DNA of 33,040 nt, from NCBI GenBank assembly GCA_903847405.1, contig CAINDP010000130.1, positions 1 to 33,040 of the forward strand. Direction: 5' to 3'. Position 1 is the first letter of the stretch, and each line of letters starts with the position of its first letter. Shown piece after piece: positions 1 through 33,040 of this stretch. The DNA is from an uncultured Myxococcales bacterium. GTDB lineage: Bacteria; Myxococcota_A; UBA9042; DTJE01. A program made the position numbers and the translations under genes. The notes under the pieces were generated by a model. It did not search any database, was not told the origin of the DNA, and worked only from the letters and a program-made list of their open reading frames with translations.

Positions 1-845
1 ACGGGGATGGGCTTCACGGACCCGACCCGCGTGAACTCCCGGGACTCCAGCACGCGCAGCAGTTTTCCCTGCAGCGCCAGGTCCATTTCGCCGATCTCGT
101 CCAGGAACAGCGTGCCTTCCCCCGCGGCCTCGAAGGCCCCGGTGACCGCCCGGTCCGCGCCCGTGAACGAGCCCTTTTCGTGGCCGAACAGCAGGCTTTC
201 CACCAGGGGCCCGGGCAGCGCCACGCAGTCCACCGGGATGAAGGGGCTGCCCTTGGGGGCGAAGGCCTCGTGCAGCCAGCGGGCCGCGACCTCCTTGCCG
301 CACCCGGTTTCGCCCGTCAGCAGGACCGTCGTGTCCAGGCGGCTGCCCACGCGCCGCAACTGCTCGCGGGCCGCCTCGATGGGCGGCGAGCGCCCCAGCA
401 GCCCGCACCCCGGCTCCGCGTCCTCGATCACGCCCGCCCGGGCCAGCCGCCGGCGACGGATTTCCATCACGGCGTCCACGATGGGCTGGACCGAGGTCTG
501 CTTGACCAGGTAGTCCTCGGCCCCCTGGCGGATGGCCTGGATGGCGTTCGGGATGGCCTCGAAGGCCGTCATCACCAGCACCGACGCGCCGGGCTGCCGG
601 GCCCGCAGGATCGGCACGATGCGGATGCCGTCGTCGTCGGGCAGCTTGTGGTCCAGCAGGATCGCGTCGTACCGGCCGCCCGCCGCCTTCGCCAGGGCGT
701 CGACCGCGCAGTGGGCCACGTCGCAGGCGGCGCCCGCACGGACGATTTCCCGGGCCAGGGCCCGCGCATACAGCATCTCGTCGTCCACCACCAGGACGCG
801 GAACGCGTCGCCGGAGGCCGTGCGATTGGCGAGGGGTTCGGTCAT
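1..845 (-). CDS. NtrC-family sigma-54-dependent response regulator (3' end beyond window)
   Basis: Two-component output protein that, by family, activates sigma-54 promoters when phosphorylated. About 281 residues are visible and the rest lies left of the window. Residues about 15-130 form a receiver domain with the acidic pair D21/D22, phospho-acceptor D65 in LLDHKLP and conserved K115. The AAA+ domain follows, with Walker A GETGCGKE (178-185), the sigma-54 contact loop GSFTGA (225-230, Ser where GAFTGA has Ala) and Walker B LFLDE (246-250). The ATG overlaps the kinase stop by 4 bases (ATGA), so translation is probably coupled. The target genes cannot be told from the window. Confidence 0.95.
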   Translation of the reverse strand, partial: MTEPLANRTASGDAFRVLVVDDEMLYARALAREIVRAGAACDVAHCAVDALAKAAGGRYDAILLDHKLPDDDGIRIVPILRARQPGASVLVMTAFEAIPNAIQAIRQGAEDYLVKQTSVQPIVDAVMEIRRRRLARAGVIEDAEPGCGLLGRSPPIEAAREQLRRVGSRLDTTVLLTGETGCGKEVAARWLHEAFAPKGSPFIPVDCVALPGPLVESLLFGHEKGSFTGADRAVTGAFEAAGEGTLFLDEIGEMDLALQGKLLRVLESREFTRVGSVKPIP

Positions 846-2713
846 GCAGGGATCCTCCGGGGCAGCGTCACGGATGCGCGGCAGCCCCCTTCCACACGGT
901 TCGACAGCGACACGCGGCCGCCATGGGCCTCGATGACCTTGCGGACCACGCTGAGGCCCAGGCCGGTCCCGTTCTTCTTGGTCGTGAAGAACGCCTCGAA
1001 GCACCGCCCCGGATCGCCGGTCAGCCCCGGCCCCGTGTCCAGGACGTCCAGCACGACTTCCGTATCCGTCGCGGACCCGCGCACGGTCACCGACCCGCCC
1101 GACGGCGTGGCCTCCAGGGCGTTCGACAGCAGGTTGAACAGCACGTGGCGCAGCCCGTCGGGGTCGGCCCGGACCGCCAGATCGCCGGGCACCTCGCACA
1201 CCAGGGTCCGTCCGTCGGCGCGCGGGGCATGGCGCAGGATGGCCAGCACCTCGCCGGCCAGGGCGCCCAGGTCCACCCGGACCATCGACGCGTTGTGGCG
1301 CGCCGCCATCGACAGGTAGTCCCGCAGCAGCATGTCCAGGCGGGTCACCTCGCCCCCGACGGTTTCCAGCAGTTCCCGGGTTTCGGGATCCCCCACCGGG
1401 TCCCGGGCCAGGGCCTGGATGGTCGCGCCGATGGCCAGCAGGGGATTGCGGATCTCGTGTGCCAACTGGGCGGCCAGTTCGCCTAACGTCGCCAGGCGCT
1501 CCTGGCGCATCAGGCGATCCACTTCCCGGCTGGCCTCGGCCCCCTCCAGCGCGGGGTTTTCGCGGATCCGCAGCAGGAAGCCCACCGCCCGGTCGGCGTC
1601 GTCGGCCAGCAGCAGCGCCTCGATGGCCCCGTCGAACGTGGTCCCGTCGCGCCGGCGCAGGGCGGCCTTTTCCTCGACGTACCCGTGGCTGACGAACAGC
1701 ACCTGCCGGTTCAGGATGCCCTGCACGTCCCGGGGCTCCACGAACAGGACGCCCGCATGCTGGTCCACCAGTTCGCCGGGCCCGGCGCCGAACAGCCCCT
1801 CGGCGTCGGCGTTGCTGGACGTGATGCGCAGGTCCGGGTCCACCGTGACGGCAGCCTGGAAACGTCCCAGGGCCAGGCGCACCAGCCGATCCCCGGGCCG
1901 GTCGGTCCGGCCTCCGGGACCCGTGGCCACCAGCGCCAGCGCCTCGCCGCGCACCTGCAGCGTCACGACCTCGGCGTCCATCGGGGAACGGCCGTCCATC
2001 GCGGGCAACTGGATGCACGCCGGGCCCTCGCCGCCGACCAGAACCGCCGCCGCACGGACCGCCAGCGCCCGAACCACCGGGTCCGGAAGGGCCCGGGCCG
2101 CCTCGTCGGAGCCGGCCACCGCGCCCTGGGCGTCCACCAGCAGGTGCCCTTCCGACGGCCGATCGCCGCCCGTGTCCCCGGAACCGGAGCGCCCCAGGAT
2201 TTCGCCCAGGCGCTGCGCGTACAGGACCAGCAGTTCGCGCTGCTGCAAACTGAACGGCCGCACGCTGGGCTTTTCGAACACGATCACGCCCAGGGCCCGA
2301 TCGCCGCACAGGATCGGAACGAAGATGTACCGGTGCTCGCCCAGCATCGAGTCGATGGCTTCCAGCATCTCGTGCGGGTACGCCCCCGCCGCGAGGTCCG
2401 TCAGGAACGACGTTTCCAGCACTTCCCGGTCCCGCCACGCAGCGAACACCATCGTGTCGGCCGCCTCCTCGAAGGACACCTCGAGGGTCTGGACCGAGCC
2501 CAGGATCGACTCGACCTCGGCCAGGGCCGGGTAGGACGCGGCCATGGTGCCCACGCGCAGCCGCAACGTCCGGGCCGGTTCGTCGAACTGGACCAGGGTG
2601 GCCGAGGCGCAGCCCAGCAGCTTCGCGGCCCCCCGGAGGATCGCCTGGAGGACCTCGTCGGTGATCGTGGCTGTGCCGGATTCCTTGTACGGGTCCAGGA
2701 CGGAGTCGGTCAT
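842..2713 (-). CDS. GAF/PAS sensor histidine kinase
   Basis: A 623-residue kinase, predicted soluble because no convincing membrane helix is visible. The N-terminal ~175 residues look like a GAF domain. Residues ~285-385 look like a PAS domain. HisKA follows with phospho-acceptor H419 in AHEIRNPL. The ATPase domain has an N box (FNLLSNALEA, N527/N531), G1 DTGPG (559-563) and G2 GTGLG (582-586). The open frame extends further upstream, but the ATG at 2713 is chosen because it overlaps the stop of the preceding lipoprotein gene (ATGA) and begins the recognisable domain. It almost certainly phosphorylates the adjacent NtrC-type regulator. The signal sensed is unknown. Confidence 0.93.
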   Translation of the reverse strand: MTDSVLDPYKESGTATITDEVLQAILRGAAKLLGCASATLVQFDEPARTLRLRVGTMAASYPALAEVESILGSVQTLEVSFEEAADTMVFAAWRDREVLETSFLTDLAAGAYPHEMLEAIDSMLGEHRYIFVPILCGDRALGVIVFEKPSVRPFSLQQRELLVLYAQRLGEILGRSGSGDTGGDRPSEGHLLVDAQGAVAGSDEAARALPDPVVRALAVRAAAVLVGGEGPACIQLPAMDGRSPMDAEVVTLQVRGEALALVATGPGGRTDRPGDRLVRLALGRFQAAVTVDPDLRITSSNADAEGLFGAGPGELVDQHAGVLFVEPRDVQGILNRQVLFVSHGYVEEKAALRRRDGTTFDGAIEALLLADDADRAVGFLLRIRENPALEGAEASREVDRLMRQERLATLGELAAQLAHEIRNPLLAIGATIQALARDPVGDPETRELLETVGGEVTRLDMLLRDYLSMAARHNASMVRVDLGALAGEVLAILRHAPRADGRTLVCEVPGDLAVRADPDGLRHVLFNLLSNALEATPSGGSVTVRGSATDTEVVLDVLDTGPGLTGDPGRCFEAFFTTKKNGTGLGLSVVRKVIEAHGGRVSLSNRVEGGCRASVTLPRRIPA

Positions 2714-2928
2714 GGGTAGCACATCCCCTGGCAGCGCCGCTCGCAGTCGCTGCGCGTATCGGCGGGCTGGTTGAAGCCCCGGTCCGAGTTCCGGTCGATC
2801 TGGCTGGCGGGACATGTCCGGAGGCAGTCGGTGATCCGCTGCCGGCAACTGTCGGACAGCGTCACGCCGCCGCAGGAGGCCAGGCACGCCGCCGCAAGAA
2901 TCGTGACGAGAAGGAGGCCAATCCGCAT
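2710..2928 (-). CDS. small cysteine-rich lipoprotein coupled to the two-component system
   Basis: Encodes 72 residues. The signal peptide MRIGLLLVTILAAACLASC ends in a lipobox-like ASC (C19; C15 is a second possible site). The short mature part contains six further cysteines (SC, DC, TC, DC, RC, MC), so it may be disulfide-stabilised outside the cytoplasm. A GGAGGAA ribosome site lies just upstream of the ATG, and a TATACTTC -10-like element lies 26 bases further up. Its TGA overlaps the kinase ATG by 4 bases, so the three genes look like one coupled operon. No family was recognised. A role as accessory sensor or envelope partner of the kinase is inference from position only. Confidence 0.8.
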   Translation of the reverse strand: MRIGLLLVTILAAACLASCGGVTLSDSCRQRITDCLRTCPASQIDRNSDRGFNQPADTRSDCERRCQGMCYP

Positions 2929-2953
2929 GTCGTTCCTCCGAATCCCCGGGGTC

Positions 2954-2961
2954 GAAGTATA
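2954..2961 (-). promoter_or_regulatory. TATACTTC -10-like element of the lipoprotein-kinase-regulator operon
   Basis: TATACTTC reads on the minus strand 26 bases upstream of the lipoprotein ATG. The same 8-mer precedes three other genes in the window at similar distances. No good -35 hexamer is visible 16-18 bases upstream. Confidence 0.45.
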
Positions 2962-3083
2962 GCCGAATCGCCCCCTCCCGAGCGCGCAGGCGCAGGCGAT
3001 GGGTTTCCGCAGGAAACTCTCGCCGGAGCCGGAGCCGACTCGGGACGATCCAACAGTCGCGCGGGCGGGACAGGCAGGAGGTT

Positions 3084-4445
3084 CTAAGGCACCTGCACGG
3101 GATCGGGCGCGGCGGCGTCGGTCTTCCCGAACAGCTCTTCCAGCGTGAATCCCTGGTAGGGGTTCATGGGGATCGGCTGGCCCCCGCTGGCCAGCCAGAA
3201 GGCCCGGCGCTTGGGCGCGAACACGACCGAATACACGCACGCGTTGCCCGAAATGGTGCCCTGGTCGTCGGCCTGGTCCGCGGGCGCCATGACCTGCGTG
3301 TAGGGATTCCACCGATCCCGGAGGACCTGCACGGCCTTTTCCAGGTTGATGGTGCCGTACAGCGTGTCCTTCCCGTCCGGCAGCAGCAGTTCCTCCAGGC
3401 GCATGAAGCGGGACTTCGTGGAGGCGCCTTCGGGGTCCCCGACGCCGTACTGGATCATCTCCGGCACGGTGTAGTGGTTCGTCACGAACACGATGCCCTT
3501 GTCGTCGATCTCGCGGACACCCATGTGGTACTTGGTCAGTTCGAACACCGCGCCCGCGTCGTGGTCGCCGTCCGCGAACACGATGTTGTTGCCCACGGTC
3601 CGCTCCTCGGTCGCGTAGAACGTCTTGATCTGCTCCAGGTTGGTGGCGTTGGCCAGCATCTCGTTCATCATCTGGATTTCGGACCGGCCGGACCGGGCCA
3701 TCTCGGAATCGATGGCGCTGTTCTGGTTCGACCCGCAGGAGATGCCCGCGGCGTTGATCCCGTTGTACGTCGCGACGTTGCCCGGGAAGCCCACGACGAC
3801 GTAGGGGATCTTGCCGGTCGGGTGGCGCACGATGACCGTCGGGTACTCCAGCAGGTAGTCGATCTTGCCCCAGTCCAGGCTGCGGCCGTGGATCATTTCC
3901 CCGCCGCCGGTCGCCTTGCCGGTGGCGATGAACTGGCTGCAGGCGATCGAGCCCGCGCCGGTGTTTTCCAGCATCACGTCGCCCCAGGCCAGCGCGATGC
4001 AGCGGTCGTAGGTGAAGCCCTCCGCCCCCATGACTTCGCCAATCCCGCGGCATTCCTCGCGGATATCGTCGTAGGACTGGGCCGTGCCGTCCTCGAGGTA
4101 GCCGTTGCCGGCCGCCAGGGGTTCCAGCAGGCTGAGGGTGGGATCGGTGTCGAGGTACTGGCCGCCGATGACCAACTGGTCGTGCATCAACTGGCCATGC
4201 TGCTTGCCCATTTCGTAGGCCGTGCCCTTCAGGCGCAGGACGGTGACGTTGCCGCGCTTTTCCACGCCCGGTTCGTAGGACGTGGCGTCCGCCCAGGGGT
4301 CCACCGCGTCGGGCGCGACGTCGGCCGGAACGTCGGCCGGAACGTCAGCCCCCGGCACGTCCGTCGCCGGGACATCGGCGGTGGTGGTCGAACTGGAACA
4401 GGCTGCGAGTGCGATCAAGGCCAGCAGGGCAGTCGCAAGGCGCAT
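3084..4445 (-). CDS. C45-family (acyl-CoA:6-APA acyltransferase-like) autoproteolytic hydrolase, lipoprotein
   Basis: A 453-residue exported protein. The lipobox LAAC places the lipidated cysteine at C16. An Asp-Val-Pro-rich linker (residues 23-50) follows, then the enzyme domain. Residues ~160-192 carry the family hallmark: a cysteine (C169 in IACSQF) that would become the N-terminal nucleophile after self-cleavage, followed by HGRSLDW. Members of this Ntn-hydrolase group cleave or transfer acyl groups on amides such as penicillins, bile salts or acyl peptides; the substrate here is unknown. GGAGGAA precedes the ATG and a TACAAT-like -10 lies about 30 bases further up. It is in the same direction as the upstream GH106 gene, but the 62-base gap leaves co-transcription open. 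Confidence 0.82.
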   Translation of the reverse strand: MRLATALLALIALAACSSSTTTADVPATDVPGADVPADVPADVAPDAVDPWADATSYEPGVEKRGNVTVLRLKGTAYEMGKQHGQLMHDQLVIGGQYLDTDPTLSLLEPLAAGNGYLEDGTAQSYDDIREECRGIGEVMGAEGFTYDRCIALAWGDVMLENTGAGSIACSQFIATGKATGGGEMIHGRSLDWGKIDYLLEYPTVIVRHPTGKIPYVVVGFPGNVATYNGINAAGISCGSNQNSAIDSEMARSGRSEIQMMNEMLANATNLEQIKTFYATEERTVGNNIVFADGDHDAGAVFELTKYHMGVREIDDKGIVFVTNHYTVPEMIQYGVGDPEGASTKSRFMRLEELLLPDGKDTLYGTINLEKAVQVLRDRWNPYTQVMAPADQADDQGTISGNACVYSVVFAPKRRAFWLASGGQPIPMNPYQGFTLEELFGKTDAAAPDPVQVP

Positions 4446-4507
4446 GGTTCCTCCACGTGGGCGACGAAAACTGCCGCATTGTAGCGGATCTGGCGGAAGT
4501 CAGGGCC

Positions 4508-7500
4508 CTACGGCACCCCGACCCTCACGACCACCGGGCCCACCAGCCCCGCGGCGATGCGGGTCTTGGACTTGCCCTTGTACTCCTTGGCGGTGGGATC
4601 GTCCGCATCCCCCAGCGCCAGCATGCGGTTCCGCAGGGGGGGCGTCAGGGTCACTTCCAGGACGTTCGCCCCGGCAATCGCCTGGGCCGTCACGTCCACG
4701 ACATACGGCGGCACCACGGCATCCCCCGCATCCAGGCCGTTCACGCGGACCCGCGCGGCGCCGTGCAGCCACCCCAGGTCCAGCAGCACCCGGTCGCCCG
4801 TCGCGACGGCGCCCAGATCCACGGTGGCCGTGTACTGCCCCGTGCTGGCCGCGCCCTGCAGCTCGGTCCGGTCGCGCCAGTCCCCCAGGGCGCCGTCCGA
4901 CGTCTGGAACGTGCCGTCGGGAACGTCGGTCCCCTGGACCTTCAGCGTCCAGGCGTCGACCGGCACGGACCGGGCGGAGGTCCCCGGTACCGCGATCGGC
5001 GCCGGCACGGAAATCCCCTGCGACGCCGGCGTCGGCACCCCGCACATCAGCAGGACCGAGCCGTACGCCGGCAACGCGATCGCCACCTGTCCGGCCGGCC
5101 CGGGGATCGACGCGGCCACGGTTCCCGCCCACGCATCGGCAACCTGGGGCTCGTCGCACCCGTCGCCCGGGACGAACGACGCGGCCAGGGGCTCGATGCC
5201 CGGATTGTGCAGGAACACCACGCGGCCCCCGTCCGGCAACAGGCGGCGCTGCTGCTGCAACGGGGACGTCCCGCCGTCATGCCGCAGCCACGGCGTCGCG
5301 CCGGCATCGGCCAGCAGGGCCCCGGCGTCGGCGATCGCCGCCCCCTTCCGCGCATGGGCGCCGCCCAGGGCCGCAGCCACCGCGGCCTTCACCCGGGCAT
5401 CGCCCGCATCCTTGCCCGCGTACCCCGGCTGGCGATCGGGCGTCGCGCCCACGAACACCACCGGCACCCCCGCAGCCGCCAGGCGCGCCAACGCTTCGGC
5501 CGCTTCCGGGGGCATCGTCGCGCTGTCCGGCACCAGCACGCCCCGGTACTTCCGCCCGTCGATCCGCGCGGTCCCGCCGGCCGCCGTCGCCGCCGCCAAA
5601 CGGTCGTCGTTCACGAAGTCCCACGCGTACCCGGCGTTCGACAGGCCCGTCAGCACCGGCCGCAACGCCCCCAGCCAATTGGTCGCCGGCTGCAGGGCCT
5701 TCCCGCCGAAGGCCGAATCCACCAACTCCAGCAGCGCGCTGTTCCCGGTGTCCGCGGGCTCGTCCTCGAACCGGCCCAGGTACAGCGGCTCGTCGTTGTC
5801 GTCCAGGCGCATCAGCGAGGCCGGGACGCCCAGCCACGGGTAGTACACCAGCAGGTCCGCCTCGGGTTCGCCCAGGCGCATCGCGTACTGCACGCGCCCC
5901 ACGTAGCGGTTCAGGTCGGGCATCCAGGGCCAGAAGGGGTCGGCCTCGCCGACGCAGGTGCTGTAGGTGTTGCCGGCGAACGTCGAGATGAAGGGCAGCC
6001 AGTCGGTCTGGCCGTACACGGCATCGCCCGTCCGGTACGCGAACCCGTGGAAGTTGACGCCGTTGACGCCGGCGGCGAAGGACTTGTCCAGGGCCGCCCG
6101 GGCCTTGCGCGGCGTGTTCATCCAGTCGCGGCCCGCCCACACCAGCGATTCCTGGCCGACGATCGGTCGCCCGTACAGGTGCGCCCCGGACGACACGGCC
6201 TTCAGGAACAGCTCGGCCCCGCCGGCGTACAACGACTCGGCTTCGGGGATCGAGGCGGCGCCGGCGGCCTTCATCGGGTCCACGTGCAGCCCGTAGGCCT
6301 GGATTCTGAAGGACATGCCCCGGGCTTCCGACCAGGCCGTCACGGTGCCGATGAAGCGCTCGATGAACAGGTCGGACACGGTCAACTGGTAGTCGTACCG
6401 CACCCGCTCGTCGTCGGCGCCCAGGGCGAAGGGCGCGGCCACCCCGATCCCGGCCCCGTCGAACAGGTGGTTGTCGGCGCCGGGCGTCAGCACCACGGGC
6501 ATCCACGGCACCAGGTCATAGCCGCGGCGCGTCTGGAACTGCGCGGCGAAATCGTCCGCCCAGTGCCGTTCGCACTCGAACTCGAAGGAATCGGCGAACA
6601 CGCCGCGGATCGCGTTTCCGAAATAGGGCGCCAGGCCGGTGCGGTCGCCCAGGAGGTGCTCGATGGCGGCCGCGGTCCGGGCCGCGTCGAAGTGGTCCAG
6701 GACGAAGGACGGCGCGCCGTAGGCAGGCAGGCTGACGTCCTCGCCGTCGGGCAGGGCCCAGATCCCGATCACGCGCCAGTCGCCCTGGGGAACGTCCCAG
6801 ACCAGGGTCCCGTCGGCGGCGACCTTGTCCGTCAGAACAACCAGCGAGGCCGGATCCAGCGTCACCGTGTCGGTCACGGTCCAGGGGTCCGGGTACCGAT
6901 CGTCCAGCACCACGCGCCCGGCCAGCACCGCCACGCGCGTCGCATGCTGCGGCAGGTACTGTCCCAGGGCCTCGCCGATCCCGGACGCCAGGTCCGAGGC
7001 CCAGTAGAACGGGTCCAGGCCGGGATCCTGCAGGCCGGGCAGCGCCAGCACGACGGTCGCCGACCCGGGGCCCTTCACCGGATGCTCGCTGAACAACAGC
7101 GTCCGCTGGGAATCCAGGACGTCGATGAACGGCCCGCCGGTGGACCACCCCGAGCCCAGGGTCAGGTCGATTTTCAGGTTCGCGGCCCGGGCGGCGTCCA
7201 GGGCGGACCGCAGGTTGCCGTAGTAGGCGTCCGAATCCACGGAATCACGCGCGGCCTTCCGTTCCGCGGAATCGTCGGGGTTCAGCGCCGCGTCGAAGGC
7301 CTGGATCTCCAGGCCGCCGAAGCCGTTCGCTGCGGCCAACGTCACCTCGCGGGCCAGTTCGGCGGGCTGCACGTCGTTGCCGGGCCACCACCACCGGGCC
7401 CACGGGCGGGCCTCCACGGGCGGCTGCACGAAGGCCTCCCACGAGAAGGTGTCCAGCGGGGCGTCGGTGGCGCAGGACGTCGCGGCCCCGGCGCAAAGGG

Positions 7501-7546
7501 CGGCTGCGGACAGGACCAGGAGGCGCGATGCCGGGCAACGTGACAT
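4508..7546 (-). CDS. GH106-like glycoside hydrolase (alpha-L-rhamnosidase type), exported
   Basis: A 1012-residue protein, the usual size for GH106. The signal sequence ends near C25 (AATSC), a weak lipobox, so it is either a lipoprotein or simply secreted. The mature N terminus has the family signature PWARWWWPGNDV followed by NGFGGLEIQAF. Further acidic motifs likely to line the active site include DSFEFECERHW and IPEAESLY. The C-terminal ~170 residues look like a beta-sandwich carbohydrate-binding module (LGWLHGAARVRVNGL). The long open frame extends upstream, but the ATG at 7546 is chosen for the signal peptide and the GGGAG site. Known GH106 enzymes remove rhamnose from pectic polysaccharides. 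Substrate specificity here is inferred from family only, and no other polysaccharide-utilisation genes adjoin it. Confidence 0.82.
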   Translation of the reverse strand: MSRCPASRLLVLSAAALCAGAATSCATDAPLDTFSWEAFVQPPVEARPWARWWWPGNDVQPAELAREVTLAAANGFGGLEIQAFDAALNPDDSAERKAARDSVDSDAYYGNLRSALDAARAANLKIDLTLGSGWSTGGPFIDVLDSQRTLLFSEHPVKGPGSATVVLALPGLQDPGLDPFYWASDLASGIGEALGQYLPQHATRVAVLAGRVVLDDRYPDPWTVTDTVTLDPASLVVLTDKVAADGTLVWDVPQGDWRVIGIWALPDGEDVSLPAYGAPSFVLDHFDAARTAAAIEHLLGDRTGLAPYFGNAIRGVFADSFEFECERHWADDFAAQFQTRRGYDLVPWMPVVLTPGADNHLFDGAGIGVAAPFALGADDERVRYDYQLTVSDLFIERFIGTVTAWSEARGMSFRIQAYGLHVDPMKAAGAASIPEAESLYAGGAELFLKAVSSGAHLYGRPIVGQESLVWAGRDWMNTPRKARAALDKSFAAGVNGVNFHGFAYRTGDAVYGQTDWLPFISTFAGNTYSTCVGEADPFWPWMPDLNRYVGRVQYAMRLGEPEADLLVYYPWLGVPASLMRLDDNDEPLYLGRFEDEPADTGNSALLELVDSAFGGKALQPATNWLGALRPVLTGLSNAGYAWDFVNDDRLAAATAAGGTARIDGRKYRGVLVPDSATMPPEAAEALARLAAAGVPVVFVGATPDRQPGYAGKDAGDARVKAAVAAALGGAHARKGAAIADAGALLADAGATPWLRHDGGTSPLQQQRRLLPDGGRVVFLHNPGIEPLAASFVPGDGCDEPQVADAWAGTVAASIPGPAGQVAIALPAYGSVLLMCGVPTPASQGISVPAPIAVPGTSARSVPVDAWTLKVQGTDVPDGTFQTSDGALGDWRDRTELQGAASTGQYTATVDLGAVATGDRVLLDLGWLHGAARVRVNGLDAGDAVVPPYVVDVTAQAIAGANVLEVTLTPPLRNRMLALGDADDPTAKEYKGKSKTRIAAGLVGPVVVRVGVP

Positions 7547-7593
7547 GGGGTGCTCCCGTTCGGTGCGGGCCCGGGCAGGTCCGGGTCCGCCGA

Positions 7594-7623
7594 AGTATAC
7601 GCCGGGCCGTCGCGAACCGGGCA
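7594..7623 (-). promoter_or_regulatory. candidate promoter of the GH106 gene
   Basis: On the minus strand TTGCCC is followed after 18 bases by TATACT (within TATACTTC), 47 bases upstream of the GH106 ATG. The -35 match is weak (4 of 6). Confidence 0.45.
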
Positions 7624-7670
7624 AGGTCGATTCCGGGGGGGCCGGACCACGGGCAGAAGCCCGCCCCCGC

Positions 7671-7698
7671 TGGACAATCCCCGGAAACCGGATAGATT
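7671..7698 (+). promoter_or_regulatory. candidate sigma-70 promoter of the chlorophyllase-like gene
   Basis: TGGACA, a 16-base spacer, then TAGATT, ending 27 bases before the first ATG. This is one of the clearest promoter-like sequences in the window. It shares the 179-base divergent region with the GH106 promoter. Confidence 0.55.
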
Positions 7699-7725
7699 GG
7701 GACCTGCACTGAAACGGAAGTTGGG

Positions 7726-8922
7726 ATGATGAGGACCATGCTGCCGGTGGCGATCGTGTTCCTGGCGCTGGCGGGCTGCGGCGGGTCGAAGGCGACCCCG
7801 GGCCTGACCGATGCGATCGTCGAGGTCCCGCAGGACGAGGACGCCCTGACGACCGACGCCCCGGTCCCGGAGGACGGGGCCGATCGGGACGTGACGCCGG
7901 ACCCGGGGGCCACCGACGATGTGCCGGTGGTGGACCTGCCGACAGCGGACGTGCCGACCCAGGACACCCCCGAGGACGTCGCAGCGGACGTCGTGGACAC
8001 CGACCTGCCGACCGACCCGGGCGCCGTCGATCCCGGCCCCCCGCCGGTCGAATACCCGCCGTCGGCACGCGGCCAGTACCAGACCCAGCAGACCCCCGGG
8101 AACGTGACGCGCGGCAACCGGACGATCCCGGTCGTCGCCCACGGCCCCCAGCGCATCGACGGACTGCCGTCGCCCCTGGTCGTCTTCCTGCCGGGCTTCC
8201 AGGCCCCCACGGACCTGTACAAGGAAACCGTGGACCACCTGGCGTCCCACGGGTTCGTGGTGGTTCGCGCCACCCCCCAGGGCGGCCTGTTCAACGTGAA
8301 CCACGTCGAGATGGCCGCAGACGCCATCGCGGTCATCGACTGGGCGCAGGACGCCGCCGGACCGCTGGCCGGGCGGGTGGACGGCACGTGGGTCGGCATG
8401 ATGGGCCACAGCCTGGGCGGCAAGGTGTCCACCATGGTCGCCTTCCAGGATTCGCGGGTGAAGGCGCTGTTCGCCATCGACCCGGTGAACGGCGGCAACC
8501 CGTTCACGGGGTACAGCGCGACGCTGCCGGACATCGTCCCGGACAACGTGGCGACCCTGGCGATTCCCCTGGGGTTCCCGGGCGAAACCTGGAGCGCGGA
8601 CCATTCCTCCCTGGGCCAGTCCTGCGCCCCGGCCGACCAGAACTACACCACGTTCTATGACGCCGCCGCCGCCGCCTCCTGGAAGGCGAAGTGGGAGTTC
8701 CCGGGCGCGGATCACATGGACTTCGTGGACGACCTGTCGGCGTGCGGCACCATCTGCTCGATCTGCCCGGACGGCACCGGCCAGCCGATCAAGCAGGTCA
8801 ATGCCCTGCGCACCCTGATGACGGCCTTCTTCCGGCTGCACCAGGGGGGCGAAACCGCCATGGACGACTGGCTGTTCGGCGCCAAGACCCCCGCCGAGGC
8901 GATCGCCACCCACACCCCCTGA
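7726..8922 (+). CDS. chlorophyllase/PAF-acetylhydrolase-like alpha/beta hydrolase, lipoprotein
   Basis: A 398-residue exported serine hydrolase. The lipobox LAGC puts lipidation at C18. A long Asp/Val/Pro-rich linker (about residues 30-110) tethers the enzyme domain. The nucleophile elbow is GHSLGG (S229). IDPVNGG (D252) resembles the DPVDG motif of chlorophyllases, and H330 in GADHMDF is the likely catalytic histidine, giving a complete S-D-H triad. The CAP...NY..FY segment before the histidine also recalls chlorophyllases. A non-photosynthetic host would make chlorophyll an unlikely substrate; polyester, lipid or other ester substrates are equally possible. The second ATG, three bases downstream, is an alternative start. 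The next gene on the strand is another exported hydrolase with the same linker style. Confidence 0.85.
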   Translation: MMRTMLPVAIVFLALAGCGGSKATPGLTDAIVEVPQDEDALTTDAPVPEDGADRDVTPDPGATDDVPVVDLPTADVPTQDTPEDVAADVVDTDLPTDPGAVDPGPPPVEYPPSARGQYQTQQTPGNVTRGNRTIPVVAHGPQRIDGLPSPLVVFLPGFQAPTDLYKETVDHLASHGFVVVRATPQGGLFNVNHVEMAADAIAVIDWAQDAAGPLAGRVDGTWVGMMGHSLGGKVSTMVAFQDSRVKALFAIDPVNGGNPFTGYSATLPDIVPDNVATLAIPLGFPGETWSADHSSLGQSCAPADQNYTTFYDAAAAASWKAKWEFPGADHMDFVDDLSACGTICSICPDGTGQPIKQVNALRTLMTAFFRLHQGGETAMDDWLFGAKTPAEAIATHTP

Positions 8923-8959
8923 TCCACCGGGAATCCCTCCCGAACCCGCACTCCGCGCC

Positions 8960-8988
8960 TTGACGACACCCGTTTGATCCGACAGGAT
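8960..8988 (+). promoter_or_regulatory. candidate promoter of the metallophosphoesterase gene
   Basis: TTGACG, a 17-base spacer, then CAGGAT, ending 61 bases before the ATG at 9050. The -35 is good and the -10 is poor. Confidence 0.4.
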
Positions 8989-9049
8989 TCCCCGGGCTGG
9001 CCGTGGGGCCTGCGCGCGCACCTGCACCATCCGACCGGAGGCTGAACCC

Positions 9050-10501
9050 ATGCGACGTTCCAGGATTCTTGCTGCCCTGCTGACATGCGCCGCCCTTGCG
9101 GCCCTTGCGGCCTGCGGTTCCGGCAACGGCACGACCGTGGCCCCCGACACGATCGACACGCCGACGACCGACGACGGCGTGACGCTGGATGTCCCCGCCG
9201 ATCCGGACGTGCCCCCGGTCGACGTCGTCCAGGACACCCCCCCGGTGGACGTGGTGGACCCGGATCTGTCCGTCGGGGACGACATCCAGGACGTGCCGTC
9301 GGACGTGCTGCCGGACGTCGTCGTTCCCGCCTGCGTGGGCGCCCCGGGCCAGATCGCCTGGCCGACCGGCGTCAGCACGACCTTCCTGCGCGGCCCGTTC
9401 CTGCAGGACGTCCGCGACAGCCACGCCGTCGTGGTGTTCCGGCCGGCGGTGCCGCTGACCGAGCAGGGCTGCGTCGAGTGGTCGGTGGCCGGGGTCGCGT
9501 CGCTGGTCCCGTTCAGCGCGTGCGTCGCGCCTGACGCCTACGGCCAGTACGCCGTGCGGCTGGACGACCTGCCGGCGGACGCGGAAGTCACGTACCAGGT
9601 GTCGGCGGGGGCGACCCTCACGGCAGGCCCCTTCACCTTCCGGTCGGCACCGCCGCTGGACCGGCCCCAGAGGATCGTCGTGATGTCGGACCTCCATGCC
9701 AACAAGGACCGCACCGCCGCCGTGCTGTCGAAGATCGTCACGTCGGCCCTGTCCGACGGCGTGGACTTCGCGCTGACCTGCGGCGACCACGTGGACGCGC
9801 CCGAGGAGCCCCAGTTCGACGACCTGTTCGACGGCCTGCGCCCCCTGCTGCACCGCGTCCCCCTGTTCGCCACCATCGGGAACCACGAGGGCCGGAATGC
9901 CAACTACTTCGAGGCGTTCGTCCTTCCTGAAGCCGACCCGCCGGACCCGGAAGCCCCCGAAATGTACTACTCGTTCCGTCGCGGCAACGTGTGGGTCGGC
10001 GTGCTGGAACTGATCGACTGGCAGCTGGCGTGGACCCTGGGCGGCGTGGCCTTCGGGCAGGTCGAGTGGCTGGCGAAGGAACTGGATTCCGAAGCCGCGC
10101 GGTCCGCACGCTGGCGTATCCTCAGCATCCACCAGCCGCCATGGGGCCGGAACTGGGCGCCCTGCAGCGTGGACAACCCCAACTTCGGCGAAGTGTCGCT
10201 GCGCGACATGCTGGTCCCGATGGCCCGGGACAAGGGCGTGTCGGCGATCCTCAGCGGGCACTTCCACGACTACGAGCACGGCCAGATGGACGGCGTGGAA
10301 CTGTTCGTCCTGGGCGGCGCGGGCGGCGGCGTGGAAAACGTCGAGTGCACGGCCCCCGAGGGCCTTCCGACCCCCTGGAAGAGCGTGGAAGTGAACCACC
10401 GCCTGACCGTCGAAACGGGCTGCGACGCCCTGACGATCGTGGCCACGGACATCGAGGGGAACGAAATCGACCGCGTTTCCGTGCCGCACGCCGCCGAATA
10501 G
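9050..10501 (+). CDS. metallophosphoesterase with Fn3-like N-terminal domain (purple acid phosphatase-like), lipoprotein
   Basis: A 483-residue exported phosphoesterase. The lipobox LAAC gives C22, followed by a Val-Asp-Pro linker to about residue 92. Residues ~100-200 resemble the fibronectin-like domain that precedes the catalytic domain in purple acid phosphatases. Calcineurin-type metal motifs are all present: SDLH (D214, H216), GDH (D246, H247), GNHE (N278, H279), H361 in IHQPPW and GHFH (H404, H406). The substrate is likely a phosphomonoester or diester; which one is unknown. A GGAGG site precedes the ATG. The gene converges on the helicase gene of the defence block. Confidence 0.9.
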   Translation: MRRSRILAALLTCAALAALAACGSGNGTTVAPDTIDTPTTDDGVTLDVPADPDVPPVDVVQDTPPVDVVDPDLSVGDDIQDVPSDVLPDVVVPACVGAPGQIAWPTGVSTTFLRGPFLQDVRDSHAVVVFRPAVPLTEQGCVEWSVAGVASLVPFSACVAPDAYGQYAVRLDDLPADAEVTYQVSAGATLTAGPFTFRSAPPLDRPQRIVVMSDLHANKDRTAAVLSKIVTSALSDGVDFALTCGDHVDAPEEPQFDDLFDGLRPLLHRVPLFATIGNHEGRNANYFEAFVLPEADPPDPEAPEMYYSFRRGNVWVGVLELIDWQLAWTLGGVAFGQVEWLAKELDSEAARSARWRILSIHQPPWGRNWAPCSVDNPNFGEVSLRDMLVPMARDKGVSAILSGHFHDYEHGQMDGVELFVLGGAGGGVENVECTAPEGLPTPWKSVEVNHRLTVETGCDALTIVATDIEGNEIDRVSVPHAAE

Positions 10502-10631
10502 CCTTTCGCCGATCAGCCAGTGGCTTCCTTCAGGCTCATGGCGGCAGGATCCTCCGCTCCACTCCGCCAAGCGCAACCAAGGGCGTCATACGGGGAAGTT
10601 CTGTCAACCTACTGAGGCTTCTCGATAATCT

Positions 10632-12872
10632 TCAGGAGGCACCAAGATCCGGCAGACCGCAAAGGTACGCATGGGCGGCTACCGTATCCAGTTCCCGAGC
10701 CGCGTAGTCCGCCGCCAGCAGTTCCGGGGACAGGAACAGGTCGTACTTGTTGATGGCCAGGTTGCAGACTGCCGCCGCGAGTCTTTGTGGATCAGCCTGA
10801 CCCGCTTCGCGCAGGTCCCGTAAGTGCTCGATCAAGGAATCCCGCGTGGTGTTGGCGACGGAAAGAGTGAGTCCCGAACGCGCGACCCGTAGTCCCCTCT
10901 GGGTCAATTGGACTTGGAGCGTGTTGACGACACGGTCACCCGTCCAGCAGAAGCAGAGGACTTCGCGCCCGTATGGAAGGATGCTGGCTTCTGCCAGGCC
11001 GAAGCGCCTGAAACTGTCGCGACCTTCCTTCAGCAGTTCCAAAGCCCGCTTGTCGAGGTATTCCGGCTCGGATTCCTCCTGATACACCAGGAACATCTCC
11101 CGCCGCACCCTATCGTGCACCTGGGCCACTGAACCGGAAAACAGAGGGACCTTTCCGCCCGGGGACGGCACCAGGTAGATCACTTTCTGCTGTTCGTCGA
11201 TCGATTGGACCATCCAGCGTCGGCCCCCGAAGATGATGTGCATCTCAGGCTGCAGAGGCTGAGTGACAGGCAAGGTTCCTATGGTCCTTCCCTGTTGGAC
11301 CAACCGGTATTCGTCGGGGGTCACGAAGACCGAGTAGAAGGAGTAATGATTCACCAGACGTTCACCCCGAACGCCAAGGACGAGAAGTCCTTCCTGGGTC
11401 TGGATGATCAGGTCGTGCTTGCCCATCCCTTTCAGAAGTGACACGAACATCGAGGAGTCGACATCGCGGAATGGGCCGGTCCGGCAGAGTGCGTCAAAGG
11501 CGCTTGCGGCCGTGATTCCGCCTCTCTCGGCGACCAGCGACAACACCTGTTGCAGCAGCGTGGACAGGTGCAGCATGCCAACCGACGGCGGTTCGTACCA
11601 GCGGCCCAACAGCAGTCGAACCATGGCGACCGACTGGCATAACTGGACTCGAAGAGCGTCCTGGGGCGCGACGTCCTGATTCAGTTCGAGTTCGCCAATA
11701 TAGAACCGAAGGATCGCAGGTTCCCCCCGACGACCCGATCGCCCGAGGCGCTGGCGAAGGCTGGCGACTGAGGGCGGGGGGCCAACCTGGGCGACGCTCT
11801 TGACGCTTCCAATGTCGATCCCCAGTTCCAGGGTCGTCGTGCAAACCACGGTGTTGGGCCGGGTCCCATCCTTGAGAGCCCGTTCGGCATCCTCCCGGTA
11901 TTCCTTGGCCAGGCTGCCATGGTGTGCCCAGAACTCCTGGGGCAGATGGCTCTCCTCGCACAGGCGCCGCAGGCGATCGGCATACATCTCGACATTGCGA
12001 CGCGAGTTTGCGAAGACGAGGTTCTTTGAACCGCGCAGCGTGACGAAGAGGTGCTCCGCGATAGCAATCTCGTCTTCGTCTGAATCCTCTTCCTCGACAT
12101 CCTCGGGATTGTCGGGCTTCGGCACGAGCCGCGGGGCGCCCTTCCGAAATCCTCGCAGGAGCATCTTCAGTTCGTGGGAGGTGCTGGTCGAGGAAATGAC
12201 GAGGACCCCGGATCCATCGCCCGGACGGAGGAACTCCGCGGCCAGCGACATGTCACCCAGGGTAGCGCTCAGGGCGATCCGAGGAATCCGTCTGCCCGCC
12301 GCCCGGTCCACGCGGTGAAGCAAGCTCTGAAGGTGGCGGCCTCGCTCCGCGCCGATGAACGCGTGCAATTCGTCCACCACCACGAACTCCAGACCGTTCA
12401 GCACGCGGGGCATCTGCGTGCCCCTCAGCACGAAGAGGGCCTCCAGAGATTCGGGTGTAATCAGCAAAACACCAGAAGGATGCTCCAGGAGTTTCTTCTT
12501 TTCGGAAGCCGATGCGTCCCCGTGCCACCGGTGCACCGGGATATCCAGTCGCTGTCCGAGGTCCGACAATCGGTCGAACTGGTCGTTGATGAGAGCCTTC
12601 AAGGGGCTCACGTAGAGAACGCGCACACTGCCGGAAGGGTGCTCCGCGACCCTTGTCAGGATCGGCAGGAACGCCGCCTCCGTCTTTCCACCGGCCGTCG
12701 CGGCGGTAATGATGACGTCGCGGTCGCCCTCAAGGATCGGCGAGGCGGCCTCCTCCTGAACCTCGTGGAACTCCGTCCAGCCACGCTCCCAGATCCACCG
12801 CTGAATCACAGGGTGCAGGCGCTCAAACGCAGAACTGCGCGGAGCTTCGCCGTCAGAGTTTGAAGGAGGCAA
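10632..12872 (-). CDS. sngC: SngC-like DEAD/DEAH helicase (Lhr/BrxHI type) of a Shango-like system
   Basis: A 746-residue superfamily 2 helicase. Motif I is TAGGKTEA (GGKT 61-64), motif II DELH (167-170), motif III SAT (202-204) and motif VI QRLGRSGRR (374-382), the Lhr-type form. An acidic insert lies at about 256-268, and the C-terminal half is a family-specific extension. The start is TTG at 12872, preceded by GGAGG six bases away; no ATG fits. The gene begins inside the ATPase gene (20-base overlap), implying coupled translation. In Shango and in the related BrxD/BrxHI pair of type 2 BREX, such a helicase works with the neighbouring ATPase against phage. The DNA-translocase role is inferred from the family. 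Confidence 0.87.
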   Translation of the reverse strand: MPPSNSDGEAPRSSAFERLHPVIQRWIWERGWTEFHEVQEEAASPILEGDRDVIITAATAGGKTEAAFLPILTRVAEHPSGSVRVLYVSPLKALINDQFDRLSDLGQRLDIPVHRWHGDASASEKKKLLEHPSGVLLITPESLEALFVLRGTQMPRVLNGLEFVVVDELHAFIGAERGRHLQSLLHRVDRAAGRRIPRIALSATLGDMSLAAEFLRPGDGSGVLVISSTSTSHELKMLLRGFRKGAPRLVPKPDNPEDVEEEDSDEDEIAIAEHLFVTLRGSKNLVFANSRRNVEMYADRLRRLCEESHLPQEFWAHHGSLAKEYREDAERALKDGTRPNTVVCTTTLELGIDIGSVKSVAQVGPPPSVASLRQRLGRSGRRGEPAILRFYIGELELNQDVAPQDALRVQLCQSVAMVRLLLGRWYEPPSVGMLHLSTLLQQVLSLVAERGGITAASAFDALCRTGPFRDVDSSMFVSLLKGMGKHDLIIQTQEGLLVLGVRGERLVNHYSFYSVFVTPDEYRLVQQGRTIGTLPVTQPLQPEMHIIFGGRRWMVQSIDEQQKVIYLVPSPGGKVPLFSGSVAQVHDRVRREMFLVYQEESEPEYLDKRALELLKEGRDSFRRFGLAEASILPYGREVLCFCWTGDRVVNTLQVQLTQRGLRVARSGLTLSVANTTRDSLIEHLRDLREAGQADPQRLAAAVCNLAINKYDLFLSPELLAADYAARELDTVAAHAYLCGLPDLGAS

Positions 12873-14214
12873 GCTCGTCCTCCTGTTTCGGTGACGCGGG
12901 ATTCGTGTTGCTGACAGTCAGGGGCGGCGTCGCGTCATCATCCTCGATCCACCCGGCCTGTTGTCCACCCTCATCCTTCACGACATCGACCTTCTGGATC
13001 ACGTCCGACCAGAGGACGCCCGGGTTCTGCTCCAGAACGGCCAGCAGGTTCACGAACGCCGTGATGGTCGTGCGGGGGGTGCGGAAATAGGCTTCGCCGA
13101 TGCGTTTTGAACAGTGCGCCATGAAGGCCTGGAGTCCTTCATCCGGGACGAGGTAGGAGGCCGAATCGCCCGCGGCATACACGTGGCGGAGCTTTCCGAG
13201 GAGGACGTAGAAATCCTCCGGGCTCAGGTTCGCCAGGCGAAGAACCGGTCCGGTGTAGTCGGCCAGTCCGCCTACCGCGAAGGTGTTCTCGGCAAGCCGC
13301 GACTGCAGGGCGGCGTAACTGTAAAGTCCCCGACGAGTGTCGAGCAGGAAATCCGGCGTGCCGCCCAGAATGAACCCGAGCCCAACCGCCGTGCCCTGAA
13401 GACTGTCGTTCAGAATGCGGAGGATCTGCTCGTAGTTGGCGTTCCGGGCCTGCGTGTTGGCGAGCTTGTAAAGGTTCACCAACTCATCGAGGCAGACCAG
13501 CAGGCCGCTGTAACCTGCAAGCCGGACGAGACGGGACAGGAGCTTGAGTTGGTCGTACACGTTCGAGTCATCAATGATCGTTCGGACACCCAGGGCTGCC
13601 CGAGCATCGGTGCGAGTCGTGAACTCCCCACGGAGCCAACGGATGGCGTTTCCTTTCAGCGTCTCGTCGCCTGTGTCGTGGCCACGCCAGTACGCCGCGA
13701 TCACTTCCGCGAAGTCATACCCGCCCACCATTTCAGAAAGCTGGGCCAGACGCTCGCGAATCACCGCGTCTGCATTCACGCCGCGCTCCCGCGCATCGGC
13801 GGCTGCCGAGGAGACGAATCGCTCCACGATGCTGGGCAGCGCGCCACCATCCGGCTTGGTGCGCGTCGAGATGTTCCGCATCAATTCGGCATAGAGGGCT
13901 CGGGCCTGTCCACCCGTGGCCTGGAGGCGGCGATCCGGCGTGAGATCGGCGTGGGCCGTGACGAGTTTCTTCTCCAGGGCGACCGAACGAACCACGTTCA
14001 GGAAGAAGGTCTTTCCAGACCCGTACTCCCCGATTACGAAGCGGATCCCGGATCCTCCGTCCGTGATCCGTTCGAGGTCACGCAGGAGCGCCTTGACCTC
14101 CTCCACACGCCCGACCTGGACCAGGTGGAGCCCCAGTCGCGGGACCACGCCGGCCCGCAGGGATTGGAGGATCGCGTCTCGGTCCTTCGGACGGATCGGG
14201 GTCGCCATGTTCAT
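12853..14214 (-). CDS. sngB: SngB-like DUF2791 P-loop ATPase (BrxD-like) of a Shango-like system
   Basis: A 453-residue ATPase of the BREX-system ATP-binding family (DUF2791). Walker A is GEYGSGKT (62-69). Walker B is LLVCLDE (238-244), with D243/E244 in place. The C-terminal part contains the family segment LRLANLSPEDFYVLLGKL. The ATG at 14214 is chosen because GGAG lies eight bases upstream and the start overlaps the sngA stop by 4 bases (ATGA); a second ATG two codons on is possible. Its 3' end overlaps the helicase start. Homologues include BrxD of type 2 BREX, but no pglX or pglZ gene is present here. Its job is probably an ATP-driven loader or regulator for the helicase (inference). Confidence 0.88.
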   Translation of the reverse strand: MNMATPIRPKDRDAILQSLRAGVVPRLGLHLVQVGRVEEVKALLRDLERITDGGSGIRFVIGEYGSGKTFFLNVVRSVALEKKLVTAHADLTPDRRLQATGGQARALYAELMRNISTRTKPDGGALPSIVERFVSSAAADARERGVNADAVIRERLAQLSEMVGGYDFAEVIAAYWRGHDTGDETLKGNAIRWLRGEFTTRTDARAALGVRTIIDDSNVYDQLKLLSRLVRLAGYSGLLVCLDELVNLYKLANTQARNANYEQILRILNDSLQGTAVGLGFILGGTPDFLLDTRRGLYSYAALQSRLAENTFAVGGLADYTGPVLRLANLSPEDFYVLLGKLRHVYAAGDSASYLVPDEGLQAFMAHCSKRIGEAYFRTPRTTITAFVNLLAVLEQNPGVLWSDVIQKVDVVKDEGGQQAGWIEDDDATPPLTVSNTNPASPKQEDELASFKL

Positions 14215-16634
14215 GCTTGAATCTCCTTCGCGAGTTCCTGGTTCACCTCGATGGGATCCTCGCCTTCGATCAAGGCGGATTCGTGGCACTCAAACACTGC
14301 GTCGTTGATGGTTTCGATGGCTCCGTCCGGGAGCAGATGATGCTGCTGGCAAAGACCTTCCCACTCCGCCCGGCTCCATACCTGCCGCCCAAGAAGTTCC
14401 CTCAAGGCAGCGGAATGCGAACTATCGAGTCCTAGCAGCGTCGAGCCAGCCGGTTCGGTCACAGGCAGGGGCGTCGTCACGTCCTCCTGCTCCACGAAGA
14501 TCTGGGACAACAGCGCCGACACGGCAATGGACTCGGCGATCTTCGCCTCGACGCGACGCATGTCGAGCACGAACTCCTGCGGCTTTTCGGCCTTCGTGGA
14601 AGGGGGCGGAATCCGGAACCCGGTCTTGGCATTCGCGGTCTGAACCGTGACCGGTTCCAACGGTGCAGCAGGCATCGCCAATGTTGGAACGCCTGCGGTG
14701 AAGGCGTGAATCCGGCCGTACACTTCGCTGGGGTCCAGGCCGAGAAGGGTGAAGGACTTCGTCAGCGCCGTCACTTCGTTCTTGGAGATCCTTCCGTCGG
14801 CGCCTGCAACTGCGACCAGGAAATCGGCCACGATCGTCCGCTGGCCAGGGGCCAATTGTTCAAGTCGCTTCTTGAGACTGGTCAGGCCGGGAGGGTTGGA
14901 CAGCAGCCACCGTAGATGAGCGGTCATTCGGACCCGCTCTGCGGGATTGAGGTTCAAGGACGATTCCAGGTGATGCTGGAGCAATTGCTCCTCCTCCCGG
15001 GATACTTCGTCGGCTCCGGCAATCGATGACCCCAGATTCATGAGGAGCGATGCCGCCGCGTACTCGGGGGACGCCGCCGTAGGGGAGTCCTTGGGCAACT
15101 TGAAAAGCACGACCTGGCCGCCAGGGTTCGGGACCGGTCCTTCGAATCTCACGTCCGGCTCGACGCCGCAGCCCAGTTTCTGAAGGAACTGGGTCATGCC
15201 GACGACTTCCGCCTTGGTGGGCTTCGTCGGATTCGTCAGCGGCCACTTCGCAAGCAACTCGGCGCTGGGCAGCAGGCAGGATTCCTGCCCGACAAACTGC
15301 AGGTCCAGCCAGGCGCGAAGATTCTTCACATCCCCTCGATCCCGGGTAACCAGGACTTCGGCCGGCAACAATGCAAGACCCGGGAGCACCGGGGCTCCTT
15401 CTGAATTTCGTCCCAGCCATCGACTGTAGGGTTCGATCTCGGACACACATTGCTCCAGGATCACTCGCAACTTGCTTGCCGCAGAGCGTTGGGTCGTCAC
15501 GTCCGGAATGTCCCCGAGGCTGAAACGGAACTCCCCCCGGTTCATGAACGATGCGCTTGCCGGCGCATACTTGGCGAATAGATTGGTCTTGTTGGGCTTC
15601 AGGAGGAGCCCTTCCGGATACGCGTCCTGATATCGCGCCAGGAACAACTCGCGAACTTCTTCGGGACACCGCTGGGCCGGGGTGCGCAGGGCGGTCTCCG
15701 GGTTGTTCCATGCCCATGAGAAGGCCCAGTCGGCCGGGATGGGCCTTCCCTCCTTCGAGAAGCAACCCAACGCAATCTTGACGTCGAGCGGCACTTCCCA
15801 CGACTTCTCGAAGTCCCGAGGCGCCTGCAGATTGGCCTGGTTCCTAGCATGCTCAAGGGCTCGGCACGCCGCGATGAAAGACGCGGAATAGCCTTGGAAG
15901 GAACCGCTGGATCGATAGATCCCGTGGAGTCTCTCGACCTCCTCCCGGATGGACTGGAGTTCCGCCAGGACAGCGGGATCCTTCGGCAGATCGTGCAGGA
16001 CCCGGCGCTCCAATCCGTAGAGGAACAAGAACACATATCCGATGTAGGCTTGCGGATTCTTCCGACCCGTTGAAAGCCATTCCAGGTATGCGGCTCGCCC
16101 CCCGGCCGAGATCGACTCGTACGACGGCCAGTAGCCGATTCCCTCTCCAGAGAGATTCGGGGCAGAGCGACTGACGGAGATCGAAGGCTGGATCAGCGCG
16201 GGTTCTTGCCCGTATCCCGAGGCCGAGGGGAGGCTGTCGCCGAAGTATATCAGACCATCGGGCAGGGAGTACCCTGCGACCGCTACCGGATGCCCTTTCG
16301 GGAGCCAACGAGTTGCTACGGTTTCCTCGGTTCGAGGGGGCAGCCGGGCGGCCGCATTCGTGGGCGGCGGTTGCGACAGATCCGGCTCGGAACGTACCGT
16401 CTTCGGAACTCTGACAGCATCGGAATACCGGGCCGAAGTCGGTGCAGAAGACGCCACGCGCCGGGTTGTGGGGAGGTCCGGCGGAACATCGGGAGCCGAA
16501 CTTGCCTTGAGCGCCTTCACGACAACCCAGATGATGACAGCGAAGATCAGGAGGGCCACCAGAGCCCCGCCGTCAGCGCGCAAGACACCAAGACTGCCTG
16601 GTAGAAGTCCCATCGCCGGTCCAGGGTCGATCAT
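14211..16634 (-). CDS. sngA: SngA-like TerB-N/TerB/TerB-C protein with N-terminal membrane helix
   Basis: An 807-residue protein. Residues ~22-42 form one hydrophobic helix (ALVALLIFAVIIWVVVKAL), followed by a ~120-residue Pro/Ser-rich disordered stretch. The TerB-N domain begins near 165 (YWPSYESIS, YLEWLS, GYVFLFLYGLERR). A TerB-like segment with ADGRISKNEV lies near 590-645. The C terminus is TerB-C, with GAIETINDAV and ending in IEVNQELAKEIQ. These domains are known from tellurium-resistance-linked and DNA-processing loci and from Shango SngA. GGAGGAA precedes the ATG, and the leader from the candidate promoter is about 100 bases. No ter resistance operon accompanies it, so a metal-resistance role is unlikely. 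Confidence 0.88.
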   Translation of the reverse strand: MIDPGPAMGLLPGSLGVLRADGGALVALLIFAVIIWVVVKALKASSAPDVPPDLPTTRRVASSAPTSARYSDAVRVPKTVRSEPDLSQPPPTNAAARLPPRTEETVATRWLPKGHPVAVAGYSLPDGLIYFGDSLPSASGYGQEPALIQPSISVSRSAPNLSGEGIGYWPSYESISAGGRAAYLEWLSTGRKNPQAYIGYVFLFLYGLERRVLHDLPKDPAVLAELQSIREEVERLHGIYRSSGSFQGYSASFIAACRALEHARNQANLQAPRDFEKSWEVPLDVKIALGCFSKEGRPIPADWAFSWAWNNPETALRTPAQRCPEEVRELFLARYQDAYPEGLLLKPNKTNLFAKYAPASASFMNRGEFRFSLGDIPDVTTQRSAASKLRVILEQCVSEIEPYSRWLGRNSEGAPVLPGLALLPAEVLVTRDRGDVKNLRAWLDLQFVGQESCLLPSAELLAKWPLTNPTKPTKAEVVGMTQFLQKLGCGVEPDVRFEGPVPNPGGQVVLFKLPKDSPTAASPEYAAASLLMNLGSSIAGADEVSREEEQLLQHHLESSLNLNPAERVRMTAHLRWLLSNPPGLTSLKKRLEQLAPGQRTIVADFLVAVAGADGRISKNEVTALTKSFTLLGLDPSEVYGRIHAFTAGVPTLAMPAAPLEPVTVQTANAKTGFRIPPPSTKAEKPQEFVLDMRRVEAKIAESIAVSALLSQIFVEQEDVTTPLPVTEPAGSTLLGLDSSHSAALRELLGRQVWSRAEWEGLCQQHHLLPDGAIETINDAVFECHESALIEGEDPIEVNQELAKEIQA

Positions 16635-16692
16635 TGGTTCCTCCGTCGTTCATCCCCGCGGAAACAATGACCCACGTCAATGCGGATCTGGC

Positions 16693-16711
16693 GCGATACG
16701 CATCGATTCGC
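16693..16711. promoter_or_regulatory. imperfect palindrome in the sngA leader
   Basis: GCGATACGCATCGATTCGC is a 19-base imperfect inverted repeat with GCGA/TCGC ends. It sits between the candidate -10 and the sngA start. It could be an operator or leader structure. Confidence 0.25.
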
Positions 16712-16739
16712 ACGGGCGGGATGAAGCTGGAACGGCCAG

Positions 16740-16769
16740 AGTCTAGCCCACCCCCTGGGACAGTATCAA
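16740..16769 (-). promoter_or_regulatory. candidate internal promoter for sngABC
   Basis: On the minus strand TTGATA, an 18-base spacer, then TAGACT. The -35 overlaps the stop codon of the ion-channel gene, and the -10 ends 105 bases before the sngA ATG. The 10-mer GGCTAGACTC around the -10 recurs upstream of the DUF808 gene. Confidence 0.5.
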
Positions 16770-17578
16770 CACGGACCATCGACTTGACCGACTTCCGGTA
16801 GCTTCGCATCTACTCGCGTACTGGATGCCGGATCCGATCCTGGTTTTGAAGGCTGGAGTTCGTTATCTACGGCATGCCCCGGCAGTCGACTCAGGGCCTG
16901 TTCGATGCGATCGAGGCGGGTGTTGATCGACCGCATCTCGCGCAAGACCTCTTGATCGCCGATGAAGTAGTCCGCGACCATCCCGATGAAGGTGCCGAAC
17001 AGGAGAACGCCACCCGCCACCAGAAGCAGGGCAAAGACCTTGCCCTCCAACGTCACCGGAGTAATACCGTCGAAACCCAGGGTGGTAACCGCTACGAGGG
17101 ACCACCAGATCGTGTCACCGATGGTCGCGAAGTTGGCGCTCTCGCCGTGCTCGACATGGTAGATGGCGATGGCTGCCAGCAGAACGAGCGCGATGTTCAA
17201 GATGAAGACGGTCCGAAAAGTGGACACGGCCTTGTCGCGATGAACAAACGAGAAAATGACTCGCCCGGAGCGGGCCAACCGAAGGACCCGCGCAATCCGG
17301 GCCACTCGAGCGATTCGAAGCGGGCCGACGAAGGGGATCGAACCCACCAGGTCAAGCCAGTTCCATGCGATGAACCGCCATTTGACCGGGGCTCTCCAGA
17401 GGCGAAGCCCAAAATCGCCCATGAACAGAAGACAGATGGCGAGGTCGACGAGTTCTGTCACCGAGGCAACTGCAGGCGAGTACTCGATGATGTTCTCGAC
17501 GTACAGTTCACCGACCACATAAATGGACAGGGCGAAGATCAACCATTCGAACCAGGAAAGGCTCTTCTGCGATTCCAT
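16766..17578 (-). CDS. six-helix voltage-gated-type ion channel with non-canonical selectivity filter
   Basis: A 270-residue membrane protein with the Kv-channel plan. Hydrophobic helices lie near 10-30, 42-60 and 70-85. The S4 segment has arginines at every third position (R88, R91, R94, R97, R100, R103). S5 is near 123-141, the pore loop at 150-172 and S6 at 180-205, with a short coiled-coil-like tail (205-232). The filter reads TTLGFDG (165-171) where potassium channels read TTVGYGD, so the second Gly is replaced by Asp. The ATG at 17578 follows a GGGAGG site; the open frame continues upstream into the BRCT gene. It lies 31 bases after the BRCT gene and 131 bases before sngA, inside the defence block. 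The conducted ion is uncertain. Confidence 0.85.
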   Translation of the reverse strand: MESQKSLSWFEWLIFALSIYVVGELYVENIIEYSPAVASVTELVDLAICLLFMGDFGLRLWRAPVKWRFIAWNWLDLVGSIPFVGPLRIARVARIARVLRLARSGRVIFSFVHRDKAVSTFRTVFILNIALVLLAAIAIYHVEHGESANFATIGDTIWWSLVAVTTLGFDGITPVTLEGKVFALLLVAGGVLLFGTFIGMVADYFIGDQEVLREMRSINTRLDRIEQALSRLPGHAVDNELQPSKPGSDPASSTRVDAKLPEVGQVDGPC

Positions 17579-17609
17579 CTGTCGGTAGCCTCCCCGGTCA
17601 TGCCTGCGT

Positions 17610-18497
17610 TCACAGGGCGGCAAGAAAGTCGCGTTCCCGAATGATGAGCGTCGTGGCGCCCACCTTGCGATTTTCGATGACGGTCTCGATCTTCCGTCCG
17701 TAGGCCGCATACATCCACGCCGGGTTCGACAGGCCACCGATGACCAGGTAGTCCAGCGAGCGCGAAACGCGGTCGACCGGTATTCCGCCCCGCTCGGAGA
17801 CCATCCCATGGAGGACCGCGCGAGCGGCGGTCTTGGCCTGCCCGGTGAAACAGAACGTGTGTCCGGACATCGACACCGGCCCAGAATCGCAGACGCTATC
17901 CAGGGTGCTGTAAATGGGAGCTCGACTGGCGGCGTGCTCGTTCACGGGGGCGTCATGGAGCACGTAGTCGTGCTGGACCACGCCACCATAGTCCAGGCAG
18001 AAGTCGAGAATCTCCTGCTGTTCCTCAGGATCAACCCGGCCATCCGCGAGAACCCGGTCCACCATTTCGTGAACAAGGTTGAACGGCCAGACCCCGCGAA
18101 ACGCCTCGTAGTCCGCGAGCCAATCCTTGAGGTCAACCACTTCCTGCCTATTGATGACACCATCCACTGCGATCCCGTGGAGCACGCCGTGCAGGCGGCG
18201 GATGGCATCTCTCGACGTGAGCGCACCGGTCGAGGTCGGGTTGCCGAACTGGCAGCACCAATCCAGCAACTCCTCGCGCGGATCCCCGTCCGTGGCACCG
18301 AGCGTCATCTGGCGCAAGGTTTCGTGCAGCGAACTGAAAGGAAAGGTCTCAAGCAGGTACTCATGGGTCGCCACCCACTCGGAAAGCGCTCTCAGTTCAC
18401 CGTCCGTCAGCAGGTAGTCCAGCGCTACCCCGGCGGCGATTCCCCGGAGCATCTCGATCTCGCGCGCCACCTCAGTGACCCGACCACTTTCCGACAT
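17610..18497 (-). CDS. BRCT-domain protein with duplicated DG-containing helical (TerB-like) repeats
   Basis: A 295-residue protein. Residues ~18-88 and ~103-172 are two copies of one helical module: GIAAGVALDYLLTDGEL and WPF/FPF-type segments in the first match HGIAVDGVINRQEV and WPFNLVHEM in the second. Each resembles small acidic TerB/EF-hand-like units. Residues ~207-295 form a BRCT domain of the DNA-ligase/RFC1 type (HTFCFTGQ, SLDYLVIGG, YGRKIETV, ending in ERDFLAAL). BRCT domains of this class bind DNA ends or 5' phosphates, so a DNA-damage-sensing role in the block is plausible inference. The ATG has only a weak GGGG ribosome site. It is the first gene of the minus-strand block, 26 bases downstream of a TATTCT -10-like element. 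Confidence 0.85.
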   Translation of the reverse strand: MSESGRVTEVAREIEMLRGIAAGVALDYLLTDGELRALSEWVATHEYLLETFPFSSLHETLRQMTLGATDGDPREELLDWCCQFGNPTSTGALTSRDAIRRLHGVLHGIAVDGVINRQEVVDLKDWLADYEAFRGVWPFNLVHEMVDRVLADGRVDPEEQQEILDFCLDYGGVVQHDYVLHDAPVNEHAASRAPIYSTLDSVCDSGPVSMSGHTFCFTGQAKTAARAVLHGMVSERGGIPVDRVSRSLDYLVIGGLSNPAWMYAAYGRKIETVIENRKVGATTLIIRERDFLAAL

Positions 18498-18523
18498 TGC
18501 AGAACCCCATGCTCAACGCGCGA

Positions 18524-18529
18524 AGAATA
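18524..18529 (-). promoter_or_regulatory. -10-like element of the BRCT/channel genes
   Basis: TATTCT (within GTATTCTTCG) on the minus strand, 26 bases upstream of the BRCT-gene ATG. It differs by one base from the TATACTTC element seen upstream of other genes. No clear -35 is visible. Confidence 0.35.
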
Positions 18530-18776
18530 CATCACCAGTACGACATAAGGGAGAACGTCACCGACCGACTTCGGCGGCTCCTCCAGACACGACTGTGCGC
18601 TGATCCAGGAGTTCGACGCGGTACCGCAAGTCCCGGAGGACGACCAGGCCCCGGAGGCCAGAGCCTGATGGACGTCCGTGGGCCGGGTCTGGGAGTGCTT
18701 CGGAGGGGGCTGTCGGAGGCGCGGCCCACCTTGCGGGGGCAATCAACAAATTGGGACGCGCCGAGACTGCAGGAGG

Positions 18777-18801
18777 CCGGTGGGGGCAGAGCCCCCGCCG
18801 G
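18777..18801. terminator. strong GC hairpin between asparaginase and BRCT gene
   Basis: CCGGTGGGGGC, loop AGA, then GCCCCCGCCGG: an 11-bp stem with one G-T pair. It lies downstream of the asparaginase gene and upstream of the defence block. It has no T tract, so it is a transcript-end or insulator candidate only. Confidence 0.4.
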
Positions 18802-18902
18802 AACTCCGATCCCGGAGAGGCACCCCCAGACCCGGCCCCCAAAGGTGTCACGCCATCAGAGCGTGGCTCTTGACAGGCGTGAGAATGCGGCGTTCTTCGG
18901 CC

Positions 18903-19892
18903 TCACACCGGCTCGCCCGCCCAGGACGTCGAAAGCGCCTCGCGAACCTCGGCAATCGACCCGCCCGCCCCCAGCACCAGCCCCATCTTGGCGATCGCCG
19001 CCCACCGGGTCTGCCGCCCGGCTCCGATGGCGCCGGCCTCGACGGCCAGGGCGCCCAGCTCGTAGGTGTCCAGGTCCACCCAGCCCCAGGGGCACTGGCT
19101 GCTGATCACCAGGGGGATGTCCCGCGCGCGGCAATGCGCGAACAGGGCCTGCAGGTCGGGGCGTCCCATGGGCAGGTTGCCCGCGCCGTAGGCCTCCAGC
19201 AGCACGCCGCGGGTCCCGTCGGGAGGCAGGGCCCAGGGCATGCCCGGGAAGGGGGCGTACACCGCCAGGGCCGATTCGAAGGCGCCGCCCAGGCCGGGCG
19301 GGACGTTCCGATCGAACCGCCCCGCGTGGGGATGGACCTGGACGTGCAGGCCCAGCTCCGCCAGGGGCGGCAGGTTGGGCGACTCGAAGGCCTCGTAGCG
19401 GTGCACGCTGAGCTTGTGCGTGGCCACGCCCCGGTACCAGTGGTCCCCGAAGCACACCCCGATTTCGGGGATCCCCTTGGTGGCCAGCGTGACGGCGTCC
19501 ACCAGGTTGCTGCGGGCGTCGCTGCGGATGTAGGCCAGGGGCCGCTGGGACCCCGTCAGCACCACGGGCTTGCCCAGGTCCGCCAGCAGGAACCCCAGCA
19601 GGGTCGCCGTGAATGCCATGGTGTCCGTGCCGTGCACCAGGACCACGCCGTCGCAGGTCGCGGCCTGGGCACGGATCAGCCGCGCCAGGTCCAGGATGTC
19701 CTCGGGCTCGTTGCCCGCCGAGTCCCGGTTGAAGGCCACCACCAATTTCAGGCTGGCCAGCTGCCGCAGTTCCGGCACCTCCTCCAGCACGCGGTCCAGG
19801 GACGGGCCCGGCGCCAGGGAGGTGGGATCCCCCGTCGGGGCCATGCCCAGCGTGCCGCCGGTGTGGATCAGAAGGACGTGCGACTGCGCCAT
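18903..19892 (-). CDS. type I (cytoplasmic) L-asparaginase
   Basis: A 329-residue enzyme that hydrolyses asparagine to aspartate and ammonia. Both active-site motifs are present: IHTGGTLGM with T11, and HGTDTM (87-92, T89/D90). The TGSQRPL...RSDARSNL segment is characteristic of the E. coli AnsA-type (type I) group, and no signal peptide is present. The frame is open for 72 codons upstream, but the ATG at 19892 starts exactly at the conserved beta-strand and has a weak GGGGGCGG site. It ends just outside the defence block. The gap of 80 bases to the upstream DUF2202 gene and the candidate TTGTCC-18-TATGCT promoter suggest independent transcription. Confidence 0.93.
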   Translation of the reverse strand: MAQSHVLLIHTGGTLGMAPTGDPTSLAPGPSLDRVLEEVPELRQLASLKLVVAFNRDSAGNEPEDILDLARLIRAQAATCDGVVLVHGTDTMAFTATLLGFLLADLGKPVVLTGSQRPLAYIRSDARSNLVDAVTLATKGIPEIGVCFGDHWYRGVATHKLSVHRYEAFESPNLPPLAELGLHVQVHPHAGRFDRNVPPGLGGAFESALAVYAPFPGMPWALPPDGTRGVLLEAYGAGNLPMGRPDLQALFAHCRARDIPLVISSQCPWGWVDLDTYELGALAVEAGAIGAGRQTRWAAIAKMGLVLGAGGSIAEVREALSTSWAGEPV

Positions 19893-19922
19893 GGGACCGC
19901 CCCCGACAACATTCCGGGGTGC

Positions 19923-19952
19923 AGCATAGTCAATGCGCGGCGGGGAGGACAA
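19923..19952 (-). promoter_or_regulatory. candidate asparaginase promoter
   Basis: On the minus strand TTGTCC, an 18-base spacer, then TATGCT, ending 30 bases before the asparaginase ATG. Confidence 0.4.
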
Positions 19953-19972
19953 ATCGGCCGCGGCCCGGGTCG

Positions 19973-20617
19973 TCACGCCCCGCACTTCTCGCGGGGGCTC
20001 CCGACGATCGCGTCCACCTCGGCCTGGGTCAGGTGCGTCGGCGCCCAGGTCGCGTCGGCGGCCGCCAACAGGGCCACGTAGGACCGCAGGTGGTTCCGGG
20101 AACCGCATTCCAGCGCGCTGTACACGGCCAGGGCCTCGGGAAGGTCCGTCCGCGCGGCCATGGCGCGAAGGTCCGCGATGTCCAGGTCCTCGATGGTGGC
20201 GCCCACGCGGAGGGCCTCGACCTCGGAGGTCCGGCCCGTCGCAACGAGGTCCGCGTACAGGGCGGCCAGCGCCGGCTCGGCCAGAACGCCCACCGCGTCG
20301 TCCAGCACCGGGTCCGGGATCACCAGGGCCGCCAGCAGGTCCCGAACCAGGTCGGTGTGCGTCTGCTCGGAATTCGCGATGTTCGCCATGGCCGGCGTGC
20401 CCCAGGATTCGCCCAGCGTCCGGTACACGTCACGGGCCAGCTTTTCCTCCTGGCGCAGGTAGGGCAGGTCGGCCTGCAGCGCCTCGGACGCCAGGCCCTC
20501 CAGGGAGCCGGGCGCACCGACCCCGACCGACGTCCCCGTCACCCCGTCGCATCCCGAAAGCATGAGAGCCACACCCACCATCGCCATCGCCGTCCCCGTC
20601 ATCGTCCGCGTCCGCAT
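19973..20617 (-). CDS. DUF2202 ferritin-like lipoprotein
   Basis: A 214-residue exported protein. The lipobox LSGC gives lipidation at C23. The rest is a DUF2202 four-helix domain with the recognisable EEKLARDVY (E57/E58) and SEQTH (E84, H87) motifs, which match the E and ExxH ligands of ferritin-like diiron folds. A later helix has ECGSRNHLRSY. The family function is not established. An oxidoreductase or metal-binding role is inferred from the fold. The ATG at 20617 is supported by GGGAGG and the signal peptide; an open frame upstream is noise. Confidence 0.85.
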   Translation of the reverse strand: MRTRTMTGTAMAMVGVALMLSGCDGVTGTSVGVGAPGSLEGLASEALQADLPYLRQEEKLARDVYRTLGESWGTPAMANIANSEQTHTDLVRDLLAALVIPDPVLDDAVGVLAEPALAALYADLVATGRTSEVEALRVGATIEDLDIADLRAMAARTDLPEALAVYSALECGSRNHLRSYVALLAAADATWAPTHLTQAEVDAIVGSPREKCGA

Positions 20618-20929
20618 CGTGCACCTCCCGTTGTCCGCGCACCGCGCGGTCCGAAGCCCGGTCGGGACCCTCGAGGCGTTCCGGCCTCGGACCCACGCCG
20701 GATGCAAATGCACGGGATGTGCCATGGCAGCACAATTACGCATCTGCCCGGATTCCTTCACGACTTCCGACACGTGGCGGGGGGCGCACGGGATGGCGCA
20801 CAAGGACTTCGACGGTATCGTCGAGGGTTCCGACCAGAAGGTCGAATGCCCCCAGTCCCGACGGCGGCACGGTCAGCCTCGGTCCCGCAGGGATTCTTCG
20901 GCCAATCCCGCGAGATCGGCGTCTTCCCC
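20618..20929. other. 312-base spacer, no gene seen
   Basis: No credible coding sequence. It contains two adjacent hairpins (20807-20844) downstream of the cysteine-rich lipoprotein gene and the ribosome site of the DUF2202 gene. Confidence 0.55.
20807..20844 (-). terminator. tandem hairpins after the cysteine-rich lipoprotein gene
   Basis: On the minus strand a CGACC/GGTCG hairpin (20831-20844, 4-base loop) is followed by an 8-bp stem with a 4-base loop (20807-20826) and then TCCTTG. The T tract is weak, so termination is only plausible. Confidence 0.35.
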
Positions 20930-22588
20930 TTATTTCGTCTGTTGCGCCCAGGCGTCCAGCGCCGCGCCGTCCGCGCAGAGGCCGCGGTCCAGGTTCCCGG
21001 TCGGCACGCCGAAGGGGTACAGCATCGGCCCCAGGTGGGGCAGCGCGCACAGGTCCGCCGGCAGCAGGCACGGGACGTCGCCCAGGCAGGGACGCAAGGC
21101 GTCGCAGGTGCAGAGCACCCGGTCGGGCACGGTGGGCGGCATGCCGCCGGATTCGGGGGGCAGCATGTTCGTCAGGCTGACGCAGTACTGCCCCGCGCCG
21201 CAACAGGTGGACAGGCCGTTGCAACTGCCGGCCGGGTCGATGCAGACCCCCGATCCGCCCTGCGCGCTGCATCGGCGGACCAGGCCGTCGGCGCCCGTCG
21301 GGCACTCCGCGTCAATGCTGCAGAACTCGCCGCAGGACGGCCCCTGACAAGGGGCGCCGTCGGGCCACACGCACTGGTAGGTGGGATCGCCCGTGCAGGT
21401 GCAGGCGGGGTCCAGCGCGGCGCAGTCCTCGGTGGCCAGGCACGCCGGCTGGTACCAGGAACACACGTTCCCGTCGTCCCGCAGGCACGTGTAGGTCGGA
21501 TCCCCGCTGCACTTGCAGGCGGCGTCGATGCCGGCGCATTGCCAATCGGTTTGACACTGGATGCACTGGGGGACGCCGTTGATGGCCTTGCAGATCGGGA
21601 ACGACGTGCCGCCGCACTGGCCGTTGCAGGGATCCGGGGCCCCCTGGCAGAGTCCGTCGCGGCACGGGCCTTCGTGCAGGGCGCAGTCCTCGTCCCGGCA
21701 GCATTCCCTGCACAGCCCGTCAGTGCACTGGTGCAGTTCGCCCGGGCAGAAGCCGCCGCAGGTGTTCGTTTCCGTGTCGCAATGCTCGTCGAGGCCGCAG
21801 TGGCTGTCGTTCAGGCACCGGGGCGGGTCCGCCACGCAACGGTGGGTGGAGGGATCGCACGCGGTCAGGGGGTCGTGCCGGCAGTGGCTGTCCTCCAGGC
21901 ATTCCCGGCAGTCGCCGCAGCCGGGTGCCGGGAACGGCCGGTTGGCAGGGCACCCTCCGCACTTCGGTGCACCGAGGGGCCGGCATACCGGAACGCCGTG
22001 CGAATCGTCCCCGCAAGCGAAGTTGTCGGCGTCCACGCAGGGGCGCGCATCGGAGCACTCGTCCACACAGGCCCCCGTGACATGCCCCCCGTTGTAGCAG
22101 CGCTGCCCGGACCCGCAGTCGAAGTCCCAGGTGCAGGGACAGCAGATGGTGAGGGCCGCCTTGCACAGCCCCGTGACCAGATCGCACGTCTGCCCCTCGG
22201 TGCACGGCGCATCAAAGGCGCACGGCACGCAGGCATAGGACACCGGCAGGCAGAACGACCCCTCGGGCCGCCCGCCGTAACAGGTATAAGACGGCGGGCA
22301 GTCCCGGTCGGTTCCGCAGGGTTCCAGGCAGGCCGTCGCGTTGCCCAACCGCAGGCACCGCGCGTCCCCCCCGCACTCCAGGTCCGTCGTGCAGGATCTG
22401 CAATCCACCCGGGGTCCGGGCGGGACGTCCGCGTCGGTCCCGATGCCGTCCGGCCCGGGATCACCGGGGCCGGGATCCCCGGGCAGGACCTCGACTTCCC
22501 CCCCGACGTCGACCGGGGCCGTCGACGGAACGCAGGACCCCAGCAGAAGGGCCAGGGCCAGGCAGGCACCGCGGCGTGATTTCCTCAT
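20930..22588 (-). CDS. very cysteine-rich multi-module lipoprotein
   Basis: A 552-residue protein with lipobox LGSC (C19), a Gly/Pro/Asp linker to about residue 60, and then tightly spaced cysteine modules. There are 76 cysteines from the lipidated one onward, about 14 percent of the mature protein. Recurrent patterns are C-x4-C followed by DxxC and CVxxC. Two neighbouring modules are near copies (CSGDPTYTC and CTGDPTYQC). It must be disulfide-bonded outside the cytoplasm. Similar modules occur in myxobacterial surface proteins, but no function is known. There is no ribosome site. A TAGACT element lies 6 bases upstream of the ATG, so the mRNA may be leaderless. Confidence 0.85.
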   Translation of the reverse strand: MRKSRRGACLALALLLGSCVPSTAPVDVGGEVEVLPGDPGPGDPGPDGIGTDADVPPGPRVDCRSCTTDLECGGDARCLRLGNATACLEPCGTDRDCPPSYTCYGGRPEGSFCLPVSYACVPCAFDAPCTEGQTCDLVTGLCKAALTICCPCTWDFDCGSGQRCYNGGHVTGACVDECSDARPCVDADNFACGDDSHGVPVCRPLGAPKCGGCPANRPFPAPGCGDCRECLEDSHCRHDPLTACDPSTHRCVADPPRCLNDSHCGLDEHCDTETNTCGGFCPGELHQCTDGLCRECCRDEDCALHEGPCRDGLCQGAPDPCNGQCGGTSFPICKAINGVPQCIQCQTDWQCAGIDAACKCSGDPTYTCLRDDGNVCSWYQPACLATEDCAALDPACTCTGDPTYQCVWPDGAPCQGPSCGEFCSIDAECPTGADGLVRRCSAQGGSGVCIDPAGSCNGLSTCCGAGQYCVSLTNMLPPESGGMPPTVPDRVLCTCDALRPCLGDVPCLLPADLCALPHLGPMLYPFGVPTGNLDRGLCADGAALDAWAQQTK

Positions 22589-22594
22589 GCCGGC

Positions 22595-22623
22595 AGTCTA
22601 GGAATTCCCCCGCGCGTTTTCCA
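22595..22623 (-). promoter_or_regulatory. candidate leaderless promoter of the cysteine-rich lipoprotein
   Basis: On the minus strand TGGAAA, a 17-base spacer, then TAGACT, only 6 bases before the ATG. Transcription would start at or next to the start codon. Confidence 0.4.
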
Positions 22624-22655
22624 TGCGGAAATGACGGTCCGGGGGGTTTTCGGGC

Positions 22656-22661
22656 TAGACT
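22656..22661 (+). promoter_or_regulatory. -10-like element of the DUF808 gene
   Basis: TAGACT in GGGCTAGACTCGG, 29 bases before the ATG at 22691. The surrounding 10-mer GGCTAGACTC is shared with the sngA promoter candidate. A weak ATGACG lies 19 bases upstream. Confidence 0.4.
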
Positions 22662-22690
22662 CGGAGCCTCCTTCCCCGGGACGGATCTCC

Positions 22691-23647
22691 ATGGCGGCTG
22701 CCAGCCTGTTGGCCCTGATGGACGACATCGCCAGCGTGCTGGACGACGTGGCGCTGTTGACCAAGGTCGCGGCGAAGAAGACGGCAGGCGTGCTGGGGGA
22801 CGACCTCGCCCTGAACGCCCAGCAGGTGTCCGACCTGCGGGCCGACCGCGAACTGCCGGTGGTCTGGGCCGTCGCGAAAGGCTCCTTCCGCAACAAGTTG
22901 ATCCTGGTGCCGGTCGCGCTGGCCATCAGTGCGTTCGCGCCCTGGGCCGTGATGCCGCTGCTGATGGTCGGGGGCGCCTGGCTGTGCTTCGAAGGCGTCG
23001 AGAAGATCGTCCACACGTTGCGGCAACGCACGACCGGCGCACTCACCGCCCCCGAGGGCGCTCCCCTGACCGCGGCGGAACAGTCGCTGGACCCGGCGGC
23101 CTTCGAGGCGTCGCGCATCCGAGGCGCCATCCGCACCGACTTCGTCCTGTCGGCGGAAATCGTGACGATCACGCTGGGCACCGTCGCCGACGCGGCCTTC
23201 GGGACGCGCCTGGCCGTCCTGTCGGGCGTCGCGGTCCTGATGACGGTGGGCGTCTACGGCGTCGTTGCCGGCATCGTCAAACTGGACGACGGCGGCCTGC
23301 ACCTGGCCTGGCGTCCGGGCAGGGGCGTGGGGCCCCGGTTCCTGCGGCGGCTGGGGCGCGGCATCCTGGCCTTCGCCCCCTGGATGATGAAGGGGCTGTC
23401 GGTGGTGGGCACGGCGGCCATGTTCCTGGTGGGCGGCGGCATCCTGACCCACGGCGTGCCGACGGTGAGCCACGCGGTGGAGGGGTGGGCGGAACAGGTG
23501 GCTGCCGTGCCCGCCGTCGGGCCCCTCCTGGAATCGCTGGTCCCGGCCCTGGTGAACGTCGCGGCCGGCGGCCTGGTCGGGGCGGCGGTGCTGGGGGGCG
23601 CGGCGCTGGGCCGGGGGGTGCTGCGGGCGGTCCGTCGGAAGGGATGA
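22691..23647 (+). CDS. DUF808 (YedI-like) inner-membrane protein
   Basis: A 318-residue integral membrane protein. The N terminus MAAASLLALMDDIASVLDDV followed by KVAAKKTAGVLGDDLA is diagnostic of DUF808/YedI. Hydrophobic helices follow near 80-110, 160-200, 235-265 and 290-310, with glycine-rich segments. Length and order match the family (about 300 residues). Its function is unknown, although it is widespread in proteobacteria. The ATG at 22691 rather than the upstream ATG (22631) is chosen because the conserved N terminus begins there and a -10-like element lies between them. It is divergent from the cysteine-rich lipoprotein and convergent with the protease gene. Confidence 0.88.
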   Translation: MAAASLLALMDDIASVLDDVALLTKVAAKKTAGVLGDDLALNAQQVSDLRADRELPVVWAVAKGSFRNKLILVPVALAISAFAPWAVMPLLMVGGAWLCFEGVEKIVHTLRQRTTGALTAPEGAPLTAAEQSLDPAAFEASRIRGAIRTDFVLSAEIVTITLGTVADAAFGTRLAVLSGVAVLMTVGVYGVVAGIVKLDDGGLHLAWRPGRGVGPRFLRRLGRGILAFAPWMMKGLSVVGTAAMFLVGGGILTHGVPTVSHAVEGWAEQVAAVPAVGPLLESLVPALVNVAAGGLVGAAVLGGAALGRGVLRAVRRKG

Positions 23648-23664
23648 GGGGAAAACCCGTCCCC

Positions 23665-23677
23665 GACGAGCGTCGTC
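23665..23677. terminator. small hairpin between convergent genes
   Basis: GACGA, loop GCG, then TCGTC, in the 63-base gap between the DUF808 and protease genes. The stem is short and has no T tract. Confidence 0.2.
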
Positions 23678-23710
23678 AACGGTCGATTCCGATCCGTTCG
23701 CGTCCCTCTC

Positions 23711-24880
23711 TCACCGCACGCAGGTGCCCGCCGCCGAGCAGACGAACCCCTTCTTGCAGTTGATGGCGGGCAGGGGCGTCACGTCGCAATCCGGGTCGTA
23801 CACGCCGCACTTGCAGTGGCAGCCGTCGCCGGCGTCGTAGGTCGCCGCGCTGCACGTCCAGCCCGGCGGGGCGTACGGGCAGTCCGCCGGGCACGTGGCG
23901 GTGGACTCGCCGTCGCTGCACGTGCCGTCGCCGCAGACCGGCGGGCACAGGCGGGTCGTCGGAGCGGTAGCGCACACGGCATCGACGGCCCGGAAGGCGT
24001 ACGTGCTGTCCTCGCCGCCGCACCCGTCCATCGAACAGACGTTCACCTGATAGCAGCGGCCCACCGCGTCGTACACGTAGTCGGTTTCGCCCCGGACCAG
24101 GATGCCTTCCAGCAGGCCCGTGAACGCGTCATAGACGCCGGAGCCGGAGTTGCCGCCAAAGGTGTCGGGGTTGCCCACGAAGTAGTCCAGGGTGGACGCC
24201 CGGGGATCCCGCACGAAGGCCCCGTCCGCGACCTTGAACGGCAGGCCCGAGGGTACGCCGATGACGACCAGCGGGTCGGCCAGCCCCACGGCCGCACGTC
24301 CCGGGCGGACCGCGGCGGGTGTGAAGCGCGGCGTGGCCTTTCGGTCCAACCGGATCACCCCGTAGTCCACCGTCGAGGTCTGGACGCGGGCGACGATGGC
24401 GGCACAGGTGAACACGTCCGCCGAAGTGATGGTCGTCGCCTGGCTGGCCGAGTCCATCGCGTACCGGAACACGAAGGCCGTCGACTGGCACCCCTTGCGG
24501 TTCGTGATGCAGTGGCCCGCCGTCAGGACCAGGTCGTCGTCGATCAGCGTGCCCGAACAGTAGGCCGCCGTCTTCTGGGTCGCGAACGATTCCCCGGGGC
24601 AGAGGACCTGGGACTGCTGCAGCGTCGATCCGGTCAGCACCACGTTGTTCGGGTCGGCCTGGTTCACCCGGGACTTGTCCACCAGGGCCACCGTGGACAG
24701 CAGCGCACGATTCCGCCAGGCCGCTTCCGTGACCGCGTACACATCCAGGCGGTCGTCCGTCCCATACACGACTGCACCCGGAACGGAGGCCGTCGCGACC
24801 TCGGGGTCGGACGCCGATCCGCAGGTCAGCAGAGGACTTGCGACCAACAGCACCAGGACCAGGCGTGCGAAGCGATCCAT
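23711..24880 (-). CDS. trypsin-like serine protease with cysteine-rich C-terminal tail, exported
   Basis: A 389-residue secreted or lipidated protein; the signal sequence ends in LLTC (C20), an imperfect lipobox. The chymotrypsin-fold triad is H123 in LTAGHC, D172 in VDYGVIRLD and S245 in GGNSGSGV. The latter resembles the GNSGSP form of glutamyl-endopeptidase-like enzymes rather than GDSGGP. After about residue 310 comes a cysteine-dense tail beginning PPVCGDGTCSDGE and CPADC, a module common on myxobacterial surface proteins, with further cysteines to the C terminus. A GGAGGAGGAA site precedes the ATG. The substrate is unknown. Confidence 0.88.
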   Translation of the reverse strand: MDRFARLVLVLLVASPLLTCGSASDPEVATASVPGAVVYGTDDRLDVYAVTEAAWRNRALLSTVALVDKSRVNQADPNNVVLTGSTLQQSQVLCPGESFATQKTAAYCSGTLIDDDLVLTAGHCITNRKGCQSTAFVFRYAMDSASQATTITSADVFTCAAIVARVQTSTVDYGVIRLDRKATPRFTPAAVRPGRAAVGLADPLVVIGVPSGLPFKVADGAFVRDPRASTLDYFVGNPDTFGGNSGSGVYDAFTGLLEGILVRGETDYVYDAVGRCYQVNVCSMDGCGGEDSTYAFRAVDAVCATAPTTRLCPPVCGDGTCSDGESTATCPADCPYAPPGWTCSAATYDAGDGCHCKCGVYDPDCDVTPLPAINCKKGFVCSAAGTCVR

Positions 24881-25502
24881 CGTTCCTCCTCCCCGGGGCG
24901 TACCCCGACCCCAGGACCGGGTCGGCCGTTACGCCCCTCACGCTGCATTCCCTTTCGGGGTACCACGGGGTCCAGGGGAAGGGAAGGTTTCCGGAAAGCA
25001 GCGGCCCGCGGGTGCCCGGGGAAGCGGTCGGTGACCGGATCGACGCATCCAGGGTTCCCCGGATCCTTCGAACCCCACCCGATCGACCTGTCCCGGGTTC
25101 CCGGAAGGCCTTGATCCCCACCCGATCGACAGGTTCCGGGTTCCCGAGATGCCCCGATCCCCATCCGATCCCCTCCTGGAGGGTCCCCGAAATGCCCCGA
25201 TCCGCACCCGATCGCCCCATCCCCGACACTCATCAGGCCTCGTCAACGTCCCGCAAACCCTTGCGTGATCCGCGACATGCGCCGAGGACGCCTCTGCCGG
25301 AATATTTATTTTCGATCCCGTCGATCCTTTTGCCCCCCCGTCCGTCTGTTGGCCTGTGCGGAGGCGAAACGACGTCTCCGGAACCCCGGCGCGGCGAGGG
25401 CCCGGCCGCCGTCGAGGTTCCGGGGCGCCCGTCCGAATCCGCAGGAACCGGGCCCGGGGTCGGGTCCGGGGGCCAACGGTCCGTGGACGAATGGAGGTCA
25501 TC
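24881..25502. other. 622-base spacer holding a 43-bp tandem repeat array and an AT-rich patch
   Basis: No gene is supported. The left part carries the protease ribosome site. 25036-25237 is a degenerate tandem array. Around 25301-25316 is an AT-rich patch (AATATTTATTTTCG), striking in this GC-rich DNA and a possible promoter region for the gene at 25503. Confidence 0.6.
25036..25237. repeat. 43-bp tandem repeat, four full copies plus a partial
   Basis: Units start at 25036, 25079, 25122, 25165 and 25208 (partial), each 43 bases long. Each begins CCGATCG or a variant and has GGGT(T)CCC near the middle and GATCCCCAC near the end. The period is not a multiple of three, which argues against coding. 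A more degenerate copy may precede 25036. Confidence 0.85.
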
Positions 25503-26189
25503 ATGTGGACACCTCAACTGTCGGCTCGTGTGGATCTGTTCCGGAAGGTGGGCGGCCAGGTGGTCGCCGCGATCGAGGCGGTGCCGGAACTGCGGGACAT
25601 GGCCGGGCCCCTGCAGGACGCCATGGCGCGGTTGCAGGCGGCAAAGGAGGGCCGCGACCAGGCCCGGGCGGCGGCCACCGCGAAACTGAAACTGCGGGAC
25701 CAGGCCGAAGCCGCGCTGGACAAGGCGGTCCGGCAGGTCTACCTGGACCTGCTGTCGGTGGTCGGGGGGGACAAGCGCAAGGCGCCCTTCCAGACGGCGT
25801 TCCCCGGAGGGTTGACCCCGATCCTGGACCCGGTGCCGACCCGCCGGACCCCGCAGGTGGCGGGCCTGGAGGAGCGCCTGAAGTCCCTGGAAGGCCAGGC
25901 GCAGCGGGCCGAAGTCGTCGCGGCGGCCCGCCAGGCGTTCCAGGCGTCGCTGGAGGCCGCGATGACGGCCGAGGGTGGCGAGGCGAACGCCCGCGCGGAC
26001 CTGAATACCGCCAAGACCGCCTTCATCCGGGAACTGCGGATCGTGTACGGTCGCCTGACCGTGCACCTGGGTGACGCCCGCAAGGTCGCGGCGTTCTTCC
26101 CGGCCTTCCCCCAGAAGGCGGGACACGCCAGGACCGGCCCCGGGACCCCCCAGTCCGCTGCGCACCCGATGCCCGCCGAGGCCCAGTGA
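25503..26189 (+). CDS. internally duplicated helical protein of unknown function
   Basis: 228 residues, Ala/Gln/Glu/Arg-rich and predicted to be long helices or coiled coils, with no signal peptide. Two halves share an end motif about 101-102 residues apart: VY at 79-80 and 181-182, GD at 89-90 and 190-191, RK at 92-93 and 193-194, AFP at 99-101 and 201-203. This suggests an ancient duplication of a helical-hairpin unit. The last ~25 residues are Pro/Gly/Ala-rich and probably disordered. The ATG at 25503 is preceded by GGAGG; an ATG four codons earlier contains that site and is less likely. No family was recognised. Confidence 0.75.
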   Translation: MWTPQLSARVDLFRKVGGQVVAAIEAVPELRDMAGPLQDAMARLQAAKEGRDQARAAATAKLKLRDQAEAALDKAVRQVYLDLLSVVGGDKRKAPFQTAFPGGLTPILDPVPTRRTPQVAGLEERLKSLEGQAQRAEVVAAARQAFQASLEAAMTAEGGEANARADLNTAKTAFIRELRIVYGRLTVHLGDARKVAAFFPAFPQKAGHARTGPGTPQSAAHPMPAEAQ

Positions 26190-26215
26190 CCTCCCGCCAG
26201 TGGCCCCGCCTCAAT

Positions 26216-26237
26216 CCCATCCCACCCCCCCCAGCCC
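26216..26237 (-). other. G-quadruplex motif downstream of the helical-protein gene
   Basis: Four C tracts of 3, 3, 8 and 3 with loops of 1-2 bases on the plus strand, so the minus strand could fold as a quadruplex. Confidence 0.35.
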
Positions 26238-26308
26238 TCCTCACAGGGAATTCCCAGGATCCGATCGACGGGCGAGGAGGCTGTCTCGTACCGAAGCATG
26301 CGACGTTG

Positions 26309-26314
26309 TAGAAT
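26309..26314 (+). promoter_or_regulatory. -10-like element of the DUF4160/DUF2442 pair
   Basis: TAGAAT, 35 bases before the GTG start at 26350. No convincing -35 was seen. Confidence 0.35.
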
Positions 26315-26349
26315 CGCTCCAGTCGATCGAGCGTGTTCGGAGGCGCGTC

Positions 26350-26610
26350 GTGCCGGAAATCTCCCGTTTCCTCGGAATGGTCATCGCGATGTTCTTCGCC
26401 GACCATTCGCCCCCGCATTTCCACGTTCGTTACGGTGATCGCAAAGCCACCGTCGCCATCGATCCGCCAGGCGTACTTTCCGGAAGCCTGCCTCCCCGCG
26501 TTCTTGGCCTCGTCGTAGAGTGGGCGACGCTGCACCGCGAGGAGCTTCAAGCCGACTGGGATCGGGCACGTGCGCTGAGCCCGCTGGAGCCCATCGCCCC
26601 ATTGGAGTGA
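26350..26610 (+). CDS. DUF4160 protein (putative toxin-antitoxin-like pair)
   Basis: An 86-residue small protein. The family signature is clear: PEISRFLGMVIAMFF near the start, DHSPPHFHVRYG in the middle, then PPRVLGLVVEWATLHREEL and a C-terminal PL motif. The start is GTG at 26350, with GGAGG six bases upstream; no ATG precedes the conserved N terminus. It is followed after 4 bases by a DUF2442 gene. DUF4160-DUF2442 pairs are common and mobile, and are suspected, but as far as I know not firmly shown, to be toxin-antitoxin-like modules. Which partner would be the toxin is not decided here. Confidence 0.88.
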   Translation: MPEISRFLGMVIAMFFADHSPPHFHVRYGDRKATVAIDPPGVLSGSLPPRVLGLVVEWATLHREELQADWDRARALSPLEPIAPLE

Positions 26611-26614
26611 CGCC

Positions 26615-26944
26615 ATGCCGAACGACATCGTCGAGGTAAGGGTCCTGGGCGGCTACCGGCTGTTCCTTCGATTCGAGGATGGCGTCGAAGGAGAGGTGGA
26701 CATCGCCGAAGTCATCCCCTTCGAGGGCGTGTTCGCTCGCCTCCGTGAGCGCACCGAATTCCAGAAGGTCTTCGTTGATCCCGAGTGGGGAACCATCTGC
26801 TGGCCCGGAAACCTCGACCTCGCACCGGAACCGCTCTACGAAAGGCTCGCGCTGGGCCACGTGCCCGGGCCGTACCCGGCGGGTTCAGTCCAGTCGTCGC
26901 CCGCCGGGGTGGCGGATTCCAGGCCCGGACGGGACGAGGGGTAG
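26615..26944 (+). CDS. DUF2442 protein (partner of DUF4160)
   Basis: A 109-residue protein. Residues 1-78 are a complete DUF2442 domain: VEVRVLGGYRLFLRFEDGV, VDIAEVIPFEGVF, and the diagnostic GTICWPGNLDLAPEPLYE. The last ~30 residues are Gly/Pro/Ser-rich and beyond the usual length, probably read-through into neutral sequence. The ATG at 26615 has GGAG upstream, inside the end of the DUF4160 gene. The pair probably forms one transcript. The gene converges on the molybdopterin oxidoreductase gene. Confidence 0.88.
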   Translation: MPNDIVEVRVLGGYRLFLRFEDGVEGEVDIAEVIPFEGVFARLRERTEFQKVFVDPEWGTICWPGNLDLAPEPLYERLALGHVPGPYPAGSVQSSPAGVADSRPGRDEG

Positions 26945-27014
26945 TGACGGGGTTCCAACCCGATCCAATACGGCTACGTGCCATCCGGCAGGCGTTCCAG
27001 CACTGCTCGCAAGA

Positions 27015-28949
27015 CTACAACGCCACCAACCGCACCCGCTCGTCGTAGTACGCCGCCCCTTCGCCGTCGTCGGTGGCGCGGGCCTGGACCAGGCGGTTCG
27101 CGCACTGGCCGTCGGACACCCACCCGCCCTTGGGGATCAGCGCGACGTCGCGGCGCTGGGTGGGATCGTGGCGCACGCGCACGGTCAGGTGGGCGAGGGG
27201 GGATTCCAGGCGGGCCAGCGCCCCGTCGGGGATGCCGGCGGACGCGTCGGGATGGACCGTGACGACGGCCGGGCCCTCGGGACGCACCGACCACTGGGAA
27301 CACTGGCGCAGGGGCGTGGACACGGACATCAGGAACAGGGGGTGGTCCGGGTCGTCGGGGGGCGTCGTGTCGGGCGTTTCGGACAGCAGGCGCGCCCGTC
27401 CCGTGGGGGTGGGGAAGCGCCGGCCCTCGAACACGATGCGCGGCGCGAAGGGATTGCGGACCGCGCCGGCCTCCAGGGCCTCCAGCGTCACCCCGGCGGC
27501 CTCCAGGCGCGGGCCCACCAGGCGGCGTTTCCAGTCCCGGTGGGATCCGGCGAATTCGGCGGCCAGGCCCAGGCGCGCGGCCAGGCCCTGCATGATTTCC
27601 AGGTCGCTGCGTGCCTGGCCCTGAGGGGGCACGACGGGCACGGACGCCGACAGGTAGGGATGCCCGTAGGCGCCCAGCAGGTCGTCGGACTCCAGCAGCG
27701 TCCGGGTGGGCAGCACCACGTGGGCGCAGCGCGCGGTGTCCGTCAGGAACGCGTCGGCGACGACGACGAACTCGCGGGTGCGCAGGGCCTCGGCGGTGCG
27801 ATCGGAGTCCGGCAGCATCGCGACGGGGTTGCCCGCCGTGATCCAGACGGCCCGGATGGGCGGGTCGCAGGCGGCCAGGATGTCGTGGCCCAGCAACGGT
27901 TCGCTGACGGTCCGAGGCGCGGGCGGCCCCTGCAGAACGGACACGTCGAAGGCCTTGCGGCGGCGCCAGTAGAAGGACACGCCCGCCCCGGGCACGCCGA
28001 CGTTGCCGGTCACCAGGCCCAGGGCGTCGATGGCGCGAACGGTGGCCGCGCCGTGCAACCGCCGGACGAGACCCCAGCCCACCAGGATCGTCGCCGGACG
28101 GTCGCAACCCAGGCGGCGGGCCAGATCCTCGGCTTCCGGGACGGCCACGTCGGCGTCGCGGCACCAGTCCGCCACGGACCGGGAGGTCGCCAACGCCCGG
28201 AAGGCGTCCAGATCGTCACACCACGTCGCGGCGTCCGGGTCGGCGAGGCCCTCGCGGAACAGCACGCCCGCCACGGCCATCGCCAGGGCCAGGTCCCCGC
28301 CGGGCCGGGGCTGGATCACGCGATCCGCCACGGCCTCGGTGCGGTGCCGGACCGGGTCGATCAGCACCACAGTCGCGCCCCGGGCCCGGGCGTCGCGAAC
28401 CACCGCCAGCGTGTGCGGGCTGGACGTCGCACAGTTCTTGCCCCACAGGACGACGGTCCGGGCGTTGCGCACCTCGTCCAGGTCGGAGGAATCGGACACG
28501 CCGAAGTCGGCCAACTGCGCCGCGTCGCCCGCCCCGCCGCACACGTCCCCCCGCTTGGTCGTCGCGGGGCCGTAGAGGGCGAAGAACAGGTCGGGGATTT
28601 CCGTCAGCAATCCCAGGGACCCGCCGCAGCGGTAGTGCAGGATCGCCGCCCCGCCCGACTGGCGCCGGATGGCGTCCAGGCGCCCCGCGACAAGGTCCAG
28701 CGCCTCGTCCCAGCTCGCCGGACGGAATTCCTGGTCCAGCGAGTCCCGCACCAGCGGCGTCAGCACCCGATCGTCGGCATACTGGCGTTCGAACACGCGC
28801 GCGGTCCGGGGGCACAGAAAGCCCCGGGTGACCGGGTGGTCCGGGTCGCCGTTCAGCGCCACCACGCGGCCGTCAACAACCGTCGCCAGGATGCCGCAGA
28901 CGTCCGGGCAGTCCCGGTTGCAGGTGGTCCGTCGAATCTCGGTGGGCAT
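27015..28949 (-). CDS. molybdopterin (bis-MGD) oxidoreductase, cytoplasmic
   Basis: A 644-residue member of the formate dehydrogenase/DMSO reductase superfamily. The N-terminal [4Fe-4S] site is complete: C10, C14, C18 and C46 (CNRDCPDVC and GFLCPR). C137 in RGDVCGGAG is in the position of the metal-ligating residue, so the Mo or W ligand is probably cysteine. The C-terminal part is the cofactor-binding beta-barrel (GWVSDGQCANRL). No twin-arginine signal is present, so it acts in the cytoplasm. No electron-transfer or membrane subunit adjoins it, leaving substrate and electron partner unknown. The ATG at 28949 has GGGGAGG upstream; the frame stays open into the hexamer array, which is not coding. 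Confidence 0.9.
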   Translation of the reverse strand: MPTEIRRTTCNRDCPDVCGILATVVDGRVVALNGDPDHPVTRGFLCPRTARVFERQYADDRVLTPLVRDSLDQEFRPASWDEALDLVAGRLDAIRRQSGGAAILHYRCGGSLGLLTEIPDLFFALYGPATTKRGDVCGGAGDAAQLADFGVSDSSDLDEVRNARTVVLWGKNCATSSPHTLAVVRDARARGATVVLIDPVRHRTEAVADRVIQPRPGGDLALAMAVAGVLFREGLADPDAATWCDDLDAFRALATSRSVADWCRDADVAVPEAEDLARRLGCDRPATILVGWGLVRRLHGAATVRAIDALGLVTGNVGVPGAGVSFYWRRRKAFDVSVLQGPPAPRTVSEPLLGHDILAACDPPIRAVWITAGNPVAMLPDSDRTAEALRTREFVVVADAFLTDTARCAHVVLPTRTLLESDDLLGAYGHPYLSASVPVVPPQGQARSDLEIMQGLAARLGLAAEFAGSHRDWKRRLVGPRLEAAGVTLEALEAGAVRNPFAPRIVFEGRRFPTPTGRARLLSETPDTTPPDDPDHPLFLMSVSTPLRQCSQWSVRPEGPAVVTVHPDASAGIPDGALARLESPLAHLTVRVRHDPTQRRDVALIPKGGWVSDGQCANRLVQARATDDGEGAAYYDERVRLVAL

Positions 28950-28979
28950 GCGCCTCCCCAAACGTTCCGGTCCCGCAGC

Positions 28980-28987
28980 GAAGTATA
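28980..28987 (-). promoter_or_regulatory. TATACTTC -10-like element of the molybdopterin oxidoreductase gene
   Basis: On the minus strand, 30 bases before the ATG at 28949. No -35 match at 16-18 bases was seen. Confidence 0.45.
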
Positions 28988-29022
28988 CCCGCGCCCGACC
29001 GAACGTCCGACACGTGGTTGTC

Positions 29023-29077
29023 GTGGACCTCGACGTGGACGTGCACGTGGACCTGGACGTCGACGTAGACGTGGACG
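29023..29077. repeat. hexanucleotide array, nine units of GTGGAC type
   Basis: Nine consecutive 6-base units with consensus GTGGAC (variants CTCGAC, GTGCAC, CTGGAC, GTCGAC, GTAGAC) plus one base. Every unit ends in AC, and eight of the nine end in GAC. It lies between the divergent -10 elements of the oxidoreductase and MBL genes. Confidence 0.85.
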
Positions 29078-29123
29078 CCCCCCAACCCCCAAACCCATCC
29101 CCCACCCTCGCCGCCCACCCCCC
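29078..29123 (-). other. strong G-quadruplex motif in a divergent promoter region
   Basis: Seven tracts of three or more C on the plus strand (6, 5, 3, 5, 3, 3, 6) separated by loops of 1-6 bases. The minus strand therefore satisfies the G3+N1-7 quadruplex rule several times over. Confidence 0.6.
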
Positions 29124-29129
29124 TCATTG

Positions 29130-29148
29130 ACGCAATGCGTTATACTTC
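29130..29148 (+). promoter_or_regulatory. TATACTTC -10-like element with adjacent palindrome, MBL-fold gene
   Basis: The 11-base palindrome ACGCAATGCGT (29130-29140) directly abuts TATACTTC (29141-29148), which ends 25 bases before the GTG start. The palindrome could be an operator. Confidence 0.4.
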
Positions 29149-29173
29149 CCCTCCCCTCCCCGTGGAGCACACC

Positions 29174-29998
29174 GTGTTTCCGGTCCCCACGTCCCCCTTC
29201 CCGTCGTCGCAGCCCCTCGCCGCCCGCCTGATCGCGCCGGTGGGAGCCGCGGAGGTCCGCCTGCTGTCCCGCGCCGGGGCCACGGTGCTGGCCCTGCCGA
29301 ACCGGTACTCGGTGACCTACCTGGTGATGTCCGGCGACGCGGTCGTGGTCGTGGACGTGGGCTCCCATGCGGACGTGCCCCGCATCCTGGACGCGCTGCG
29401 GTGGCTGGGGCGGCAGCCTTCCCAGGTGCGCGCGGTGGTCGTGTCGCACTACCACTTCGACCACGTCATGGGCATCGACGCGCTGGCGCAGCGCTGCGGG
29501 TGCCCGGTGGCGATGTCGCGGCCGGCCTTCGATTCCCTGCACGACGGCCCGGCCCTGCGCACCCCGCCCGGAAAGGCCGTCTGGCCCTTCCTGCTGGGCT
29601 GGGCGCGGCAGGGGTTCCCGGTCCTGCCCGCGGCGGACTGGCGCGTGGTGCGCCGGTACCTGGATCCCAAGGCCAAAAATCCCTTCCAGTCGGATCTGGT
29701 CCCGCTGGACGACGGCCAGTCGTTCTTCGGCCTTCCCGGCTGGAAGGTGCGGTTGACGCCGGGGCATTCGGACTGCTCGATGGCGCTGGTCCACCGGCGG
29801 GCCGGCTTCCTGGTCACCGGCGACACCGTCCGCAACTACCTGGGCGGCGAGTGGAACCCCCTGCGGGTCGATCCCGTCCAGATGGAAGGCACCATCGCGC
29901 TGCTGCGAGGCCTGCCCATCCGCACGGTCTTCCCGGGCCACGGCCCGGTCCTGGACGGCGAGAACGTGCTGGAGCGCCTGAAGACCGTGCGTGCGTGA
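29174..29998 (+). CDS. MBL-fold metallo-hydrolase (glyoxalase II/lactonase-like)
   Basis: A 274-residue zinc hydrolase. The metal motif HYHFDH (H92, H94, D96, H97) is followed by TPGHS, GDT and a late FPGHGP histidine, completing the di-metal site. An insertion (~110-170) between the first two metal motifs probably forms the substrate pocket. The family hydrolyses thioesters, lactones or phosphodiesters, and the substrate here is unknown. An in-frame ATG at 29135 exists, but it overlaps the TATACT element. The GTG at 29174 with GTGGAG six bases upstream is the better start. It is divergent from the molybdopterin oxidoreductase and may share regulation with it. Confidence 0.88.
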   Translation: MFPVPTSPFPSSQPLAARLIAPVGAAEVRLLSRAGATVLALPNRYSVTYLVMSGDAVVVVDVGSHADVPRILDALRWLGRQPSQVRAVVVSHYHFDHVMGIDALAQRCGCPVAMSRPAFDSLHDGPALRTPPGKAVWPFLLGWARQGFPVLPAADWRVVRRYLDPKAKNPFQSDLVPLDDGQSFFGLPGWKVRLTPGHSDCSMALVHRRAGFLVTGDTVRNYLGGEWNPLRVDPVQMEGTIALLRGLPIRTVFPGHGPVLDGENVLERLKTVRA

Positions 29999-30029
29999 AT
30001 TTCGTCTGTTCAGGAATGGGTGCGGGGCG

Positions 30030-30045
30030 CGGGTTTCGGAGCCCG
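30030..30045. terminator. hairpin between the convergent MBL and OPT genes
   Basis: CGGGTT, loop TCGG, then AGCCCG: a 6-bp stem with one wobble pair in the 49-base convergent gap. No T tract is present. Confidence 0.25.
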
Positions 30046-30047
30046 GC

Positions 30048-32075
30048 CTACTTCTTCGGCTTCAGCGCCTTCAACGACGACGCGATCATGTAGGCGGCCA
30101 GGGCGACGATGACGACGCCGCCGGTCCACTTCATGCCGAACCAGCCGGGCACGTCGCTGACCAGCTTGACCTCGGCCGTGACCAGGATCGCCAGCACGAT
30201 GCCCATCAAGGCCTCGCCGGCCACGAAGCCCGACGCCACCAGCAGGCCGCGATTGGACACGTCCTCCAGTTCCTTGTCGGTGGTCGCGCCGCGGCTCTTG
30301 GCCACCAGGCTGCCGACCCACTGGATCACGCCACCTGCGAAGATCGCCACGATGGTCGGGAAGGGCAGGTACATGCCGACCGCGACCAGCATCGGGCTGG
30401 GCACGCCCACCGCGATCAGGCCGATGGCGAACATCACACCCATCAGGATCAGTTCCCAGCGCAGGGACCCGGAAATGATGCCCTGGGCCGTGACCGCCAT
30501 CAGGTTCGCCTGGGGCGCGGGCAGCAGTTCGCCGCCCAGGCCGCCGGGGGTGGCCTTGTGCAGCAGGCTGATGACGGACACCAGGAACACCGAGGACGCC
30601 AGGACGCCGACGAAGCCGCCGATTTCCATGCGCCAGGGGGTGCCGCCCAGGTTGTAGCCGACCTTCCAGTCCTGGGCCATGTCACCGGCCACGCCGGCCA
30701 CGCAGCACACGACCGTCGCGACGCCCAGAACGGCCAGCACGCCGGTGCGCATGGCTTCCGACATGGTCTTGCCGTCGGCCAGGTAGCCGCCGCCCATGCC
30801 CAGCATGACCAGCAGTCCGGCGGCGATCAGCAGCGTGGACAGGGTCAGGCCGGAAATCGGGTTCGACGAGGAACCGATGATCGACACCAGAAAGCCGGCC
30901 ACGGCCGCGAACAGGAACGCCATGATGCCCATGACGATCGTGACGATCAGGGACACGGCCAGCGAGCTGCACAGGACGACGTACAGGCCGAACATCGCCA
31001 GGGCCATGAAGCCGATGGCGACGAACACGATGCGCATGTCCAGGTCCTTGTCCGTGCGCAGGACCTCGGGGCCGCCGGCCTTGCTGCCGCCCACGGACGT
31101 GAACGAGCGGGAGATGCCCGCGGCCAGGTTCTTGCGCATCTTGAACAGGGTGAAGAAGGCGCCGACGATCATCGCGCCGATGGCGATCATCTTGATGTTG
31201 CTGTTGTAGATCTTGGACAGCCCGTCGAACCCGCCGGCGCCGCCGAACAGGGCGGCCCAGTCGCCCGACGCGACCATCTGGTTCAACTGCGCGGACATCG
31301 CGGTGTCGCGACTGGCCATCAGGTACAGCAGGACGGGCATCAGGAACATCCAGCCGAACATGCCGCCGGCCAGGGTGATGGCGCCGTACTTGGGCCCGAT
31401 GATGTAGCCGACGGCCAGGAAGGCCGGCGAGGGGTCCGGGGTGAAGACCGGGAACGCGCCGTTGGACGTTTCGTTCAACTTGAACGCGCCGCGGTAGGAA
31501 CCGCCCAGGATCGGCACGCCGTTGCCGTTCTTGAAGAATTCGACCAGCCCGGCGATGCCCATGGCCGCGAACACCGACCCCGCGCCCGAGGCGCCGCCCT
31601 GGCCGGCCTTGACGATTTCCGTGCAGGCGACGCTTTCCGGGAACGGCAGGGAGGTGTCTTCCATGAACGTGCGGCGCAGCAGAATCATCAGCAGGACGCC
31701 CAGGACGCCGCCGACCGCCAGCAGTGCCGTCGCCAGGAACCAGTTGGCGGAAAAGAGGTCCAGGTTGTCCCAGGCGCCCACGATGATGAACGCGGGGACC
31801 GTGAAGATGGCGCCCGCGGCCAGGGCCTCGCCGACGGCGCCGGTGGTTCGGGCGATGTTCTCTTCCAGGACGTTGCCCTTGAACAGGCGCAGGACGGCCA
31901 TCGAGATGACCGCCGCCGGGAAGGTGGCCGCCACCGTCATGCCGGCCTTCAGGCCCAGGTAGGTGTTGGCGGCGCCCAGCACGATCGCCATCAGGGCACC
32001 CAGCACCAGGGGCTGCCAGGTCAGTTCCTTCATGTTCGACTTTGGATCGACGTAGGGCTTGTATTCGTGCGCCAT
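30048..32075 (-). CDS. OPT-family oligopeptide/metal-chelate transporter
   Basis: A 675-residue polytopic inner-membrane transporter. The N terminus ELTWQPLVLGALMAIVLGAANTYLGLKAGMTV is the OPT family signature (quoted in part: TYLGLKAGMTVAATFPAA), followed by the IARTTGAVGEALAAGAIFT segment. A large number of hydrophobic helices span the protein, as expected for the 14-16-helix bacterial OPT group. These use the proton gradient to import small peptides or metal-chelate complexes; the substrate cannot be read from sequence. GGAGGGGGA precedes the ATG at 32075. It is transcribed in the same direction as the upstream PfkB kinase but separated by 133 bases that contain a repeat pair. Confidence 0.93.
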   Translation of the reverse strand: MAHEYKPYVDPKSNMKELTWQPLVLGALMAIVLGAANTYLGLKAGMTVAATFPAAVISMAVLRLFKGNVLEENIARTTGAVGEALAAGAIFTVPAFIIVGAWDNLDLFSANWFLATALLAVGGVLGVLLMILLRRTFMEDTSLPFPESVACTEIVKAGQGGASGAGSVFAAMGIAGLVEFFKNGNGVPILGGSYRGAFKLNETSNGAFPVFTPDPSPAFLAVGYIIGPKYGAITLAGGMFGWMFLMPVLLYLMASRDTAMSAQLNQMVASGDWAALFGGAGGFDGLSKIYNSNIKMIAIGAMIVGAFFTLFKMRKNLAAGISRSFTSVGGSKAGGPEVLRTDKDLDMRIVFVAIGFMALAMFGLYVVLCSSLAVSLIVTIVMGIMAFLFAAVAGFLVSIIGSSSNPISGLTLSTLLIAAGLLVMLGMGGGYLADGKTMSEAMRTGVLAVLGVATVVCCVAGVAGDMAQDWKVGYNLGGTPWRMEIGGFVGVLASSVFLVSVISLLHKATPGGLGGELLPAPQANLMAVTAQGIISGSLRWELILMGVMFAIGLIAVGVPSPMLVAVGMYLPFPTIVAIFAGGVIQWVGSLVAKSRGATTDKELEDVSNRGLLVASGFVAGEALMGIVLAILVTAEVKLVSDVPGWFGMKWTGGVVIVALAAYMIASSLKALKPKK

Positions 32076-32154
32076 TCCCCCTCCTTCACAACGGCCTGAA
32101 ACCGGCCGAGCGTACCCCGGCGCGCGCGATGGTGTCCAGCAGAAACACGGGGGT

Positions 32155-32208
32155 GGAAATCGGTGTCTGTCCCCATTTCGGAAAATCGGTGTCTGTCCCC
32201 ATTTTCGG
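32155..32208. repeat. two tandem REP-like near-palindromic units
   Basis: Two direct copies of CGGTGTCTGTCCCC (in 32161-32174 and 32187-32200) are each flanked by GAAAT/ATTTC or GAAAAT/ATTTTC arms, so each unit can form a hairpin. The second ends right at the PfkB kinase stop codon. They may act as a transcript end. The GGGGACAGACACC core resembles dispersed REP elements linked to RAYT transposases (from memory). Confidence 0.6.
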
Positions 32209-33040
32209 CTAGCGCAGATCGGCGAGGAGGGACGGGTCGATGACGGTGCCGCCGCGGATGCCGACGATGCGGGAGGCGACCCGGGCGGCGAAGGTCAGGG
32301 CGTCCGGGGCGGACATCCCGCGCAGCCGGGCGACGATCAGGCCGGTGATGAAGGAGTCGCCCGCGCCCGTCAGGTCCACGACCGGGACCGGGAGGGCCGG
32401 GACGCGCACCGCGGCGCCGTCCAGGATGCCGAAGGCGCCCAGGGGACCGTCGGTCACCACCACGTCCACCGAGGCGCCCGTCAGGCGGGCGACGGCATCC
32501 TCGGCGGCCAGCCCCGTGGCCACCTCGGCCTCCCGGCGGTTCACGACCAGCAGGTCGAAGGGCTGCCCGCGTTCGCGTCCCAGCAGGTCCAGGTGGGGCG
32601 CGGACCAGCAGCCCGAAACGGCGATCTTCGCGCCCTTGGCCCGGACCTCGGCCACGCGCCCGGGGACCGTGTAGGCCTCCTTCACGCCGCCCACGTGCAC
32701 CCAGGGGGCGACGGGGATTTCCGGGACGTGGTTCAGGCAGGCGTGGTCGCCGGCGCTCAGGAACGCCCGGTCGTGGCCGTCGGAAAAGACCAGCGACAGG
32801 AACGGGTCGGGACGGGACGGCCACGACACCGACCGGATGCCCAGGCGGTGCATCAGGGCCTCGGCGGCCAGGTCCACCATGCCGCCGCCCGAGGGGTGGA
32901 CCAGCGTCACGTCCACGCCCAGGGCCGCCGCCACCGACGCGGCGTTCATTTCGCCGCCGAAGCCGGTGGGGATGGAATCGACGTAGCGTTCCTCGCCCGG
33001 GGCCGGCAGGGGGTCCAGGACCGGCAGGAAGACCTCGAAG
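32209..33040 (-). CDS. PfkB-family carbohydrate kinase (5' end beyond window)
   Basis: About 277 residues are visible; the start lies right of the window. The frame runs open through the window edge, with VDSIPTGFGGEMNAASVAAA providing the N-terminal PfkB signature (GG-x-x-N), so an internal ATG at 32949 is not the start. The C-terminal signature DLTGAGDSFITGL carries the catalytic aspartate of the GAGD motif. Ribokinase-type enzymes phosphorylate sugars, nucleosides or related small molecules with ATP; the substrate is not determined. The stop codon abuts a REP-like repeat pair. The OPT gene follows downstream. Confidence 0.92.
   Translation of the reverse strand, partial: FEVFLPVLDPLPAPGEERYVDSIPTGFGGEMNAASVAAALGVDVTLVHPSGGGMVDLAAEALMHRLGIRSVSWPSRPDPFLSLVFSDGHDRAFLSAGDHACLNHVPEIPVAPWVHVGGVKEAYTVPGRVAEVRAKGAKIAVSGCWSAPHLDLLGRERGQPFDLLVVNRREAEVATGLAAEDAVARLTGASVDVVVTDGPLGAFGILDGAAVRVPALPVPVVDLTGAGDSFITGLIVARLRGMSAPDALTFAARVASRIVGIRGGTVIDPSLLADLR

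What the first reader, a model, noticed from the sequence alone, without database searches (positions are those of the whole stretch)
17065..17085. Channel selectivity filter TTLGFDG instead of TTVGYGD
Direct translation gives AVTTLGFDGITPVT: the canonical Gly-Asp after the aromatic residue is swapped to Asp-Gly, placing an acidic side chain in the filter. All other parts (six-Arg S4, pore helix, ITPVT after the filter) are intact, so this is not a decayed gene. It may change ion selectivity.
Basis: seen in the sequence. Interest (0 to 1): 0.65.

Follow-up and report, generated by a model that had tools for sequence, protein, structure and literature searches.

The report
Kv-type channel with GFDG selectivity filter
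A bacterial voltage-gated-type ion channel gene really does carry a selectivity filter in which two near-invariant residues are swapped (GFDG for GYGD); this is very rare and its relatives are normal, so it is probably a one-off natural variant that no longer passes only potassium, and it is not a standard part of the neighbouring Shango defence system.

Summary
Window 16766-17578 (-) encodes an intact 270-residue six-helix channel (Ion_trans, E 1.5e-20; KvAP-like) with filter TTLGFDGITP, aligned without gaps to TTVGYGDxxP; the true span is 17066-17086. The Asp/Gly swap is not conserved. Relatives at 34-38% identity carry TTVGYGD, and 65 of 78 sampled homologues are canonical. A pattern scan of 84,980 species genomes found one other such channel (Tissierellaceae, TTVGYDG), whose 48-56%-identical relatives are canonical; common ancestry of the two swaps is rejected. 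The nearest kin by tree, a gene fragment in the same class, has another odd filter (GFAQD). The suspected Shango link fails: 17 Shango loci sampled in the phylum and four on plasmids lack a channel. The channel instead sits 31 bp after a TerB-like/BRCT gene. That gene family adjoins Kv channels in two viral contigs, Shango on one plasmid, and the exclusion gene glo in phage K139. Most likely a functional tetrameric channel that has lost K+ selectivity, like NaK, NirBac and NaKTs, possibly a membrane effector of a mobile defence-type module. Selectivity itself is inference. New variant of a known kind.

The parts
16766..17578 (-). 6TM Kv-type ion channel gene, 270 aa, ATG at 17578 with GGAGG upstream
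   Evidence: PF00520 E 1.5e-20 and PF07885 E 8.5e-11; PDB Kv matches; AF2 model
17066..17086 (-). selectivity filter TTLGFDG (canonical TTVGYGD)
   Evidence: direct translation and ungapped alignment
17261..17317 (-). S4 voltage-sensor segment RIARVARIARVLRLARSGR, seven Arg at every third residue (residues 88-106)
   Evidence: direct translation; Arg columns conserved in relatives
17610..18497 (-). TerB-like/BRCT protein gene, 31 bp upstream of the channel
   Evidence: weak LigA BRCT-region match; homologues annotated as BRCT protein; homologues beside Kv channels. The TerB resemblance is by eye, Pfam finds none
14211..16634 (-). SngA of Shango (context, not part of the channel unit)
   Evidence: PADLOC SngA E 8e-85
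12853..14289 (-). SngB of Shango (context)
   Evidence: PADLOC SngB E 9e-184
10632..12872 (-). SngC of Shango (context)
   Evidence: PADLOC SngC E 7e-281

Best explanation
The gene encodes an intact tetrameric 6TM channel of the prokaryotic Kv type in which the outer half of the K+ filter has been remodelled by a Gly-to-Asp and Asp-to-Gly swap. Shown: the sequence, the fold family, the isolated and independent origin of the swap, and the neighbourhood. Inferred: the inner half (TTLG, sites S3/S4) still forms; Asp at the position of KcsA Gly79 distorts sites S1/S0 and puts a ring of four carboxylates near the outer mouth; the pore therefore passes monovalent cations with little K+ preference and may bind or be blocked by Ca2+. 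Opening would still be controlled by the voltage sensor and perhaps by the adjacent TerB-like/BRCT protein. A depolarising membrane effector of a mobile exclusion or defence-type module fits the neighbourhood but is untested.
For: Intact frame, sensor, pore helix and S6. Gly and Asp are near-invariant in relatives. Natural non-canonical filters tested elsewhere gave non-selective channels: NirBac, NaKTs, NaK; second-Gly changes are reported to abolish K+ selectivity or function. A second lineage reached the same swap independently. TerB-like/BRCT genes lie beside Kv channels in L158 and L160 and beside glo in K139.
Against: No measurement of selectivity. The precedents put the acidic residue at the aromatic position (NaK) or replace the filter more widely, so none matches exactly. 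The swap is not conserved and the closest kin is a likely pseudogene fragment, which also fits loss of function. Channel neighbours of TerB-like/BRCT genes are canonical, so the module idea does not need the swap.
Confidence: 0.5

Rival explanations
1. The channel remains K+-selective: Asp adopts the left-handed backbone that the second filter Gly normally takes and Gly replaces the outer Asp, so the carbonyl sites survive with altered conductance or inactivation.
For: Filter length, TTLG and aromatic residue are kept. Asp and Asn tolerate left-handed backbone better than other non-Gly residues, and Kir6 channels carry Gly at the last position (own knowledge). The exchange arose twice.
Against: Second-Gly replacements are reported to abolish K+ selectivity or function.
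Confidence: 0.2
2. The pore is non-conducting or decaying: the filter has drifted after loss of selection, or the protein survives only as a voltage-sensing membrane partner.
For: Lone variant; close kin L002 is a fragment with another aberrant filter; congeners lack the gene.
Against: All other parts are intact with no stop or frameshift; two matched changes at adjacent sites are an odd form of decay, and they recur in an unrelated intact gene.
Confidence: 0.2
3. Sequencing or assembly error in this contig.
For: Single draft-genome copy and no close homologue to check against.
Against: At least two independent base errors in adjacent codons without a frameshift would be needed (codons GAC GGT); an independent GYDG channel exists.
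Confidence: 0.07

Closest known systems
KvAP-type prokaryotic voltage-gated K+ channels (PDB 6uwm/1orq; pore also like Lmo2059, PDB 4h33)
   Same: 6TM layout, Arg-rich S4, pore helix WW, Thr-Thr before the filter, profile E 6e-37 to KvAP
   Different: filter TLGFDG in place of TVGYGD
NaK non-selective channel (TVGDGN)
   Same: acidic residue inside the filter of a K+-channel-family protein
   Different: NaK has Asp at the aromatic position and is 2TM; here Asp is one place later and the aromatic residue is kept
NirBac and NaKTs channels
   Same: naturally occurring rare non-canonical filters in otherwise ordinary K+-channel relatives; tested members are non-selective
   Different: filters are unrelated in sequence (TTGTD in NirBac2.1, LPMGNGPLSP in NaKTs) and the proteins are Kir-type or 2TM
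Protozoan GYX channel homologues
   Same: second Gly of the GYG motif replaced in nature
   Different: GYSD/E or GYRD keep the outer acidic residue; here Asp and Gly are exchanged
Tissierellaceae channel L075 (TTVGYDG)
   Same: the same Asp-Gly exchange in an intact 6TM channel
   Different: 26% identical overall in alignment A3 and of separate origin
Shango (SngABC)
   Same: adjacent on the same strand, 131 bp away
   Different: no channel in the 21 other Shango loci inspected

Membership tests
voltage-gated-type ion channel superfamily (PF00520) | Ion_trans domain with S1-S6 and Arg-rich S4 | tested here: met
   73.9 bits against a cut-off of 25; helices and S4
K+-selective channels | TxGYG/TxGFG signature followed by Asp/Asn | tested here: not met
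   TLGFDG
K+-selective channels | measured K+ over Na+ selectivity | not testable with these tools
   needs flux or electrophysiology
NaK/CNG-type non-selective filters | acidic residue directly after TVG/TIG, at the aromatic position | tested here: not met
   Phe is kept; Asp is one place later
conserved GFDG subfamily | homologues share the Asp-Gly swap by descent | tested here: not met
   only L075 shares it, with separate origin; relatives canonical
Shango system | channel present as a regular component | tested here: not met
   17 phylum loci and four plasmid loci without a channel; some phylum loci have short upstream flanks
TerB-like/BRCT plus Kv channel pair | TerB-like/BRCT gene adjacent to a Kv-type channel gene in other elements | tested here: inconclusive
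   adjacent in L158 and within about 1 kb in L160, but two other viral contigs and several phages have it with other neighbours
TerB-like/BRCT plus Kv channel pair | anti-phage activity | not testable with these tools
   needs plaque assays

The most novel reading that the evidence does not exclude
The TerB-like/BRCT protein and a Kv-type channel form a mobile two-gene exclusion or defence module, and in this copy the filter has been remodelled so that the channel acts as a depolarising, non-K+-selective membrane effector beside Shango.
Probability: 0.15. Interest if true: 0.75.

Novelty: new variant of a known kind. Interest (0 to 1): 0.42.

Why it matters
The second Gly of GYG and the following Asp are among the most conserved residues in channels, and natural exceptions are good tests of how the filter sets selectivity. 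Two intact, distantly related bacterial channels with the same Asp-Gly exchange, each with canonical relatives as controls, make that directly testable by expression and flux assays. The recurring TerB-like/BRCT neighbour also gives a lead on what some prokaryotic Kv channels do in mobile elements.

Tried and rejected
Conserved GFDG family: rejected. Channel as a Shango part: rejected. Common origin with the Tissierellaceae GYDG channel: rejected. Alignment shift or indel in place of a true swap: rejected, equal spacing to the conserved Pro. Close homologues by exact peptide words in genome contigs: none (this only reaches very near relatives). Plasmid and phage records with the query channel: none at 1e-5. 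The two viral-contig hits of the filter pattern are not channels. Literature search for GFDG or GYDG filters: no paper in the held library. RNA families and tRNAs nearby: none. Foldseek finds Kv folds but global TM-scores are low because the placement of sensor against pore in the monomer model is uncertain. Purifying selection on the gene could not be tested for want of close homologues.

Full report
The observation. Translation of the minus strand confirms AVTTLGFDGITPVT inside an open reading frame. The most likely start is ATG at 17578, preceded by GGAGG, giving 270 residues ending at 16766. The seven filter codons lie at 17066-17086. The protein matches Ion_trans (PF00520, E 1.5e-20) and Ion_trans_2. 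Single-sequence search finds Kv4, Shaker and Kv2 chains, and a family profile finds KvAP first (6uwm, E 6e-37). S4 has seven Arg at every third position. AlphaFold2 with an alignment of 34 sequences gives the expected helices, a pore helix at 153-164 and a long S6 running into a C-terminal helix to residue 231, with high local confidence around the filter. The genome has one copy.

Is the swap real and is it shared? The distance from Thr-Thr to the conserved Pro is the same as in TTVGYGDxxP, so Gly-Asp has become Asp-Gly without an indel. Relatives were sampled in 379 genomes of the phylum and about 400 each of two further phyla, reached through a Spongiibacteraceae and a Chitinophagales genome. 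The best are 34-38% identical and have TTVGYGD. Of 78 aligned homologues, 64 fit [ST]x[VI]G[YF]GD in the alignment and L149, cut short there, reads canonical; the other 13 are exceptions. Congeners G001 and G002 have no homologue at the thresholds used. A scan of 84,980 species genomes for TT-x-G-[FY]-D-G-x-x-P returned 22 stretches, of which one is a channel: L075, a 263-residue Tissierellaceae protein with TTVGYDGISP. The pattern demands Thr-Thr and the Pro, so looser variants could be missed, and the source genome itself may be left out. L075's relatives at 56% and 48% identity are canonical. A tree built without the filter columns separates the two DG channels, and holding them together costs 86 log-likelihood units (AU p 2e-38). 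In the 44-row tree the window channel pairs with L002 (99/93), a fragment from the same class with filter TTLGFAQDIHP and no recognisable voltage sensor upstream, probably a pseudogene; its branch is long, so the pairing is unsure. In the 77-row tree without L002 the window channel is sister to a clade of 41 rows, two of them also off-canonical (L129, L152) and the rest canonical. The swap is therefore a rare, independently arisen, unconserved variant and not a family trait.

Does it belong to Shango? Downstream genes are clear SngA, SngB and SngC. Seventeen other SngB loci in the phylum were fetched with flanks. None has a channel or the TerB-like/BRCT gene by tblastn, nor a channel by filter motif, though several have only short flanks upstream of SngA. 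Four annotated plasmid Shango loci also lack one. The gap between channel and SngA is 131 bp with a weak promoter-like site.

What does it sit with? Thirty-one bases upstream is a 295-residue protein with a weak BRCT resemblance at its C terminus and repeats that resemble TerB by eye. Pfam recognises neither in this copy but recognises BRCT in its homologues. This family occurs directly before a canonical Kv channel in IMG/VR contig L158, between a phage repressor-type gene and an integrase, and near another in L160. A weaker case is L300, where a short TerB-like frame immediately precedes a canonical channel. In Vibrio phage K139 the homologue orf2 (58.6% identical to the L158 protein) lies between cI and glo; glo is reported to act in phage exclusion (PMC8537503). 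In Pseudomonas elements it lies beside a BamE-like gene, and on a Hymenobacter plasmid directly after SngC. Two further viral contigs have it without a channel. So the TerB-like/BRCT gene is an accessory of lysogeny and defence regions with changing neighbours, and the channel is one of them.

Mechanism. From established K+-channel structure (own knowledge), the position of KcsA Gly79 forms sites S1 and S0 with a left-handed backbone, and Asp80 lies just outside. Putting Asp at 79 and Gly at 80 keeps TTLG and the aromatic residue but disturbs the outer half and adds four carboxylates at the mouth. NaK (two sites left, non-selective; PMC9822992), NirBac (non-selective; PMC4607889) and NaKTs (non-selective, Ca2+ in the filter; PMC5052707) show what natural departures do. 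A survey of protozoan channels notes that second-Gly changes eliminate selectivity and function and that GYX proteins exist in some prokaryotes with unknown function (PMC3283738). The most likely reading is a voltage-sensitive cation channel with little K+ selectivity, at about 0.5; a still K+-selective pore and a dead pore each get about 0.2.

Verdict. It is a new variant of a known kind: a natural non-canonical filter in a K+-channel family. Function is untested.

Noticed in passing
window 17610-18497; L158 1066-1956; L160 3694-4317; L308 2194-3099; L309 4986-5639: A TerB-like/BRCT gene family recurs beside phage repressors, Kv channels, the exclusion gene glo (K139), BamE-like genes and a Shango operon, with changing partners; possibly a sensor with interchangeable effectors.
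   Followed up: partly
L055 and L057 (same phylum): Channel relatives whose filter region reads LIAGEPIGIEP or LIAGEPVGTTP, a distinct well-supported clade with no TVGYG at all.
   Followed up: no
L043, L045, L047, L049, L053 (same phylum): A clade of channel relatives with VTGGFGDIxNP, altered before the filter and one residue longer after it.
   Followed up: no
L129 (match 1468-2127, -) and L152 (match 1540-2178, -): Two further intact-looking relatives in the window channel's wider clade with lost filters (MNAKITIAS and TILGMDYCSPP).
   Followed up: no
L025 2379-2804: Channel fragment with filter TTLGFAQDIHP and no voltage sensor upstream, likely a pseudogene.
   Followed up: partly
window 14211-16634: SngA here begins with a hydrophobic stretch that looks like a membrane anchor (residues about 23-42), by eye only.
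   Followed up: no
L304 4956-7610: In a prophage-like contig the TerB-like/BRCT gene precedes two genes that look like a three-Cys-motif partner protein and a DUF5131-type protein (naming from memory).
   Followed up: no
L160 2750-3658: A gene on the opposite strand, resembling a type I restriction N-terminal domain protein by eye, lies between the channel and the TerB-like/BRCT gene.
   Followed up: no
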